Shown here: one piece after another, positions 1-64,000 of the stretch | Numbering within the stretch: the stretch's first letter is position 1 | Layout of the letters: each line of letters opens with the position of its first letter | NCBI GenBank assembly: GCA_040757695.1 | Contig: JBFLWK010000006.1 | Coordinates: forward strand, 1-64,000 | Direction of reading: 5' to 3' | Origin: Elusimicrobiota bacterium | Lineage (GTDB): Bacteria; Elusimicrobiota; UBA8919 | DNA length: 64,000 nucleotides | The notes under the pieces: generated by a model | What the model saw: only the letters and a program-made list of their open reading frames with translations | What the model was told of the DNA's origin: nothing | Database searches by the model: none | Program-made: the position numbers and the translations under genes

Positions 1-73
1 AGTTCATATACAGCGTGACTTGCTCGTCTTAGCTCCACATATTACATTATACAAAATTTGGCAAAATTTGTCG

Positions 74-115
74 GTCGCCTTCATCCCCGCAGCAAGCTGC
101 GGGGTATTCGGCGAC
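74..115. repeat. REP-like palindrome
   Basis: The core CCCCGCAGC-AA-GCTGCGGGG (85-104) is a perfect 9-bp inverted repeat with a two-base loop. It is flanked by a second pairing arm, GTCGCC (74-79) with GGCGAC (110-115). The GC-rich hairpin contrasts with the AT-rich surroundings and lies directly against the premature end of the methyltransferase on its right. It resembles dispersed REP/BIME-type palindromes; whether it recurs in this genome cannot be seen here. Confidence 0.7.
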
Positions 116-117
116 AT

Positions 118-462
118 TTAAATAAATGTTTCATCCGGATATGGAATTGATGAAACATTTGCGGCTACAAAATCTACATTTTGTTCTAGATGATAATTTC
201 TAGCAATTTTTTTGGCTTCTTCTATAAAAAGCGGGGATATATCAATTCCAACACCTTTAAACCCTTTTTCTGCCAGTTTCAAAACCGCATAGCCAGTTCC
301 ACAGCCAACATCAAGAAAAAAACTATCAGTAGATTCTGGTTCTAAAAGCGACAGATAATTTCTAAAATAATCATCTTTATGCTTGTTTAATCTTTTGAGG
401 TATTCTTCTGATGTTTTATAGAATTCTAATAGTTGTTCTTCGTCAAATTTTTTTTGTATCAT
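118..462 (-). pseudogene. SAM-dependent methyltransferase, 3'-truncated
   Basis: This is the N-terminal half of a class I SAM methyltransferase. Motif I (FLDVGCGTGYA) and the acidic motif II (GVGIDIS) are intact. The frame then stops right after PYPDETF, where family members continue into the motif IV region. About 114 residues remain of an expected 200 or more. The break falls at a GC-rich palindrome, so insertion of a repeat is the likely cause. ATG at 462 is preferred over TTG at 465 because GGGAG lies about 9 bases upstream. It overlaps the preceding methyltransferase gene and is the last visible gene of the polysaccharide locus. Confidence 0.65.
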
Positions 463-1072
463 CAATTTTTCTCCCTATTACCCAGAACGCATTTGACCAC
501 CATATACTACATACAAGTGGAAGTCTCTGGACAAGCCACAAAAGCCACCACAGATAAAGTTTTCTTACCCAGTTGATATCAATAATAACTTTTTCATACT
601 TAAAATTGCAATATTCAAATAATCTCCTCATATTAGAGATTGTGAATGAATATAGATGCCCCCTGTGTGCTTCAAAATACTTATCTTTTAATACTCTCGC
701 AATGCTAATCTCGGTTGGTAGACATATTATTGTAATACCATTCTTTTTTAAGACCCGGTTTATTTCTCTGAGTAGAAACACCGGTGAATCCACATGCTCT
801 AAAACATGCGAACAGAAAACAACATCAAATTCAGCATTCTGGAATGGAAGCGGTTGATTTATATCTGTTTCTTTTACTTTTAAACCTTTCTGTCTACAAA
901 TATCAACATTCGGGCTTGAAAGATCTATACCAATAGAGTCCTTTGAGAATGTCTGAAGATATTCACCTGTTGCACAACCAATATCCAGCACTTTCTTCTC
1001 AGCAAGATATGGTTTTACATACTTATATGATGCCAGAAATTGGCACGGTGTTTTATGTTCAGAATAATTCAT
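443..1072 (-). CDS. Class I SAM-dependent methyltransferase
   Basis: The 209-residue protein has a Methyltransf_11-type fold. Motif I VLDIGCATGEY lies near residues 28-38, followed by an acidic loop (GIDLS) and FDVVFCSHVLEHV, the usual motif IV and post-motif signature of small-molecule O- or N-methyltransferases. It is one of six or seven methyltransferases in this polysaccharide locus and so probably methylates a sugar, nucleotide sugar or glycan; the acceptor cannot be told from sequence. A C-terminal hydrophobic aromatic stretch (WLLWLVQRL) may bind membrane. It overlaps the truncated methyltransferase downstream by about 20 bases. Confidence 0.8.
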   Translation of the reverse strand: MNYSEHKTPCQFLASYKYVKPYLAEKKVLDIGCATGEYLQTFSKDSIGIDLSSPNVDICRQKGLKVKETDINQPLPFQNAEFDVVFCSHVLEHVDSPVFLLREINRVLKKNGITIICLPTEISIARVLKDKYFEAHRGHLYSFTISNMRRLFEYCNFKYEKVIIDINWVRKLYLWWLLWLVQRLPLVCSIWWSNAFWVIGRKIDDTKKI

Positions 1073-1089
1073 ACAGGATATAAATTCTA

Positions 1090-1839
1090 TTAACCCCTTT
1101 TTCCAAAAATCAATCTATATCTTCCTCGTAAAAAATAACTTAAAAAGCCAGCTGACAACAATTTGTAAAGGAAGGGGGTATATAGTTTCAGTTTATAGGA
1201 AACATAATACTTTACATCCTGCAGACAAAAACCAGCGTGCTCAAACAGGTTTGTCCAGCCGTCAGGATTCTGTTTGGTTGTAAAATCAATATTAGCTCTG
1301 TTAAAATATCTTGGCAGTATTTCTAAGATATTGCGCCTTTTTACTTCATGGATTATAACTATCCCATTCGGTTTTAACCATAAACCATATTTTTTAATCA
1401 GGTTAAATACACTATCAGGAATTTGTGTTAGTTCAGAAATATCTTCGTTAGTAATATAGAGATGATGCATCACATCATTTAACATAACTACATCAAACGA
1501 GTTATCTTGAAAAGTTAGATTAAAAATATCGCCTTGAACAATAGATATTTTCTCTTTAAGTCCATAGTTATTTACCACATCCAAAAATAATTCTTTATTG
1601 CTGGCAACATTACCATGTCCCAAGTATTCATCAACTGCAACGATTTTAGATGCATTTTTTATTAACGCTAAATAAATTGAATAAAGTCCCGCACCACAAC
1701 CAATATCCAATACATTCTTACCGGTAAAATCAATATCTTCAAGATCAAGCGAATAAATTATTTTCTGTACATTTCTAGATAACAGGTGATATCGTGGTAT
1801 GTATTTCTTTTTTATTAGTTGCTCAAATTTTTGCTTCAT
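1090..1839 (-). CDS. Class I SAM-dependent methyltransferase
   Basis: The 249-residue protein carries motif I VLDIGCGAGLY near residue 43, the ribose-binding acidic loop (IVAVDEY), and FDVVMLNDVMHHL as motif IV. The C-terminal part is basic and hydrophobic (YKLLSAGFLSYFLRGRYRL). The family methylates many small acceptors; its place among glycosyltransferases points to glycan decoration, which is inference. It is separated from the upstream polymerase gene by a 90-base palindromic repeat, unlike most genes here, which overlap. Confidence 0.8.
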   Translation of the reverse strand: MKQKFEQLIKKKYIPRYHLLSRNVQKIIYSLDLEDIDFTGKNVLDIGCGAGLYSIYLALIKNASKIVAVDEYLGHGNVASNKELFLDVVNNYGLKEKISIVQGDIFNLTFQDNSFDVVMLNDVMHHLYITNEDISELTQIPDSVFNLIKKYGLWLKPNGIVIIHEVKRRNILEILPRYFNRANIDFTTKQNPDGWTNLFEHAGFCLQDVKYYVSYKLKLYTPFLYKLLSAGFLSYFLRGRYRLIFGKRG

Positions 1840-1857
1840 TTTTATCTACAAGATTGA

Positions 1858-1961
1858 ACCACGGAGAACACAGAGAGAAAATCACAGGATTAAGAATTGA
1901 GAATTAAGAATTCTGTTTTCTCTGTGAACTCAGTGCCTCTGTGGTAAATTGACTTTTTCAA
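1858..1961. repeat. CCACAGAG-type inverted repeat, copy 1
   Basis: Imperfect inverted repeat: left arm begins ACCACGGAGAACACAGAGAG and right arm ends CAGTGCCTCTGTGGT, followed by AAATTGACTTTTTCAA. The same right-end sequence occurs in the copy at 3445-3565. The centre holds three heptamers AGAATT(G/A/C) at 1893-1913. The right arm supplies the last codons and stop of the O-antigen polymerase gene. The arrangement is MITE-like; no transposase is linked to it here. Confidence 0.7.
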
Positions 1962-3426
1962 TGGTTTCAAGATACATTTTGTAAAACATCGCAGTAAAGA
2001 ACCAATAGAAAAAGACAGTATTTTGATGTTCCCAGATTAACTGCACATAAACCCCGAAAAACATCATAATTGAGCCAGCAATAACTGCCAAACAAAATGT
2101 TTTTAACTCCGGTGTGAATGAATATTTATACACTTTCCAGCTGAACTTATAAATTTTGTAATACATATACCAAAAAAGAAATAAACCCAGAAAACCGAAT
2201 TCACCTATTACAGGAACAAGCCCGCAAGCACAGCCCGCATCATGACCCATTTCTAACTGTCCCCAATAATTAAATGTCTCCATTGTTATCCGACTTTTTA
2301 ATTTATACGAAATATAACTCCAGAACTCGCCCGGTCCATAGCCAACAAGAATATGAGTAAAACTTTTTTTAACATAATTCCAGACAAGTTCTAACCACAG
2401 GTATCGGTTTGCACCCATGTCGACATTGAATTCCCAATCAACAAAGTTTTTGTATATATTATAGTAGCGTAATCCTGCAAATCCTTCGCTTATGTGCAAT
2501 CCTGAAAACATTTCGCCTATAACAAAAAACGAAAAAAACAAAATTATTAAAACTGAAAATATCAAGATGGTGTATTTAAATAACCGTTTCTTAAAAATCA
2601 GTTTGGTTTTATAAATCCACAAAAAAACAAGTGGTGTAAGAATAATGCCATATCTACCCTGTGAAAAAATAAAAATAATTGAAATCATTATCAGTCTTAA
2701 AATATTTTTTTTACTCATATTCTTTTCTTCTATTATCCTGCCGAAAATAAAAAACAACGGTAATATTGCTACATATGTTAACATATTTGAGCCACCGGCT
2801 CCAAAACTACCTTTTACCGTATCAGGCTGCCACCAGTGAGTGATGAAAGTAACTTCTGCTATTTGATACAGCATTAACGGGATATTGAGCACCAAAAATG
2901 TATCTATAAAAAAGGTTGTTAACCTGTTTACTTCGTCTCTGGTGATATTGAGATTGACAATTAGAAAAAATAATAAGATATACTGTAAATAGCCACGCAA
3001 ACCAAGTAGAGTAACATAAAAATGCGAACCATTAACAAAGCCAGAAAAAATACCTGTCAACGCGATTGCAACAACAACAAAAAAAATATCTTTCTTCAAT
3101 TTGAATAGATTCTGTTTTCTAAATAGTGTTACGAATAATAGAATATAAAAAGTAACATCATCAGTTAAAGTTAGCCTTTCGGGTAATCCTAACTGCTGAG
3201 TTAAGAAATACTGGAGCATAACAAATATAATCAAAAACTTTAAGACAAATATTGGTTTGTAAACCGATACAATTAAGAGTGTAACGAGAATACAACTAAA
3301 AATAAAAGTCAACATATAGAACTGGTTCTTGAAAAAAAGAGATATTGCCAAATAAATAGCAGCCAGAACCAAAAATTTTGGTATTATATTTAATATATTT
3401 TTATTTTTTAGGAGAAGCGTATTCAT
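1930..3426 (-). CDS. O-antigen polymerase/ligase-like membrane protein (Wzy/WaaL type)
   Basis: About 498 residues, with roughly a dozen hydrophobic segments and one large extracytoplasmic loop containing a conserved-looking GYGPGEFWS and HDAGCACG region. This is the Wzy_C (O-antigen ligase/polymerase) architecture. It probably joins lipid-linked repeat units in the periplasm. The start at ATG 3426 is chosen because the 24 upstream in-frame residues are encoded by an intergenic repeat. The C-terminal dozen residues (ending EKVNLPQRH) are likewise encoded by the downstream repeat copy. It is the second of two Wzy-like genes in the window. Confidence 0.8.
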   Translation of the reverse strand: MNTLLLKNKNILNIIPKFLVLAAIYLAISLFFKNQFYMLTFIFSCILVTLLIVSVYKPIFVLKFLIIFVMLQYFLTQQLGLPERLTLTDDVTFYILLFVTLFRKQNLFKLKKDIFFVVVAIALTGIFSGFVNGSHFYVTLLGLRGYLQYILLFFLIVNLNITRDEVNRLTTFFIDTFLVLNIPLMLYQIAEVTFITHWWQPDTVKGSFGAGGSNMLTYVAILPLFFIFGRIIEEKNMSKKNILRLIMISIIFIFSQGRYGIILTPLVFLWIYKTKLIFKKRLFKYTILIFSVLIILFFSFFVIGEMFSGLHISEGFAGLRYYNIYKNFVDWEFNVDMGANRYLWLELVWNYVKKSFTHILVGYGPGEFWSYISYKLKSRITMETFNYWGQLEMGHDAGCACGLVPVIGEFGFLGLFLFWYMYYKIYKFSWKVYKYSFTPELKTFCLAVIAGSIMMFFGVYVQLIWEHQNTVFFYWFFTAMFYKMYLETIEKVNLPQRH

Positions 3427-3444
3427 TTTTTTATATTGATACCG

Positions 3445-3565
3445 TTGAAAAACCTCACCACAGAGACACGGAGAACACAGAGAGTAGGGGCACAGCATGC
3501 TGTGCCCCTACTACTACAACCTCTGTGATTTTCTCTGTGCCTCTGCGGTAAATTGACTTTTTCAA
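3445..3565. mobile_element. MITE-like inverted repeat, copy 2
   Basis: A 121-base non-coding element with terminal inverted repeats. The left end TTGAAAAA plus ACCACAGAGACACGGAGAA pairs imperfectly with the right end, which reads on the other strand TTGAAAAAGTCAA then ACCGCAGAGGCACAGAGAA. A second perfect palindrome (3484-3511) is nested inside. It shares its right end with 1858-1961. It sits between the deacetylase stop and the polymerase start. Its status as mobile is inferred from structure only. Confidence 0.6.
3484..3511. repeat. Perfect 28-base palindrome GTAGGGGCACAGCA/TGCTGTGCCCCTAC
   Basis: Both 14-base halves match exactly with no loop. It is GC-rich relative to its surroundings and lies in the middle of the larger inverted repeat at 3445-3565, which suggests one palindromic element inserted into another. 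Confidence 0.85.
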
Positions 3566-3570
3566 CAATC

Positions 3571-4371
3571 TCATATTCTTTTTTTGAAAATGCGATATAC
3601 TTTAAGAAAATCCCAAGACCCTTGAACTTTAGCAGTAAAATCGTCAATAGTATCTTGCGGGTCAATTCCAATTCTATACAAAATCAGCTGGTTGGTTTTC
3701 TTGGTATTCCTGCCATAAATGCTTGTGCAGGCTAATTTAAGTTTTGCTTCTGTTAGAATTGAAATAATGCTTTTATTAAAAGTATTCAGTTCGCCAAACG
3801 GGTATGTAAATGAATCTATTTGCTCGCCTAAAATATTTTCAAGAATAGTTTTTGATTTGTTGATTTCGTTTCTGGCTTCTTTTAGCTGAATTTTTGTTAG
3901 AATTGGGTGACTATGCGTATGACAGCCAAAAGACATTCCTGCTTTTTTCATTTCTTTAATTTGTTCAAAAGTTAACGGGTTTAAGCCATGATAGCAGTTC
4001 CAATTTTTGGTAATATCCAGTTCTTTGCTAACAAATCCAGTACAAATAAAGAAAGTAGCAGGACAATTATATTTTTTTAGTATTGGTAACGCATAATAAA
4101 AATTATCTTCGTAACCATCATCAAAAGTTATGGCAATCCCCCCCCCGTTGGTTTGAAAATTAAAAAAATCTGTTACAGATAGAATCTGATAGTTTGAGGT
4201 AAGAAATTGTATTTGTTTTTCAAATTCAGCCGGCAGGATTGAATCCGGATGTTCTGGATTTACCGAGTGATACATCAAAATAGTAAATTTGGGTTGATGG
4301 TTAAACATTTTGGTCAGACAAAAGATTTTACCTAAAATCCTTTTCATAACTTGTTTCTGTTGAGTTTTCAT
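3571..4371 (-). CDS. Polysaccharide deacetylase (NodB/CE4 family)
   Basis: The 266-residue CE4 enzyme removes acetyl groups from N-acetyl sugars. Motif 1 TFDDG (residues 82-86) supplies the catalytic base and metal aspartate. Motif 2 is CHTHSHP (150-156), whose two histidines complete the metal site. FTYPFGE is the arginine/proline motif 3 equivalent. No clear signal peptide is seen. The codons for GGG just before TFDDG form a run of nine G on the coding strand (4138-4146), a slippage-prone tract. It overlaps the upstream methyltransferase gene by four bases (ATGA). Confidence 0.88.
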   Translation of the reverse strand: MKTQQKQVMKRILGKIFCLTKMFNHQPKFTILMYHSVNPEHPDSILPAEFEKQIQFLTSNYQILSVTDFFNFQTNGGGIAITFDDGYEDNFYYALPILKKYNCPATFFICTGFVSKELDITKNWNCYHGLNPLTFEQIKEMKKAGMSFGCHTHSHPILTKIQLKEARNEINKSKTILENILGEQIDSFTYPFGELNTFNKSIISILTEAKLKLACTSIYGRNTKKTNQLILYRIGIDPQDTIDDFTAKVQGSWDFLKVYRIFKKRI

Positions 4372-5342
4372 TTTTTAACTGCCTGAATAAAAGCCGAACT
4401 TGTAGTTAAATCATCATTAGACATGTTCTTGAACCGTGCGGCAAGTTGTTCCCTTGTGATTCCTGAAATATCTGTAGTATTGATACTGCAAACAATCTCA
4501 AATCCAACTTTTTGTATATAGTTAATATGTGTTGAGTATGGTTGTCTGTTGGGTATCATGGTTTTCTTGCCTTTAATCAATCTCCATACAAAATCTGAAT
4601 ATGCCAAATGGCCATTCCACTGTTTCGTTATTCCATCACTTTTGAAATCAATCTCGTGTGACATAAAACCACTCGGTTTTAACCACCGATATAATACCTG
4701 ATATGTATAAGCGAGATCGTCAACATACTCCATTACCGCTTGAGAGTATATCATATCAACTGATTCTTCTTTTACCGTTTTTGAATCGGACCAGGGAACG
4801 CAATAGGATATTTGTGTGTTGTTTCTATTTCTACTACCTGAATGTAAAATTGCATTTCGTATAGATTCTATCCTTTCCGGCTTCAATGCTTTATCAAGCC
4901 GTTCGTCAGTCAGAATATGAGCTGGAAATTTATATGACTCCAGGTATGGTTTAACTCTTGGGAATTCGGTTTCATCTGGAATTTTTTCGCGTTTTTGGAA
5001 TAAGGATACCAACTCATCAAAAATGGCAATATTTCTTTCAGTATTAGCATATTTTACAACATCAAATGCATAGTAATTGTTTGCCCCGGATAGTAAAGCA
5101 GCCAGTCCGATACCAAGTGAATCGCCCGGTCCCAGTTCAGCAACAGTATCTGGCTGTGTTGACAGACCATTTTTATACGCCATCATAAGATGTCTTAACC
5201 ATACAGAATAGCAGTATCGTGCACTAATCGTTCCACCTGTACCGGTTGAACCGGGTTTATACAGCCCTAGAATATAAGTTGCGATTCCGCTCAATACTGG
5301 AAAATGTCTGGTAACTTTTTTTAATACTGATTTAATACTCAT
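4368..5342 (-). CDS. Putative SAM-dependent methyltransferase-like protein
   Basis: The 324-residue protein has AELGPGDSLGIGLA in place of motif I (near residue 67), and later VDMIYSQAVMEYVDDL, which resembles methyltransferase motif IV. It is longer than the neighbouring methyltransferases, with an inserted basic region. The fold assignment is reasonable; catalytic activity and acceptor are unknown. It overlaps both neighbours by four bases and is therefore translationally coupled in the glycan operon. Confidence 0.65.
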   Translation of the reverse strand: MSIKSVLKKVTRHFPVLSGIATYILGLYKPGSTGTGGTISARYCYSVWLRHLMMAYKNGLSTQPDTVAELGPGDSLGIGLAALLSGANNYYAFDVVKYANTERNIAIFDELVSLFQKREKIPDETEFPRVKPYLESYKFPAHILTDERLDKALKPERIESIRNAILHSGSRNRNNTQISYCVPWSDSKTVKEESVDMIYSQAVMEYVDDLAYTYQVLYRWLKPSGFMSHEIDFKSDGITKQWNGHLAYSDFVWRLIKGKKTMIPNRQPYSTHINYIQKVGFEIVCSINTTDISGITREQLAARFKNMSNDDLTTSSAFIQAVKK

Positions 5343-6451
5343 CTTTTAAAATGTTCTATCAATGTTTTTGCACGGGTAGCCCAGTTATATTTTTCTTCAA
5401 CCTCTTTTCTTGCCTGTTGCCCGATTTTTAACGCCAGTTCTGGATTCTGTTGAACAAATTTAATCGCATTTATCCATTCCTCAGGTTTATTATGCGGAAC
5501 TAATATTGAGTTTATTTTATCTTTAAGCACTTCTTTTAATACCGGCAAATCAGATGCAATTATAGGTTTCCCGGTTGCCATATATTCAAACATTTTCATC
5601 GGCGAGGTATAATCTCCTATATCCTCTTTGCCGCCAACAGGAAAGACATTCCTCTGATTGGGTAATAAAAGTATATCTAACCTATTCAACATTTCCGGTA
5701 TTTTAGTATTAGGAATGAATCCTAAAAACTTGATATTCAAAATATCCTTTGTCTTATTTTTCCAATAATGAATATCCTCTTCAAGACCACCTATTATAAT
5801 AAATTCAGCATCAGAAATATACTTTGCTATTTCAACTATTATTTCCATACCTTTACCTTTATACAAATGACCTGAATATCCTACTTTTAAAGGCATTCCA
5901 TTTTTCCAATCAAAATATTCTACCTCTGGAAATAGTTCAATATCAGCGCCATTTGGTAATACAATAATATTATTCGGCTGAATTCCCCATTTTATATACC
6001 AATTTTTTAAAGTTTGGGTTACTGTTACGATTTTAATTAGAGATTTGGAATAATTAGATATTTTTAACGATAATTTCTCCATTAAAGAGAAAGGGCGTCC
6101 ATGTAAATCAATTATAAATGGAATTTTAAAAAGGGTTGCCCATATAACAACATGATTGATCATTGAAACTACAAAATTAGCTTTTACATTTTTTGCAATT
6201 CTTATTGCCTTATAGGCAAATCTTAATGTTGGGGCTGGTGATTTCTTAAACGGGATTTTTATAATTTCAAATTTATGTTTAGTCCCGTAGAAATTGAAAA
6301 TATCGTCAGTACTATCGTTGTTACCATATTCTGGTATTATAAGAATAACATCTATACCACACTGTTTAAAAGCTTCGCACATTTTCATTATAAGCAGCGT
6401 GTGGGCTGTTTTATAAGGAATTTTTGATATTGCTATATAGATTAATTTCAT
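5339..6451 (-). CDS. Glycosyltransferase family 4 (group 1)
   Basis: The 370-residue GT-B enzyme has an N-terminal acceptor domain and a C-terminal nucleotide-sugar domain: KVGYSGHLYKGKGME, then EDIGDYTSPMKMFEYMATGKPIIASDLP, which holds the E-x7-E-type donor-binding motif of GT4. It acts at the cytoplasmic membrane face and transfers one sugar to the growing lipid-linked repeat unit; donor and linkage cannot be predicted. Start and stop overlap or abut the neighbouring genes. Confidence 0.88.
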   Translation of the reverse strand: MKLIYIAISKIPYKTAHTLLIMKMCEAFKQCGIDVILIIPEYGNNDSTDDIFNFYGTKHKFEIIKIPFKKSPAPTLRFAYKAIRIAKNVKANFVVSMINHVVIWATLFKIPFIIDLHGRPFSLMEKLSLKISNYSKSLIKIVTVTQTLKNWYIKWGIQPNNIIVLPNGADIELFPEVEYFDWKNGMPLKVGYSGHLYKGKGMEIIVEIAKYISDAEFIIIGGLEEDIHYWKNKTKDILNIKFLGFIPNTKIPEMLNRLDILLLPNQRNVFPVGGKEDIGDYTSPMKMFEYMATGKPIIASDLPVLKEVLKDKINSILVPHNKPEEWINAIKFVQQNPELALKIGQQARKEVEEKYNWATRAKTLIEHFKR

Positions 6452-6490
6452 ACCATTTAATCAAGTGTCTATCTGATAAGTTTATTTTCT

Positions 6491-7519
6491 TCAACCACAG
6501 CAATTAATTTTTGGGCATATATTTGATGCATCTTGGGTGTAGGATGCTGGCATGAGCATCATCAAATAATTCTTTAATTCTTTCTTAAATTCTTCCTCAC
6601 AATTAACAGCAATAAATCCAGCAGATATTGCGGCTTCTTCTGCTTGATGATACCATCTTAGAAATACTCTTAATGCCTTATTGGGTTTATTATAGTCAGT
6701 TGGACCACTATTACTTGCACCTTCATTCAACGAAATAAAAATAGGTGGATATGGAGTAACCTCGGCGCTCATCCTGCGTATATCCTTCAATGCTCTTACA
6801 AACTCTTTCCAGTCATTTGAATCCTTATTATAGGATCTATCCACACCACCAATCCAAGAAGGCATTTTACGAAAAGCAATCAGCAGTCCTTCGTAAATTT
6901 TAGTAATATATTCCGTTGTCCCTTTAAGTTTATACTTCTGCAACTTTTGCTGAAGCGGTTTTATTTTTTCTCGATAATAAACTCTCTCCGGTGTATCATT
7001 TGAAGACCCCGGCTTGGGGTCATTGGTACAGAAACCTACAATAACCAAATCGGGTTGTAACTGTTTATAATATCTTCTGATATCCTCACATTCTTGTGTT
7101 GTAGGACCACCTGATCTTGCAAAAGTTAGGACTTCAATTTTCTTTTGAGGATGTTTTTCTTTCAAATACTTTTCAAGCAGGTTGGAATATCTCTCATCTT
7201 CAGAAACCCCAGCACCCCAGGTAAAAGAATCGCCTAAAACAATTATACGGAAACCATTTTTTAACGGGACAAGTTCATAGTTTTTATCTCGGAACCAATA
7301 AGGATTTGTTCTGACCTTATGTCCCCAGGTGTAATTTATTATATCATTCGGTGGAAAGTTTTTAACTAATCTTCCCTGCGTATACCAATAGTATAATTCC
7401 ATACAACCAATAACTACTCCTAATAAAAACAAAAAGATAAAAATTTCTACAACCAAGAATGTAAGGTATCGTTTAATCCTGCTTAGCATAAAGTTGCTAA
7501 AATTGTTATCTGTTTTCAT
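6491..7519 (-). CDS. SGNH/GDSL hydrolase, C-terminus frameshifted
   Basis: A membrane-anchored SGNH-family hydrolase, probably a glycan O-acetyl esterase or acyltransferase partner. One membrane helix spans about residues 18-40. The nucleophile block is GDSFTWG (96-102), and GFCTND supplies the Asn block. The expected terminal Asp-x-x-His block is absent from this frame. It appears one base out of register as HPTPKMHQIYAQKL, running to a stop at 6469. A single-base change near 6546-6560 therefore separates the catalytic His from the rest of the protein. This may be a real mutation or a sequencing error. It overlaps the flippase gene by 14 bases. Confidence 0.75.
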   Translation of the reverse strand: MKTDNNFSNFMLSRIKRYLTFLVVEIFIFLFLLGVVIGCMELYYWYTQGRLVKNFPPNDIINYTWGHKVRTNPYWFRDKNYELVPLKNGFRIIVLGDSFTWGAGVSEDERYSNLLEKYLKEKHPQKKIEVLTFARSGGPTTQECEDIRRYYKQLQPDLVIVGFCTNDPKPGSSNDTPERVYYREKIKPLQQKLQKYKLKGTTEYITKIYEGLLIAFRKMPSWIGGVDRSYNKDSNDWKEFVRALKDIRRMSAEVTPYPPIFISLNEGASNSGPTDYNKPNKALRVFLRWYHQAEEAAISAGFIAVNCEEEFKKELKNYLMMLMPASYTQDASNICPKINCCG

Positions 7520-8954
7520 TTTTGCTGATTTTAATTATTTCTTTTGCCCAGTATTTTAAATCAAAATTAAAATGTAAAAAAGTAATTCCACCTGCTATAA
7601 TGATTAAATTTCTGAGAATAACATTTCCAGTTTGTGTAGAAATATTGATTTTGGTTAGCGAGAATATTATTACAGATGCAATAATTCCAGGATAGATTAA
7701 CTGCCAAACGAAATTGAATATCTCTTTTAAATTATATCTCACTACTTTTAGATACATTCTAAAGTATAACAACGACATTAGCAAATATGCAAGAACATCA
7801 ACAATTACCAGATTGACAAGGGAGTGCAGATTGAAAAATTTTAGAATGAAACTGCTACCAACAAAAAAAATTATTCCCATCATTATTGTATAAAAAACAT
7901 AAACTTGTTTATCAATGGTGGGGGCAGAAAGAATAATGCTAATATATGAAGTCGGTAGCCAGAAGTAAATTGCTAAAAGAAATAAACCTATTAAAAGAAT
8001 TGAGTCAATATATTTTGGCAAAAATGATTGAATAAACCAGAAAAGATTGATATATGCTAGGCTAATAATAATACTTGATAAAATCGTTATTACCTTGATG
8101 ATTTTTATAACATCTTTTTTTACTTCTTCAAAGCCTGCTCGTCCTAATTTTTCCATAATATTAGGGTACCAGATTCTTGAGAAAACCATTCCATAATTTA
8201 AAAACATTGTCATAACCGTATGGGCAAGTCCCCATAATCCAACTGCTCTAAGACCTAAAAAACTGGCAATAATTCCTCTTTCTGCCCATTGATAAACACC
8301 ATATGCGTTTGATTTTAAGGCAAATGGGAGACCAACTTTTATTTGACGTTTCAATTCAACTTTATCAATCTTTAATTTGAAATCAACTTTCAGTTTTCTT
8401 ATGAGATAGAAAATAACTACTACAGTAACGACTACTGGAATAATCAATGGTGCATAAACGCCCCAAAATGAAATAGTTCCAATAATTAAGACCGAATCTA
8501 ACGCAGATGAAATAACAATCGCATTGCTATAAATAGCAAACTGTTTTTGAATAGTACTTTCAGTAGATAAAATTCGCTCTATTTTCCCAAGAAAAAGCAC
8601 CAACGCAGAACAAATTATCCCGATTTTGACTAATGGATTTTTATAATAAAAAACCAACAAAATAGCTACAATGGTCAAAAAAGATGTTAAAAGCAATTCA
8701 CAACTATATGCATTGTTACGAACTTTCTGTTCTGTTGTTATTTCATTTCTGCCTCTATAAAAAGGAATTTCTCTTAAGGCAATATCAATAAAACCAAGAT
8801 TACCATATTTTGCAAGTTGTTTTATAATTTCAAGTATTTTTAATAAGCCATAAAATGACGGGTCAAGATATTTAACTACAAAAAATCCTTTGACCAGTTC
8901 AATTACCTGAGTAAAACCAGTTGCTGAAAATACTTTTACAAAATCTCTAAACAT
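7506..8954 (-). CDS. Polysaccharide flippase (Wzx family)
   Basis: The 482-residue protein has about 12-14 hydrophobic helices and few charged loops, matching the MOP/PST superfamily of lipid-linked oligosaccharide flippases. It would move undecaprenyl-linked repeat units across the cytoplasmic membrane. It is one of two Wzx-like genes here (the other at 38277-39749) and groups with the Wzy gene at 1930-3426. It overlaps the SGNH gene and the upstream HAD phosphatase gene. Confidence 0.87.
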   Translation of the reverse strand: MFRDFVKVFSATGFTQVIELVKGFFVVKYLDPSFYGLLKILEIIKQLAKYGNLGFIDIALREIPFYRGRNEITTEQKVRNNAYSCELLLTSFLTIVAILLVFYYKNPLVKIGIICSALVLFLGKIERILSTESTIQKQFAIYSNAIVISSALDSVLIIGTISFWGVYAPLIIPVVVTVVVIFYLIRKLKVDFKLKIDKVELKRQIKVGLPFALKSNAYGVYQWAERGIIASFLGLRAVGLWGLAHTVMTMFLNYGMVFSRIWYPNIMEKLGRAGFEEVKKDVIKIIKVITILSSIIISLAYINLFWFIQSFLPKYIDSILLIGLFLLAIYFWLPTSYISIILSAPTIDKQVYVFYTIMMGIIFFVGSSFILKFFNLHSLVNLVIVDVLAYLLMSLLYFRMYLKVVRYNLKEIFNFVWQLIYPGIIASVIIFSLTKINISTQTGNVILRNLIIIAGGITFLHFNFDLKYWAKEIIKISKNENR

Positions 8955-9423
8955 ATAAGTTTATAATTTCTACAAGCTCTCTAAACACACCGTGACCACC
9001 GCTTTTTTTTAACTGGAAATGGCAAGATTTTAATACTTTGTCGTCTGGAATATTTTTGGGACAAAATGATAACCCAACTGACATCAGCAATTCTAAATCA
9101 TTTATATCATCGCCAACAAACCAGACATCTTTTAATGATACTGAATATTTTTTCAGTTGTTTTTTTACTGCTGAAACTTTATCTTGTATTCCCAAAAGCA
9201 CTATATCAAGTTTGAGTTTTTGTGCTCTTAAAAGTATGTGCCTGTCTTGTTCGCCACTAACAAAACCTGTTTTTATTCCTAGTTCTTTCAGTATTTTGAA
9301 TCCCTGACCATCCCTTATATTGAAAAATCTTGCTCGTGTTCCGTTATCCAAATAGAGAACATTCCCATCAGTTAAAACACCGTCTACATCTGTTAAAACT
9401 ACTTTAGGTAATATTATTCTCAT
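8947..9423 (-). CDS. KdsC-like HAD phosphatase (nonulosonate/KDO phosphate phosphatase)
   Basis: A compact C0-type HAD phosphatase of about 158 residues. The nucleophile motif is LTDVDGVLTDG, motif II is FVSGEQ, and the Mg-binding motif is FVGDDINDLELL. Such enzymes dephosphorylate KDO-8-P or sialic acid/KDN-9-P. It follows NeuB directly, which favours a nonulosonate phosphate as substrate. An upstream in-frame ATG at 9489 would add 22 residues; the internal ATG at 9423 fits family length better, but no strong ribosome binding site decides between them. Confidence 0.85.
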   Translation of the reverse strand: MRIILPKVVLTDVDGVLTDGNVLYLDNGTRARFFNIRDGQGFKILKELGIKTGFVSGEQDRHILLRAQKLKLDIVLLGIQDKVSAVKKQLKKYSVSLKDVWFVGDDINDLELLMSVGLSFCPKNIPDDKVLKSCHFQLKKSGGHGVFRELVEIINLYV

Positions 9424-9491
9424 ATAAGATTTATATCTACCACCTTTTTTGTAACATAAACTTAATATACTTTTTTGATAAATGTTCATTT

Positions 9492-10526
9492 TTACAAAAG
9501 ATCCTCTGGCTTTATCAGTTCATCTTTTTTAATATCTCGCTTCAACTTCTTGCCTAACATCATCCCCAAATAATATGCAGGAACTCCCTCTTCTGGTGCT
9601 AGTAAAACAACATCTTCTCGTCTTAAATAATCATTTGCGTTCAGATTTCTTGCCGCTACTATTGTTCTGTGGTGTTTGGTTCTGTTTTCTTTTTCTTCTT
9701 CAAGAAATTCTTTTTTTTCAGTCCCTATACAATTTAATGCATCCTTTATTGCATCCGCCATGAATCTGAAATCCGTTGGTATCAAACTTGCTTTCTGGTC
9801 AGGTCCTGGCAGATTATGGCTTAAAGTAAAATGTTGTTCAATTATCTTCGCACCAATAGCAACTGCACATATTGAAGGCACAAAATTGGCACAATGATTA
9901 GAAAAGCCGACGATTGGCGCAATATTTTGTAAGTCTTTTATTGCCAAAACATTTAATGTCTCAATAGCTGCAGGATAACACGATGTGCACTGAAGAAGTG
10001 CTACATCTGTCTTAGGATAAAATGCTTTAGCGATACCATATGTAGCCATAACCTCTTCTCTTGTTGCCATCCCGGTTGATAAAATTACCGGTAAACCATA
10101 ACTGGCAGCTTTTATAATCAGTTCATGATTTGTAAGAAGATGAGATGCTATTTTAATTGCTGGGACACCTAATTTTATTACCTCCTCAAGTGCCTGCAAA
10201 TCAAATGGTGTGCACATAAATCCTATATTGTTTTTATCAGATGTCTTTTTAAGTTCAGCCAGTTGCTCAATAGAAAACTCAAGTTTAAGTTTATGTTCCC
10301 TGTATGTTTTTCCCAAACTTGTTGGTTTAAGGTATGGTGCATCCAGCACTTTTTTCTGAAAACATTTCTCTATTGTTCTTTTCTGAAATTTGACGATATC
10401 GGCACCGGATTCAGATGCAGATTGTATCATATCTTTTGCAAGTTTCATATCACCATTATGATTCAATCCGATTTCTGCAACAAGCAACACATTTCTTTTT
10501 GTTAAATCTTTGCCTAAAATTTCCAT
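9492..10526 (-). CDS. neuB: N-acetylneuraminate (nonulosonate) synthase
   Basis: A complete NeuB of about 344 residues condenses PEP with a hexosamine or its 6-phosphate. The TIM barrel shows AEIGLNHNGD (17-26), VKFQKR, LSTGMAT, LLQCTSCYP, GFSNHC, IIEQHFTLS and GPDQKASL. A C-terminal SAF antifreeze-like domain follows from about residue 285. ATG at 10526 is chosen because a GGATAAG ribosome site precedes it and the ROK gene stops at 10531. The order ROK kinase, NeuB, HAD phosphatase suggests a route through 9-phosphorylated intermediates. Confidence 0.92.
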   Translation of the reverse strand: MEILGKDLTKRNVLLVAEIGLNHNGDMKLAKDMIQSASESGADIVKFQKRTIEKCFQKKVLDAPYLKPTSLGKTYREHKLKLEFSIEQLAELKKTSDKNNIGFMCTPFDLQALEEVIKLGVPAIKIASHLLTNHELIIKAASYGLPVILSTGMATREEVMATYGIAKAFYPKTDVALLQCTSCYPAAIETLNVLAIKDLQNIAPIVGFSNHCANFVPSICAVAIGAKIIEQHFTLSHNLPGPDQKASLIPTDFRFMADAIKDALNCIGTEKKEFLEEEKENRTKHHRTIVAARNLNANDYLRREDVVLLAPEEGVPAYYLGMMLGKKLKRDIKKDELIKPEDLL

Positions 10527-10530
10527 TTTC

Positions 10531-11421
10531 TTATCCTTTTTCTTGAAGTAATTTGATAACACCACAAGGTACAGATTTCCAACCTAATTTTGATTTATAT
10601 ACTTGAGCGTGTTCTAACAGCGGATGTCTTTTATATATATTTCGCAGACAATTCCTTAAAATATCCTGAAAAACGGGATGAAGACCTATCGAACCATTTG
10701 TTACTATAGCCGAAACAGGTACTGATAATAATATTGGTTCCAATATTTTTGCCCATATTTTTTCTAAATCTATCAAAAACTTTTTTCCATATTTTTTTTG
10801 GTTTACTAATAATGATAAAAGGTCCTTTTTTTTAGAAATATCTGATAATTTTGTAATCCGTTCTATTGCCCAGCCGGAACTGATTGTCTCAAGACATCCT
10901 TTGCGTCCACAATTACACCTTAAATTACTTCCGATATTACAATGTCCTATCTCACCAAGACCAGCGTTCTGTCGGCTTACAACCTTTTTGTTGAAAACCA
11001 ATTCTACAGCGATTCCTGTGCCAGCCATCACAAATAAAAAGTTATCCAAATTTCGCCAATATCTTGCTTCACCTTCTGATGCTAATTTAACATCGTTATA
11101 AACAAAGACAGGTATATCCAGCGCTTTGCTTAATTTCTCTTTTAGTGGATATGGTCCGACTAAAAACTGATTTGGGCCACCATATACAACACCTTTTTTT
11201 TCATCAACAGGACCGGTAACTGCTATAAAGAGAACATCAATCTTAGAAGGCAATGTGCCTGCAACAAACTTAACCATTTCATCATAGGACTTAAAGACAG
11301 GTGTTGATATTTTTTTCCAGAATGCTATATTATAGTGTTTCCTCCCCTTCCTATTATGATATATTTTTGTATAGGACATCTTTGTAGCTCCACAATCAAT
11401 ACTTACAATATTTTTATACAT
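10531..11421 (-). CDS. ROK-family sugar kinase
   Basis: The 296-residue protein has the N-terminal phosphate-binding block SIDCGATKMS, catalytic YNDVKLASEGEA, MAGTGIAVEL, and the ROK zinc signature GHCNIGSNLRCNCGRKGCLE. It phosphorylates a hexose or N-acetylhexosamine. Because it directly precedes NeuB, an N-acetylmannosamine- or mannose-6-kinase role is plausible; the kinase half of animal GNE is also ROK family. The substrate is inference. Confidence 0.85.
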   Translation of the reverse strand: MYKNIVSIDCGATKMSYTKIYHNRKGRKHYNIAFWKKISTPVFKSYDEMVKFVAGTLPSKIDVLFIAVTGPVDEKKGVVYGGPNQFLVGPYPLKEKLSKALDIPVFVYNDVKLASEGEARYWRNLDNFLFVMAGTGIAVELVFNKKVVSRQNAGLGEIGHCNIGSNLRCNCGRKGCLETISSGWAIERITKLSDISKKKDLLSLLVNQKKYGKKFLIDLEKIWAKILEPILLSVPVSAIVTNGSIGLHPVFQDILRNCLRNIYKRHPLLEHAQVYKSKLGWKSVPCGVIKLLQEKG

Positions 11422-11423
11422 TT

Positions 11424-12590
11424 TTAAGGAAGTGATTTGACAAATTTTTCCATTTCTTTAAAATTACCTTCTAATTTAGTGAAAATTTCTTTATACTGCT
11501 GAAAACCATTATTGAAATCATCTTGAAAGTTCCTTATTGTCGTCTCAATTACATCAGGACTATTATATGGCAATTCCCTGTCGGAATTGATGGTATTGGC
11601 AAAACCTTGTCCTCTTACATCTTCATAAATAAGATACGACGGTTTTTTTATACTTAAAAAATAAAGATGGGCATGGAGCCGAAAACCTATATGGAGATCG
11701 CAAGTATCATAAAATGCAATTTTTGACAAATCGCCTGTCGCTTCTGTAGTTTTATATCCAAGATTTTTTGCTATTTTGATAAGTTCATTCAATCTTCTGT
11801 TTTTAGACCATGGTAGAGATTGTTTCAAACTATTTTTTATTTTTGACATTATTTTTTTCATACTTTCTTTGCCTATTTTATCTTTAAGTTTTACAATTCC
11901 TCTTACATAGTATAATGCATCAGTTTCTACTATTCTACCTTTATGAACACTGAGATATATTTCTTGTTCTGGAAAAAGTTTTCTTAATGTTTTAATCATC
12001 TCTTTATTTAATAGATACAGTCGGGTATCATGAACAAGATTCTGTGCTGTCGTAAAAACAATTTTTTTAACCCCGCATTTGTCTGGCAGGTTAAATTTGA
12101 GCCCAAAATACTTAAGGTTGTACCATGCAGGGTCCCCGGTCATTATCACATTCTCGTATCCGTATTCATTAAGCACCTTTTGCGTTAATATATCTCTAAC
12201 ACTTGAAAATCTGCAATTATTATGTATAAAATTCAGAAACAGCGCTGATTCAATCGTAAACTTAAAATTTTTGTAGCAGTCCATTGTACCGCCAAGCCCC
12301 CAGCCGAATGGGATAACTGGTACCTTGAGTTTCTTGAAATTAGTTACTACTGGTATGCGGGCAGGAAACAGATCAGGAAAATATAAAGGACCCCCGCATA
12401 TAAGTATTGCTCGGGTGGTATTTATTTTGTCTAAATAATCATCAAGTGGTTTCTGATAATCGACCCCTTTGTCAAGCGAAAGTTCAAGATGTTTCTCGCC
12501 GGGTTTGAAATAATCAAGTAATTCCTTTATTCTTTGATGATACAGAAAATCACCTACATTGGTACGAACAACACTTAGTAAAGTATACAT
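11424..12590 (-). CDS. Polysaccharide pyruvyl transferase family protein
   Basis: About 388 residues. VRTNVGDFLYHQ at the start, ILICGGPLYFPD, VIPFGWGLGG, FSSVRD, VIMTGDPAWYN and the C-terminal DLHIGFRLHAHLYFLS are the hallmark blocks of the CsaB/PS_pyruv_trans fold. These enzymes add ketal-linked pyruvate to glycans or act as GT-B-like transferases. ATG 12590 is preferred over 12653 because the extra residues would overlap the upstream gene without matching the family. Confidence 0.82.
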   Translation of the reverse strand: MYTLLSVVRTNVGDFLYHQRIKELLDYFKPGEKHLELSLDKGVDYQKPLDDYLDKINTTRAILICGGPLYFPDLFPARIPVVTNFKKLKVPVIPFGWGLGGTMDCYKNFKFTIESALFLNFIHNNCRFSSVRDILTQKVLNEYGYENVIMTGDPAWYNLKYFGLKFNLPDKCGVKKIVFTTAQNLVHDTRLYLLNKEMIKTLRKLFPEQEIYLSVHKGRIVETDALYYVRGIVKLKDKIGKESMKKIMSKIKNSLKQSLPWSKNRRLNELIKIAKNLGYKTTEATGDLSKIAFYDTCDLHIGFRLHAHLYFLSIKKPSYLIYEDVRGQGFANTINSDRELPYNSPDVIETTIRNFQDDFNNGFQQYKEIFTKLEGNFKEMEKFVKSLP

Positions 12591-12594
12591 AGAA

Positions 12595-14271
12595 TTATAC
12601 CTTAATTTTTTTACTATACAATAAATCAATGATTTCAGGATTAGGCGAGCCAAATGCTGGTCGAACCTCTCTTATGTCTCTTATACAGTGGTTAAATCCG
12701 GATGGCTCAAGTGCAAATCCATGTCCATAGCCGGGAAATGCATGGTTAATGGTAAGATGTTTTTCTATAATTGTTGCACCAAGTGCGACAGAAACTGGAG
12801 CCATTATAATCCCATTCTCATGGTCGGAAATACCTATTGGTACTTTCATATATTCTCTCAGCAATATCAAATTAAAAAGACAAAAATCGTCAGGCAATGA
12901 TGGTCTATGTCTGCTTGTGATAAGAATACCGGCAAGTGTTTTATTCGGTTTGGTCATCGCCTTTTGAAAAAAATTTACTAATAGTGGGAAATGTTCGTCT
13001 ATAGCAATGCTAGCAATCACCGGCATATTACCTGTATATTTAAGGAGATGGTTCCTGTTATGAGATATCCTGATAAAATCAAAACCTAATTGTTTTGTAA
13101 AAGATATATCTTCTTTACCTAATGGAGAAGTAGCAACCAGCATGCCAAGATTATGCGCATATTTGATTAGATATCTGTATTGATTTTCAGTAAATTCAAT
13201 ATAGCGATTTATATCTTCACGGGTTTTGCCAACCTCGTTCATATAGGTATGCAGAACAAAATCATCTATATTTTCAGAGTTTCTACAGATGGTAAATTTA
13301 ACAGCATCTGCGCCAGCTGATTTTGCAACATCAATCAACTTTATTGCAACATCAAAATCACCATTGTGGAACCGATTTATTCCTGCTATGACAAATGTAC
13401 AATTTGATTTACCAATTCGCCTTGTAGCATTTATTCTAAACTCTGGTAATTTATTCTGTTGTTTATTTAAAAGCTCCATAAACTTAGCAGCATGCTTAAA
13501 ACTATGAAATATTCTTGCGCCTGGGTTTAGTGATTGCAAAGCAACATTTTTTGATTCGAATAGTTTTTTCTTTTTGATAAGTTTAGCAAAATTTTCAGTA
13601 TAGTCAAAATGATGTTCTTTATGGACAGCCCAGGCATTTGTACTTACAGTAAATGGATAACCTTTTTGATATACCCTGAACGCTAAATCAATGTCTTCCA
13701 GCCCCCAAGAACCATTATAATCTTCATCAAAACCATTTACCTCATTGAAAATTTTAGCTGGGATTGAAAAATTACATCCATAACACATTTCATATGGTCT
13801 TTTATGCTCTTTAAGATTCTTAGAAATTACAAATTGAATATGCCTCTCATCAGATGGAAAACCAACTGCTTTATTTCTGATTCTATATCCTATAACAATC
13901 CCACCACCTCCACCACCAATCTGTTTCTGTGCTTCTAAATGTGCCTCAATAAAATCTGTACAGGGAACCATATCACTATCAAGAAAAATCAATACTTCTC
14001 CATTAGACAATTTGTTTCCTTTGTTCCGAACAGTTGCTAATCTGAATCCCTTTCTTTGATGGGTAATATATTTTAAATTTTCTATACGATTAAACCTTTT
14101 CTCTAAAATCCATTTTTTTATAGAATAATCTGACCCATCGTCAGCAATAATCATTTCATAATTGTAAATTTGAACAGTTTTAAACCAAGCAATAATATTT
14201 TCAAGGTGTTCATACTGGTTATAATGCGAAACTATGATTGAACATTTTTTCAATCTACTTTCTTGTGGCAT
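12595..14271 (-). CDS. GT2 glycosyltransferase fused to a NeuB-like barrel
   Basis: A 558-residue fusion. Residues 1-275 form a GT-A glycosyltransferase: SIIVSHYNQYEHL, ADDGS, the donor DSD motif at 98-100 and SWGLEDIDLAFR. Residues 290-558 are a NeuB/SpsE-like TIM barrel that keeps AVKFT, GISDHENG, GATIIEKHLT and GHGFALEP. It lacks the canonical AEIG-NHNG, STGM and HCTS blocks as well as the C-terminal SAF domain. The barrel may be catalytically altered or serve as an acceptor-sugar module. A separate complete NeuB lies 2 kb downstream. Overlaps the methyltransferase upstream. Confidence 0.8.
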   Translation of the reverse strand: MPQESRLKKCSIIVSHYNQYEHLENIIAWFKTVQIYNYEMIIADDGSDYSIKKWILEKRFNRIENLKYITHQRKGFRLATVRNKGNKLSNGEVLIFLDSDMVPCTDFIEAHLEAQKQIGGGGGGIVIGYRIRNKAVGFPSDERHIQFVISKNLKEHKRPYEMCYGCNFSIPAKIFNEVNGFDEDYNGSWGLEDIDLAFRVYQKGYPFTVSTNAWAVHKEHHFDYTENFAKLIKKKKLFESKNVALQSLNPGARIFHSFKHAAKFMELLNKQQNKLPEFRINATRRIGKSNCTFVIAGINRFHNGDFDVAIKLIDVAKSAGADAVKFTICRNSENIDDFVLHTYMNEVGKTREDINRYIEFTENQYRYLIKYAHNLGMLVATSPLGKEDISFTKQLGFDFIRISHNRNHLLKYTGNMPVIASIAIDEHFPLLVNFFQKAMTKPNKTLAGILITSRHRPSLPDDFCLFNLILLREYMKVPIGISDHENGIIMAPVSVALGATIIEKHLTINHAFPGYGHGFALEPSGFNHCIRDIREVRPAFGSPNPEIIDLLYSKKIKV

Positions 14272-15103
14272 TTTTTTCCCTCCTGAAAAGTATCGTCATC
14301 ATACTGCCCCAGAATGGCGGAGAAATTTTTACTTTCTTTCTACCGTTTTTGTAAATAATTCTAATATCTTCTTTAATCTTTTTATAATCTTTTTCTGGAT
14401 TAGCATATGGTGTTTCTAGATAAAAATGATGGTGTGCTATTTTTATAAACCCAAACTGTTTCATTAATATTGAAATTGTATTTATATCAAAATAAAAAAT
14501 ATGTTCGGGTGGAATGAACTGATTCCATTTTTCCCGATACATTTCTGCACAGAACGACGAAACATCCGGGGTTGCGGTAATAAAAATATATCCATCAGAT
14601 GCTACGTAATCTATAATATCGTATATCGCTTTCTTTGGATTAGGGAAATGTTCAATCGTTCCTCTCAATACAACACAGCCAAATTTTCTTCCAAATTTAG
14701 ATATTGATTCCGTGCTACCACATATAACATTCAGACCTTTTTTCTTCGCCGCCAGGACCGCACTTTTTTCTAATTCAATACCAAAACATTCAAACCTGTC
14801 TTTAAACTGATATAAAAATGAGCCATCACTGCAACCGATATCAAGTATTGTTCCAGCGGTTATAAAATTTTTTAGCCAGCTGGCTTCAATTCTATACATT
14901 GTTTTTCTCTGTTCCCATGAATTTTTATCTTTAACTCGGGCAGTATAATACCCCTGATAAAATTTTGTAAGTTCTTCTTCGCCAGGAATTGGTTCTATCC
15001 ATACCATTCCACATTTTTTACATTTCACCGATAAGTAGTCACCTTTTTGTGCCCACTTTTCAGTTTTTATATTGTTACACACAATACATTTAGTTTCTTG
15101 CAT
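14255..15103 (-). CDS. Zinc-ribbon-containing SAM methyltransferase
   Basis: About 282 residues. An N-terminal zinc ribbon (CIVC...CKKC) is followed by a class I methyltransferase with motif I ILDIGCSDGSFLYQF and GIELEKSAV. FITATPDVSSFCA and HIFYFDINTI are typical of the Methyltransf_13/23 sugar C-methyltransferase-like group found in glycan clusters. ATG 15103 is chosen over 15130 because GGAG lies 8 bases upstream and the sequence starts directly at the ribbon. It overlaps the upstream gene by 14 bases. Confidence 0.82.
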   Translation of the reverse strand: MQETKCIVCNNIKTEKWAQKGDYLSVKCKKCGMVWIEPIPGEEELTKFYQGYYTARVKDKNSWEQRKTMYRIEASWLKNFITAGTILDIGCSDGSFLYQFKDRFECFGIELEKSAVLAAKKKGLNVICGSTESISKFGRKFGCVVLRGTIEHFPNPKKAIYDIIDYVASDGYIFITATPDVSSFCAEMYREKWNQFIPPEHIFYFDINTISILMKQFGFIKIAHHHFYLETPYANPEKDYKKIKEDIRIIYKNGRKKVKISPPFWGSMMTILFRREKNATRK

Positions 15104-16958
15104 TAGACATCTCCAATACCAACTTTTCAAAAATCTGGGCTGATATATTTGGGTTGCTTAAACTTATATATTTTTCTCTGAAATTCGTATCGTTTTTTGA
15201 AAACCCCTTTTCAATAATATCTTTGAGTATAGTATATAATTCTTCCTGCCAGCTATATGTATTATAATCTATTTTCCATACTCTTTTTTCCAGAGATTCC
15301 CTCGCAACTTCTGATATATCATAAACACCGGTGTCAAGCCAAATAATTTGTTTGTCCGTAAGACATGCATGATACATTGCGGTTGCTGGGGCTTCTAATA
15401 TAAACACATCTATTTTGTTAAGTAAAGTTTTTAATGGCTGGCTGTTAAACTCAATATCTTGTCGTCTTAGTTCTAATATAAAATTTTTCAATGGCTCCAT
15501 GAATTTATCTTTATAACTTGCTTTAAATATTTTTCTTATAGCGGTATCAAATTTCTGAAATATTTTAATAATTTCAATTTGTAACAAAAAAGCTTTTATA
15601 TCCGGAAATGAGAAATGTGGCCCCCATCTAAAATCAGCCCTGTATATATCTGGGATATAGGCAACTGTAATTTTATCAGTTATTGACTGATTTTTTTCAG
15701 TCTCTTTTTTGATATTATCATATAGTATGAATAGTTCAGGATCAGGCACAAAGAATGCTTTATTCTTATTTTTCCATTCAATATTTTTATGATACCTAAC
15801 GCTTTCAGGCCCCCAGAATATAAAAAAATCAGACATTGAGAATGCTGTCGCCTTAAAATAATCTCCAACATCAAAATATCCAAATGCACCATGTTGATAC
15901 CAAAAAACAGGATTTCTTTTTTTTAATAAAAGCGTAATGAAACTAAGTTCAAACAGCATTGAACTTCCGCACAGCACTATTCCTGAAAACCCAGAAAATT
16001 CAGTGATACTATTATATATATCTACTGCTATCTGAAAATGTCTGTGAAGTTCTTTTACTATCTGTTTTGTCAGATTAGGATATTTTATTAGTACCCCAGA
16101 CCTTATACAAGTATTAAACCTTTTAATTATTTGACCAAAAGAGTTTATTATTTTTAAGTCACGGTTTTTATTCTTCATTGGCTTTATAGATAACAATTTC
16201 TTGTAGACAGGATACCTGTATGGAGCAGCTGAATTTATACACCAGATAGGCATTTTATGTCTTTCTGATATTAAATCTGCAAAATATCTTGTTGAATAAA
16301 ATTCATCTACCAGAAGTATAGCGTTCTTCGTTCTGGCTCTTATATATTTTTTTAGTGGCTTTACTGTTAATATAAAAGATAAAATACTTCTGATAAATTT
16401 TTGTATCTCTTCTTTTATAGAAACATTGGTTAAACTGGCAAAATCAGTTTGTATAAACACAGGCGAAAAAGTTTCTAACTGGATATTTTTAAATTCTTCA
16501 TCTGCTATTATATCTTCTATAATAAAACTGTATGGAAGCGCTTGTTCTTTATCTAATTCTGTTTCACTTTTTTTGAAACAAATTATTTTTTTTACTCCGT
16601 TTTTTCTAATAAAATTTTTTAGTAATACATACCGAAAACAATATGAATCAACATATCTTTTAAGCCACATCTTCTCGGCTGAAATAAAAATATCAAACGG
16701 GAAACTATTCAGAAATTCAGTTGCATATTGCATAAAACTGTCAGTTAATATATTCATCAACTTAAAGTTCTCTTCCCCGACTGTGTCCAGATAGACCTGT
16801 GAGGTATAATCTTCAAGAATCCTAAAACTTTTGTCTGTTTTCATCATTCTGTAAACAGCTTCGGGAACTGCAGGTGCGTATAGCAGATTTTCATCAACTT
16901 TTTTCATTTCTATAAATTTATCTACTTCAATTTTACTTTCAAGTATAACTAAATCCAT
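15090..16958 (-). CDS. Large unrecognised protein of the glycan locus, possibly GT-B-like
   Basis: The 622-residue protein has no motif I recognise with confidence. The order resembles a GT-B transferase or CDP-glycerol/polysialyltransferase-type protein: a basic N-terminal part, a central FWYQHGAFGYFDVGD stretch with FFIFWGPES, and a C-terminal DVFILEAPATAMYHACLTDK segment followed by LEKRVWKIDY. These last features are reminiscent of surface-carbohydrate transferases that check for HG and S/T residues in the donor site. It has no signal peptide and overlaps the methyltransferase gene. Function unassigned. Confidence 0.6.
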   Translation of the reverse strand: MDLVILESKIEVDKFIEMKKVDENLLYAPAVPEAVYRMMKTDKSFRILEDYTSQVYLDTVGEENFKLMNILTDSFMQYATEFLNSFPFDIFISAEKMWLKRYVDSYCFRYVLLKNFIRKNGVKKIICFKKSETELDKEQALPYSFIIEDIIADEEFKNIQLETFSPVFIQTDFASLTNVSIKEEIQKFIRSILSFILTVKPLKKYIRARTKNAILLVDEFYSTRYFADLISERHKMPIWCINSAAPYRYPVYKKLLSIKPMKNKNRDLKIINSFGQIIKRFNTCIRSGVLIKYPNLTKQIVKELHRHFQIAVDIYNSITEFSGFSGIVLCGSSMLFELSFITLLLKKRNPVFWYQHGAFGYFDVGDYFKATAFSMSDFFIFWGPESVRYHKNIEWKNKNKAFFVPDPELFILYDNIKKETEKNQSITDKITVAYIPDIYRADFRWGPHFSFPDIKAFLLQIEIIKIFQKFDTAIRKIFKASYKDKFMEPLKNFILELRRQDIEFNSQPLKTLLNKIDVFILEAPATAMYHACLTDKQIIWLDTGVYDISEVARESLEKRVWKIDYNTYSWQEELYTILKDIIEKGFSKNDTNFREKYISLSNPNISAQIFEKLVLEMSNARN

Positions 16959-16976
16959 ATTAGGAATCTATAACAA

Positions 16977-18116
16977 TTATTCAAATTCAGTGATAGTTTT
17001 TTTCAATATTTTTGCCTGGTTTTTAGCATATTCAAGGTTCTCATAGTTTGTTTTTAACTGAATAATTCTTGGCTGTATTTTTTCTGCAATAGGACAGAGA
17101 AAACTTAAATTCTCAAATACCGGCTCCAAATAATTTAATTTCCAAGCAGCATAAAATCTATCACCACCATTTGCTTGAAATCTCGTTCTGAACTCTTCCC
17201 ATTTTACTTTTGAGGTATCAAGCAACATAGCATATGTCCAATATGTATTCTTGTATCTTTTCGGTGTTTTCTGTGGTGTAATCAGTTTTGAATCTGCTAT
17301 TGCTTTTTCATACAACCGGGCAATTTTACATCGTTTTTTTATAAACATATCTGCTTTTTTGAGTTGAACCCTTGCAACTGCCGCACAGATTTCTGGCATT
17401 CTATAATTGTAGCCAATAGAGTCATGTCTTTTAAAATCAGGATGCTGTACATCATCCTTAGTTATTTTGCTTTCTGACTGTCTGGCTGAAAGAGTTGTGT
17501 AGCCAAGATTACTAAATTTTCTAGCTTTTAATGCAAGTTCTTTATCATCAGTAACTATCATTCCACCATCACCGGTTGTTAAATGCTTTGAACGCTCAAA
17601 ACTAAATATTGACATATCGGCTATTGTACCGGCGAGTCTTCCTTTATACTCAGCCAGCATAGATTCGGCATCGTCTTCTATCACATATAATTTATACCTC
17701 TTTGCTATTTTCATTATCGGGTCCATATCAGCACATAAGCCATACACAGAAACAGGTATTATTGCTTTTGTTTTTCTGGTTATTTTTCGTTCTATTTCTT
17801 TGGGGTCAATAGTAAATGTATCAGGATTAATATCCGTAAAGATAGGAACAGCACCTGTATAAAGAACCGTCATTGCTGGGGAAATAAATGTCAACGGTGG
17901 AACAATAACTTCATCACCGGGGCCAACACCGATTGCTCCAAGACAGCAATGAATTGCAGAATTGCCAGAATTCACTGATACAGCATATTTTATACCCAAC
18001 CTTTTAGAAAATTCGTCTTCAAGTTTTAACCTGTTTTCACCAGTGAATCCAGATTCAAACATTTTTGATATTGCATGCAGTTCTTCTTTCCCAATTCTCC
18101 AAAATTGTCGATTCAT
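16977..18116 (-). CDS. DegT/DnrJ/EryC1 sugar aminotransferase
   Basis: The 379-residue PLP enzyme makes amino sugars from keto nucleotide-sugars. NSGNSAIHCCLGAIGVGPGDEVIVPPLTF is split over the substrate and cofactor site. EDDAES binds the pyridine nitrogen, and FSFERSKHLTTGDGGM contains the Schiff-base lysine (about K177). N- and C-terminal lengths match the family. It lies between a large putative transferase and a methyltransferase; the 150-base space upstream holds nothing I can identify. Confidence 0.9.
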   Translation of the reverse strand: MNRQFWRIGKEELHAISKMFESGFTGENRLKLEDEFSKRLGIKYAVSVNSGNSAIHCCLGAIGVGPGDEVIVPPLTFISPAMTVLYTGAVPIFTDINPDTFTIDPKEIERKITRKTKAIIPVSVYGLCADMDPIMKIAKRYKLYVIEDDAESMLAEYKGRLAGTIADMSIFSFERSKHLTTGDGGMIVTDDKELALKARKFSNLGYTTLSARQSESKITKDDVQHPDFKRHDSIGYNYRMPEICAAVARVQLKKADMFIKKRCKIARLYEKAIADSKLITPQKTPKRYKNTYWTYAMLLDTSKVKWEEFRTRFQANGGDRFYAAWKLNYLEPVFENLSFLCPIAEKIQPRIIQLKTNYENLEYAKNQAKILKKTITEFE

Positions 18117-18268
18117 CGCGTCTCCTGTTCCCAGACCATATGCAAGATTCGGTGTTGGGTTTGTGGTTAGGTTTTATCCAAGTCAGACTTGATTTTAACT
18201 AACCGTGGTCGAAGCATCACCGACAAGAACTGATATGTCTCTCGGCGTACTTATAAATCTCTTTCAGA

Positions 18269-19021
18269 TTACTTATTCTTCCGTGCGATAATTTCAAAAA
18301 GTGATTCTATAGAATATCTAACTTTTGGTTTATATTGGGTTATTTTAATAGATTCAAATTCAGATTTATCAAAAACCTGTCTTATTTCATTTTCTGTCAT
18401 GTAGAAATCATAAAAACTAAATAATTTATGCCGAAATATTTTTCTCACCGGCGACAAATATGTTGCTATAATTTTTGCAAGATTATAAGAAAAACTGTTT
18501 TTAATTTGTATTGATTTTTTATCCATTATTGTTAAAAACAAAGAACCTTCTCTCTTCAGCATTTGATATATTATATTACAGATATAACTATTGAATGGGA
18601 CTTTCAAACCGAAAACACCAATAGCACATATCAAATCATATTCTTCATCAGCAAATTCTGCGTCAAATATATCAGCACAAACCAGTTCAATATTTTTAAC
18701 TTTAATGTTTTCTTTATCAACAGGATTATTTCTTGCAATTTCAAGCATTTCCATTGATACATCAATACCAACTAATTTTTCTACATTTTCATGAAAATAG
18801 GAAAAATACCTCCCCGTACCACAACCTATATCAAGTGCATTAATACTTTTCTGATAGCACCTGCATAACTCGTTAATCTTGGAACCGAAATGCCTCCTAT
18901 GCTCGGATTCTTTAATCTCTTCGTCTATTTTTCTATAATTCTCATATCGTGTTCGATAATGCTCTTTCACTTTTTCAATAATTTCCTCATGGGATAACAA
19001 ATCCTTCACCATATTGACCAA
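18269..19021 (-). CDS. Class I SAM-dependent methyltransferase
   Basis: The 250-residue protein has ALDIGCGTGRYFSYF as motif I, VGIDVSMEMLEIA as motif II and YDLICAIGVFGL as motif IV. It overlaps the dehydrogenase gene by 16 bases. The acceptor is unknown; glycan or nucleotide-sugar methylation is inferred from the neighbourhood. Confidence 0.82.
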   Translation of the reverse strand: MVNMVKDLLSHEEIIEKVKEHYRTRYENYRKIDEEIKESEHRRHFGSKINELCRCYQKSINALDIGCGTGRYFSYFHENVEKLVGIDVSMEMLEIARNNPVDKENIKVKNIELVCADIFDAEFADEEYDLICAIGVFGLKVPFNSYICNIIYQMLKREGSLFLTIMDKKSIQIKNSFSYNLAKIIATYLSPVRKIFRHKLFSFYDFYMTENEIRQVFDKSEFESIKITQYKPKVRYSIESLFEIIARKNK

Positions 19022-19821
19022 CCTCCGTCAACCATCAGATTATGACCGGTTACATAACTTGAGGCATCCGAGGCAAGAAAAATTAACGCTCCTACAACCT
19101 CATCTTTATAGGACATCCTATTCATCGGGGAGCGAGTTGAAAAATTTTTCACAAAAAGAGCTTCGTGGTTTGCAAAAACACCATGAGGCGATAGTGCATT
19201 CACTCTGATATTTTTAGTCGCCCAATAGGTTGCCATGTGCTTAGTAAAAGCTATAACACCACCTTTACTTGCTGAGTAAACTGCCGGGCATCCAATATTT
19301 GTATTAGTATAAATCCTTTGGTCAGGACTTACTACTCCATATGTTGAAGCCATATTAATGATATTGCCTTTACCTTGTTTTATCATCTGTCTGCCAATAA
19401 TTTGTGTACACAGGAAAAGACCTCTCAGGTTAACAGCCATCACATCGTCCCATTGTTTTACTGTATATTCTTCAAACCTATTTGTGAATGTTTCTTTTGG
19501 TTTGTGTTGCGCATTATTAACCAGCACATCAACTCTGCCGAACCTAGCAAGAGTAAGTTTAAGCATTCTTTCCACATCTTCCTTATTAGAAACATCTGTT
19601 TTAATCCCGAGCGTTTCTACTTTATAATTTTCTTTTATCCTTTCCGCAAGGGAATCACATTTTGATTGGTTAATATCAACAATCACTGGGAAGCCACCAA
19701 ACTCTGCTACTCCACAAGCAAAAAATTCACCCAGAAGACCTGTTCCACCTGTAATTATTATAACATTGCCTGCGAGGTCAAACTTCTGCTTTATGGTTTT
19801 TTCATCAAATTTGTCTTTCAT
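19006..19821 (-). CDS. Short-chain dehydrogenase/reductase (PtmA-like)
   Basis: The 271-residue classical SDR has the Rossmann motif TGGTGLLGEFF near residue 25, NNAQ (NNAG equivalent), catalytic Ser in NMAST, and YSASKGG carrying the Tyr-x3-Lys pair. Adjacent to a CMP-sugar cytidylyltransferase, it resembles the PtmA/PtmB pairing of legionaminic-acid clusters; that parallel is inference. It overlaps genes on both sides (ATGA with the cytidylyltransferase). Confidence 0.85.
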   Translation of the reverse strand: MKDKFDEKTIKQKFDLAGNVIIITGGTGLLGEFFACGVAEFGGFPVIVDINQSKCDSLAERIKENYKVETLGIKTDVSNKEDVERMLKLTLARFGRVDVLVNNAQHKPKETFTNRFEEYTVKQWDDVMAVNLRGLFLCTQIIGRQMIKQGKGNIINMASTYGVVSPDQRIYTNTNIGCPAVYSASKGGVIAFTKHMATYWATKNIRVNALSPHGVFANHEALFVKNFSTRSPMNRMSYKDEVVGALIFLASDASSYVTGHNLMVDGGWSIW

Positions 19822-20597
19822 CTAATTCCTTCCTCCTTCATACTCTTTTTTAAGCCCTCTGCTCTTTCTATACCTGAATTTATTTTTGTAAGTTCCGGTT
19901 CTCTTTTGAGAAGATTTATGATATCATTCATAAGAAATATCTTCCCCGGCTTATATAATCTTTTATAAACTTCCTGAGCAAATACAAAATCCTGCTTATA
20001 ATCAATCGTCCATCTCATACTTGAATAGTCAGTATCGTTGTGAAAGTCAATCACCTTAAACCTGCCTTTATTGTGATAAATAAATGGGGATACATGTTCT
20101 CTTTCATACTTTTTTTTAGCTTCCTGCCAGGCAATTTTAAGTACTTCAAACGAAAACACTTCAATATCTATACCTTCTGGATATGTTGGTTTTAAATAGT
20201 TTGCAACAAAATCTGCATCTTCGGTAAAAAATATCTCTATACCTTTATCAATTATCTCAGGGTCTTTGAAAGGGTCATCAGGGGTTATTCTTACTATCAC
20301 TTCAGAGTTAAATTTCTTTGCAGATTGATAATATCTATCCAGTACATCATACTGGTTGCCTATATATACAAGATAGTTCTCATTTTGGGCAAACTCAACG
20401 ATTACTCTATCTTGGGGGTCATTAGAAGTTGCAATGATGATATTGTCAATATATTTTGAGTACTTGACTCTGTTTAATACATGCCAGAGTAATGATTTGC
20501 CATCCGCAAGTTCCATCATGGTTTTACCTGGCAATCTTGTAGAACCCATTCTTGCTTGACAAATTGCAGCTATTTTTTCAGGTTTATTCTTATACAT
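19818..20597 (-). CDS. SpsF-type acylneuraminate/sugar cytidylyltransferase
   Basis: The 259-residue protein of the CTP_transf_3 family starts with the nucleotide loop AAICQARMGSTRLPGK. It continues with VRITPDDPFKDPEII, the metal-binding region of CMP-sialate synthetases and SpsF, and MRWTIDYKQDFVFAQEVY. It would activate a nonulosonic acid or related sugar as a CMP derivative. It is the only obvious candidate for activating the NeuB product in this window. Confidence 0.82.
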   Translation of the reverse strand: MYKNKPEKIAAICQARMGSTRLPGKTMMELADGKSLLWHVLNRVKYSKYIDNIIIATSNDPQDRVIVEFAQNENYLVYIGNQYDVLDRYYQSAKKFNSEVIVRITPDDPFKDPEIIDKGIEIFFTEDADFVANYLKPTYPEGIDIEVFSFEVLKIAWQEAKKKYEREHVSPFIYHNKGRFKVIDFHNDTDYSSMRWTIDYKQDFVFAQEVYKRLYKPGKIFLMNDIINLLKREPELTKINSGIERAEGLKKSMKEEGIR

Positions 20598-20605
20598 TGA
20601 TTTTT

Positions 20606-20755
20606 TTATTTTCTAAGAAATTCATAAATTCTTCCTGTATTGAATGTACTCGTTCTTCTGATAATTCCGTGCACCTCATAATCCTTTGATAATAAAAATT
20701 CGGTAAGATACGAACCGTCCTGTCCTGTAATACCTGTAATCAATGCTTTTTTCAT
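20606..20755 (-). pseudogene. gmd: GDP-mannose 4,6-dehydratase, N-terminal remnant
   Basis: A 49-codon frame from ATG 20755 reads [20 protein letters not shown] and then [14 protein letters not shown] before stopping. This is the near-universal Gmd N-terminus, with the NAD-binding [11 protein letters not shown] loop and the RR-ST-FN-RI block. The remaining 300 or so residues are missing. The ATPase gene overlaps its start by ATGA. The locus therefore once had a GDP-mannose dehydratase, and an insertion-deletion removed most of it. No fcl/rmd partner is visible. Confidence 0.85.
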
Positions 20756-20757
20756 GT

Positions 20758-22062
20758 TCATTCCTTATCTTTTCCTAAAAGCCATTTCCAGCAAGGAATA
20801 AATTTTATCTTTTTACCTTTAATTTTTTCCTCGCCTTCATAATCAGATGTAATGACAAGCAAACGATGGCATTTAGTTTTTTCGCTAGCTTTCAACAAAG
20901 AGAAAATCTCTCTTTTCTTAGTATCATAGTCTTCAAGGTTGTAACAAACCTGAATTAGTTGTTGGACGCCTGTTCCATCCTTAATCAGAAAATCGGTTTC
21001 GTAATGATTGTTATCCTGCCAGTAATAAATTTCGTCCCGGCTCCGCCAGAATTTTCTTCTTATCAATTCAACCGCAACCACATTTTCATAGAGATAGCCC
21101 TTTTCCTGACTAAACTTGGTGGAGATGGCATTTATCATGCCCGTATCAACCGTGTAAATTTTTCTTGGCGCAGTTAATCTTTCTTTTGGTTTGTAAGAAA
21201 ATCTTTCAATCTGAAAAATTAAATAAACTTCATATAAAAAAGAAAAATAATTTTTTGCCGTGTGAACGCTTTTCAGAGAAAATATGTTTTTTAGTTTATT
21301 AAAAGTAACTTTTCTGGAAAAATTTGAAACCAAATAACTGGCAAATTCCCTTAGCGTATTGAAGTATTTTAACTTATATCTCAGAACAATGTCTTTGCTT
21401 AAAATCGTTGAATATAAAGAAGTCAGATACTTTTTATAGTCCTCTCCTTGGACAACCTCAGGAAAACCACCTGATAATAAATAATTATCCAGATGTCTTT
21501 TAATTGAGGCAGTTTCTTGCGTGGTAAAATATTTCTTTTGATAGTCAAGGTTATGAAAGTCCAGATATTCACGGAAAGAAAAGGGATAAAGTTCCAAAGC
21601 AAAATGTCTTCCGGTAAGATGGGTCGCTAATTCTCGCCCGAGCATCCTGGCATTTGACCCGGTAACAATTAAGTTAAACCCAATCCTTTTCAAGCGATTC
21701 AGGAAAAGTTCCCAGCCTAAAATATTTTGAATTTCATCCAGGAGAATAAAATCTGGTTTTTGAAATGTCTCGTAAATTGCCTCAAGCACCAAGTTTAACT
21801 CGCCGGTTTTTAAATAAGCGAGCCGCTCATCATCAAAATTCACATATGCGAAACTTTTATCCGCTAATAGTTGATAACCCAAAACCGATTTCCCCGATCT
21901 TCTTGGACCGGTAATTATCTTTATTAAACCAGACGCCAATAATTTTTTGTATTCACTTAAAAATTCTCTTTCAATAATTTTTTTATTTTTAAAAGAATCT
22001 TTAAGTTCTTGTCGCTGGTCAACTAAAATCTGTTTTATCTCTTTAAGGTTCATCATCGTCAC
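20758..22062 (-). CDS. DUF4143-type AAA ATPase
   Basis: The 434-residue protein has Walker A GPRRSGKS near residue 52, Walker [10 protein letters not shown], and a sensor-type VTGSNA. A C-terminal DUF4143/nuclease-like domain holds [15 protein letters not shown], resembling a PD-(D/E)xK core. These ATPases are widespread accessory genes of unclear function, often carried horizontally. It is out of place in a glycan operon, next to a truncated gmd, and its upstream region carries its own repeats, so it may have arrived as an insertion. Confidence 0.85.
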
Positions 22063-22091
22063 CCGCTAATGCACAAATTTTGGTATTTTTA

Positions 22092-22106
22092 TGCATTCAG
22101 AATGCA
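22092..22106. promoter_or_regulatory. Palindrome TGCATTC-A-GAATGCA upstream of the ATPase
   Basis: Perfect 7-base arms with a one-base centre, in the leader of the ATPase gene. Further AATGCAC half-sites lie on both sides (near 22070 and 22102). It could be an operator or just a repeat; no matching regulator is evident. Confidence 0.35.
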
Positions 22107-22138
22107 CAATCTCAAATTAATCACTTCGTGCATTTTTT

Positions 22139-22203
22139 AGCCACTGAAAACACTGAAGGCACTGATTTTTTTTCTGTGTGCTCAGTGCATTCAGTGGCAA
22201 TTA
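22139..22203. repeat. CCACTGAA-type inverted repeat
   Basis: Left arm GCCACTGAAAACACTGAAGG pairs imperfectly with right arm CAGTGCATTCAGTGGC. The following bases (AATT.TTCA.TTTCCGATACAAT) recur at 56360-56400, and a further half copy lies near 59811. The 268-base space 22063-22330 otherwise shows only the palindrome at 22092 and no coding potential. Confidence 0.65.
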
Positions 22204-22330
22204 TTCAGTTTCCGATACAATCAAACAGTAATGTATAAAGATAATAAGCGTGCTTTGTATCCGGTTTAACAGGTGCAGAGGTAAATACCGGCAAATCCAT
22301 AAAGTTCAACACAGATGCAAGTCGCTCCCT

Positions 22331-23395
22331 TCAATTTTTCTTTTTTTTATTCCAATTACTTAAACCAACCCATATTTTTTGGAAGTCGGTTTTAATACTG
22401 TTTAAATTTTGTTGGAATTCTTCATATCCGGTTGACTTTTGAGTTTGGATACTGGTAAAAAAATAGTTAACAAGCACCAAAAAAATACTAACGCAAAAAC
22501 CACCTACTGTAGAACCAGTCAGAACAACTAATCTACGCGGACCTGACTTATATAAAGGCACTACTGCTTTTTCCAGAACAGTAATTGGTGCGATATCCTG
22601 ATTTTCTTCAAGCCGAGTAAGTTCTAACTCTTTATTTAATGACAGATACAGTTCTTCCTCCATTCTGACCGCTCGTTTCAGTTGCTCTTCTTTTAACTGC
22701 AATTCCGGTGATTTACTAATAGCACGGTTCATTTCCTGGAATCTTTTTAAGTTATTTTCAGATTCTTTCAGCCGGGTTTCTGTTTCTTTAAGTTTCTCTT
22801 CAACAAATCGGCGTCTAGCACGACTTCGCATAGAAAGAAACTCTAACGATGCGGTTTCTAATTCTGCTGCGATTGAATTTGCTAGTTCTGCTGAAACTTC
22901 TGATTTTCCTGTAGTAATTTTAATTGTTAGAATACTGGTTTGAGTATCAGCAGCGGTTTCTATTGTACCGACTAAAGTATTATATAGTGTCTCCTCTTTT
23001 ACTCTTGGATTATCTATCCCTTTTATCTTAAAAAAATCTAAAATGGCTGTTTCTGACTTTTGACCATTTATTGATATTTTTTTGTTGGCTAACCTTAAAA
23101 GAAACCCGCGACTTTTTAGCATTTCGGTATAAAAACCAAACCGGTCACGACCTAACGCATCGCTATATATTCCACCACCTGATTGAGTCCGCGTGGTTAA
23201 TGCTTCAATTCGTGAAAGCGCACCACCTGCTTGACCAACAAACATCTTAACCTCAGCGGTATACTTTCCGGGCTTAAATATCAACATAACCAGTGAAATT
23301 ACTGCTACCCAGAAACTAAAAAGAACAACAAATTTCCAATGTTTTAATACCGGATTAACCACAGTTAACAAATTAATCTCATCATTTTGTGTCAT
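22331..23395 (-). CDS. Wzz-type polysaccharide chain-length/co-polymerase protein
   Basis: The 354-residue inner-membrane protein has an N-terminal helix (residues 20-38), a long periplasmic coiled-coil region rich in Glu, Lys and Arg, and a C-terminal helix. A proline-rich motif precedes the second helix (VLEKAVVPLYKSGPRR). It sets glycan chain length together with Wzy and contacts Wza. There is no fused tyrosine kinase. The short basic C-terminal tail is cytoplasmic. A second, shorter Wzz lies at 41459-42268. Confidence 0.85.
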   Translation of the reverse strand: MTQNDEINLLTVVNPVLKHWKFVVLFSFWVAVISLVMLIFKPGKYTAEVKMFVGQAGGALSRIEALTTRTQSGGGIYSDALGRDRFGFYTEMLKSRGFLLRLANKKISINGQKSETAILDFFKIKGIDNPRVKEETLYNTLVGTIETAADTQTSILTIKITTGKSEVSAELANSIAAELETASLEFLSMRSRARRRFVEEKLKETETRLKESENNLKRFQEMNRAISKSPELQLKEEQLKRAVRMEEELYLSLNKELELTRLEENQDIAPITVLEKAVVPLYKSGPRRLVVLTGSTVGGFCVSIFLVLVNYFFTSIQTQKSTGYEEFQQNLNSIKTDFQKIWVGLSNWNKKKKN

Positions 23396-23421
23396 TATAA
23401 TTCTCCATTAGATTTAGTCCT

Positions 23422-23458
23422 GACGGCACTGAAGCCCGTAAAGGGCTGAAGTGCCGTC
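23422..23458. repeat. REP-like hairpin GACGGCACT...AGTGCCGTC
   Basis: Stem GACGGCACT/AGTGCCGTC, an internal GA/GA mismatch, then AGCCC/GGGCT with a five-base GTAAA loop. It is GC-rich and fills the wza-wzz gap. No T-run follows on either strand, so it is not a usual terminator; it may still adjust expression of wzz relative to wza. Confidence 0.7.
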
Positions 23459-23463
23459 TACTG

Positions 23464-25548
23464 TCATTTTGTGCTTTCTTTAGTTTTTTCTTCAGTTGGC
23501 TGTTCTTTTTTGGTTATTATTTCTTCCTTTTTTTTCTCTATTCTTTTTGGGACTTCAATAGTGCAGCCCTCGTAAACTGGCGGGTCAGCCCAGAAACTCC
23601 GAACTTTTTTTACTATACCATTCGGATAGATTATTCGGATCCGTTTTCTATCACCTGTCTCGGTTTTTACACCACCACAAGCCTCAAGATAATCATCAAA
23701 ATCCTTGCCTATATATTGAACCACACCCGGTGTCCAGACCTCGCCTTTAACTTTAACCACATATTCTTTTTCCGGGATAACTAATTGGTCACCATCAAAC
23801 AGAATCGGGTCGTAAGATGAACCTCGTTTTTGGATTGCTTTTTTCAAGTCCAGATTCACCCGACCTAAATTTTCATAAGTCCGAGTCAGTTGGGCACCTT
23901 GCCAGAAACCTGATGGCAACACGCCACCTGCCCGTTTGACCAAATCAGAAACCCGTTCTTCCCGTTTCTGTAAAACATACATACCCGGGAATTTTACCTC
24001 GCCTTTTATCTCTACTTTTCGTAGTGGTACGAACTCCGGATTCTCGTAAATAACAATCTCATCATTACTTTGTAAAGTATCGTTTTCTTCGCCAGAAAGG
24101 ACATTAGTCAAATTCAAACTGATAACTTCGCGTTCTGGTTTATCAGGTTTATATTTGAGCAGGTCCATTTTGTCCATACAAACCGTTTTTCTAAAATCCA
24201 TGTCGTCAAACCCGCCGACTGTATAAAGGATATCCTTAATAGTTAAATTATCGCTTAACGGATACACACCGGGTTTTTTTACCCTGCCTCTAACTGTGAT
24301 ATACTTTTTACCGCCTTTTAACTCATAGCTAGCATATGTTGTTATTTTATCCATCGGCTGCAAGAGGAATAGTGTAGATAATGCCGTCTGTAACGAAAAA
24401 GTAGAAAAGATAGTTGTAAAATCACCACGGGTTCGTACTAAATCCGCTCTCTCCGACAATGCATCCTGATAAAGCCCACCTGCTTTGTCAATCAGCTCAT
24501 TCAATGTCATGTGCGGCTTATACGCGTAGATACCCGGACTCTTGATACCTTCTCCTTGGATTTCTACAAAATTATCTTCTTTAATCTGTGGTGTTTTCGG
24601 GATAGTTACGCTGTCGCCATCTGTAAGTTCAAAATCTCTTGATTTATTCTCAGTATTATTCAGGTCAATATAACTTTTGCCTTTACCAGGTTCCATTCTA
24701 ACAAGATGAACTGTCTGTGGATATGCAACAGGTGTGAACCCGCCAGCAATCTCAATCAAGTTATTCAATGTCTCGCCTTTTTTCAATTCATAAACTGCAG
24801 GTCGTTTTACCTCACCTGAAATTGTGACCTCGCTGCCTTTTACAGGGACAAAAACAACATCACCTGCTTGAAGTTGTAAGACATTATTGTCTATTTTACC
24901 CTTTAATAGAAAATCATATGAATCAAAACTTAACTCTTTGCCACTGGCTTTAACAACTCTTATATCCCTTAACGAGCCAGACGGCTTTATACCGCCACTT
25001 ACTATAAGTGCATTAAAAACAGTTGCTTGTGATGCTGGAATAAGATATGCACCGGGTGTCTGCGTTTCGCCAGAAGTCGTTATTCTGACACCTTTCACCT
25101 TACCAATGGTGACATCAACAATTGCGCGAGAGGTACCGGGACTGTACGGGTTTATCTGCGAGGAATACACTTTCGCCATCTGCCCGATAACACGGCTTTT
25201 GAGTTGCTCATATGTGAGCCCATTGACAAACACTCTGCCTGCTTCCGGGATATCAATATAACCCTCATTATTGACTTTTAACAGATAGTTAAAAGTTAAC
25301 TCACCCCAGACATCTATTGCGATTTCATCACCAGGACCGATAAGATAGTTAAGCGATACCGGACCAACCAATTCTTCAGGCGATACTTTCTGCTTAAAAA
25401 ACCCATAACCATACAGAACTGGTGTGGAAGGAGTAGATGGCAATACCTTATATTTTACCTCTCCATTGACACGGTTGAATAGCGAAAACACAGCAGATAT
25501 GACAACTACCAAAATACCTAAAAAACCAACTCTTTTCTGTTTTTGCAT
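23464..25548 (-). CDS. Polysaccharide export outer-membrane protein (Wza-like, multiple SLBB domains)
   Basis: About 694 residues. A signal peptide (GILVVVISAVFSLF) is followed by a Poly_export domain: LNYLIGPGDEIAIDVWGE and GYIDIPEAGRVFVNGLTYEQL. Five or six SLBB repeats come next, recognisable by VTISGEVKRPAVYELKKGET, VRGRVKKPGVYPL and VEIKGEVKFPGMYVL. The C-terminal tail is lysine/glutamate-rich. It would form the outer-membrane exit for the glycan and is larger than typical Wza (about 380). ATG 25548 is chosen for the GGAGG site 5 bases upstream. Confidence 0.9.
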   Translation of the reverse strand: MQKQKRVGFLGILVVVISAVFSLFNRVNGEVKYKVLPSTPSTPVLYGYGFFKQKVSPEELVGPVSLNYLIGPGDEIAIDVWGELTFNYLLKVNNEGYIDIPEAGRVFVNGLTYEQLKSRVIGQMAKVYSSQINPYSPGTSRAIVDVTIGKVKGVRITTSGETQTPGAYLIPASQATVFNALIVSGGIKPSGSLRDIRVVKASGKELSFDSYDFLLKGKIDNNVLQLQAGDVVFVPVKGSEVTISGEVKRPAVYELKKGETLNNLIEIAGGFTPVAYPQTVHLVRMEPGKGKSYIDLNNTENKSRDFELTDGDSVTIPKTPQIKEDNFVEIQGEGIKSPGIYAYKPHMTLNELIDKAGGLYQDALSERADLVRTRGDFTTIFSTFSLQTALSTLFLLQPMDKITTYASYELKGGKKYITVRGRVKKPGVYPLSDNLTIKDILYTVGGFDDMDFRKTVCMDKMDLLKYKPDKPEREVISLNLTNVLSGEENDTLQSNDEIVIYENPEFVPLRKVEIKGEVKFPGMYVLQKREERVSDLVKRAGGVLPSGFWQGAQLTRTYENLGRVNLDLKKAIQKRGSSYDPILFDGDQLVIPEKEYVVKVKGEVWTPGVVQYIGKDFDDYLEACGGVKTETGDRKRIRIIYPNGIVKKVRSFWADPPVYEGCTIEVPKRIEKKKEEIITKKEQPTEEKTKESTK

Positions 25549-25567
25549 TTTGCCTCCAATAAAAGTT

Positions 25568-25596
25568 ATTTTATAATAACTATCGTATTTTGTCAA
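25568..25596 (-). promoter_or_regulatory. Sigma-70-type promoter of wza
   Basis: On the minus strand TTGACA (25591-25596), a 17-base spacer, and TAAAAT (25568-25573). The predicted start near 25561 leaves a leader of about 13 bases before ATG 25548, just enough for the GGAGG ribosome site. Its -35 box abuts the CRP-like palindrome. Confidence 0.75.
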
Positions 25597-25615
25597 TGTG
25601 ATTTTTGTCACATTG
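25594..25615. promoter_or_regulatory. CRP/FNR-type operator upstream of wza
   Basis: CAATGTGA-TTTTTG-TCACATTG: perfect 8-base arms with a 6-base centre, matching the TGTGA-N6-TCACA consensus of CRP-family proteins. It overlaps the -35 hexamer by three bases, the geometry of a class II activator site or of a blocking repressor. No CRP gene is in the window, so the cognate protein and effector are unknown. Confidence 0.75.
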
Positions 25616-25726
25616 CACAATTCCGACAGCCAGTCCGAGTAATGTCCAGAACGCAAACTGTGTTGCAGACCACAACATCCAATCTGCTATAAATTACATG
25701 CTCAAACCATCTGGATCAAGTTAATA

Positions 25727-25804
25727 GGACGCAGATTTTCGCAGAAAAAACAGATTTAAAATTTATATTTTTATAATCTTCGTAATCTGCGTACATCTGC
25801 GTCC
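25727..25804. repeat. GGACGCAGAT-type inverted repeat
   Basis: Left arm GGACGCAGATTTTCGCAGAA, right arm ending GTACATCTGCGTCC; about 30-base imperfect arms around an AT-rich centre. A third intergenic inverted-repeat family distinct from the CCACAGAG and CCACTGAA ones. The rest of 25616-25726 shows no gene or signal I can support. Confidence 0.7.
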
Positions 25805-25827
25805 AAAAAAGAAAATTCCTATACTAT

Positions 25828-27681
25828 TTAATTATCTGTGAAATTAGAATTCGGAACATAATTAGGCACCATTTCTTTGACTTTCTGGATTATTTTTGCT
25901 TCATCTGTTAAAGCAGACAATCGTTCCAATACTTTTATTTCTTTACGAATTTTAATAGCATCAAATTTTTCCGGTTGTGATATGTATATTTTTTCGTTCT
26001 TTGTCACTTTATCCTTTTCCTTATCTAAAAGTATTTCTTCGTAGAGTTTCTCGCCCGGACGAAGCCCGATAAATTTTATCTCAATATCTTTGCCAGGTTT
26101 CAGTCCTGATAAGGCAATCATGTTTTCAGCTAAATCCGTTATCTTTATCTGCTCACCCATATCTAAAATAAAAATTTCGCCGCCAGTACCAAGCGCACCT
26201 GCCTGCAATACTAATTGCGCTGCCTCGGGAATACTCATAAAATATCTTTTTACCTCTGGATGCGTTACTGTAACCGGACCGCCTTCTTCAATCTGCTTCT
26301 TGAATAAAGGAACTACACTGCCCGACGAGCCCAGCACATTACCAAACCGAACCGCTATGAATTTTGTTCTGCTAACCTTCGCTTTTGCCTGTAAAATCAT
26401 CTCTGCAATTCGTTTTGTCACACCCATAATACTCGTCGGATTTACCGCTTTATCGGTAGAAATCAGGACGAATCTTTCTACTTTATAATGATTTGCCGCA
26501 TAGATAAGATTCCTTGTGCCTATAATATTAACCTTAACCGCTGAAGATGGATTCCCTTCCATAAGCGGCACATGTTTATGGGCAGCAGCGTGAAAAATAA
26601 CCTGCGGTTTATAGGTGGTAAAGATATGTCTTAGCATACCTACATCTCTGATATCACCGATGATAGTTTTATATTTTACTTCCGGATATTTTAAGTCAAA
26701 TTCAAGCCCGAGATAATGAATAAAATTTTCATGATTGTCAAAAAATACGATTTCGTCAGGTCTAAAACGGGCTATCTGACGGCATAATTCCGAACCAATT
26801 GAACCGCCTGCACCTGTTACCAGAATCCGTTTGTTTTTAAGATAAGAACTGATTTCGGTCTCGTCTATATTTACTGGTTTTCTGCCTAAAAGGTCTTCAG
26901 GCTGAACCTTGTGTGGTTTTAATTCAAGCCGACCTGAAATAATTTTATCAAAGCCAGGCACAATTTTTATACTTGCATCTGTAAGTTCACAATAAGAAAG
27001 GATACTTCTTATCACTTCACCTTTCGCAGATGGTATCGCTAAAATCAGTTCTTCAACATTATATTTAGCAACAATATCCGGTATAATTTTTTTCCCACCA
27101 AAAATTTTTACACCAAAAATTGAATGTCCTTTTTTAGCAGTGTCATCATCAATAAATCCGACAACATTCAGTCCTGCAAGCGGGTTATTCTGACATTCTC
27201 TTAAAACCGCAATACCGGATTGACCTGCACCGATAATCAAAACATTTTTCTTTTTTACTGTTTCTGTTATCTGAAACTTTTCTCTCAAAAGCCGAGTAAA
27301 AAATCGCACACCTGCTATAAACGCCGTGCATAAAATGAAATCAATTATGAAAACAGACCGTGGATAGCCAATGAATGTGTGATAGAAAAATACCGCTGAT
27401 GCAAAAACGCCGCTGGAAAGAAAATTGGCCAGTATTATATTCCACAAATCAACAATACTGACATACCGCCACAGCCCTGAAAACAATCCAAAAAAATAAA
27501 AGAAAAGAAGCTTTACTACAACCAAAAGAGGAAGTGTTTTAGAAACCGCAGTCCAATTTTCCTGTGGGAATGTGAATTCAAACCGCAAGCAGAATGCTCC
27601 GAGATATGCAGTAATTATTAATGCTAAATGAAATATTATGATAAGCGGTCTACGAGATTTATCAATAAATTTCTTTATCAT
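25828..27681 (-). CDS. CapD/FlaA1/PglF-type UDP-sugar 4,6-dehydratase/epimerase
   Basis: The 617-residue membrane enzyme has four N-terminal helices (residues about 10-120) and then a first Rossmann domain, IIGAGQSGIAVLREC. The catalytic SDR domain follows, with VTGAGGSIGSELCRQI, FHAAAHKHVPLME and STDKAVNPTSIMGVTKR. The classic YxxxK tyrosine is replaced by Met in the MGVTKR block, which is typical of this family. It converts UDP-GlcNAc to a 4-keto-6-deoxy sugar, the first step to bacillosamine-like sugars. The aminotransferase next to it uses that product. Confidence 0.92.
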   Translation of the reverse strand: MIKKFIDKSRRPLIIIFHLALIITAYLGAFCLRFEFTFPQENWTAVSKTLPLLVVVKLLFFYFFGLFSGLWRYVSIVDLWNIILANFLSSGVFASAVFFYHTFIGYPRSVFIIDFILCTAFIAGVRFFTRLLREKFQITETVKKKNVLIIGAGQSGIAVLRECQNNPLAGLNVVGFIDDDTAKKGHSIFGVKIFGGKKIIPDIVAKYNVEELILAIPSAKGEVIRSILSYCELTDASIKIVPGFDKIISGRLELKPHKVQPEDLLGRKPVNIDETEISSYLKNKRILVTGAGGSIGSELCRQIARFRPDEIVFFDNHENFIHYLGLEFDLKYPEVKYKTIIGDIRDVGMLRHIFTTYKPQVIFHAAAHKHVPLMEGNPSSAVKVNIIGTRNLIYAANHYKVERFVLISTDKAVNPTSIMGVTKRIAEMILQAKAKVSRTKFIAVRFGNVLGSSGSVVPLFKKQIEEGGPVTVTHPEVKRYFMSIPEAAQLVLQAGALGTGGEIFILDMGEQIKITDLAENMIALSGLKPGKDIEIKFIGLRPGEKLYEEILLDKEKDKVTKNEKIYISQPEKFDAIKIRKEIKVLERLSALTDEAKIIQKVKEMVPNYVPNSNFTDN

Positions 27682-28781
27682 TTTTGGAAAAATTCTTTAA
27701 TGGTTTCTATTACAATTCCAATCTCTTCGTTGTTGAGTTCCGGATACATTGGAAGTGATATTACCTCTGCCGATATTTGTTCTGTCTTCGGCAATTTGAA
27801 GTGAGACAGTCCGAGTGCTGTTTGTTTATGTATTGGTGTGGGCCAAGAGACCAAAACCTCAATCCCGTTTTCTTTGAGATATTTAACAAGTTCGTTCCGC
27901 TTTTTTGTTCTTATGACATAATTCTGATAGGTATCAAAATAATCCGAACCTGAAATCGGATGAATTAAAATGTCTCCGACACCGGATAGTTCTTTATCAT
28001 AGATTTTTGCGATTTCACGGCGCCTTTCAACCCACCTCTCAAAATAATTCATTTTCATATTTAGAATCGCGGCATGCAGATTATCCAGCCGCGTACACCA
28101 ACCGAAACATTCTATAACTTCCACCGACTCAACTCTGCCGTTATCTCTGAATGCACGGATTTTTCTTGCAAGAGCGTCATCATTGGTGCAAACCATTCCG
28201 CCGTCGCCTGCAGTTCCCAATAATTTTGCTGGATAGAAACTAAAAATTCCGGCGGTTCCGAATGAGGCACATCTCCTTCCTTTAAACTTTGCACCAAGTG
28301 CCTGTGCGGCATCTTCTACGACAATCAGATTGTATTTTTTGGCAATCTCCATTATTTTATCCATCTGACAGGCGTGACCATTTAAGTGAACAGGGATAAT
28401 TCCTCGTGTTTTTGCTGTTACTGCTTTCTCAATTTGGTCAACATCCATATTAAAATCATCTTTTATATCAATAAGAACTGGTTTTGCTCCACATTGAACA
28501 ATCGCTCCAATGGTTGCAACAAATGTATGGGAAACTGTTATTACTTCATCACCGGGTTTGAATAATGCCTGTGCTGAAAGATAAAGAGCATCTGTGCCTG
28601 TATTTACACCTATAGCATATTTAGTCCCAACATATTCTGCAATTCTTTTTTCAAAATTTTCTAAATCCTGTCTTAAAATAAAATCTCCGCCGGACATTAT
28701 CTTTTCCCAGACACCGTCAAATTCTTTTTTCAACATCTGATACTGCTTCGGATAATTTACGAATCGTACTTTATAAGTCAC
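27678..28781 (-). CDS. DegT/DnrJ/EryC1 sugar aminotransferase
   Basis: The 367-residue PLP aminotransferase has GVNTGTDALYLSAQA, VEDAAQALGA, and the lysine block FSFYPAKLLGTAGDGGM. It starts with GTG at 28781, sharing GTGA with the E1 beta stop codon. Placed beside the CapD-type dehydratase and a PglC-like transferase, it is the probable 4-aminotransferase (PglE/PseC role) of a bacillosamine-like pathway. That assignment is from context. Confidence 0.9.
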   Translation of the reverse strand: MTYKVRFVNYPKQYQMLKKEFDGVWEKIMSGGDFILRQDLENFEKRIAEYVGTKYAIGVNTGTDALYLSAQALFKPGDEVITVSHTFVATIGAIVQCGAKPVLIDIKDDFNMDVDQIEKAVTAKTRGIIPVHLNGHACQMDKIMEIAKKYNLIVVEDAAQALGAKFKGRRCASFGTAGIFSFYPAKLLGTAGDGGMVCTNDDALARKIRAFRDNGRVESVEVIECFGWCTRLDNLHAAILNMKMNYFERWVERRREIAKIYDKELSGVGDILIHPISGSDYFDTYQNYVIRTKKRNELVKYLKENGIEVLVSWPTPIHKQTALGLSHFKLPKTEQISAEVISLPMYPELNNEEIGIVIETIKEFFQK

Positions 28782-29779
28782 ACAAAACCTCGCTTTCTTA
28801 AAATTTTTTTGACCGCTTCGGTTATTTTTTTATAGTTGGGATAATACGCATTTTCCAGAGTGCAGCTCGCAGGTGCGGGACAATCAGATAGAGCAACCCT
28901 TATTACCGGTGATTTAAGATACCGTAATAAATTTTCTGAAACAAATGCCGATATTTCGCCAGACACACCGAATGATTTCCAACCGACATCCGCAATAACC
29001 AACCGTCTCGTTTTTTTCACGGAACTTAAAACCAAGTTTTTGTCAAACGGCTTGACCGTTCTTAAATCAATCACTTCCGCATCAATCCCGATTTTTTCCA
29101 GTTCAATCGCTGCTTTTATCGATTGATACGCCATATAAGAAATACCAATAACAGTAACATCCGTACCTTTTCGTCTGATAATTCCTTTACTGATTGGTAT
29201 TGAATAGATTTTTTCGGGAACATTTTCTTCAATGGAATACAGCCATCTATCGTCAATAAAAATCACCGGATTATCATCTTCAATTGCGGAAATCATTAGT
29301 CCTTTGGCATCAAAAGGTGTAGACGGCATAACAACTTTTAAGCCGGGAATATGTGCAAATATAGAATGAAACACCTGCGAGTGTTGTGCCGCCTGTTCGC
29401 CACCGCGATTTATTATTCCCCAAATAACTACCGGCACTGACATTTTTCCACCAGACATATAATGCCAGTTTGCCGCCTCGTTTATAATCGGGTCCATTGC
29501 ATAAAGCATAAAATCCATTCTCGGATGAACGATTACCGGCCTCATACCAGCAATTGCTGCACCAACGGCACTACCAGTAATCGCATTTTCGGAAACGGGA
29601 GTATCAATTATTCTTTCAGTACCAAATTTTTCAAGAAGTCCTCTACAAGTATTACCTACATACCATGGACTTTTCACACCCTGACCAATAAGGAAAACGG
29701 ATTTATCTTTCGCCATCATCTGATGAAGTGCTTCGTTTATCGACAGTGAATAAGATAATTTTCTATTCTTTGAAGACAT
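28778..29779 (-). CDS. Thiamine-diphosphate dehydrogenase E1 beta-like subunit
   Basis: The 333-residue transketolase-pyrimidine plus C-terminal domain protein of the PDH/acetoin dehydrogenase E1 beta type contains DTPVSENAITGSAVGAAIAG, HSQVFHSIFAHIPGLKVVMP and VIDLRTVKPFD. It pairs with the alpha subunit directly upstream (overlap 17 bases). No E2 or E3 gene is near, and both partners sit inside a sugar-modification operon. A non-oxidative two-carbon transfer to a keto sugar or similar is therefore worth considering. Confidence 0.87.
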   Translation of the reverse strand: MSSKNRKLSYSLSINEALHQMMAKDKSVFLIGQGVKSPWYVGNTCRGLLEKFGTERIIDTPVSENAITGSAVGAAIAGMRPVIVHPRMDFMLYAMDPIINEAANWHYMSGGKMSVPVVIWGIINRGGEQAAQHSQVFHSIFAHIPGLKVVMPSTPFDAKGLMISAIEDDNPVIFIDDRWLYSIEENVPEKIYSIPISKGIIRRKGTDVTVIGISYMAYQSIKAAIELEKIGIDAEVIDLRTVKPFDKNLVLSSVKKTRRLVIADVGWKSFGVSGEISAFVSENLLRYLKSPVIRVALSDCPAPASCTLENAYYPNYKKITEAVKKILRKRGFV

Positions 29780-30746
29780 ATTTTGTTAATTCACTTTCTT
29801 TTGGATATGGACTTTTTTTTGCAAAATCATATGCGACTTTTACTTTTGCTTCAATTTCACTTTTTATCTTTTCTATTTTTTCTGGATTTACAATTTTATT
29901 TTTGAGAAGATAATTTTCAAATTTTTTGAGCGGATCTTTTTTCTGCCACCTTACTATTTCCGCTTTCGGTCTTATATCGGTACGGGTTCCCTGAATGTTG
30001 TCGTCAGGACCTACATGACCGCGAAGCCGATAAGTCAAAAATTCAATAAAAACCGGACCGGCGCCAGAGCGACATAATTCGGCAGATTTTTCTGCGACTT
30101 CATAAACTTTTAACACATCGTTGCCATCTACTCTGAAACTTTTTATACTAAACGGCTTGGCAATTTTGTAAATATCATTATTGGGACGGCATTCTTTTAT
30201 TGGCATATGAGTTGAGTACAGATTATTTTCACAGGCAAATATAATTGGTAATTTTTTAAGTGCTGCAAAATTAAGTGATTCGTAAAGCACACCTTCACCA
30301 CAAGCACCATCACCAAAGAAACTTACTGCTATTCTTTTTTCTTTTCTTATTTTTGAAGCGAGTGCAGAACCTACTGCTAATGAGATTGTACCTGCTACTA
30401 TTGGCGCGGCACCGAGCATATTATTTTCCAGTGAACAGACATGCATTGAGCCACCACGACCTTTAGAGCAGCCGGTTATTTTACCGTATATCTCTGCAAC
30501 CATTTCTTTCATACTGCCGCCGTGTGCAAGATAATGCCCGTGAGAACGGTGGTTCCCAAAAATATAATCATCCTTTGTAAGTGCAGCACAGACACCCGTT
30601 GCAATCGCTTCCTCACCTGTGTAAAGATGGCATGGTGTTTTTATCTCGCCTTTTACTATCGGCTCTACAAAACTCTCTTCACAGAACCGAATTCTGAGCA
30701 TTGTTTTATAAAGATTGATTAAAAAAGAAGGAGAATATTTGCTCAT
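29763..30746 (-). CDS. Thiamine-diphosphate dehydrogenase E1 alpha-like subunit
   Basis: The 327-residue ThDP-binding partner carries the cofactor motif GDGACGEG...FACENN with the right 28-30-residue spacing, and CSKGRGGSMHV, as in pyruvate/acetoin E1 alpha. Together with the next gene it makes an alpha2beta2 ThDP enzyme. Its start overlaps the PglC-like stop by ATGA, so it is translated as part of the glycan operon rather than a metabolic one. Substrate unknown. Confidence 0.87.
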   Translation of the reverse strand: MSKYSPSFLINLYKTMLRIRFCEESFVEPIVKGEIKTPCHLYTGEEAIATGVCAALTKDDYIFGNHRSHGHYLAHGGSMKEMVAEIYGKITGCSKGRGGSMHVCSLENNMLGAAPIVAGTISLAVGSALASKIRKEKRIAVSFFGDGACGEGVLYESLNFAALKKLPIIFACENNLYSTHMPIKECRPNNDIYKIAKPFSIKSFRVDGNDVLKVYEVAEKSAELCRSGAGPVFIEFLTYRLRGHVGPDDNIQGTRTDIRPKAEIVRWQKKDPLKKFENYLLKNKIVNPEKIEKIKSEIEAKVKVAYDFAKKSPYPKESELTKYVFKE

Positions 30747-31333
30747 CTATTCAGCACCTTAAAAATCGTCTTAAAAATTATCACTGAATCAATCCAGAAA
30801 GAGTGTTTTTTAACATATTTTAACTGAAGCCGTTTTTTTTCAGGCCAGATTTTTTCCTGATATGCTTTTTCAGGGTCTAAACTTCCGGCTAAAATCGCAC
30901 CTTCATCAGAATCCCATAAAGATGCCCAATCAGTAATACCGGGCTTCACAGTTAAAATCTTTTTTTCGTCGTCGCTGAACATATCTACATAAAAAGGCAC
31001 CTCGGGACGGGGTCCTACAAAACTCATCTCGCCTTTTAAGACATTTATCAACTGAGGCAGTTCGTCAAGTTTATATTTTCTTAAAAATTTACTGACTTTA
31101 AGTAACCGTGGGTCATCATCAGCAGTAGACGAAGCACCGATTTTATCCGCATCTACAACCATAGTTCTGAATTTAAACATCCTAAATGTTACCCCATGTC
31201 TACCAACCCTGACTCCACGATAAAATACCGGTCCCCTGTCTTCTTTTTTTATTAAAATACCCACAAGCAAAAAAAGCGGCGACAGAATCAGAAGTCCTAA
31301 AAACGAAAAAATAATATCAAACAATCTTTTCAT
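30743..31333 (-). CDS. Initiating phosphoglycosyl transferase (PglC/WbaP C-terminal type)
   Basis: The 196-residue minimal polyprenol-phosphate phosphoglycosyltransferase has a re-entrant membrane helix at residues 3-27, FKFRTM, the KYKLDELPQL catalytic Asp-Glu pair, and MSFVGPRPE. It loads a sugar phosphate onto undecaprenyl phosphate, the first step of repeat-unit assembly. Its size is close to PglC, which fits the neighbouring bacillosamine-like genes. It starts within the stop of the small 59-residue gene (ATGA). Confidence 0.92.
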   Translation of the reverse strand: MKRLFDIIFSFLGLLILSPLFLLVGILIKKEDRGPVFYRGVRVGRHGVTFRMFKFRTMVVDADKIGASSTADDDPRLLKVSKFLRKYKLDELPQLINVLKGEMSFVGPRPEVPFYVDMFSDDEKKILTVKPGITDWASLWDSDEGAILAGSLDPEKAYQEKIWPEKKRLQLKYVKKHSFWIDSVIIFKTIFKVLNR

Positions 31334-31509
31334 AGTGATGGTTTAAATTTCTTCAAATACTGGGCTTGCCGATACAACTCAAATGCAGTTTTGAGTTTTT
31401 TCTCAAATGGCTCTCTGGCAAACAGCTGACGACATTTTTCCTTTGACTTAAATAAACTCTTCCGGTATTTTTCAACATCTTTTTGATTTTGAGCAATCCG
31501 ATTATTCAT
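31330..31509 (-). CDS. Small basic protein, family shared with 40179-40343
   Basis: A 59-residue protein (starts MNNRIAQNQKDVEKYRK, contains FAREPFEKKLKTAFELYRQ). It is about 85% identical to the 54-residue product at 40179-40343; the shared core ends with ELYRQ-QYLK. Highly charged, helical, no membrane segment. The start codon overlaps the stop of a nucleotidyltransferase C-terminal remnant, and its own stop overlaps the PglC-like start. In both copies it follows a nucleotidyltransferase cassette, which suggests an antitoxin- or partner-like role; this is inference. Confidence 0.7.
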   Translation of the reverse strand: MNNRIAQNQKDVEKYRKSLFKSKEKCRQLFAREPFEKKLKTAFELYRQAQYLKKFKPSL

Positions 31510-31561
31510 AGTATTTCTTCATAAAATCATCAAACTTGTCAGATAAATTATGCTTATGCAT
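31502..31561 (-). pseudogene. Nucleotidyltransferase C-terminal remnant
   Basis: Nineteen codons reading MHKHNLSDKFDDFMKKYYE before the stop. This looks like the last helix of a DUF-type nucleotidyltransferase (KHNL-KF-F pattern). It lies against the left end of the IS630 element; the N-terminal part of the presumed same gene lies at the other end (32751-32920). The middle, roughly 90 residues, is missing. Confidence 0.5.
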
Positions 31562-31568
31562 TGTAACA

Positions 31569-32381
31569 TTAGTTTTTGATAACATCATAATGCCTGCCGA
31601 GTTTTTTGCTGGCAACGTTCTTTGTAAATTGCCACGACACACCGATTTTTTGCCGGTTGCGGCGTTTTGCCCAGTGCTGAACTTCACGGGAAAATTTGGT
31701 CATAGTTCCCAATCGTCTGTCAATACATTGCTTCGTAAGTGCTGAAAGTTCTATCTCCGCCATATTCAGCCAGCTGGCTTTCTTGGGAGTATAGACCATC
31801 TGGAAACGCTGAGTCATCCAAAACGCATCTTCCGGCAGAAAGTTTTCGTAAAACGAAGACGGAGAATGCGTGTTGAGATTATCCTGGACCAGCAAGATTT
31901 TCTCGGCATCGCGATACTTTTTCTCAAGTTGTCTCATAAAATCAGCATAGTCCTTTTTCGTTCTTCGCTCTTTGACAGCGACAATACGTTTTCCCGCTAA
32001 CGGCTCGACAGCGAGCATGACGCAGCAGGTTCCGTTTCTTTTGTAATGATGGTCTTCACGCAAAACCTGTCCCTTTTTCATATGTATTGGGGCAACGACA
32101 TCTTTAAGCAGCTGGCACGGACGCTCGTCAAAACAGACGACCGGTCGCCGCGGGTCATATGGACGCTCGTATACATCAAGAACCTCTTCCATGCGCCAGA
32201 TGAACGCCGAAGTAATCTGACCGATGCACCATTGTTTTTTCAGGTGAGGGCTAAGTTCGTTTTTTTTAAAACCCTCTTCACCGTCTGATGTGAAATGTTG
32301 TCTACTATGTCCAACTCGACCATCGTATCGGCAATCAGACGCAATGTCCAGCGGTTGCGGCCGTTCGGCGGCTTTGAGCAT
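31569..32381 (-). CDS. IS630 transposase, DDE half (orfB)
   Basis: The true coding part begins after the slippery site near 32268; upstream residues of this frame are untranslated shadow. The DDE catalytic residues are in VCFDERP, LLVQDNLNTHS and KKASWLNMAEIEL. It is fused to orfA by a -1 frameshift at A-AAA-AAA (coding strand of 32260-32267) to give a product of about 380 residues, the usual IS630 size. The stop lies in the left terminal repeat. Confidence 0.85.
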   Translation of the reverse strand: MLKAAERPQPLDIASDCRYDGRVGHSRQHFTSDGEEGFKKNELSPHLKKQWCIGQITSAFIWRMEEVLDVYERPYDPRRPVVCFDERPCQLLKDVVAPIHMKKGQVLREDHHYKRNGTCCVMLAVEPLAGKRIVAVKERRTKKDYADFMRQLEKKYRDAEKILLVQDNLNTHSPSSFYENFLPEDAFWMTQRFQMVYTPKKASWLNMAEIELSALTKQCIDRRLGTMTKFSREVQHWAKRRNRQKIGVSWQFTKNVASKKLGRHYDVIKN

Positions 32382-32683
32382 GCTATTGCTGTGATTTTTG
32401 CTTTGTCCCGGCCGGTAAATTTACCCGGAGCACCGGGACGGGGCTGCTCTTTGATGGCTGCTTCCAATCCGTCGTGCACATAGCGGTAACGCACAGTTCG
32501 CACCGTGTTGCGCGCCGTACCCAATGTTTCTATTATCTGGGTGTCAGTTTTTCGCTTGTCAGCCATCAGTAATATCCGGCACCTTGTCAGAGTTCGTGCC
32601 TTCTGGACTCCTTTGGCTATTAGTTCTTTCAAATACTTCCGCTCTTTCGGTTTCAGTGCTACAAGATTCTTCTTCTTTCCCAT
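32240..32683 (-). CDS. IS630 transposase, helix-turn-helix half (orfA)
   Basis: About 147 residues. Two helix-turn-helix units bind the terminal repeats (DTQIIETLGTARNTVRTVRYRY and the later NISHQTVKRVL). ATG 32683 is chosen for a strong AAAGGAGGT site 8 bases upstream. The zero frame stops shortly after the A8 run; -1 frameshifting continues into orfB. Confidence 0.85.
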   Translation of the reverse strand: MGKKKNLVALKPKERKYLKELIAKGVQKARTLTRCRILLMADKRKTDTQIIETLGTARNTVRTVRYRYVHDGLEAAIKEQPRPGAPGKFTGRDKAKITAIACSKPPNGRNRWTLRLIADTMVELDIVDNISHQTVKRVLKKTNLALT

Positions 32684-32707
32684 GTATGCTACCTCCTTTT
32701 TGGAGAT

Positions 32708-32736
32708 AGTATACAATATTTTTTGTTTGTTGTCAA
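32708..32736 (-). promoter_or_regulatory. Transposase promoter
   Basis: TTGACA (32731-32736), 17-base spacer, TATACT (32708-32713), reading left. The -35 box lies inside the right terminal inverted repeat, so transposase binding to the repeat could repress its own promoter. Confidence 0.75.
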
Positions 32737-32750
32737 GTATTTATGTTACA

Positions 32751-32920
32751 CTACACTTAACTAAAATATCTTTTAAAAATATATCTATATCTTTAGTTGT
32801 AAAAGGCTCGGTATAATAAATGGTTGCCACAGCACCGCCAATAGCATACTCTTTAAGTGTCCCCGCCTGACACATTCTATTTATCACATTGAATACTTTT
32901 TCTATTTCTTCGTTTTTCAT
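32751..32920 (-). pseudogene. Nucleotidyltransferase N-terminal part, interrupted by IS630
   Basis: From ATG 32920 the frame reads MKNEEIEKVFNVINRM... then YAIGGAVATIYYTEPFTTKD and IDIFLKD before running into the IS terminal repeat. The GG-ATIYY...TTKDIDIF pattern is that of small DUF-type/AbiEii-like nucleotidyltransferases (G-G then D-x-D). About 56 residues remain. The likely C-terminal end lies beyond the IS at 31502-31561. The gene sat 3 bases after the methyltransferase stop at 32924. Confidence 0.7.
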
Positions 32921-32923
32921 CTT

Positions 32924-33634
32924 TCAATTTTTCCTTAAAATTGTAACCATCTGACCTACTAAAAAAGGGAATAATTTTTGCAGAATAAAATAAAAACTCG
33001 GAATATTTTTGGAAATGAACCGCCCAACCGGCGGCACTAACGCACCTCTGTAAACCTTAAAAACTGATGTTTCGGAACCGACACCAAAAAGATTGGCAAT
33101 TCTCTTTTTTGATAAACCCTTATATGTTTTGTTAAACGGGTGAGAATATCTCCAATCAATTAGCATGATGTAACCCCCTTTTTTAGTAACCCTTACCATT
33201 TCTTTCGCTACTTTATCAGACAAATCATCATCCGTCATTTGAAGAAACATTGTTGACTCCATAACGCAATCAAAAAAGTCATCTTCAAATTTCAGGCAAC
33301 CGGCATCGCCATGCGTCCAACTGATATTGGGAAATCTATCTTTTGCCTTCACAATACTATCTTCAAGAATGTCCACACCGTAGAGATTTGAAGGTGAAAA
33401 ACCCAACTTAAGAAGATTAAGGATACTCGCTCCATTACCACAGCCAACATCTAAAACCTTTACAGTTTGTGGCTCAAGTTTTGTTGATGCTATGGCTTGA
33501 ATTATTGACCTGTCAAGGGCGAGTATCTGAAACAAAACTTCCGGATTTTTTAATAGGTCATTTCTGTCTTTCCCTTTTCTGTTATAGTACTCTTTGTAAA
33601 TCTCGGTTGTTTTTTGTTCAATCTCATTTAACAT
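32924..33634 (-). CDS. Class I SAM-dependent methyltransferase
   Basis: The 236-residue protein has VLDVGCGNGASILNLL as motif I near residue 60, GVDILEDSI as motif II and FDCVMESTMFLQM as motif IV. It ends three bases before the interrupted nucleotidyltransferase and abuts a GT2 gene upstream. A glycan-methylating role is inferred from context. Confidence 0.82.
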   Translation of the reverse strand: MLNEIEQKTTEIYKEYYNRKGKDRNDLLKNPEVLFQILALDRSIIQAIASTKLEPQTVKVLDVGCGNGASILNLLKLGFSPSNLYGVDILEDSIVKAKDRFPNISWTHGDAGCLKFEDDFFDCVMESTMFLQMTDDDLSDKVAKEMVRVTKKGGYIMLIDWRYSHPFNKTYKGLSKKRIANLFGVGSETSVFKVYRGALVPPVGRFISKNIPSFYFILQKLFPFLVGQMVTILRKN

Positions 33635-33635
33635 T

Positions 33636-34682
33636 TCAATTCACCTTTGCTTTTTTAACGCATATCAGCCAAAAATTTTTAGAAACCAAAACTTTCCCTA
33701 AACCAACAATTGAACCAAAGCCATAAGCAATATGAAGTGCCGCAAAAATAATTGGTAAGACCAAAAAATATCTGAAATTTTTTTCTTGAATTGCTATTTT
33801 AGCAGAAAAATATAAATTTGCCAATATATAAGCCAAAATTATTATTAAAAAAAGATAAATAAATACTGTGCTAAAAAATGATAAAATCAAACTTCCGAAC
33901 AAACTAGCTACAAAAACCAAAGGAATAAAATGCCTCAATCTAACAGGTATGTGCTCAGTAAATTTCATCGGATATATAGCCCACACACCATTTCTGAAAT
34001 TATTTTTACAGAATGATTTAAAATCCGAGCGGGTATAATAATAAGAGATTATATCTGGAAACAACATTATCTTACCACCACTTTTTTTTAGCCGGATATT
34101 GAATTCCATATCCTGACTACTAGAAAGATTCTCGTTGAAATATCCAATTTTGTCAAAAATTTCTCTTTTGTAACAGCCACCAAATACAGTATCCGTTTCT
34201 TTCGGTTGGTTTGCACCTGTCCTGAAATCTGAATTTCCAACCCCAAAACGACTTGTTAAAACATTTATAATCGCTCTACCAATAAAAGTATCATTCTGTG
34301 GTGAAGTTACCATTCTCCCACCAACATTGTCTGCATTATATTCATGCAAATATTTTATACATTTTGAAATATAATCTTTTTCATAAGCAGCATGCGCATC
34401 CATTCTTATAATAATTTCACCTTTAGCATTTTTAATACCAATATTTAATGCACAAGGAGTGATTTTTTTCAGATTCTCCAAAAGTTTGATGAATGAATAT
34501 TTTTCACTGTAATTTTTAACTATTTTCTTGGTCTCATCATCACTCAGCCCATCAACAACTAAAACCTCAAGATTATCTTTTGGATAATCCTGAACAATAA
34601 TAGAATCAAGACATTTACCAATGAACTTTTCTTCATTCCGACAGGGAATAATAACTGAAACGACTGAAACAAATGATTGCAT
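33636..34682 (-). CDS. Glycosyltransferase family 2 with C-terminal membrane helices (ExoA-like)
   Basis: The 348-residue protein has a GT-A core with SVIIPCRNEEKFIGKCLDS, VDGLSDDET, the donor motif RMDAHAAY, and FGGCYKREIFDKIG. Three hydrophobic helices follow at about 250-330, as in succinoglycan ExoA-type transferases. It adds a sugar at the membrane. The spacing to neighbours suggests the same transcript. Confidence 0.88.
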   Translation of the reverse strand: MQSFVSVVSVIIPCRNEEKFIGKCLDSIIVQDYPKDNLEVLVVDGLSDDETKKIVKNYSEKYSFIKLLENLKKITPCALNIGIKNAKGEIIIRMDAHAAYEKDYISKCIKYLHEYNADNVGGRMVTSPQNDTFIGRAIINVLTSRFGVGNSDFRTGANQPKETDTVFGGCYKREIFDKIGYFNENLSSSQDMEFNIRLKKSGGKIMLFPDIISYYYTRSDFKSFCKNNFRNGVWAIYPMKFTEHIPVRLRHFIPLVFVASLFGSLILSFFSTVFIYLFLIIILAYILANLYFSAKIAIQEKNFRYFLVLPIIFAALHIAYGFGSIVGLGKVLVSKNFWLICVKKAKVN

Positions 34683-34721
34683 AATTAAAATTCTTTTTAA
34701 TTACTTTAAACTATAGACCAT

Positions 34722-36065
34722 TTACCAATAATCAATAATCAATATGGGTTGAGCAATTCCATTTTCAAATATGGTATCTGATTCTCCTTGTTTTGCTCCT
34801 TGTATGAAAATTGAGAGTTTATTTAAAAGCAATAAAGTGGTATCCACTACGGGTTCCCAATTCTTAATATATCCTGTAAAAATAGAATAAGTTTGCCAGT
34901 TTCCTTGGCATTCTATTGGTTTTTTTAACAATATTATATTTTCCACTTCTCTATATATTATTGCAAGGTTATCGCCAATCTGAAATATTTCTGGACGGCT
35001 TATCGGTAGTGATAAAGTACCCATACCAGCAAGCTCAAAATCTAAGTTCCGTGATGTAACTTGCTCCACGGCAATTAAATTGTTGTGTTTAAGATCGTAG
35101 GAAATCATATAAATTTGAGGTATGCCTTTCTTATCGTTAGCATAATACACTATTCTGAATATATATCGTGAATCTATAAAAGCACCACACTGATTTATAA
35201 GATTGCTACCTTGAGGAATAATCATTAGAGGAGGAATCTCTCTCCTGCCATCTATTGGAAGATCTATTAATTGAGCACTATTGCTATCTTTAAAAGTTAA
35301 TCCAAAATTGTCACTATAAATTACATAAATATTTTCATTGGAATTAGGATTATCGTTTTTGACACGACACGTGTATGCTATAGCAACATAATTATCCCTT
35401 ATGCCAATAGTATTTATGTAAACGGAAGCAATATTATTTGCCTTTATAAGTGAAATATGGTACTTTTGCCAAGTTCCGGTTGATGTATCGTATTTATTTA
35501 TTGCCATAGTATTGGCATCGTCATTACGATATACCAACAAAAGGTGATTGCCGAGATTATAAAACTGTGGGTAGGTTATATTCTTACAGGGAAGATTCAA
35601 TAAATGAAAATCGGTTGAAATAATATCAATTTTTCCTTCTTGGAGTGAAACAATTTTAAGTTTTAGATAATATGGCACTGTTGCATGAGCACCACAGATT
35701 AGATGTAAATAACCGTCGTTTGAATATCCCATATTTATTGAACAATGCCCATCGCCTAATAATCTAGCCATCATTTCATTTTTAAGTGTTCTGTAGAATA
35801 CACGATTTTTTGTTAAATCTCTAAAAGCCAACACAATGTCCCCTTCACTGCCAAAATATGATATAATCTGAACATTATTTAGAGTCATTAAACCGCTTTT
35901 CCGGAATACCGAAAGGTTTATGCTGCTCTTTCCATATCCCTTGGTTCTCAATTGCAGAATATTGATATTTCTTTGACTTTTGAACTTTGCGATGTTATTA
36001 CACCCTTCTGTTAGTAAGTTTTGAGAAACCATGAGATAAAAAATTAATGCTATTTTGTTTATCAT
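34722..36065 (-). CDS. Secreted BNR-repeat beta-propeller protein (BNR_4-like)
   Basis: About 447 residues. A probable N-terminal signal segment (KIALIFYLMV) is followed by a predicted beta-propeller with GDGHCSINMGYSNDGYLHLI and GAHATVPYYLK. This matches the DGH...I-DGY-H--G-H pattern of BNR_4 proteins, a fold shared by several polysaccharide lyases (for example ulvan lyases) and glycan-binding proteins. It probably acts on or binds the exported glycan outside the cell. ATG 36065 avoids the overlap with the upstream gene; no strong ribosome site is visible. Confidence 0.6.
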   Translation of the reverse strand: MINKIALIFYLMVSQNLLTEGCNNIAKFKSQRNINILQLRTKGYGKSSINLSVFRKSGLMTLNNVQIISYFGSEGDIVLAFRDLTKNRVFYRTLKNEMMARLLGDGHCSINMGYSNDGYLHLICGAHATVPYYLKLKIVSLQEGKIDIISTDFHLLNLPCKNITYPQFYNLGNHLLLVYRNDDANTMAINKYDTSTGTWQKYHISLIKANNIASVYINTIGIRDNYVAIAYTCRVKNDNPNSNENIYVIYSDNFGLTFKDSNSAQLIDLPIDGRREIPPLMIIPQGSNLINQCGAFIDSRYIFRIVYYANDKKGIPQIYMISYDLKHNNLIAVEQVTSRNLDFELAGMGTLSLPISRPEIFQIGDNLAIIYREVENIILLKKPIECQGNWQTYSIFTGYIKNWEPVVDTTLLLLNKLSIFIQGAKQGESDTIFENGIAQPILIIDYW

Positions 36066-36075
36066 TGAAATAATT

Positions 36076-36996
36076 TTATGAATTAAAAACAATTTTTATT
36101 ACTTCAAAATATATATCAAACATTTTTCTTTGCAAAAATATTAGATAAAAAAGACAGCGAAAAAAAGAAATAACTAAAATCATTCCTTTAACGATAAGGT
36201 AGGATAGGTGGCTTTTATGTTTTCTAAAAAAATTCAATATCCCTTTAACTTCTTCCTTTATAAGTGATGGCTGATTTTCAGTGGTCTGCTTTCCGTAATG
36301 AATCACCTTTACAGCAGGATAAAAAATAATTTTCCACCCCTTCTTTTTAAATCTGTAATGCCATTCTGTTTCTTCACCATAAGCCAATGAAACCTCATCC
36401 ATCAGCCCTACTTCTTGAATTGCTTTTCTTCTAACCAACACACATGCCCCTTTTACTGTGTCTATTTTGCATATTTTGTCATGCTTCCAAAATCTTGATG
36501 CACCTTTTTTGTAAAATAACGATACTAATTTATATGTAAAATTATTAAATGGAATTAACTTTCTAACTCCTGTAAGGTTCAGAAAAACTGTGAATAAAGA
36601 CGGAAAACTGTAAGTGGATTGCTGTAAGGAAAAATCTGGATTTAAAAGTTTGGGACTAATTACCGCTACATCAGGGTGTATATCTAAATAATTTATGAGT
36701 TGTTCTATCGCTTTATCTAATAACACTGTGTCATCATTTAAAATAAGAATATATTCTCCACCCGTTATTTTTATAATATGGTTGTGATTGGCAGCAAATC
36801 CTTTTTTTTCTTTATTTATTATAATATGTACTTCAGGAAATTGGATTTTTATTTTTTTTAAGATTTCTTGTGAACTCAAATTTGAAGTGACAAAAATTTC
36901 TATTGGCCATTTATATGTTTTATAGATAGATTCTAAACATTGTAAAATGAGTTCTTCGTTTCTTCCTATAACAATAGATACATCAATCTTATTCAT
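36076..36996 (-). CDS. Glycosyltransferase family 2 (rhamnosyltransferase-like)
   Basis: The 306-residue GT-A protein carries DVSIVIGRNEELILQCLESI, ILNDDTVL as the donor/metal motif, AVISPKLLNPDFSLQQS, VKGACVLVRRKAI and YGEETEWHYRFKKKG, the usual WbbL-like series. A C-terminal hydrophobic helix may anchor it. Start overlaps the polymerase stop by 8 bases. Confidence 0.87.
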   Translation of the reverse strand: MNKIDVSIVIGRNEELILQCLESIYKTYKWPIEIFVTSNLSSQEILKKIKIQFPEVHIIINKEKKGFAANHNHIIKITGGEYILILNDDTVLLDKAIEQLINYLDIHPDVAVISPKLLNPDFSLQQSTYSFPSLFTVFLNLTGVRKLIPFNNFTYKLVSLFYKKGASRFWKHDKICKIDTVKGACVLVRRKAIQEVGLMDEVSLAYGEETEWHYRFKKKGWKIIFYPAVKVIHYGKQTTENQPSLIKEEVKGILNFFRKHKSHLSYLIVKGMILVISFFRCLFYLIFLQRKMFDIYFEVIKIVFNS

Positions 36997-38275
36997 AGAT
37001 TTCTCTTTTTTTTAATTTTATGGCTATCAAATACATACTGAATAATAACCATGATAGTAAGATGGTATTATAGTTAAATAAACTTACAACGGGACTCCAG
37101 AGAGTAATAAAGTAAAAGAATACTAAACTTTGGATGTGTGTAATTTTGCCTTGAACAACTCCACGATAAGACCATCCACCAATTATTCCAAATATAAAAA
37201 GAATAAGAAGTGAACCGTGTAAAGTAAAATCTTCTATAAGTCCACGAAAAATTGTATAGACATTGGTAAATTCTCTTGGAGCAACTTCAACAGAAGATAT
37301 ATAAATACCTATATGCCGTTTGGTTAAACCAATTAAATCATACAATCCTGCAAAACTAAAACATCCAAGTGTCGGCTCCATTTTTTCTATCCAGTTTTGC
37401 TCAAACCAATATGAAAATGCTGATATCTCTCCAAAAAACCACGATCTGTTATGAGACCACACTTCGGGAAGTGTTCTTTCCCAAGTTTTCCAGTAACCAT
37501 ATCTAGAAAAGGCAAGGGCAAAAAACATAACTATAATAAAAATGATTATCCCAAAGATTGCAACAAAATATTTTATATTGAAAAGTTTGGTCCTACCGCT
37601 ATCTAATAAAATTTTACTAGAAAGATAAGAGGAAACCCATAAAACCCCAGGAATCAAAATACTAGCACGAGTAGTTTGAACAACTCCGGATATTACTGCT
37701 GGTAAAAACGGTAATAATGATATTAAGCGACAAGCTTTTGATGAACTGAAAGCAAATAAAGTACCGCCCAAAAAAGTTCCAAGATAAACAAAAGTTAATA
37801 ATATCCTTGATAAAAATGGCGGTTCATAACCTTCCAAATAACGAGCAATAGAAAATACTCTACCCATTTCTTTGACGGCATCAAAAGAAAATAACGAAAA
37901 AAAAGAATATCCCTTTGATTGAAGAAGAATATACACTGATGCTAACCCAAGAATTGTGGAAATCAATATAATTTGCTTTATGCCAGGTAATTTTAATTTA
38001 TTGTTATTAATTGCTGTAAAATGGGTATCAATCTTAAACAAACCTCGTCCCAAACCGATTATACTACCAACATAGACTGCAAAAGAAGCAACAAAAATCC
38101 ATAATATCACTTTTGACCCGACATAATAATCTGGTGCTCCTATAAAAGATATTACAACAAAAACTGTCCAATATAAAGTGAAGAACACTCCGGGAGACAA
38201 CCAGTTACCTTGTTGTATCCTAGCAAATAAAGTTAATGATACTAACAGCAGCACTGTAATAATTAATCCGTTCAT
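36989..38275 (-). CDS. O-antigen polymerase (Wzy-like, oligosaccharide repeat polymerase)
   Basis: The 428-residue protein has about 12 hydrophobic segments and a periplasmic loop with RTLPEVWSHNRSWFFGE. Composition and topology match the variable Wzy family; sequence motifs are not conserved in this family. It lies between a flippase and a glycosyltransferase, the classical wzx-wzy arrangement. First of two polymerases in the window. Confidence 0.78.
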   Translation of the reverse strand: MNGLIITVLLLVSLTLFARIQQGNWLSPGVFFTLYWTVFVVISFIGAPDYYVGSKVILWIFVASFAVYVGSIIGLGRGLFKIDTHFTAINNNKLKLPGIKQIILISTILGLASVYILLQSKGYSFFSLFSFDAVKEMGRVFSIARYLEGYEPPFLSRILLTFVYLGTFLGGTLFAFSSSKACRLISLLPFLPAVISGVVQTTRASILIPGVLWVSSYLSSKILLDSGRTKLFNIKYFVAIFGIIIFIIVMFFALAFSRYGYWKTWERTLPEVWSHNRSWFFGEISAFSYWFEQNWIEKMEPTLGCFSFAGLYDLIGLTKRHIGIYISSVEVAPREFTNVYTIFRGLIEDFTLHGSLLILFIFGIIGGWSYRGVVQGKITHIQSLVFFYFITLWSPVVSLFNYNTILLSWLLFSMYLIAIKLKKREIYE

Positions 38276-38276
38276 T

Positions 38277-39749
38277 TTATGCTTTTATTATTTTAGGAAT
38301 TTGTCTTAACCATTCTATTTTTAGCGACCACAAAATTGAAAAATAAAGGATGAACAAGAAGATCTCAAAAATCACAAAACGATAAGAATAAATCAAAAAT
38401 GGTTTGCTCAAAATTGCTACGATGTGTAATAAAATATTGATAATTATTACTTCTAACAAGTTATTTGTCCATTTTTTTTGAACTTCTTGGTTTATTTTTA
38501 TAATCGGAAAATAGGTTAAAATTCCTAAACATATCACGCTAAAACTAAAAGCAATACCTAAATTAACAATTGGAACAAAAAATTTAAATATACACAATAA
38601 CATTGGCGTTGATAAGAGAAAAATACCTAAAGATACAAAAAGATTTATGGTGTTCAATGGTTTAATTGCAACTGCATCTAAAATATTTCGCATTCCTATA
38701 TAAAAGACAAAAAACATTATTGAAACAAATATACTACGTAACACCGGAACCGCGTCTAAAAAATCAGCACCAAGCCAGTATTTTACAATAAAATCAGCGA
38801 AGATTATTAGTTGAATAGATACAAAAATGGATAAATGAAAAATAGATGCAAGAAAAAAAACCAAATTTTCCTTTATTGTTTTTTCTCGCCCCTCTCTTAT
38901 CAAACTGCTAACTTTGGGAAGAATAATTATACCTAACGGTGCCATTGCACTACCTGCTGCACTCAGTAAACTTTGACTTATTGAAAGATACCCTACCTCT
39001 TGAATAGATACAAAATGAACTGCTATAATTGGTCCCAAAGATAGAAGCCCGAAAAAAGCAAAATCACCAAAAACTCTTGGAAAAGAATAAGAAACTAACT
39101 CTTTCAAACATTCTCTTAATTGTCCTTTTTCACCGTGAATAAAAAATTCGTTGATAAAAAACATAAAAAATATCCCAGTAATTACAATATTACTTATACC
39201 GATTAAACTTATTAGTCCTGCAATTCTTATAGTTTTAATAAATAGCAAAATTAACAGCGGCACTAAAGCTATATTTATAATCTGGAAACAATTAAGGGTT
39301 TTAATTAGTAATCTGCCACGAAAATATGAATAGAGCAATGTGTGTGATACAAAACCAAATATAAAAAAAGAAGATGGTAAAACAAAATTGACATAATATG
39401 GAAATCTAAAAAATATTTTAGTAAATTGTATTTTGAATAGATTTGCAAAAAGCAAAAAAATAAAAGTAAAAATTATTACTATGCTTGCTCCCGTTTTTAT
39501 ATATGCACTTCTCTGCTTTTCATCCTTTGAGATTGCTATATATCGTGGCATCCCAATCCCTATTCCCAAAAGCAATATAGGACTTAAAAAACCAACTATC
39601 CGTCTAATTAAAGTATATTCTCCTATACCTTTCGGTCCAAAATTTTTTGCTACTAACCTATAAATAACGAAAAATGTTAATAGAATTATTGCCTCAGTAA
39701 TAAATGTGAAAGAAATATCTTTTAGTATAGGTCTTATCTTAAACCTCAT
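38277..39749 (-). CDS. Polysaccharide flippase (Wzx family)
   Basis: The 490-residue PST/MOP-type membrane protein has about 14 helices. The N-terminus, FVIYRLVAKNFGPKGIGEYTLIRRIVGFL, and a central YLSISQSLLSAAGS region fit Wzx. It translocates the lipid-linked repeat unit for polymerisation by the neighbouring Wzy. One base separates it from that gene. Confidence 0.87.
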   Translation of the reverse strand: MRFKIRPILKDISFTFITEAIILLTFFVIYRLVAKNFGPKGIGEYTLIRRIVGFLSPILLLGIGIGMPRYIAISKDEKQRSAYIKTGASIVIIFTFIFLLFANLFKIQFTKIFFRFPYYVNFVLPSSFFIFGFVSHTLLYSYFRGRLLIKTLNCFQIINIALVPLLILLFIKTIRIAGLISLIGISNIVITGIFFMFFINEFFIHGEKGQLRECLKELVSYSFPRVFGDFAFFGLLSLGPIIAVHFVSIQEVGYLSISQSLLSAAGSAMAPLGIIILPKVSSLIREGREKTIKENLVFFLASIFHLSIFVSIQLIIFADFIVKYWLGADFLDAVPVLRSIFVSIMFFVFYIGMRNILDAVAIKPLNTINLFVSLGIFLLSTPMLLCIFKFFVPIVNLGIAFSFSVICLGILTYFPIIKINQEVQKKWTNNLLEVIIINILLHIVAILSKPFLIYSYRFVIFEIFLFILYFSILWSLKIEWLRQIPKIIKA

Positions 39750-39782
39750 TGTTTTAATACTGAAATTCCAAATTTTTTTTAT

Positions 39783-40165
39783 TTTAGTCCCTTCATTAAG
39801 TATTTTATATTCGCTGTTGCAGTAGTTGTATTTAGCATAATTATTTTCAAACTTTAAGGTGGTGCCTCATTCACAGACCCAGCCGATTTGTTTTGCAGGA
39901 ACACCTACTACTAACGCATAGTCAGGCACATCTTTTTTGACAACCGCACCGGCACCGATAAAAGCATACTGACCAATAGTTGTCCCACATACTATCGTGG
40001 CATTCGCACCGATAGTAGCACCTTTTTTAATAAGTGTGTTTTTGTTGTACCTTCGCCAATTTCTACATTTTCATCAATATAAACCGTTTCATGGACAAAA
40101 AAAGTTTTAGTGTTTGCTGTTTTAACCGATATTTTTTTAGCAACATTTTCCTGTTTGTTCTTCAT
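39783..40165 (-). pseudogene. WbpD-like acetyltransferase, decayed second copy
   Basis: It aligns at high identity with both ends of the intact gene at 40830-41462. The N-terminal part ([18 protein letters not shown]) and the C-terminal part with half the zinc ribbon remain. About 200 bases of the central hexapeptide region are deleted, the frame is shifted, and one zinc-ribbon codon has become TGA. A tandem duplication followed by decay is the simplest reading. The nucleotidyltransferase/HEPN cassette lies between the two copies. Confidence 0.85.
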
Positions 40166-40178
40166 TTCAACTCTATAA

Positions 40179-40343
40179 TCACCTTTTTAAATACTGGGTT
40201 TGTCGATACAACTCAAATGCAGTTTTTATCTTTTTTTCAAACGGCTCTCTGGCAAACAGCCGACGACATTCTTTCTTTGATTTAAATAAAATCTTTCGGT
40301 ATTTTTCAACATCTTTTTGATTTTGAGCAATCTGATTGTTCAT
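40179..40343 (-). CDS. Small basic protein, family shared with 31330-31509
   Basis: A 54-residue protein, beginning MNNQIAQNQKDVEKYRK and containing FAREPFEKKIKTAFELYRQ. It is the near-copy of the 59-residue protein at 31330-31509, differing at about eight positions over the shared 53 residues. It starts 6 bases after the premature stop of a HEPN-like frame. Its retention in both places while the nucleotidyltransferase partners are damaged suggests either that it is the part under selection or that the two cassettes are young. Function unknown. Confidence 0.65.
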   Translation of the reverse strand: MNNQIAQNQKDVEKYRKILFKSKKECRRLFAREPFEKKIKTAFELYRQTQYLKR

Positions 40344-40349
40344 AGTATT

Positions 40350-40484
40350 TTAAAAGCATACATAATATAGCCGATTGACAAAAGTGTTAGCATGCCCTTT
40401 TTCTAAAAGGATACGGGCTTCATCAATCGCTTCCCGAGCACGTTCCAGACGATACAACACTAAAGTTTTTGTCTCTTTTGTCAT
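40350..40484 (-). pseudogene. HEPN-domain protein, truncated
   Basis: A 44-residue frame from ATG 40484 (overlapping the MNT stop as ATGA). It contains YRLERAREAIDEARILLEKG and NRLYYVCF, the first two helices of a HEPN domain, which normally continues as YYA-FYA... for another 80 residues. The RNase motif (R-x4-6-H) lies in the missing part, so it should be inactive unless the truncated form is functional. Confidence 0.7.
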
Positions 40485-40828
40485 AAAATTATACCTTCCT
40501 TTTCAATATTCTGATGAAACGGCATTGCACGATATAAAGGAGTATTCCACTGCTGGCGACCATGAACAATTGCTGATAAAACCTTCCCTGTTTCTAATTC
40601 TATAGGATATAATTGACGACAAATAAGATCCTCTCTTTTAAGTGAAACTTCACCGTCAACCAATACGAGTAAGTCATAATCTGCTTCTTCTGAAGCATCA
40701 CCTCTCGCCCGAGAGCCGTAAAGGATAACCTCTGCAGATGGCTCTATGTTTTTAATTACTTTGCGGCATCTTGTCAACAAATTTTGCTCGTCTTTAGTCA
40801 TAACCTTAATCTCGCTTAACTGTCTCAT
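40481..40828 (-). CDS. MNT-type minimal nucleotidyltransferase
   Basis: About 115 residues, with ILYGSRARGDASEEADYDLLV, the G-S-x-R-x-G-D...D-x-D nucleotidyltransferase core. In MNT-HEPN toxin-antitoxin pairs the MNT AMPylates and silences the HEPN RNase. Here the HEPN frame downstream is truncated. ATG 40828 is chosen over 40861 because it lies just after the acetyltransferase stop. MNT, HEPN and the small protein read as one cassette inserted between duplicated acetyltransferase copies. Confidence 0.85.
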   Translation of the reverse strand: MRQLSEIKVMTKDEQNLLTRCRKVIKNIEPSAEVILYGSRARGDASEEADYDLLVLVDGEVSLKREDLICRQLYPIELETGKVLSAIVHGRQQWNTPLYRAMPFHQNIEKEGIIL

Positions 40829-40829
40829 A

Positions 40830-41462
40830 TTATTTAGTTCTTGTTGAAAAGTTATCAACAAGAATTATTCTAGCCACTTTATCAGCCACTTTATCAAGTA
40901 TCTCATATTTGCTGTTGCAGTAGTTGCATTTAGCATAATTTTTTTCAAACTTCAAGGTGGTGCCGCATTTACAGACCCAGCCGATTTGTTTTGCTGGAAC
41001 ACCCACTACCAACGCATAATCCTGAACATCTTTTTTGACAACCGCACCGGCACCGATAAAAGCATACTGACCAATAGTTGTCCCACATACAATCGTGGCA
41101 TTCGCACCGATAGTAGCACCTTTTTTAACAAGTGTTGGCTTGAATTCATGCTTGCGTTCTATAAATGCACGCGGGTTATACACATTTGTGAATACGCAGG
41201 AAGGACCACAAAAAACTTCATCTTCCAGTGTTACACCTGGATATACAGAAACATTGTTTTGGATTTTACATCTATTGCCGATTCGGACATCAGGTCCTAT
41301 CATCACATTCTGACCAATAATACAACTCTTGCCAATTCTTGAATTTTTGAGTATATGTGAAAAATGCCAGACCTTTGTACCTTCGCCAATTTCTACATTT
41401 TCATCAATACAGACAGTTTCATGACTAAAAAACTTTTTCTCGGCAGATTGTTTGCTTTTCAT
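40830..41462 (-). CDS. WbpD/WlbB-like sugar N-acetyltransferase with C-terminal zinc ribbon
   Basis: The 210-residue left-handed beta-helix protein contains hexapeptide repeats ([37 protein letters not shown]) and the catalytic His of the WHFSHI loop. A C-terminal zinc ribbon, CKCG...CNYC, is an extra module. WbpD acetylates the 3-amino group of UDP-GlcNAc(3N)A; the substrate here may differ. Overlaps the Wzz gene by four bases. Confidence 0.87.
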
Positions 41463-42268
41463 AATTTTCCTTTCTCAAAATACTCAACTATAAAGACATA
41501 AAATACAGAAAACATAAAACCAACAATTGTTGATAATAGTACAATTTTACTCCTCTGTGGTGCGATTTTTATTTTCGGTATTGTTGATTCAGCAACGACT
41601 GTAGCGGGCTTTGTAGAGTATTTCAGTTCCATTTCTTTCTGTCTTAATTTTTCTTCAAGTTCTGATTGCCTTTTTAATGCGTTTTCTTTGGCAGAAATAA
41701 GTGATTGAAATACCAACCCTTGACCCATTGTTTCTGCCTTTTCTTTTTGTACAAATTTCTTATCAAGTTGTTCTATTTCATTTTTTGTAGAGCCAATTTG
41801 CTCTTTTAACTTATTCATTTCGTCATCTACAATACTCAATGCGCTTTTTATTATTTCATCCTGCCTTTTCAGAATTAAGGAAACGATTTCATCAACCAAT
41901 TTTTTGGCTTTTTCAGGTGACCTGTCTTTTCCGGATACTAACAGATAACCTACTTTGTCTTTAATACTAAACTGTTTTCTAATTTTATATGCTTTTTGTC
42001 CATCTTTTATTCCTAACTGCTGTAATAATTCTCGCAAATAGGGATTAAGCGGATTCTTGAATAATACTTCTAATATCTCAGCAGTTTCTATCGGTGTTTT
42101 CTGTATCTTTGCCGGCTCAATAATTGCAGTTGTTTCATAGACAGGTGGTAAAAGTAATGAAATTACAGCAGACACAACTGCACAGCCAACTGTAAGCCCG
42201 ACGAGCAATTTCCATCTTTTCACAATCACATTTACATAGTCCCTTAAATCAATCTCCTGCTCTTGCAT
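41459..42268 (-). CDS. Wzz-type chain-length determinant (short form)
   Basis: About 269 residues. An N-terminal Wzz domain ([15 protein letters not shown], helix 23-45) is followed by periplasmic coiled coil and a C-terminal helix ([20 protein letters not shown]). ATG 42268 is supported by GGAGGAA 5-6 bases upstream. Second Wzz in the window; with two Wzx/Wzy pairs this suggests two glycans or a merged locus. Confidence 0.85.
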
Positions 42269-42361
42269 TGTTTCCTCCAGAAACACAAGATTACAGCGAT
42301 AAAATCGCCGATTACAACGATGTCATTAACCGACGGATTTCACATCGTCTGTTGCCAAAAT

Positions 42362-42592
42362 TTAAAAATCAACTCTGAATTTACCGACATTATTGCCATC
42401 AAATTTTACTTGAAATTCTTTTTCCGGGATGTAATTTAATTCCAGTCCGTCCATCGCTGTTTTAAGAGCATTTTGATATATCCTCTCATTAAACCCAGGA
42501 CCTAATTTTGTATGAACATAATAGCAGGATTTAATTATATTTCCCGTCAATTGGTCTCTATCACTGTAATCTTGTTCTTTTATCGCTGTCAT
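42362..42592 (-). pseudogene. GxxExxY-family protein, C-terminally truncated
   Basis: The 76-residue frame has HTKLGPGFNERIYQNAL, the GxxExxY signature variant (G-x-x-E-x-x-Y as GFNERIY), and stops at GKFRVDF. Family members run to about 125 residues and continue into a beta-rich VELKA-type block. No function is established for the family. It sits alone between an aminotransferase and Wzz, typical of such orphan genes in candidate-phylum genomes. Confidence 0.7.
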
Positions 42593-42595
42593 CTT

Positions 42596-43735
42596 TCATA
42601 ATCCTTCTTTTATTTTCTCAACAATATATTTTATCTTCTCCTCGTCCAGTTCCGGATACATCGGAAGCGACAGCGTTTCATCCTGTGCTTTTTCAGATAC
42701 AGGAAAATCACCTTTTTTGTAACCTGAACTTTCATAAACTTTCTGAAGATGCAGCGAACACGGATAATATATCTGACAGGCAACACCGTTTTCCAATAAA
42801 TACTTCTGGACTTTATCTCGGGTTGCTTTGTCTTTGAACCGAATCGTGTAATAATTAAACGAGTGTTTGCAATTTTCTGAAACCTTAGGCACAACCGCGG
42901 TATCTTTCAGTAATTCATTATATTTTTGTGCAACTTTATTTCGCATTTCAGTCCATTTATCAATATATCTTAATTTTACCGAAAGAATCGCTGACTGAAT
43001 TGTATCCAGTCGTGAATTAAACCCATCCAGTTCAGAAAAATACTTCTGTCTCTGCCCGTGATTCCGAAGCGCCTTTACATTTTCATAAATCTCTTGGTTA
43101 TTAGTAATTACCATCCCACCGTCGCCAAAACAACCGAGATTTTTTGCCGGAAAGAAACTGAAACAGCCGGCATCGCCGAAAGAACCAGTAAAACGATAAT
43201 CGGTAGATGGTAAACGGTATCTTGCAGAGAAAGATTGTGCGCAATCCTCAATATCCAGTAAATTATTTTCTTTAGCAATTTTTAGTATTTCCGACATCTC
43301 ACAGGGATGACCGTAAAGATGAACAGGCAAAATCGCTTTCACTTTTGCTTCTTGCTTCTTGCTTCTTGCTTCTATGCACTCTCTTATTTTCTTCGGGTCG
43401 ATATCATATGTTTCCAAATCAATATCCACGAAAACAGGCACACCGCCCGCTTGAACAATCGCCTCTGATGTTGCTATAAATGTAAATGGTGTTGTAATAA
43501 CTTCATCACCTTTTTTGATACCGCAAGCAAGAAGTGCAATCTTTATCGCATCCGTTCCGTTTGCAACACCAACGGCATATTTTGTGCCGCAGTATTTTGC
43601 GAATTCTTCTTCAAATTTTTTTACTTCGTCGCCTAAAATAAAATTTGTTTTGTTTAAAACATTCTTTATTGCAGCGTCAATTTCCGCTTTAAGCCCTTCG
43701 TAATTAGCCTTCAAATCAACCATCTGAATTTTCAT
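42596..43735 (-). CDS. DegT/DnrJ/EryC1 sugar aminotransferase (WlbC/WbpE-like)
   Basis: The 379-residue PLP enzyme has GVANGTDAIKIALLACGI, IEDCAQSFSA, and the lysine block FSFFPAKNLGCFGDGG. Near residue 125 it holds an extra EARSKKQEAK segment encoded by four perfect 7-base repeats. With the WbpD-like acetyltransferase it could form the 3-amination/acetylation pair of a diacetamido sugar; this is inference. Third DegT family member in the window. Confidence 0.9.
   Translation of the reverse strand: MKIQMVDLKANYEGLKAEIDAAIKNVLNKTNFILGDEVKKFEEEFAKYCGTKYAVGVANGTDAIKIALLACGIKKGDEVITTPFTFIATSEAIVQAGGVPVFVDIDLETYDIDPKKIRECIEARSKKQEAKVKAILPVHLYGHPCEMSEILKIAKENNLLDIEDCAQSFSARYRLPSTDYRFTGSFGDAGCFSFFPAKNLGCFGDGGMVITNNQEIYENVKALRNHGQRQKYFSELDGFNSRLDTIQSAILSVKLRYIDKWTEMRNKVAQKYNELLKDTAVVPKVSENCKHSFNYYTIRFKDKATRDKVQKYLLENGVACQIYYPCSLHLQKVYESSGYKKGDFPVSEKAQDETLSLPMYPELDEEKIKYIVEKIKEGL
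43346..43373. repeat. Heptamer array (TGCTTCT)4 inside an aminotransferase gene
   Basis: Four perfect tandem copies of a 7-base unit, encoding EARSKKQEA in a surface loop. Because 7 is not a multiple of 3, gain or loss of one or two units would shift the reading frame. Confidence 0.9.
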
Positions 43736-43743
43736 AAAACTCC

Positions 43744-44706
43744 TTAAAAGCCTTTCGCCAGAATATCTTGCATATGTATAATACCGACGACTTTTTTTCG
43801 TCTGTTAAGCACGGGTAAAACTACAATCGTCTTTTCTCTGTTCTGCATTATGTTAAGCGCATCTGTCGCCTTTATATCTGAATATACAAATATCGGTTGG
43901 GGATTCATAATATCTTTGATTTTTTTTGTAAATATATTTTCTTTTCGTTCCAAAATTTTTCTTATGTCGTAATCAGTTATAAAACCAAGCAGTTTCTGGT
44001 TTTTATTTATAACCGAGACAGCGCCACATCTTTTTTTTGTAATTTCTAAAAGCATATTTTTTATTGAATCATCAATTCTGATTGTTGCGTTATTCTCGCC
44101 AGTTCTCATAATATCGCCAACTGTCAAAAGCTGTTTCCCTATCATTCCGCCAGGGTGAAGCAGTGCAAAATCATCCGATTGAAATTTTCTCATTTTCATC
44201 AGTGTAATCGCAACCGCATCACCCACGACAAGCGCAGCGGTTGTAGAATTGGTTGGCGAAAGATTCAATGGGCAGGCTTCACTACCTATTTTTGTGAACA
44301 AAACAACATCTGAGTTTTTAGCAAGTATTCCTTCAAGATTGGCTGTTATAGAAATTATCTTGGCACCTATTTTCTTGATTGATGGCAACAGCCCCAAAAG
44401 TTCATCGCTTTCGCCTGATTTACCGATAGCAAGAATTATATCGTTTTTATGAACAACACCTAAAGAGCCATGCATACCTTCTGTAGGATGTAAATAAATC
44501 GCAGGTGTACCTGTTGATACCAGTGTGGACGCTATTTTTTGTGCAATGTTTCCTGATTTCCCAACACCGGTTACAATCACTTTCCCTTTACAATTAAAAA
44601 TCATCTGAACCGCTTTTTTATATGATAGGTCAACATCTTTTCTAACAATTTTTAATGTTTCTATTTCGTTTTCTATTACATCTTTTATGTTTTTAAGTAT
44701 ATTCAT
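43744..44706 (-). CDS. kdsD: Arabinose-5-phosphate isomerase (KdsD/KpsF/GutQ)
   Basis: The 320-residue protein has an SIS domain (VIVTGVGKSGNIAQKIAS, LHPTEGMHGSLG, LAIGKSGESDELL, NLSPTNSTTAALVVGDA) followed by two CBS domains. It converts ribulose-5-P to arabinose-5-P, the start of KDO synthesis, and supports a lipopolysaccharide-type envelope. It overlaps the regulator gene by four bases. Confidence 0.93.
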   Translation of the reverse strand: MNILKNIKDVIENEIETLKIVRKDVDLSYKKAVQMIFNCKGKVIVTGVGKSGNIAQKIASTLVSTGTPAIYLHPTEGMHGSLGVVHKNDIILAIGKSGESDELLGLLPSIKKIGAKIISITANLEGILAKNSDVVLFTKIGSEACPLNLSPTNSTTAALVVGDAVAITLMKMRKFQSDDFALLHPGGMIGKQLLTVGDIMRTGENNATIRIDDSIKNMLLEITKKRCGAVSVINKNQKLLGFITDYDIRKILERKENIFTKKIKDIMNPQPIFVYSDIKATDALNIMQNREKTIVVLPVLNRRKKVVGIIHMQDILAKGF

Positions 44707-45239
44707 ACATTCAAGCCCTTTTCAGCAAGATACGAAATTAAATTAACACAGTGCTTGTTAAAAACATTTTCAGAAGTGCTCAATATCACAAACGGAGCAG
44801 TTGTTGTTTTTCCATTCTTTATTCTGCGATAATAATTTATATCCGGGATATCAAGCTTCTTAAATGCGGATTCGGTTAAATCAGCAAGTTCGTTATCACC
44901 ATCAATAAAAAAATTTTTTATACCGGAGTTATATTTTTCAAAAATTAAATTTTGGATAGTGCTTCTGATATGCGACAGTATTGTTATTGTTCTTAATGTA
45001 TAATTATACGATTTCCGTGCTTTTTCAGAAAAACCCTTCGGGGTTAAAAGATATCGGATATTGCGACGGTTAATCTGTTTTATTTTTATGTAGCCGGTTT
45101 TTGTAAGACGTTTTATTATAAGATTCGTCAGCCCTAACGAGATACCAAGTTTCTTGGCAACCACTCGCTGGTTAAAAGAAGCGCTATTGGCTAATTCCTG
45201 TATTATTGCAAATTCTCGGTCTGATATCGTCGTTTCCAT
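44703..45239 (-). CDS. Winged-helix regulator heading the polysaccharide operon
   Basis: About 178 residues. The N-terminal MarR-like winged helix (SDREFAIIQELANSASFNQRVVAKKLGIS, then LTNLIIKRLTKTGYI and the wing RRNIRYLLTPKG) is followed by an unrecognised C-terminal domain (FFIDGDNELADLTESAF). ATG 45239 follows a GGTGG site; TTG 45251 is an alternative. Its own promoter carries a perfect palindrome at the transcription start, so autorepression and control of the whole locus are likely. Confidence 0.8.
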   Translation of the reverse strand: METTISDREFAIIQELANSASFNQRVVAKKLGISLGLTNLIIKRLTKTGYIKIKQINRRNIRYLLTPKGFSEKARKSYNYTLRTITILSHIRSTIQNLIFEKYNSGIKNFFIDGDNELADLTESAFKKLDIPDINYYRRIKNGKTTTAPFVILSTSENVFNKHCVNLISYLAEKGLNV

Positions 45240-45252
45240 AAAAACCACCAAT

Positions 45253-45269
45253 TGTTCAATTTTTGAACA
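45253..45269. promoter_or_regulatory. Operator palindrome TGTTCAA-TTT-TTGAACA
   Basis: Perfect 7-base arms with a 3-base centre, directly downstream of the -10 box and across the predicted transcription start of the regulator gene. Position and symmetry suit a dimeric winged-helix repressor, most simply the product of the adjacent gene. Confidence 0.75.
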
Positions 45270-45297
45270 TTATACAAAAAATAAAGAAATCTGTCAA
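45269..45297 (-). promoter_or_regulatory. Consensus sigma-70 promoter of the polysaccharide operon
   Basis: TTGACA (45292-45297), exactly 17 bases, TATAAT (45269-45274) on the minus strand: a full consensus promoter. Its predicted start (about 45262) falls in the operator. This is probably the head promoter of the 45-kb locus. Confidence 0.85.
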
Positions 45298-45311
45298 GTA
45301 AAAAAATGTAT

Positions 45312-45340
45312 TTGCAATTTTTTTATTTTTTTGATATAAT
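45312..45340 (+). promoter_or_regulatory. Promoter of the NSS transporter, leaderless
   Basis: TTGCAA (45312-45317), 17 T-rich bases, TATAAT (45335-45340). The ATG lies 9 bases after the -10 box and no Shine-Dalgarno sequence precedes it. The transcript should begin within about three bases of the start codon. The fmt promoter has the same -35 variant and arrangement. Confidence 0.7.
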
Positions 45341-45349
45341 TATAAATGT

Positions 45350-46900
45350 ATGAATAATAGCAGACAATCTTGGGGTTCTAAATTAGGAGTGATACTTGCA
45401 GTTGCAGGAAGCGCTGTTGGACTCGGTAATTTTTTGAGGTTCCCGGTTCAAGCGGCACAGAACGGTGGCGGTGCATTTATGATTCCTTATTTTATCTCAT
45501 TCCTTTTACTCGGTATCCCGTTAATGTGGATTGAATGGACGCTCGGCAGGTTCGGAGGTGGTTTTGAGCACGGCACTGCACCTGGTATTTTTCATACAAT
45601 GTGGCAAAAAAATAGATTCATAAAATACTTCGGTGTTATCGGCATTTTTGGTCCTATTGTAATTTTTATCTATTATACATATATTGAATCATGGCTGTTG
45701 GGTTATACTTTTTTTACAATAACAGGTAAATATACAACTGCTACAACACCTGAAACAATGAAATCGTTTTTAGCCGGCTATCAAGGATTGGCAAAAAACG
45801 ATTACTTTTCTGGAATCAGTACTGCTTATACTTTTTTTATTATTACCTTTATTCTGAATATCGTCGTTGTATATTACGGGATAAAAGGTGGTATTGAGAA
45901 ACTTTCAAGAATTGCGATGCCTGTTTTATTTATCTGCGGAATTTTAATTACTATACGAGTCCTTACACTCGGCACACCTGATATGACAAAACCTACCTGG
46001 AATCTCAAAAACGGCTTGGGTTTTTTATGGAATCCGGATTTCTCTAAATTATTAAGCAGTAAGGTTTGGCTGGCAGCAGCAGGCCAGATTTTTTTCACAC
46101 TTTCCGTCGGAATCGGTGTGATTTTAACATATGCGTCATATCTGAAAAAGCAGGATGATGTTGTCTTATCCGGGCTTACCGCAGCAACGACAAACGAGTT
46201 TGCAGAAGTAATTTTAGGCGGCTCTATTGTGATACCAGCTGCATTCGTGTTTTTTGGCCCTCAAGAGATTGTGCCGATTGCAAAAAGCGGCGCATTCAAT
46301 TTGGGTTTTGTAACAATGCCGTTAATTTTCGGAAAAATACCGTTTGGCTTGGTTTTTGCAACATTATGGTTTCTGCTGCTTTTTCTCGCAGGTGTTACTT
46401 CGTCGGTCTCGTTAGCACAGCCAGCAATCGCATTTTTAGAAGATGAGTTTGATTTATCACGCAAAGAAGCGATTGGTATTTTTTCAGTTGTCTGTTTCGT
46501 TTTATGTCAGCCTGCAATATTCTTTTTAGGACAAGGTGTTGTTGATGAATTGGACTTCTGGGGTGGAACTTTTTGTCTGGTTTTGTTTGGGACTGTTGAA
46601 GCGATTTTGTTTAGTTGGGTGTTCGGAATTGATAATGCGTGGGATGAGATGCATATCGGTGCGGATATAAAAATTCCAAAGTTTTATAAGTTCATAATCA
46701 AATATATCACTCCGCTGTTTCTGATTTTGATTCTGATTTTCTGGTTTATACAGGATGGATTGCCTGTAATTTTCATGAAAAATGCTTCGGCTGAAAATTT
46801 TAATTTTATGGTCCTGACACGAATAATGCTGGTTGGGCTTTTTGTACTTTTAGCAGTTCTTGTCAAAATTGCTTGGAATAGAAAGGTAACCACAAATTAA
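45350..46900 (+). CDS. Sodium-dependent transporter, NSS/SNF family
   Basis: The 516-residue LeuT-fold symporter has about 12 helices. GSKLGVILAVAGSAVGLGNFLRFP in TM1 holds the sodium- and substrate-binding unwound region (AGSAVGLGN), and QNGGGAFMIPY follows. TM6/TM8 regions include FTLSVGIG and AGVTSSVSLAQP. It imports an amino acid or similar solute with sodium. The next gene encodes a one-helix partner as in MetPS transporters. Confidence 0.92.
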   Translation: MNNSRQSWGSKLGVILAVAGSAVGLGNFLRFPVQAAQNGGGAFMIPYFISFLLLGIPLMWIEWTLGRFGGGFEHGTAPGIFHTMWQKNRFIKYFGVIGIFGPIVIFIYYTYIESWLLGYTFFTITGKYTTATTPETMKSFLAGYQGLAKNDYFSGISTAYTFFIITFILNIVVVYYGIKGGIEKLSRIAMPVLFICGILITIRVLTLGTPDMTKPTWNLKNGLGFLWNPDFSKLLSSKVWLAAAGQIFFTLSVGIGVILTYASYLKKQDDVVLSGLTAATTNEFAEVILGGSIVIPAAFVFFGPQEIVPIAKSGAFNLGFVTMPLIFGKIPFGLVFATLWFLLLFLAGVTSSVSLAQPAIAFLEDEFDLSRKEAIGIFSVVCFVLCQPAIFFLGQGVVDELDFWGGTFCLVLFGTVEAILFSWVFGIDNAWDEMHIGADIKIPKFYKFIIKYITPLFLILILIFWFIQDGLPVIFMKNASAENFNFMVLTRIMLVGLFVLLAVLVKIAWNRKVTTN

Positions 46901-46912
46901 CACGAAAAAAAT

Positions 46913-47020
46913 ATGATATTTTCAGGCTGGCTTTTTTTATCGGTTTCATGGTTTTTTATATTATCGCTGATAGTTTTTTGTTTCACAAAAATCTTGAAAG
47001 AAGACAAAAATGCAGGTTAA
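46913..47020 (+). CDS. MetS-like small subunit of NSS transporter
   Basis: A 35-residue protein with a single membrane helix (residues 5-25, SGWLFLSVSWFFILSLIVF) and a lysine-rich cytoplasmic tail. It starts 12 bases after the NSS gene, and the next gene starts inside its stop region. Size, topology and position match the MetS/NSS small subunits that accompany methionine/alanine-type transporters. Too short for most gene callers. Confidence 0.75.
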   Translation: MIFSGWLFLSVSWFFILSLIVFCFTKILKEDKNAG

Positions 47021-47675
47021 AGGTAAAAAGTTAATAGAGCGGATAGTGGATAGCGTAAAGAGAATAGCGGATAGAAATCCAACTGCTAACCGCTCTCCTC
47101 TTTCCTCTATTCTCTCTCTGCTATTTGCTATTAGCTATTTGCTGTTTGCTGCCTTTACCGGCTGCGCTACAGCACCAAAAGTTCAGCAATCAATCAATGT
47201 CGGGTTTGATTGTGATGATACACTTCTTTTTTCTACACCAGCATTTGAGATAGCGAACAAAAGCGAGTATTCCGAATACTCAGATGAATGGTGGGCAATC
47301 GTTAACAAAAGTGATGAAGGCAACAGTATTGTAAAAAAAGTAACAGAAAAAATTTTGAACGAGCATAAACAGAAATGTGACGAAATTTTTGTGATTACCT
47401 CACGCGAAGATTTTGAAGGTGATATTTTAAGAGATTTTTTGAACAAAACCTTTGGTATTAAAAAACAGAATATTTATTTTGAACATAAAAAAGCAAATAA
47501 AATTAAAGAACTTAATATCTCAATTTTTTATGGTGATTCTGACTCGGATATTACTGCAGCACAAGAAGCAGGTGCAAAAGGGATAAGAATCTTACGCTCT
47601 CCAAAATCTTCCTATAAAGGTAAATATCACCCCGGCCAGCTCGGCGAAGAAATCATACCAAATTCAGAAGAATAA
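47010..47675 (+). CDS. Class B acid phosphatase (AphA-like), lipoprotein
   Basis: The 221-residue HAD phosphatase has VGFDCDDTLLFSTPAF as the DxDDT nucleophile motif, VITSRED as motif II, and FYGDSDSDITAAQEAGAKG as the metal motif. A long low-complexity N-terminus precedes a hydrophobic stretch ending FTGC, a likely lipoprotein site. Upstream sequence encoding the N-terminus is built of GGATAG-like repeats, so the exact start is uncertain. It would release phosphate from organic phosphomonoesters in the periplasm. Confidence 0.85.
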   Translation: MQVKGKKLIERIVDSVKRIADRNPTANRSPLSSILSLLFAISYLLFAAFTGCATAPKVQQSINVGFDCDDTLLFSTPAFEIANKSEYSEYSDEWWAIVNKSDEGNSIVKKVTEKILNEHKQKCDEIFVITSREDFEGDILRDFLNKTFGIKKQNIYFEHKKANKIKELNISIFYGDSDSDITAAQEAGAKGIRILRSPKSSYKGKYHPGQLGEEIIPNSEE

Positions 47676-47694
47676 AATACTAAATGTTCCAATA

Positions 47695-48060
47695 CTACAG
47701 GAGTTCATCAGAAAGGTCGGATTTTTGTGGTGGTTTCTTATTGATAGGTTTAACAGTTGGTTCAGGTGTTTTACGAGTTGGCTGTTTTTGATATGGTAAG
47801 TTTTGTATAAATGCCGGGTCTTCTAAAATCGGCTGCAGGGAATCTGGGATATGGCCGGTATAGATAGTAAGCATTACAGGGTCAACAGATAGGGCAGTAG
47901 CAAATTTTTTTATTGTTTTGTCGTCAGAAGGCGGGTTTCGTTGTCCTTGAATAATTTTTGAGATAAAAGAAGCGTCAACACCACACTTACGGGCAAGTTC
48001 TCTGACGCCGATATGTTTTTCTTTCATTTTTGAAGTGACTATCCTGACAAACGAATTCAT
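47695..48060 (-). CDS. XRE-family helix-turn-helix protein
   Basis: The 121-residue protein has an N-terminal Cro/CI-type HTH (IGVRELARKCGVDASFISKI and IQGQRNPPSDDKTIKKFA) and a proline/lysine-rich C-terminal tail without known domain. It converges with the acid phosphatase gene. Upstream, heptamers AGAATT(C/A) lie in its leader, and TATAAT is visible without a good -35. Targets unknown. Confidence 0.82.
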   Translation of the reverse strand: MNSFVRIVTSKMKEKHIGVRELARKCGVDASFISKIIQGQRNPPSDDKTIKKFATALSVDPVMLTIYTGHIPDSLQPILEDPAFIQNLPYQKQPTRKTPEPTVKPINKKPPQKSDLSDELL

Positions 48061-48092
48061 TTCTGAGTTCTTAATTCTGAATTCTGTTATTA

Positions 48093-48800
48093 TTATAGCG
48101 GTCGGCGGGCACCACTGAACCTTTTTCTGTAGTATGTTTCGTTCAGCGAGTTTATGGTGACCTTTTTAGCACCGTAAGAGGCATGGATAAATTCATCATT
48201 ACCGATATAAAGCCCGACATGGTTTATTCTTGACCGATACGGATATTTTCTAAAAAAAACCAAATCGCCTGGTATCAGTTCATCCCGTTTTATTTTCTTG
48301 CCCATCTTAAATTGAAGCCGTGATGTTCTCGGCAAAATCGTCCCTAACGAGCTGTAAATCATCTGCATAAAATACGAGCAATCAATTCCTTTCTCAATAT
48401 CTGTACCGCCGTATCTATATGAGACACCTAAAAAATCAAAAGACAAACTTATCAACTCATTAAGTACCTCGTCTGAAATATCTGTATCCGTCTCTTCAAC
48501 TTCAGCAAGTTTATCAGGATTGAACTCGTCCACAAAACCTGCTGATATATTCTCTTCTGCTAACAATTTTGCGATTACAAACTCCACTGTTTCTTTTTGT
48601 TCATATGGACCGACAATAATTTTGTAGTAGCCGTTAGAACTTAAAATTACTGGATAGTTATGGCTGGCGAGATATAACTGATGTGTTATTGCTTCATCCT
48701 TATCTTTGAAAAGTCCTGCTTGGATGAAATATTCGCTGTAAAGGCAGGTAAAAGGTAAAAGGTAAAAGGTAAAAGGTAAAAGGTAAAAAAATTTTTTCAT
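48093..48800 (-). CDS. NlpC/P60 cell-wall peptidase with SPOR-like domain
   Basis: The 235-residue protein has a signal peptide, an SPOR-like region (YFIQAGLFKDKDEAITHQLY, YYKIIVGPY) that would bind denuded peptidoglycan, and NlpC/P60 with catalytic Cys in GIDCSYFMQ, His in NHVGLYIG and a third polar residue in FIHAS. It cleaves peptide stems in the periplasm. The signal peptide core, FYLLPFT repeated twice, is written by six perfect GGTAAAA heptamers. Confidence 0.87.
   Translation of the reverse strand: MKKFFYLLPFTFYLLPFTCLYSEYFIQAGLFKDKDEAITHQLYLASHNYPVILSSNGYYKIIVGPYEQKETVEFVIAKLLAEENISAGFVDEFNPDKLAEVEETDTDISDEVLNELISLSFDFLGVSYRYGGTDIEKGIDCSYFMQMIYSSLGTILPRTSRLQFKMGKKIKRDELIPGDLVFFRKYPYRSRINHVGLYIGNDEFIHASYGAKKVTINSLNETYYRKRFSGARRPL
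48747..48788. repeat. Heptamer array (GGTAAAA)6 in the NlpC/P60 signal peptide
   Basis: Six perfect 7-base units, 42 bases, encoding 14 residues (FYLLPFT twice) of the hydrophobic signal core. The same unit and the same flank GTAAAGGCAGGTAAAA occur in the LysM gene at 49903. Confidence 0.92.
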
Positions 48801-48801
48801 C

Positions 48802-49185
48802 TTAATAATTCATTACAAAACCATATCGGGTTTCAACCATTTTGATTCTTTCATAGTCGGGATGTTCGTCCAAGATTTTTTTGTAAATTTCTTTTGCCTG
48901 AGAAAATCTTTTAGTATCTTCATAAATAACACCAAGCCGATACATTGAATCCACCAGGAACTGCGAGGATGTATAGTTTTCTAAAACCCGGTTAAAACAG
49001 AATTCCGCTTTGTCAGGTTTAGAGAATGTCTGGTAAATATCGCCGAGATAGAATTGAACTTTTGGTGCCCACTCTTTGTCTGAATTGTCATCTATAAATT
49101 TCTGTAACTTTCCTGTTTTAATAAAATTAGTCGCCCAGTAAATAATTACAACAACTATAACGACAAAAAGTAAAAATTTCTTCAT
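48802..49185 (-). CDS. Membrane-anchored TPR protein (YfgM/BamD-like small)
   Basis: The 127-residue protein has an N-terminal helix (FLLFVVIVVVIIYWATNFI), then two to three TPR units (APKVQFYLGDIYQTFSKPDKAEFCF; LVDSMYRLGVIYEDTKRFSQAKEIYKKIL). It probably acts in a periplasmic protein complex. It lies one base upstream of the NlpC/P60 gene in one transcript with the LysM gene. Confidence 0.78.
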   Translation of the reverse strand: MKKFLLFVVIVVVIIYWATNFIKTGKLQKFIDDNSDKEWAPKVQFYLGDIYQTFSKPDKAEFCFNRVLENYTSSQFLVDSMYRLGVIYEDTKRFSQAKEIYKKILDEHPDYERIKMVETRYGFVMNY

Positions 49186-49232
49186 TTAACTATTACAATT
49201 TTTAATTTTGCATTTTTAATTTTTAATTGCCT

Positions 49233-49979
49233 TTACTGCGGTTGCTTTTTTATCATATCGCCAACCATCACAGGTTCCCGAGCCATTATTACCCTGCCTG
49301 TACAGGTTTCACTCTGTACATCTGTTGTGATTTCAAGCACACCTATCTTTCTTATAAGGTTACCAAGGTTTTCATTTGTTTCAGGGTGAATAATACTTCT
49401 GTCTTTTCTATAAATAGTATATCTGTCAAGCGCTTTTACATTCTGTTTTTTTCCTAAATCCAGAAAAACAATATCGCTCTGTCCGATAATTATTTTTCGG
49501 TCTTTTTCACCTGAAACATAACCGTCAAATTCCCAGTTCTCACCCGCAATAACGGAATCCTCTTCAGCTTTTTTAACAGGCGGCGCAGGTTCTTCTTTTT
49601 TAATAACCGGAGCGGGAGCAGGCGGTGCGGGAGATGTGGCTGCAAGAGTATCTGTAGAAACAGCAGGTTCTTCTTTTTGGGTTTCAGCCGTTACAACTGT
49701 ATCTTCCACTTCTACAGGAATAACTAATTCATCGCCTGGAAATATCCAATGTGGATTCTTGATAAATTTGTTGTAGGAATGAATTTTTTTCCATTGCAAA
49801 TAATCGTTGTAAAACTTCTGTGCTATACTGGATAGCGTATCGCCATTAACAACAGTATAAACCTTTAACTGCTGTTTAGCATAAAGACAGGTAGTAAAGG
49901 CAGGTAAAAGGTAAAAGGTAAAAGGTAAAAATATAGAAATAAGTAAAGGCAAACCTAACCATCTAGTTTTCTTTTTCAT
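49233..49979 (-). CDS. LysM-domain envelope protein
   Basis: About 248 residues. A signal peptide (with FLPFTFYLLPAF encoded by four GGTAAAA heptamers) precedes a LysM domain (YTVVNGDTLSSIAQKFY, IFPGDELVIP) that binds peptidoglycan. A Pro/Ala/Glu-rich linker and a C-terminal beta-rich domain (DIVFLDLGKKQNVKALDRYTIYR) resembling FlgT/LysM-associated modules follow. ATG 49979 is selected for the GGGGG ribosome site; longer starts lie inside the promoter. Confidence 0.85.
   Translation of the reverse strand: MKKKTRWLGLPLLISIFLPFTFYLLPAFTTCLYAKQQLKVYTVVNGDTLSSIAQKFYNDYLQWKKIHSYNKFIKNPHWIFPGDELVIPVEVEDTVVTAETQKEEPAVSTDTLAATSPAPPAPAPVIKKEEPAPPVKKAEEDSVIAGENWEFDGYVSGEKDRKIIIGQSDIVFLDLGKKQNVKALDRYTIYRKDRSIIHPETNENLGNLIRKIGVLEITTDVQSETCTGRVIMAREPVMVGDMIKKQPQ
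49903..49930. repeat. Heptamer array (GGTAAAA)4 in the LysM signal peptide
   Basis: Four perfect 7-base units encode part of the signal core (PFTFYLLP). Same unit and flanking GTAAAGGCA as the array at 48747. Confidence 0.92.
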
Positions 49980-50004
49980 AAAACCCCCTGATATATAATA
50001 AATA

Positions 50005-50033
50005 ATTATAAAGAATTTTTCAGGTTTTGTCAA
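50005..50033 (-). promoter_or_regulatory. Consensus sigma-70 promoter of the LysM-TPR-NlpC operon
   Basis: TTGACA (50028-50033), 17 bases, TATAAT (50005-50010) on the minus strand, about 25 bases before the LysM start codon and its GGGGG ribosome site. Confidence 0.85.
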
Positions 50034-50047
50034 TAGAAATTTTGGTA

Positions 50048-51574
50048 TTACATATTTTTATCCAATGACCGATACTGTATTGCTTCTGCAATGTGCGAGG
50101 TTTCAACACCTGACGAACCCGCGAGGTCAGCAATGGTTCGGGCAACTTTTAAGATTCTATCATGTGCACGTGCAGAAAAACCGAGTTTGTCCATTGCATG
50201 TTTCAACAGTTTTTTACTCTCATCGCCAATCTCACAGTAGAACTTTATCTGCTTAGATTCCATATGGGCATTACAATAGATATTTTTTTCAGTTTTGAAC
50301 CTTTCTTTCTGAATCTGGCGTGCTTTAACAATCCGTTTCCGTATATCAGCTGACGAATCAGCAGCCATTGTATCAGATAGTTCTTCAAATTTTACTGACG
50401 GCACATCTATATGCAGGTCAATTCTGTCCATCAACGGGCCTGATATTTTGGAGATATACTTCTGTATCACGAATGGTGTGCAGGTGCATTCTTTCGTCGG
50501 ATGACCGTAGTAGCCACACGGGCAGGGATTCATTGCTGCAACCAGCATAAATCTGGCTGGATATGTAAGTGATGCCTGTGCACGAGAAACGGTAACGATT
50601 CCGTCTTCAAGTGGCTGTCTTAAAACCTCTAAAACATTTCTATGAAATTCTGGCAATTCATCTAAAAACAGAACACCATTATGTGAAAGCGACACTTCGC
50701 CAGGTTTTGGATATGAGCCGCCGCCAATTAAGGCGACATCTGAAATCGTGTGATGCGGTGCACGAAACGGACGGGTAGCGATAAGTGCTGAATGTACACT
50801 TGTAAGCCCTGCAATAGAATGAATTTTTGTGGTTTCAATTGCTTCTTCAAACGACATCGGCGGTAATACCGTCGGGATTCGTTTAGATAGCATTGTTTTG
50901 CCACTGCCAGGCGAGCCGATTAAAAGTATGTTATGCCCGCCAGCGCAAGCGACTTCTATCGCGCGTTTAACAAATGACTGTCCTTTGACATCTTTGAAAT
51001 CAAGATTATAACAGGACGAGGCAGAAAAAATTTTTAGCAAATCAATTTTATAACTGGCTGGTTTGGTTTCAATAGTAATTATTTCTACTGCTTTTTTGAG
51101 ATTATTTGCTGGATAAACATCTAACCCGTCAACAATCGCAGCCTCGTTTTTGTTTGCTTCCGGCAGAACCAGCCCGTCAAACTTTTCTTCATTCAGTTTG
51201 ATTGCTATCGGAAGTACCCCGTTGACCTTTCTGATTGAGCCATCAAGCGAGAGCTCGCCAACAAGCGAGTATTTGTTATTGCTCGTTTTTATCTGCTCGG
51301 TAGCAACCAGAATCCCTATCGCAATAGGCAGGTCAAAAATCGCACCTTCTTTTTTTACACCTGCAGGCGCCAGATTGACCGTTACTTTTTTGGTAGGAAA
51401 ATCATAACATGAGTTTTTTATTGCCGAGATTACGCGGTCGCGTGATTCTTTTACCGAGGTATCAGGCAGTCCAACAATTGAAAATGTTGGGAATCCTGCA
51501 GATATATCAACCTCTACAGTAACGATGTAACCGTTTATGCCATAAACAGATGCTGAATAAACTTGCGAAAGCAT
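50048..51574 (-). CDS. comM: ComM/YifB Mg-chelatase-like AAA helicase
   Basis: The 508-residue protein has an N-terminal S5-like domain ([22 protein letters not shown]), an AAA core with Walker [13 protein letters not shown] and Walker [12 protein letters not shown], and the zinc finger [15 protein letters not shown]. The C-terminal Mg_chelatase_C carries [17 protein letters not shown]. ComM promotes branch migration in natural transformation. Full length. Confidence 0.93.
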
Positions 51575-51594
51575 TTTTTACTCGCTTTTATCTT

Positions 51595-52989
51595 TTATAA
51601 GTTTTCCTGGATAATCTCTTTTAATTCAGAAAGTGATGGCAGTTTGAATATATCCCGTATAAAAATTCCGCGGCGTGTAGTTTTTCGCCAGGACAGATAT
51701 GCAACCTTATTAGTTTTGCTTACCTGTGGTAATGATGACGAAAAATAATTGTCGTTGACCAGAGTATCTGTCTTTTTAGTTTTGAGATTAACGATAAAAA
51801 CACCTTTGTTTTCAAAAAGGTCTCTGACTACTTCGTCTTTGATACGGTATTTTCGGCGCCACGAGCCGAGAAAAACAATATTCTCAATATTTCCTGTAAA
51901 TGTCGGAAATTTATTAAAAAAATTGTCAGAAACAATCTCCTCCGGAATTTTTTTATCAATATCTAAAACATACACACCGGAGAAATCCAGCGAATCAATT
52001 TTGCCGTCATTATTTGTATCTCTTCGTCGGGATAGATAAACAATTTTTTTATTATCAGGTGAGAATTCAGGAAAAGAATTATCAAATCTGTCTTTTGTGA
52101 GTTGAACAGTGACTTTAGTAGTGATATCTGTTAAATATACTGAAGACGCATCCCTGAAGTCAATTTTGCCATCACCATTAGTATCCGTCCGCCAGGAAGC
52201 GTACAGAACAAACTGGCCATTGTTTGATATAGATGGTAATGTATTTTCATATAAATCCGGTACCAATTCCGAAATTATTTTTGTTTTTATATCAACGGAA
52301 TAAATCCCGGAATTCCCGCCCAACCGCCGCCAGCCACAAAAAACAACTGATTTCCCATTGGGCGAAAAAACCGCCTTTTTATTATATATCTCGTCGGATA
52401 CGAGAACTTGTTCGTCGCCTTTTTCCAAATCAAAAATAAAAATTGCCGGCGAATCCTTGCTGTCAATTCTACCATCATTATTTGTATCTCGTCGGCGAGA
52501 AAGATAGATAACATACCTGCCATCCGGCGAAAACGAACAATCAGAGTTGATATATCTGTCATCTACAATCTGTTTTTCATTTCTACCATTTGTATCTATA
52601 ATATAAACACCGCCATTATCAAGATGATTCAGTCGGCCATCATTATTGGTATCTCGTCTTGCAGATATAAAAACTATTTTTTTACCATCATTTGAAAAAC
52701 TTAAATATGTATTATAAAACTGGTCAGACGATATTTTTTTATAATTTGTGATTTCTGTAATATTTTGGATTATTTCATCAGACGCTTTAAGCTCTATACA
52801 TCTTAAAAGGTTTTCTTTTGTTTTTACAGTATCGCCTTTTTTGAGGTATGCTTTTGCGAGATAAAACTGTGCTTCGCAATTATCCGGATTTTTAGAAAGC
52901 ATTGCCGAAAAATGGCTGATTGCATTGTCGTATTTACCGGTATTTAATATTTCAATTCCTTTTTCTAAATTTGATTTAAACAAAAACAT
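51595..52989 (-). CDS. TPR plus TolB-like seven-blade propeller with calcium-loop motifs
   Basis: The 464-residue protein has TPR units at residues 1-70 (EKGIEILNTGKYDNAISHFSA) and then about seven WD40-like/TolB blades, each opening with FSNDGKKIVFIS-type strands. Four blades carry an inserted RRDTNNDGRID-x-x-D loop, the D-x-N-x-D-G calcium motif of dockerin or EF-hand repeats. Three blades have degenerate versions. No signal peptide is visible, so location is unclear. It sits between yraN and comM. Ligand and role are unknown. Confidence 0.75.
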   Translation of the reverse strand: MFLFKSNLEKGIEILNTGKYDNAISHFSAMLSKNPDNCEAQFYLAKAYLKKGDTVKTKENLLRCIELKASDEIIQNITEITNYKKISSDQFYNTYLSFSNDGKKIVFISARRDTNNDGRLNHLDNGGVYIIDTNGRNEKQIVDDRYINSDCSFSPDGRYVIYLSRRRDTNNDGRIDSKDSPAIFIFDLEKGDEQVLVSDEIYNKKAVFSPNGKSVVFCGWRRLGGNSGIYSVDIKTKIISELVPDLYENTLPSISNNGQFVLYASWRTDTNGDGKIDFRDASSVYLTDITTKVTVQLTKDRFDNSFPEFSPDNKKIVYLSRRRDTNNDGKIDSLDFSGVYVLDIDKKIPEEIVSDNFFNKFPTFTGNIENIVFLGSWRRKYRIKDEVVRDLFENKGVFIVNLKTKKTDTLVNDNYFSSSLPQVSKTNKVAYLSWRKTTRRGIFIRDIFKLPSLSELKEIIQENL

Positions 52990-52992
52990 ATT

Positions 52993-53361
52993 TTAAATTG
53001 TGAAACCAGAAGGAACAAACGCATTTTTTATATGTTCAATTTTATTCTCACAAATTGCAACAACATCAAAACGGTAATTTGTAGTCAGCGAATTTTTTTT
53101 AATATAGATAATCGCAGCATATGCTAAATTTCGCTGTTTGTAGCCAGTCACAGAATACTCCGGTGCACCGTATTTGTCAGAACCTTTTCTTGTTTTTACT
53201 TCTATAAAAACGATTGTATCATCATCGCGGGCAATAATATCAAGCTCGCCATATCTGGTTCTGAAATTTTTAGTAATGATTTTGTAGCCGGCATTTTTGA
53301 GAAATTGTTCTGCCTGGAACTCACCTGATTTCCCAAGTTCACCTTGTGATTGATGCGTCAT
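52993..53361 (-). CDS. yraN: YraN/UPF0102 endonuclease-like protein
   Basis: The 122-residue protein has GKSGEFQAEQFLKNAGYKII, YGELDIIARDDDTIVFIEVKTRK (the E/D-x-K nuclease-like core), and a C-terminal RFDVVAI block. Family usually next to rnhB, as here; overlap with rnhB is 23 bases. Likely a DNA-processing Holliday-junction-type fold, function not settled. Confidence 0.9.
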   Translation of the reverse strand: MTHQSQGELGKSGEFQAEQFLKNAGYKIITKNFRTRYGELDIIARDDDTIVFIEVKTRKGSDKYGAPEYSVTGYKQRNLAYAAIIYIKKNSLTTNYRFDVVAICENKIEHIKNAFVPSGFTI

Positions 53362-53953
53362 AGATTTTTACCGGTTTAAAACTTTTTCTGTGAAGTTGAC
53401 AGGGACCAAAATTGTTTATTGCATCAATATGCAGTTTTGTTCCGTAACCTTTATGTTTTATAAAACCGTAATTCGGAAAATATCTATCATACCCAATCAT
53501 CAACAGATCTCGTGTAACTTTAGCAATCACAGATGCAGCCGCAATAGAAGCACTTTTTGTATCACCATCTATGATTGTAATTTGCGGAATTTTTATATCT
53601 ATCGGTTGGTTACCATCTATAAGCACCAAACAGGGTTTCAAATTCAATCTCTTAACAGCAAGTTGCATTGAAAGTTTGGTTGCTTTCAGGATATTGATAC
53701 GGTCAATTGTGAAATTATCAATAATACCAACCTGGCAGTCAATACAGTTATTAAGTATTTCATTAAAAACTGCAAATCTGGTTTGGGTTTTAAGTTTTTT
53801 TGAATCATTAAGATTTTTGATAAAGAGATTCCGTTTAAGTATTACAGCAGCTGAAACAACAGGTCCTGCTAAAGGTCCTCTGCCTGCTTCATCAACACCA
53901 ACCAAAAAGCCTGCACACCGAATTTTTTTATCAAACTCAAACAGTTTTTTCAT
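53339..53953 (-). CDS. rnhB: Ribonuclease HII
   Basis: The 204-residue protein carries [43 protein letters not shown] and [18 protein letters not shown], all expected RNase HII active-site blocks with the DEDD acidic residues. It removes RNA from RNA-DNA hybrids. Part of the rplS-rnhB-yraN gene string. Confidence 0.95.
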
Positions 53954-54338
53954 TACCAGATTGTTCTGTGGTTGATTTTTCTTCTATCCGTGCCGCTTTA
54001 CCAAATAGTTTTCTTAAATAGTATAGTCGGCTTCTGCTGACCTTACCGCTTTTGACTATTTCAATTTTTTCTATACAAGGCGAGTTCAACAGAAAAATTC
54101 GCTCAACACCACTTCCAAACGAAACCTTTCTTACAGTGATTGTTTTACTGTTTCCTGTACCACGTTTTCTTAATACAGTGCCTTCAAAAATCTGTGTTCT
54201 TTCTGATTCACCTTCTACAATTTTGTAGTGAACCTTTACTGTATCACCCGGTTTAAAATCAGGATAGTTCTTTTTTACATACTGATTTTCAACAAAACTT
54301 ACAAGATTTTCCATTTTATCCCCCAGATATAACGGCAA
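53937..54338 (-). CDS. rplS: 50S ribosomal protein L19
   Basis: The 133-residue protein has [52 protein letters not shown] and [21 protein letters not shown], the complete L19 pattern. The C-terminal tail is slightly longer than in E. coli. A GGGGG ribosome site precedes ATG 54338. The 109-base gap to trmD is filled by AATTAAA-type heptamers. Confidence 0.96.
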
Positions 54339-54447
54339 ATTCCAAACTACGGCAATTAAAAATTATAAATTAAAAATTAAAAAGAATAAATTGCTACATT
54401 GCTAACCATTCAGCCATTCAGCCATTTAACCATTTAATGTTTTTCAG

Positions 54448-55140
54448 TTATTTGATTCTCTTTTTTAGCAAATCAGGTCGCTTTTTGAGAGTATTCCGAA
54501 TTGCACTTTGTTTTCGCCACTCCATTATTTTTTTGTGATTACCTGATAAAAGTACTTTAGGAACTTTTAAATTGCGAAAATTATAAGGTCTCGTATAGAC
54601 AGAACTTGTAAGACCATCAGACCAATGTGAATCTTGTTTAATGGAATTGCTTTTTGCTACAACTTTTGGTATCAAACGAACTACCGCATCTACAACGACC
54701 ATTGCTGGGATTTCACCACCAGTCAAAATGTAATCACCGATTGATAACTCTTCATCTACAAATTTTAATACCCGTTCATCTACACCACCGTAATGCCCGC
54801 AAACAAATATCAGATGCTGATATTTAGCAAGTTCTTTTGCCTTTTGTTGATTAAAAACTTTTCCCTGTGGTGAAAGAAGAATCGTTCTACAATTTTTAAT
54901 TTTTAATTTTGAATTTTTAATTGTTTCTATCGCTTTAACAATTGGCTCAGCCATCAGAATCATTCCAGAACCGCCGCCGTAAGGTTTATCGTCAACCGTT
55001 TTATGTTTCCCAATTGCGAAGTCACGAATATTTGTAATCTGTATATCTACCAATTTTTTTTCAGTTGCTTTTTTTATTATACTTGCTGAAAAAACATTCT
55101 TAAAAACTGCTGGAAAAAGTGTAAGAATATCTATTAACAT
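54448..55140 (-). CDS. trmD: tRNA (guanine-N1-)-methyltransferase
   Basis: About 230 residues. The SPOUT knot protein methylates G37 of tRNA: YGGGSGMILMAEPI, LLSPQGKVFNQ, CGHYGGVDERV and IGDYILTGGEIPAMVVVDAV. Between the first two blocks, about eight residues (NSKLKIKN) are encoded by four near-perfect AATTTTT heptamers, an insertion in an otherwise standard loop. ATG 55140 is used; TTG 55152 would overlap the KH gene. rimM, normally just upstream, is absent. Confidence 0.94.
   Translation of the reverse strand: MLIDILTLFPAVFKNVFSASIIKKATEKKLVDIQITNIRDFAIGKHKTVDDKPYGGGSGMILMAEPIVKAIETIKNSKLKIKNCRTILLSPQGKVFNQQKAKELAKYQHLIFVCGHYGGVDERVLKFVDEELSIGDYILTGGEIPAMVVVDAVVRLIPKVVAKSNSIKQDSHWSDGLTSSVYTRPYNFRNLKVPKVLLSGNHKKIMEWRKQSAIRNTLKKRPDLLKKRIK
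54891..54918. repeat. Heptamer array (AATTTTT)4, one unit with G, inside trmD
   Basis: Units AATTTTT, AATTTTT, AATTTTG, AATTTTT encode NSKLKIKN on the minus strand. Same AATTAAA/AATTTTT type as the intergenic arrays near 54355 and 60672. Confidence 0.85.
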
Positions 55141-55141
55141 T

Positions 55142-55372
55142 TTATTCAGCAATTTCTACTCTGTAATGCTCGTTGTTTTTTGTTGCAGATGCAGAAACAA
55201 CCTGACGGATTGCTTTTATAATTCGTCCTTGTTTACCAATTATTCTGCCTTTATCTGTCTCATCAACTTTTATTTTTACAACATTTCCATAATCCGTCTC
55301 GGCAATAGAAACCACAACACTCTCTGGTTTATCCACAAGTGCCTTAACAATGTATTCAACAAGTTCTTTCAT
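55142..55372 (-). CDS. khpA: KhpA/YlqC KH-domain RNA-binding protein
   Basis: The 76-residue single KH domain has the GXXG-type loop in GRIIGKQGRIIKAIRQVV. The family partners with KhpB/Jag in RNA regulation. It lies between rpsP and trmD, the standard place, with rimM missing. Confidence 0.92.
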   Translation of the reverse strand: MKELVEYIVKALVDKPESVVVSIAETDYGNVVKIKVDETDKGRIIGKQGRIIKAIRQVVSASATKNNEHYRVEIAE

Positions 55373-55385
55373 ATAGAAAATCTCC

Positions 55386-55655
55386 TTATTTATTCGCGTC
55401 TATTTGCGTTTCTTGTATTTGGGATTTTTTTAGCAAGCCTTTTACCGTATCAGAAACAATCGCACCCGCTTTTATCCAGTAATTTATTCTTTCAACATTT
55501 AACGAGATATCTTTCCCGTTTTTATCGCGTGGATTGTAATAACCAAGTTGTTCTATCGGTTTACCAACAGTTCGTTTCTTTGAGTCAATTGCTACAACAC
55601 GATAGATGGGCTTAAGTAATTTCCCTATCCGTTTTAACCGAATTGCAACCGCCAT
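55386..55655 (-). CDS. rpsP: 30S ribosomal protein S16
   Basis: The 89-residue protein starts MAVAIRLKRIGKLLKPIYRVVAI (first residues shown), with YNPRDKNGK and a C-terminal GAIVSDTVKGLL block as in S16. Adjacent to rpe and khpA with short spacers. Confidence 0.95.
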   Translation of the reverse strand: MAVAIRLKRIGKLLKPIYRVVAIDSKKRTVGKPIEQLGYYNPRDKNGKDISLNVERINYWIKAGAIVSDTVKGLLKKSQIQETQIDANK

Positions 55656-55656
55656 A

Positions 55657-56316
55657 TTAAAACCTCCTTAATTTTTCTATACTTTTTTCAATACCCAACC
55701 CAGCATTGAAAATAGAATTCCCAGCAACAACGATATCACTACCTGCATCTACAACAGATGATATTGTATCAAAATTTATTCCACCATCAACACTTATTTT
55801 ATAAGTAAGATTTTTAGCTTCTCTGATTTTTTTCAATTCTGCTATTTTTTTTAAGGCAGATGGAATAAATTCCTGCCCGCCGAAACCGGGATTGACACTC
55901 ATCACAAGCACTAAATCTGATTTGTCCAGATATTTTTCTATCACAGTAACCGATGTCGCAGGATTAATAGCAATGCCAGCTTTAAGTTTGAACGATTTTA
56001 TTTTTTTTATTACTGCTGACGGATTTCTTACCGCTTCTATATGGAAAGTCATCCAGTCACTGCCTGCTTTCACAAACGATTCAATATATCTTTCTGGCTC
56101 TGTTATCATAAGATGTGTATCTAAAATTAAACTGGTTTTTTTTCTTAATGATTCTACAACAACCGGTCCTATCGTGATATTCGGCACAAAATGGCCATCC
56201 ATTACATCAATATGCAAAATTTTTATACCTGCAGATTCACATTTTTTTATATCTTTCAATAGATTAGAAAAATCTGCTGATAATATAGATGGTGCAATCT
56301 CAATACTCATTATCAT
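55657..56316 (-). CDS. rpe: Ribulose-phosphate 3-epimerase
   Basis: The 219-residue TIM barrel has IAPSILSADFSNLL, LHIDVMDGHFVPNITIG, MSVNPGFGGQEFI, and the phosphate-binding SVDGGIN and AGNSIF. It interconverts ribulose-5-P and xylulose-5-P. The ATG at 56310 is an equally possible start. It heads the rpsP-trmD-rplS string, with a repeat-rich 300-base leader. Confidence 0.94.
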   Translation of the reverse strand: MIMSIEIAPSILSADFSNLLKDIKKCESAGIKILHIDVMDGHFVPNITIGPVVVESLRKKTSLILDTHLMITEPERYIESFVKAGSDWMTFHIEAVRNPSAVIKKIKSFKLKAGIAINPATSVTVIEKYLDKSDLVLVMSVNPGFGGQEFIPSALKKIAELKKIREAKNLTYKISVDGGINFDTISSVVDAGSDIVVAGNSIFNAGLGIEKSIEKLRRF

Positions 56317-56617
56317 GGAAAGATTTTTTATTCCCCACTTTAGTGGGCTTGTTTGTTTTTCAGTGTTTTCAGTGGCAATTCTTTCAATTTCCGATACAAT
56401 GAATATAGAGCAAGTGCTCTATATTCCGACGACAAAACATATAGAGCAAATGCTCTGCAACCTATCTGTGACTATCCAAGTTCATTTGTGATTGCTTTTA
56501 TAATTTTCTATACTTCAAGTGTCAATCAATTATGCGATTATCCTGTAAATCCTGTCAGAATCTTTTTTCGCCGACTGAAGTCGGGTATAAATCTTTTTTT
56601 CAGATTCATATGTCTGT
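56317..56617. repeat. Intergenic cluster of small palindromes between PASTA gene and rpe
   Basis: No gene seen. It contains CCCACT-TT-AGTGGG (56334-56347); a partial CCACTGAA-family arm (56353-56400); the perfect 26-base palindrome GAATATAGAGCA-AG-TGCTCTATATTC (56401-56426); AGAGCA-AA-TGCTCT (56443-56456); a doubled ATCCTGTAA/ATCCTGTCA (near 56538); and CCGACT-GA-AGTCGG (56571-56584). Each is a short perfect hairpin; together they look like an insertion hot spot for miniature repeats. Confidence 0.75.
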
Positions 56618-57364
56618 CTAATTTGTGGTTTCGCTTTTCTCTTTAACAGATATCCAGAACTCTACTGGCTTTTCTTTAGTAATGACATTATCACTTTCAG
56701 GTGTTTGTTTGATTATTGTATTTTCAACTTCCAACGATATAGTGTCTTTAACCGTATTTATATTTTTTATGATGATACCATTCTGGTTAGCCCACTCTTG
56801 CGCTTCTGTAATATTTCTGCCATTAAAATCAGGCATAAGTAACATACCTTCCGGCGGACTGCCTAACGATACAACTATATTCACAAGTGCATCTTTGGGA
56901 ACTGTAGTATTCGCTGGTGGTTCTTGCGAGGTTATTTTTCCTTTTTCAAAAATAATTGAGTATTTTTCTGATTGCTCACCTAAATCCAGCCCGTTTTTTC
57001 GCAGTATCAATTGCGCTGACCGAACTGTCTGATTGATTAAATTCGGTGTAAAAATAACCTCGCCACCAGAAGAGATAATTACATTAACTGCTTTGCCTTC
57101 TTTTATTATACTGCTGGCTGGCGGGGTCTGTGAAATGATTAATCCTGCAGGCACATTGGGATTAAACTCTTCACCACTTTTTTTAAGATATAAATTCAGT
57201 TGTGATAAAATATCCAGCGAATCCGCGATACTTTTACCAATAATATTAGGGACAATTCTGTCTTTTTTGCTATGAATCAACGCATCTATTAACCGATTTA
57301 TCCCAACAACAAACGCAATCACCGCTATTATCACCCACAAAATCCACAGTAATACTTTCTTCAT
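56618..57364 (-). CDS. Membrane-anchored PASTA-domain protein
   Basis: The 248-residue protein has one N-terminal helix (LLWILWVIIAVIAFVVGI) and three PASTA repeats outside the membrane, recognised by PNIIGKSIADSLDILSQLNL, ISQTPPASSIIKEG and TSQEPPANTTVPKDA. PASTA domains bind peptidoglycan or muropeptides and normally belong to PknB-type kinases or PBPs. No kinase is fused or adjacent, so this is a stand-alone sensor or scaffold. Confidence 0.88.
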   Translation of the reverse strand: MKKVLLWILWVIIAVIAFVVGINRLIDALIHSKKDRIVPNIIGKSIADSLDILSQLNLYLKKSGEEFNPNVPAGLIISQTPPASSIIKEGKAVNVIISSGGEVIFTPNLINQTVRSAQLILRKNGLDLGEQSEKYSIIFEKGKITSQEPPANTTVPKDALVNIVVSLGSPPEGMLLMPDFNGRNITEAQEWANQNGIIIKNINTVKDTISLEVENTIIKQTPESDNVITKEKPVEFWISVKEKSETTN

Positions 57365-58231
57365 TTAATAGATAATCCGCGGTCCCGCCGCCATTTTTTC
57401 AAGTCGTTTCACCCGTTCCTGTATCGGCGGATGTGTTGAAAACAACTTAAATATTGCATCGCCTTTTAATGGATTGACAATAAACATATGTGCAGTTGTT
57501 GGCTCAACATTTGATGAAATATGTTTTGATTGACTTTCCAATTTTCTTAAAGCAGCAGCAAGTGCCATCGGCATTCCTGTCAGTTTCGCAGCACCTTCAT
57601 CTGCACCATATTCACGGGAACGCGAGATTGCAAGTTGAATAAGCAGTGCTGCTATCGGTGCGATAATTGCAGCAGCCAAAAGACCGATACCACCACCTCT
57701 GTCTCTGCTATCTCCACCTCTTGAACCACCACCAAAAATTGCAGCCCACTGCGCCATTCTGGCAAGTAGTGATATTGCACCTGCCATTGTTGCTGCAATT
57801 GTTGCTATTAAGATATCGCGATGTCTGATATGTGAAAGTTCGTGTGCAATCACACCTTCAAGTTCGGTTTCATTAAGTATATCCATAATACCATTCGTTA
57901 CAGCAACTGATGCATTTTTAGGATTCCTGCCGGTTGCAAACGCATTCGGTATATTCATTGGCAGAATATAAACCTTCGGGACAGGGATGTTACCCTTCAC
58001 CGCAAGCCGTCTGACAACACGGTATATTGATGGTGCTTCTGTTTCAGATACCGGTTTTGCACCATACATTGCAAGCACTATTTTATCTGAAAACCAGTAC
58101 ATAAAAAAGTTCATAATCGCTGCAAATATAAACGCAGTAACCATTCCCTGCTGACCACCAATAGCATTCCCGATTAACAGAAAAAGCGCCATCATAGAAA
58201 GCATCAGCAAAAAAGTTTTTAAGCCGTTCAT
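57365..58231 (-). CDS. htpX: M48-family membrane protease HtpX
   Basis: About 288 residues. Helices near the N-terminus ([29 protein letters not shown]), the zinc motif [10 protein letters not shown], the third ligand in [13 protein letters not shown], and a Gly/Arg-rich cytoplasmic loop. It degrades damaged membrane proteins. ATG 58231 is selected because a G-rich ribosome site precedes it; that site is part of a nine-G homopolymer (58241-58249 on the other strand). Confidence 0.93.
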
Positions 58232-58240
58232 AAAAAACCA

Positions 58241-58249
58241 CCCCCCCCC
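58241..58249. repeat. C9/G9 homopolymer at the htpX ribosome site
   Basis: Nine consecutive C on the plus strand, giving AAAGGGGGGGGGTGG before the htpX ATG. Slippage would change Shine-Dalgarno spacing and so translation level. Confidence 0.7.
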
Positions 58250-58325
58250 TTTAACAGCAAATTCCAAATCCCAATTTTCAATTTAACGGCAAACTCTAAA
58301 TTCTAAACTCTAAGTTCTTATTATC

Positions 58326-58353
58326 ATTATACCAAAATTATCAGATTTGTCAA
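58326..58353 (-). promoter_or_regulatory. Promoter of htpX operon
   Basis: TTGACA (58348-58353), 16-base spacer, TATAAT (58326-58331) on the minus strand, overlapping the end of fmt. The leader of about 90 bases is made of imperfect AAATTC(C/T) and AAACTCT heptamers. Confidence 0.75.
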
Positions 58354-59312
58354 TATAATTTTTCGCCAATGGCAAGTTTATGACCTAACAGAAATGACCA
58401 TGCGGACATAACATTTTTTGAGGCAGGTTGGATGGTCTTAACGAGCAAGAACCCGGGGTTACACTTCACAACAAACCCGATATTTTTTGGAATTGAAACA
58501 ATAGAACCGGCAGGACAAGATTGAGAAATGGATAGATTGAAAGATGGCAAGATTTCTGCATCAATGATTTTTAAATTTTTCATTTTTAATTTTAGCATAG
58601 CGTCATTTTTAATTGCAGTATACGCATTTGGCCACGGCTTGGTGCCGCGGATTAAATTGTATATTTCATTTACTGGCTTGTCCCAGTTGATTTTACCATC
58701 TTCTTTTTTCAATGGTGGTGCATATGTTGGTGAACCTACCTGTGCAGCACCTTTTTCGCCAATTGCTACTTTTGACAATGTTTCGTCCAGAACTTGAATT
58801 GCAACCGGAATAAGTTTTTTTTGTAGTGATAAAGTATCGTCGTCTCTGCCGATTTCAATTTTTTTCTGAAAGATTATCTTGCCAGTATCAAGTCCTTCAT
58901 CCATAAAAAAACTACTTACACCTGTTTCTGACTCGCCGTTAATAATCGCCCACTGAATAGGCGCAGCACCTCTGTATTTAGGCAGAAGTGAAAAATGTAA
59001 ATTAACACACCCAAACGGAAAAATATCAAGCACTTCTTTTGGCAAAATTTTTCCGTAAGCAGTAACAATACCAAGTTGAGAGTTGACGGTTGACAGCTGA
59101 GTGATAAAATCTCTGTCGTTAAGAGATTCGGGTGTTATTACAGGAATATTTTTTTCTATTGCTATTTTTTTTATTGGAGATGGTATAAAATGAAAGTGTC
59201 TGCCTGACGGTTTATCACTGCGGGTAACTACACAGACAACATTTTTCTCTTTAAGCAAATGCTCAAAAATAGGCACAACATATTCAGGTGTACCAAAAAA
59301 AATAATATCCAC
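58350..59312 (-). CDS. fmt: Methionyl-tRNA formyltransferase
   Basis: The 320-residue enzyme has IIFFGTPEYVVPIFEHLL, VTRSDKPSGR, AYGKILPKEVLDI, NLHFSLLPKYRGAAPIQWAI (the SLLP formyl-binding loop), GDDD-type VEIGRDDDTL and the C-terminal domain. It begins with GTG at 59312 (no ATG nearby), only 6 bases after the -10 box, so the mRNA is probably leaderless. A short AT-rich heptamer-like segment near 58565-58595 encodes LKLKMKNLK. Confidence 0.94.
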   Translation of the reverse strand: MDIIFFGTPEYVVPIFEHLLKEKNVVCVVTRSDKPSGRHFHFIPSPIKKIAIEKNIPVITPESLNDRDFITQLSTVNSQLGIVTAYGKILPKEVLDIFPFGCVNLHFSLLPKYRGAAPIQWAIINGESETGVSSFFMDEGLDTGKIIFQKKIEIGRDDDTLSLQKKLIPVAIQVLDETLSKVAIGEKGAAQVGSPTYAPPLKKEDGKINWDKPVNEIYNLIRGTKPWPNAYTAIKNDAMLKLKMKNLKIIDAEILPSFNLSISQSCPAGSIVSIPKNIGFVVKCNPGFLLVKTIQPASKNVMSAWSFLLGHKLAIGEKLY

Positions 59313-59318
59313 TTAAAA

Positions 59319-59347
59319 ATTATACAAAAATCTAAAAAAAATTGCAA
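59319..59347 (-). promoter_or_regulatory. Leaderless promoter of fmt
   Basis: TTGCAA (59342-59347), 17 bases, TATAAT (59319-59324), then TTTTAA and the GTG start codon. The predicted transcription start coincides with the G of GTG. Same -35 variant as the NSS transporter promoter. Confidence 0.75.
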
Positions 59348-59386
59348 TAAAAAAATTTTTGGGAGAAGGGGGGATGGGGTGTAAAA

Positions 59387-59488
59387 TTATTCCAGTTTGT
59401 TGAACAGGCGAGTGAGTAGTGCCTTGACGCAATCTTCGGCGGGTTCCGGGGTAAGCGCTGCGAGTGTTTCACGGTCAGTATAAATTAC
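59387..59488 (-). pseudogene. GC-rich gene fragment of unknown origin
   Basis: On the minus strand the end of a frame reads IYTDRETLAALTPEPAEDC then VKALLTRLFNKLE and stop. Composition is clearly more GC-rich than its neighbours and looks like a real protein C-terminus, but I do not recognise it. It joins directly to the AAAACCG array, inside which the frame becomes low-complexity. Probably the tail of a decayed, transferred gene. Confidence 0.4.
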
Positions 59489-59700
59489 AAAACCGCAAAA
59501 CCGTGCCAAAAACCGAAAACCGCAAAAACCGAAAACCGGAAAACCGTGGGAAAACCGCAAAACCGCGCAAAACCGCAAAAACCGAAAAAACCGAAAAAAC
59601 CGGAAAAACCGCGAAAAACCGGAAAAACCGGGAAAAACCGTGCCAGAAAAACCGTGGAAAAACCGGAAAAACCGTGAAAAACCGTCAAAAACCGTGCCAG
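59489..59700. repeat. AAAACCG-unit degenerate tandem array
   Basis: About 22 tandem units of A(4-6)CCG followed by 0-6 variable bases (C, G, TG, GG, TGCCAG). The plus strand is nearly free of T and the minus strand reads (C)GGTTTTT. Unit length ranges from 7 to 14 bases. No matching spacers or direct-repeat regularity as in CRISPR. Both strands can be translated only into low-complexity sequence (Lys/Thr/Asn/Arg-rich on plus, Phe/Gly-rich on minus). Confidence 0.9.
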
Positions 59701-59941
59701 ACTTGAAATTTTCAAATTTTTTGAGACATCATACTGTAGCCACTTGTAGCCGAGTTTCAAATTTATAATTTGTAGGCGTGAACTTTCAGTTTACGGCATT
59801 ACGACTACTCAGTATTTTCAGTGACTTCAGTGGCATTCATCTTTCTCTAAATTCCAAATTTCTCCGAACTCCAAATCCTAAATTTTCAATTAGACCATTT
59901 GGGCTAATTGAAAAACCAAAAATTACCGACAAGCAAAATTC
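59701..59941. other. Non-coding spacer
   Basis: No gene seen. It contains a CCACTGAA-family half arm near 59811-59835, AAATTCC-like heptamers near 59845-59885, and an imperfect hairpin CAATTAG-A-CC...GG-G-CTAATTG near 59886-59910. Confidence 0.5.
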
Positions 59942-59965
59942 AAATGTAAGCATTTGCTTACATTT
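59942..59965. repeat. Perfect palindrome AAATGTAAGCA-TT-TGCTTACATTT
   Basis: Eleven-base arms with a two-base loop, the same build as the 56401-56426 palindrome (arms, two-base centre, GCA/TGC at the core). Lies just downstream of the def terminator. Confidence 0.8.
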
Positions 59966-59972
59966 TGATTCC

Positions 59973-60002
59973 AAAAAGAAAAAGCTCCAACAAATCGGAG
60001 CT
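59973..60002 (-). terminator. Rho-independent terminator of the rsfS-argS-HEAT-def operon
   Basis: On the minus strand AGCTCC-GATTTGTT-GGAGCT is followed by TTTTTCTTTTT. A six-base stem with an eight-base loop and T-run, about 150 bases after the def stop codon and before the fmt promoter. Confidence 0.8.
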
Positions 60003-60007
60003 ACTAC

Positions 60008-60045
60008 AATTGGTAATAACGAATTTACATTCGCCATTACCAATT
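60008..60045. repeat. Long hairpin AATTGGTAAT...ATTACCAATT
   Basis: A ten-base stem with an inner GAAT/ATTC stem, immediately upstream (in the minus direction) of the terminator hairpin. It may support termination or mRNA 3' stability. Confidence 0.65.
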
Positions 60046-60149
60046 TTACATTTTTAATTTTTAATTTTAAATTGTAGTTTCTACCCACCCCACGAAAATT
60101 TCTGAGTTATTAACAGAGGCAACATCTATGGATTCCGTGCTTCTGTGGC

Positions 60150-60659
60150 TTATTTGTTATGCCCGAGGCAGAAATGAAAATACTTTCGTTTGAGTTGCCA
60201 TTTTTTTAATAGATTCACTCTATCAAAAAACACGATACCATTTAAGTGGTCAATCTCGTGTTGAAAAACTCGTGCCAGCAGTCCTTCAACTTCTATTTTC
60301 AATTCTTTCTCGTCAGGTGTTATACCGTAGACGACAATTTTTTCAGCTCGTTTTATTTTTGTTGTGATACCCGGGAATGACAGGCATCCTTCTTCTAAAT
60401 AACAATTCCCATCAGCAGATAATCTTTCAGGATTAAACAACACGACTGGTTGGGGCTTACCGTCGGGCTTTATGTCTGCTACAAAAACGCTTGATAATTC
60501 GCCAACCTGATTCGCGGCAAGCCCGATTCCGTTAAAAAAATACATCGTTTCAAGCATATTTCTGGATAGTTTTATCAGTTTGCCGTTAAGGAGGTTGATT
60601 TTCTCTGTTTTGGTTTTAAGTATTTTTTCCGGATATTTTTTTATTTGGAGAATAGCCAT
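60150..60659 (-). CDS. def: Peptide deformylase
   Basis: The 169-residue protein has all three metal/active-site motifs: GIGLAANQVG, EGCLSFPG and FQHEIDHLNG. It removes the formyl group from new proteins, pairing functionally with fmt. Separated from fmt by a terminator and an 840-base repeat region rather than adjacent as in many bacteria. Confidence 0.95.
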   Translation of the reverse strand: MAILQIKKYPEKILKTKTEKINLLNGKLIKLSRNMLETMYFFNGIGLAANQVGELSSVFVADIKPDGKPQPVVLFNPERLSADGNCYLEEGCLSFPGITTKIKRAEKIVVYGITPDEKELKIEVEGLLARVFQHEIDHLNGIVFFDRVNLLKKWQLKRKYFHFCLGHNK

Positions 60660-60704
60660 AGTAATAACATCAATTAAAAATTAAAAATTAAAAATCAACA
60701 GAAA

Positions 60705-61892
60705 CTATTTACTTAATTGTTTTTTGGCTTTCTGTATCATATCTTTTGATTTTTTATGGTTCGGGTCAAGTTTTAAGACCTCTTCCCATTCTGCGATTGC
60801 TTTCTCATATTCCCGTTTCCGATACAGATTCACTCCTGCAGTATAGTGCGAACTCATCCGGTTAAGTTTTTCTTGTTGCGAACTTTCTGGTGTTGCAGAT
60901 GGTTCAGCAGATGGCTGTTGTGGTGTTGCTGCCGGCTGGACAGTTTCAGCCGGTGGAGATGAAGGCGTAGGTGTAGGTGTAACAGGTGGCGGCGAGGGGG
61001 GGTGAACAATTCCTTTTTTTGTACGGTTTTTTTCAAGAATTTTTATGATTGCTTCTTTGAATTTGCTTTTTTGCTCTTCGTCTAATTTTTCTAAAATTTC
61101 TACGAGTGATGGGATTGCAGTGTTATCACCGATTGTAACAAGTGCGTCTGCAACCGCTTCATATACTGTGATATGCCGTTTCTGACTCAAAACAGGTGTT
61201 AGTAAAGGTATTGCGTTTTTGTCGCCAATCGCACCCAGAACATTTATTGCAGCAATTGCAACTTCATCTTTTTTATCACAAACCGCAGGTGATAACGCAC
61301 GAATAGCATCAAGACCGCCGATATTTCCGATAGCATAGATAGTAGCGAGCCGAACCATTATATTTTTATCAGTTAGCAGATGTGAAATAGATTGGATTAC
61401 AGAAGCACCTGCCCCCCCACCTCCCACTTCGCTCTTGCTGATTACACCGAGCACATTTACGGCTGAAATTTTTACATCCGGTTTTTTGTCTTTTGTCGCT
61501 TCAATAAGCGGTCCTATTGCTGTTTTATTGCCTGCCTCGCCTTTTTGTGCTAATCCATCAACTGCTTTAAGCCGAACCTCTTTTTTAATATCTCGGATTG
61601 CAACTGCGAGTGCACTGACTGCGGAATCATCCTGGATTTTAGAAAGTGCTTCAACAACTGCTAACCGCACATTAACACTTTTGTCGTTTAATACATCGCG
61701 TAATGGTGCGACAAAATCTGATTTCCCGATTTCACCGAGCGACTTTGCGGATGAGATGCGGACTGACTGCTTTTTGTCCTTTAACCCTTTGAGGTACTCC
61801 TGAACCATAAGTTCATCAGCATAGAGGCAGTGTAAAGTGTAAAGTGTAAAGTGTAAAGAAACTGCCAAAACCAAACCCAACCTCTTTTTCAT
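60705..61892 (-). CDS. HEAT-repeat and TPR envelope protein
   Basis: The 395-residue protein has a signal peptide (core encoded by AGTGTAA heptamers) and then about seven HEAT/PBS repeats (SVRISSAKSLGEIGKSDFV, NVRLAVVEALSKIQDDSAV, MVRLATIYAIGNIGGLDAI). A Pro/Ser/Thr-rich linker (290-335) and a C-terminal TPR (YRKREYEKAIAEWEEVLKLDP) follow. Likely a periplasmic scaffold. A C7 run at about 61411 encodes GGGG. Confidence 0.85.
   Translation of the reverse strand: MKKRLGLVLAVSLHFTLYTLHCLYADELMVQEYLKGLKDKKQSVRISSAKSLGEIGKSDFVAPLRDVLNDKSVNVRLAVVEALSKIQDDSAVSALAVAIRDIKKEVRLKAVDGLAQKGEAGNKTAIGPLIEATKDKKPDVKISAVNVLGVISKSEVGGGGAGASVIQSISHLLTDKNIMVRLATIYAIGNIGGLDAIRALSPAVCDKKDEVAIAAINVLGAIGDKNAIPLLTPVLSQKRHITVYEAVADALVTIGDNTAIPSLVEILEKLDEEQKSKFKEAIIKILEKNRTKKGIVHPPSPPPVTPTPTPSSPPAETVQPAATPQQPSAEPSATPESSQQEKLNRMSSHYTAGVNLYRKREYEKAIAEWEEVLKLDPNHKKSKDMIQKAKKQLSK
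61829..61856. repeat. Heptamer array (AGTGTAA)4 in the HEAT protein signal peptide
   Basis: Four perfect 7-base units encode the hydrophobic signal core HFTLYTLH. Flank GGCAG precedes it as in the two GGTAAAA arrays. Confidence 0.9.
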
Positions 61893-61913
61893 AGACGCCT
61901 CCCCTGTTCTCTT

Positions 61914-63545
61914 TCACATTCTTTCTGGAGCCGAAACTCCGAGAATATACAAGCCGTTTTTGAGCACAGTTTTGACTGCCTGACATAACTGGAGTCGGGC
62001 AGAAGTTAATTGTGCATTCGCTGTTATTATTCTTACTTTATTATAGTAAAAATGGAACAAAGATGCAAGTGTCTGCAGATATTTTGTTAAATAATGCGGC
62101 GCATAGTTTCTGGCAGCCAATTCAATAATATCCTCAAAATACAAAATCTGTTTTATCAGTTGGCGTTCTTCTTGCAGTTTCAAGTTTTCTAATTTGGAAT
62201 TTGGAATTTGGAATTTGGAATTTGCTTTTTCTGCTTCTCTGAATATAGAACAGATTCTTGCGTGTGCATACTGAACATAATATACTGGATTTTCAGGCGC
62301 TTGTTTTTTGGCTAAGTCCAAATCAAAATCCAAGTGGGCTTCCATATGTCGCATCAGATAAAAAAACCTTACCGCATCTACACCGATTTCATCAATAAGT
62401 TGGGACAGTGTTATGTAATTCGCTTTCCTTGTAGACATTTTCACCTGTTTACCCGAAGATGTTAGTGTTACAAATTGATATATTTTAACTACTATTTTTG
62501 ATGTATCATATCCCAGCACTTTTAATGCCGCAATCACATCCGGATATGTATCTTGATGGTCGCACCCGAACAGGTCAATTAAAATATCGTAATCCCTTTC
62601 ATATTTTTTCCTGTGATATGCTATATCCGTTACTCTGTATGTCGGTTCCTTATCCGTAGTGGAACGGAGTAAAACTTTGTCTTTTGATGCACCAAATTCC
62701 GTTGACTTGAACCATAACGCCCCCTCTTTCTCATATGTATAACCTGTAGAATTCAAATCGCTTATTGTTTTTTTTATATCACCTGTCTGGTAAAGAGAAC
62801 TCTCATTAAAATAACTGTCAAATACCACGCCCATATTTTTGAGGTCTTTTTTTATACCAGCAAAACAATATTCAATAGCCACATTTTTGAAATAATCCAA
62901 ATCCTTTTCGGTCAGATTATCGCCTTTTTCCAGACGGCATTTTTGTGCTATTTCTTTAATATATTCCCCTTGATAGTGGTCTTCCAAAAAACTTACATTT
63001 TCGCCTATAAGTTGTCTGTATCTCAAATAAACCGAATTTGCCAGTATTCCCATTTGAAGACCGGCGTCATTGAAATAATACTCCCTAGTAACCTTACAAC
63101 CCAAACTTTCAAGAATCCTGGAAATAGAATCTCCTATCACAGTTCCACGTCCATGTCCAACGGTAAGCGGTCCTGTAGGGTTGGCTGAAACGAATTCAAC
63201 AAGAATCTTTTTATTTTTTAGAAAACCGGTTTTACCGAAATTATCTGCCTGGATAATTGCCCTTTTAAGTTGTTCAAAAAGAAAATCGTCTGACAAAATT
63301 ATATTTATGAAGCCGGATTGAAATTTAGCATCCGCGATAATTTTTTCTTTTTTCAGTTTTTCTATTATTGGAGCAGCGAGTTGAGATGGATTTTTTTTAA
63401 GAATTTTAGAAAGCAACAATGCTATATTTGTTGATACATCGGCTGTTATAGTAGCTGGTGGTAATTCCACTGAATAGCTTAGACCATTGATAATTTTTAA
63501 CTCAGTTAATGCGGTATCAATTATTTTTTTTATTTCGTTTAACAT
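61914..63545 (-). CDS. argS: Arginyl-tRNA synthetase
   Basis: The 543-residue class I synthetase has an N-terminal Add-1 domain, the HIGH-equivalent NPTGPLTVGHGRG, GCDHQDTYP, the KMSKS-equivalent VKMSTRKANY, and the C-terminal DALR anticodon domain. The segment FQIPNSKLENL before the DALR domain is encoded by four TTTGGAA heptamers, an insertion in a linker. Confidence 0.95.
   Translation of the reverse strand: MLNEIKKIIDTALTELKIINGLSYSVELPPATITADVSTNIALLLSKILKKNPSQLAAPIIEKLKKEKIIADAKFQSGFINIILSDDFLFEQLKRAIIQADNFGKTGFLKNKKILVEFVSANPTGPLTVGHGRGTVIGDSISRILESLGCKVTREYYFNDAGLQMGILANSVYLRYRQLIGENVSFLEDHYQGEYIKEIAQKCRLEKGDNLTEKDLDYFKNVAIEYCFAGIKKDLKNMGVVFDSYFNESSLYQTGDIKKTISDLNSTGYTYEKEGALWFKSTEFGASKDKVLLRSTTDKEPTYRVTDIAYHRKKYERDYDILIDLFGCDHQDTYPDVIAALKVLGYDTSKIVVKIYQFVTLTSSGKQVKMSTRKANYITLSQLIDEIGVDAVRFFYLMRHMEAHLDFDLDLAKKQAPENPVYYVQYAHARICSIFREAEKANSKFQIPNSKLENLKLQEERQLIKQILYFEDIIELAARNYAPHYLTKYLQTLASLFHFYYNKVRIITANAQLTSARLQLCQAVKTVLKNGLYILGVSAPERM
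62193..62220. repeat. Heptamer array (TTTGGAA)4 inside argS
   Basis: Four perfect 7-base units, minus strand AAATTCC, in the linker before the anticodon-binding domain; encodes KFQIPNSK. The same AAATTCC unit occurs between genes near 54330, 58255 and 59850. Confidence 0.92.
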
Positions 63546-63548
63546 TTT

Positions 63549-63920
63549 TCAGTTTTTCCGTACACTCCGTGACTTAATGACAACCTTTTTTGCTACTGCC
63601 CAGTGGCTTTCCAGATTATAAAATCTTCTTAAACTATCGTGCATTATATGAATAACAACCCCACCGTAATCTAGAACCGCCCATTTTGTTTTAGGTTTTT
63701 TCTCTTTTTTGTAAGGCGTTACCGTCAGTTTTTCTTCAACTGCCGAGAAAAGTGTTTTGATATGTGTCTCGGAGGTGCCACTTGCGATAACAAGATAGTC
63801 GGCAAAGTCAGAAATTTTACGAACATCAAGCATAATAATATCTCTGCCTTTTTTTTCTTTCAATATCTGTGCAGCTTGCTTTGCAATTTTTCTAAAATTT
63901 AGTTTCTGGTTCTGTTCCAT
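63549..63920 (-). CDS. rsfS: Ribosome silencing factor RsfS
   Basis: The 123-residue protein has DYLVIASGTSETHIKTLFSAVEE, KTKWAVLDYGGVVIHIMHDSLRRFYNLESHW, the standard RsfS/Iojap pattern. It binds L14 and blocks subunit joining in starvation. The start ATG lies in a 31-base direct repeat (63896-63926 and 63970-64000). Confidence 0.93.
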   Translation of the reverse strand: MEQNQKLNFRKIAKQAAQILKEKKGRDIIMLDVRKISDFADYLVIASGTSETHIKTLFSAVEEKLTVTPYKKEKKPKTKWAVLDYGGVVIHIMHDSLRRFYNLESHWAVAKKVVIKSRSVRKN

Positions 63921-64000
63921 ATATCTTTCAGATTTCGTGTTGCCGATAAGTCGACAAGTCGAAAATATGAATTTAGTTCCCGGCTCTGTTCCATATATCT
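63896..64000. repeat. Direct repeat covering the rsfS start
   Basis: Two 31-base copies, 63896-63926 and 63970-64000, identical at 28 positions and 74 bases apart, each reading ATGGAACAGA on the minus strand. The second copy runs to the window edge and may extend further. A partial duplication of the rsfS 5' end is the simplest explanation. Confidence 0.8.

Follow-up and report, generated by a model that had tools for sequence, protein, structure and literature searches.

TIRtrons, or TIRYTs, are a known and poorly studied family of mobile elements. In two descriptions (PMC3733652, PMC6006769) they combine a Y1 HUH transposase, which has a DnaA_C-like C-terminus, with inverted tips and dispersed solo tips, as do the elements analysed here. 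They are flanked by terminal inverted repeats (TIRs), some of which share the motif GGGGWSAS and some of which are dispersed as repeat families, according to PMC3733652. TnpAY1 subclass 2.1 probably corresponds to TIRYTs according to PMC6006769, and Bac_DnaA_C is one of the HTH types found in TnpAY1 subgroup 2.1.2. Relatives have tips that read GGGGAC or GGGGTCAG; the tip described here begins with GTGCCAG and not with GGGGWSAS. The accessible parts of both descriptions (PMC3733652, PMC6006769) present TIRs as single, dimeric or grouped, and private arrays templated by the flank go unmentioned in them. Such arrays, which we describe below, are a new feature of the family.

The REP sequences and BIMEs, with the RAYT (TnpAREP) transposases, share with our elements a related transposase superfamily, dispersed non-autonomous ends and, in some cases, tandem clusters. 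The tip described here, however, lacks a GTAG or GTGG foot and a strong hairpin and forms a weak palindrome only, and its units consist of flank and truncated tip instead of whole REPs, which agrees with the sequence-only reading of the locus that this is not a REP cluster. IS200/IS605 elements use the same Y1 HUH chemistry, but have subterminal hairpins and no TIRs, and we know of no such arrays at their ends. Bacterial minisatellites and telomerase-like addition are comparable in the way they work only, in that short copied units are added serially at one end; in contrast, the template here is local flank and tip, the unit length varies and no RNA template is implied.

The array between def and fmt

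The window, i.e. the whole stretch that was analysed, comprises 64,000 nucleotides of an Elusimicrobiota bacterium (GCA_040757695.1, contig JBFLWK010000006.1, positions 1 to 64,000). Its features in the def-fmt region are:

58350-59312, minus strand: fmt, methionyl-tRNA formyltransferase (open reading frame; homologues beside def in relatives)
59313-60149, no strand assigned: mobile and repeat debris, 837 bp, between def and fmt
59319-59347, minus strand: promoter-like site of fmt, TTGCAA-17-TATAAT
59388-59484, minus strand: remnant of an LpoB/CsgG-like gene, its truncated 3' end (paralogues at C28 and C77, 83-87% identical)
59489-59495, plus strand: flank-side starting unit, the tail of the flank F (...AATTACAAAACCG) and source of the first array unit
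59496-59694, plus strand: array of 21 units, each a tip prefix (none, TG, TGCCA or TGCCAGA) followed by the tail of the preceding unit
59694-59715, plus strand: element tip (terminal inverted repeat) GTGCCAGACTTGAAATTTTCAA, one of 19 copies in the genome
59849-59967, minus strand: part of a second interspersed palindromic repeat family (more than 20 genome copies, mostly 80-97% identical)
60150-60659, minus strand: def, peptide deformylase (open reading frame)

Direct reading of 59489-59694 finds 22 exact copies of AAAACCG, all on the plus strand, where the sequence-only reading had counted about 22 degenerate units; about 12 would be expected on both strands of the whole 64 kb. The strand asymmetry claimed there is real (AT skew 0.87 over 59500-59699), and the position is right as well, with the fmt promoter on one side and terminator-like stems at about 59942-60002 on the other. 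Tandem Repeats Finder (TRF) scores the array at 152-154 with periods of 9 and 19. A search of the genome and its sister genomes for such arrays, which that reading had proposed, returned the window array as the sole site of a triple-unit AAAACCG pattern in the 2.89-Mb genome (reversed control 0); the pattern matched in 6 of 60 related genomes including the window's own, the other five having one or two scattered matches each. The array is also not a CRISPR, as had been stated, because its units of 7-14 nt have no regular spacers (a CRISPR would have repeats of about 24-48 nt and unique spacers), and an Rfam search of the window matched no family. Perfect 7-base tandem repeats occur elsewhere in the window (43345-43373, 48746-48788, 49902-49930, 61829-61858 and 62191-62224), with the units TTGCTTC, AGGTAAA (twice), AGTGTAA and AATTTGG; they are unrelated in sequence to the AAAACCG array. 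A period of 7 is oddly common.

Two features had been overlooked: on its right side the array passes into an interspersed repeat, its last base (59694) being at once the opening G of the element tip, and the units hold truncated copies of that tip, namely TG, TGCCA and TGCCAGA. The array is thus rightly held not to be a simple heptamer minisatellite, since its units carry prefixes of the neighbouring tip and are not one in-register unit made without an outside template. The first spacer, CAA, equals the three bases that precede the AACCG anchor. The GC-rich gene fragment noticed beside the array does exist and can now be named as the truncated tail of the multi-copy LpoB/CsgG-like gene (59388-59484).

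The gap between def and fmt measures 0-5 nt in four of six relatives, about 107-145 nt in the other two and 837 bp here, and none of the six intervals in the relatives holds a comparable insert. When 59320-60170 is searched as DNA against the own genome, the region resolves into a mosaic of interspersed repeats: the truncated LpoB/CsgG-like tail, the array, a solo tip and the other interspersed palindromic repeat, whose palindromes read CAATTAGACCATTTGGGCTAATTG and AAATGTAAGCATTTGCTTACATTT. The tip copy in the window is a solo end and has no transposase, so that the array is probably a fossil without a function of its own; nothing at the def-fmt site points to one.

The element and its sister copies

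The tip motif GTGCCAGACTTGAAATTTTCAA occurs in 19 copies in the genome at up to three mismatches (reversed control 0), and most of these bear an array of their own directly outside the tip when the copies are read in one orientation. The units differ by locus: AAAACCG in the window, and elsewhere AAAACTG, AGAACTG, GGGAACTG, CAAACTG, GAAATGG and GCATACCG. The tip copies L090 and L102 have no added unit, and at C147 two neighbouring tips share one continuous array.

A complete element is found at C133, where the tip is followed by an ORF of 316 aa and, 1008 bp downstream, by a perfect 22-bp inverted tip; arrays stand outside both ends, the one at the right end being a single added unit. The protein matches Y1_Tnp (PF01797, E=9.4e-13) with the HUH motif in MPNHFHL, and its C-terminus matches Bac_DnaA_C (PF08299, E=6.7e-11) and the DnaA structure chain 2z4r (E=3.8e-7). 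Its Y motif reads YIHLNC against the class 2 Y---NP, with Y and N kept and P replaced. Judged by the two domains of this protein, the element matches the TIRYT/TIRtron type with a TnpAY1 of subclass 2.1. The tip is mostly [CT]GTGCCAG and the family-majority motif is GGGGWSAS, to which the tip is probably related; TIRYT left ends across the phylum grade from GGGGAC or GGGGTCAG through GTGTCAG to GTGCCAG. At other copies the tip is found joined to the 3' end of the transposase gene.

Among the 19 copies an inverted partner tip lies nearby at C133 and C9 only, so that activity in cis is unsupported at most tips. The C9 element (locus L088, C9:31583-31820) is two-ended, MITE-like and 236 bp long, with the same tips and no transposase. 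At C133 the trpD gene (L076 409-960) is broken at GATAAAACG by an array and the transposase element. Beyond the right end an unrelated esterase-like gene follows, so that a rearrangement has happened as well; trpD continues past this point in six relatives. The bases just before the array mismatch the intact homologue of trpD, and those before the window array mismatch the paralogues of the gene fragment. The first flank tail is therefore not always demonstrably the original target sequence.

How the units are built

A single rule describes most units: each consists of a truncated tip prefix of variable length (m), followed by an exact copy of the tail, i.e. the last 6-12 bases, of the preceding text. 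For counting, the element E was taken to begin with its second base (TGCCAGACTTG...), the five or six bases preceding E formed the anchor, and a unit was scored only on exact agreement in the anchored parse. The rule fits 117 of 165 units, compared to a mean of 64 and a maximum of 76 when the unit order was shuffled within arrays (1000 shuffles). If no tip prefix is allowed the number falls to 80, and with a shuffled tip prefix to 85 on average. In the window 14 of 21 units obey the rule exactly. Over all arrays, each of the 39 occurrences of TGCC inside units immediately follows the anchor. For the 48 units that are not explained exactly we assume later mutation, internal duplication or loss. 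Units in which m exceeds 4 occur at scattered places in the arrays; each of them was therefore made when its position adjoined E or was copied from such a unit.

Junctions, template and direction of growth

At 37 resolvable breakpoints the junction overlap is 0 in 21, 1 in 10, 2 in 4, 3 in 1 and 4 in 1, which is about what chance predicts; annealing by microhomology is therefore not needed. The flank recopied at resolvable junctions measures 6-12 nt, and the inner endpoint usually lies 0-15 nt inside the element, once at about 36 and once at about 328. The former event is found at C147 (m = 36) and has the same geometry; the latter, at C9 (m about 328), shares the left offset of the other events and led to a duplication of the beginning of ribD between two tips. 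This 334-bp tandem duplication of the 5' part of the gene occupies L075 2595-2960 (C9:33594-33960), and a longer reading frame of ribD follows its second copy.

Private variants of the tip identify the template. The tip of L101 is TGCCTG and its units carry TGCCTG; L103 has the tip TACCAG and one unit with TAC. At L091 TGTCAG appears in units 1 and 3, whereas units 4-11 have TGCC or TGCCAG and the present tip is TGCCAG; both L102 and a copy in the relative G006 have TGTCAG as their tip. Since private variants match their own arrays, the template is the resident tip, and an external template, be it RNA or another copy, is disfavoured. Because the older tip allele is found only at the far end of the L091 array, the oldest units lie farthest from the tip. 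The comparison of these tips and units establishes that growth is local and serial. Its direction is read from the variants in L091, L103 and L101; a neighbour-only test scarcely separates the two directions (89 vs 83).

Arrays of the same kind in other bacteria

A set of 62 TIRYT left ends, almost all from the phylum, was defined by a TIR-like motif and cleared by eye of off-target motif matches after inspection. Of these, 14 repeat the 7 bases before the tip within 40 nt, compared to 0.9% at control positions in the same sequences; without the filter by eye the count is 14 of 81 against 1.0%. At 16 of 23 loci with a repeated flank tail the last unit obeys the rule exactly.

Arrays or single units also occur at TIRYT ends in plasmid records of cultured hosts: Skermanella rosea, S. 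mucosa, Legionella adelaidensis, Pseudoalteromonas sp. THAF3 (right end) and Acetoanaerobium noterae (L247, L249, L251, L253 and L255 being the named records with arrays). The array of S. mucosa reads CACGCAAATG GGGTCAG CACGCAAATG GGGTCAGAGTCGATTCTT CACGCAAATG GGGTCAGAGTCGATTCTTGACCGCC. Upstream of the transposase L251 and L253 apparently represent one TIRYT locus in S. rosea and S. mucosa, with PemK/MazF and MazE-like genes and a sulfotransferase as shared neighbours; the arrays differ, which suggests recent change. No array was seen at the TIRYT ends inspected in plasmid records of Sporomusa termitida, Iodobacter and Pseudomonas aeruginosa. The plasmid record of R. rubrum has one possible array: in NC_007641.1 (L248, about 1380-1430) the sequence GAGTAAAACGGAGTAAAACGGGGTCTGACCCC forms a unit that adjoins a palindromic TIR and lies at the right end, on its inner side. 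The two R. rubrum records do not differ at this site and reveal no strain polymorphism.

An assembly artefact, which the sequence-only reading had named as the finding that would undo it, is unlikely, because independent arrays in the genome obey one rule and closed plasmid records have the same architecture. The papers searched, which included none from subscription journals, yielded no report of arrays at TIRYT ends.

Origin of the arrays

Taken together, these comparisons establish that the units follow a rule and are specific to their locus, that the junctions lack microhomology, that copying is serial and local, and that arrays accompany TIRYT ends in other bacteria too. In our view it is rather probable that the array, a private minisatellite adjoining the outer edge of a TIRYT/TIRtron TIR, arose through tandem duplications across the junction of flank and tip by nicking, extension and religation. 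Each unit would represent a local tandem duplication that runs from 6-12 nt outside the tip to a variable point inside the element. The HUH transposase would nick one strand, the one that leads into the element, 6-12 nt before the tip. Synthesis from the 3'-OH would proceed for a short distance through the tip, and the 5' end, which stays covalently bound, would be joined again to the lengthened 3' end, adding one unit of flank tail and tip prefix; repeated cycles would build the array. HUH enzymes leave a 5'-phosphotyrosine and a free 3'-OH that is able to prime synthesis or to attack, and the E. coli TnpAREP cleaves between C and T and requires a 3' C on the attacking strand (PMC8266576). 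Searching the resolvable junctions yielded no shared dinucleotide at the putative nick site, unlike the C-T site of TnpAREP, and this counts against a nick.

Replication slippage would require no transposase: a polymerase stalls at the TIR, slips back and recopies, the tip being merely a stalling site. The 80 units that can be read as plain copies of the unit before them could have arisen in this way, as is expected once an array exists. We nevertheless regard slippage as an unlikely origin, because the resolvable tip-prefix events lack microhomology beyond chance, the palindrome of the tip is weak, and TIRYT ends in unrelated bacteria bear arrays roughly 20 times as often as control positions do. 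Blunt, homology-free junctions with variable far ends, and likewise the 334-bp event at C9, are what one would expect if a transposase-induced double-strand break at the tip were joined to the other sister, or if a staggered break were filled and sealed, either of which would duplicate the junction. Such end joining seems to us quite improbable, however, as the narrow left offset of 6-12 nt and the repeated use of one site favour a directed nick.

HUH transposases cut and paste single strands, and the tip fragments begin at the same base in 39 of 39 cases, so that short excised tip fragments might have been pasted repeatedly beside a resident tip. Yet the units carry the preceding local tail, which is not expected from fragments pasted from elsewhere, and private tip variants match the resident tip; we hold such serial insertion to be very improbable. 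Hardly credible is, finally, a functional binding or structural array that selection maintains at the fmt promoter. It would suit the strand asymmetry and the position upstream of fmt, but no other copy has this unit, the arrays occupy unrelated sites including the inside of genes, and relatives have no comparable insert. Nothing speaks for the binding array or for the structure-forming, G-rich element that the sequence-only reading had considered, since units differ from copy to copy and no unit sequence is conserved. Its third suggestion, debris of a mobile element, was correct in so far as the array stands at the end of one; passive debris it is not, given a generative rule that is tied to the tip and recurs at most copies and in unrelated bacteria.

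Implications for TIRYT elements

With slightly more doubt than trust, we tentatively extend the nick-extend-religate reading to the family: in vivo, TIRYT transposases may repeatedly prime extension from a nick at the TIR tip and religate the ends, an activity previously undescribed, of which each element would keep a dated and directional record. If this is true, the arrays are direct genomic evidence that TIRYT enzymes act at TIR tips in vivo. They would then predict on which strand and where (6-12 nt outside the tip) the enzymes act, and by which chemistry, namely nicking, extension and religation. The same process would also provide mobile elements with a route to make new minisatellites from any DNA in which they land. 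A possible relevance to tandem BIME clusters is speculation. Should the reading hold, the arrays are a readable record of what the TIRYT family does to DNA.
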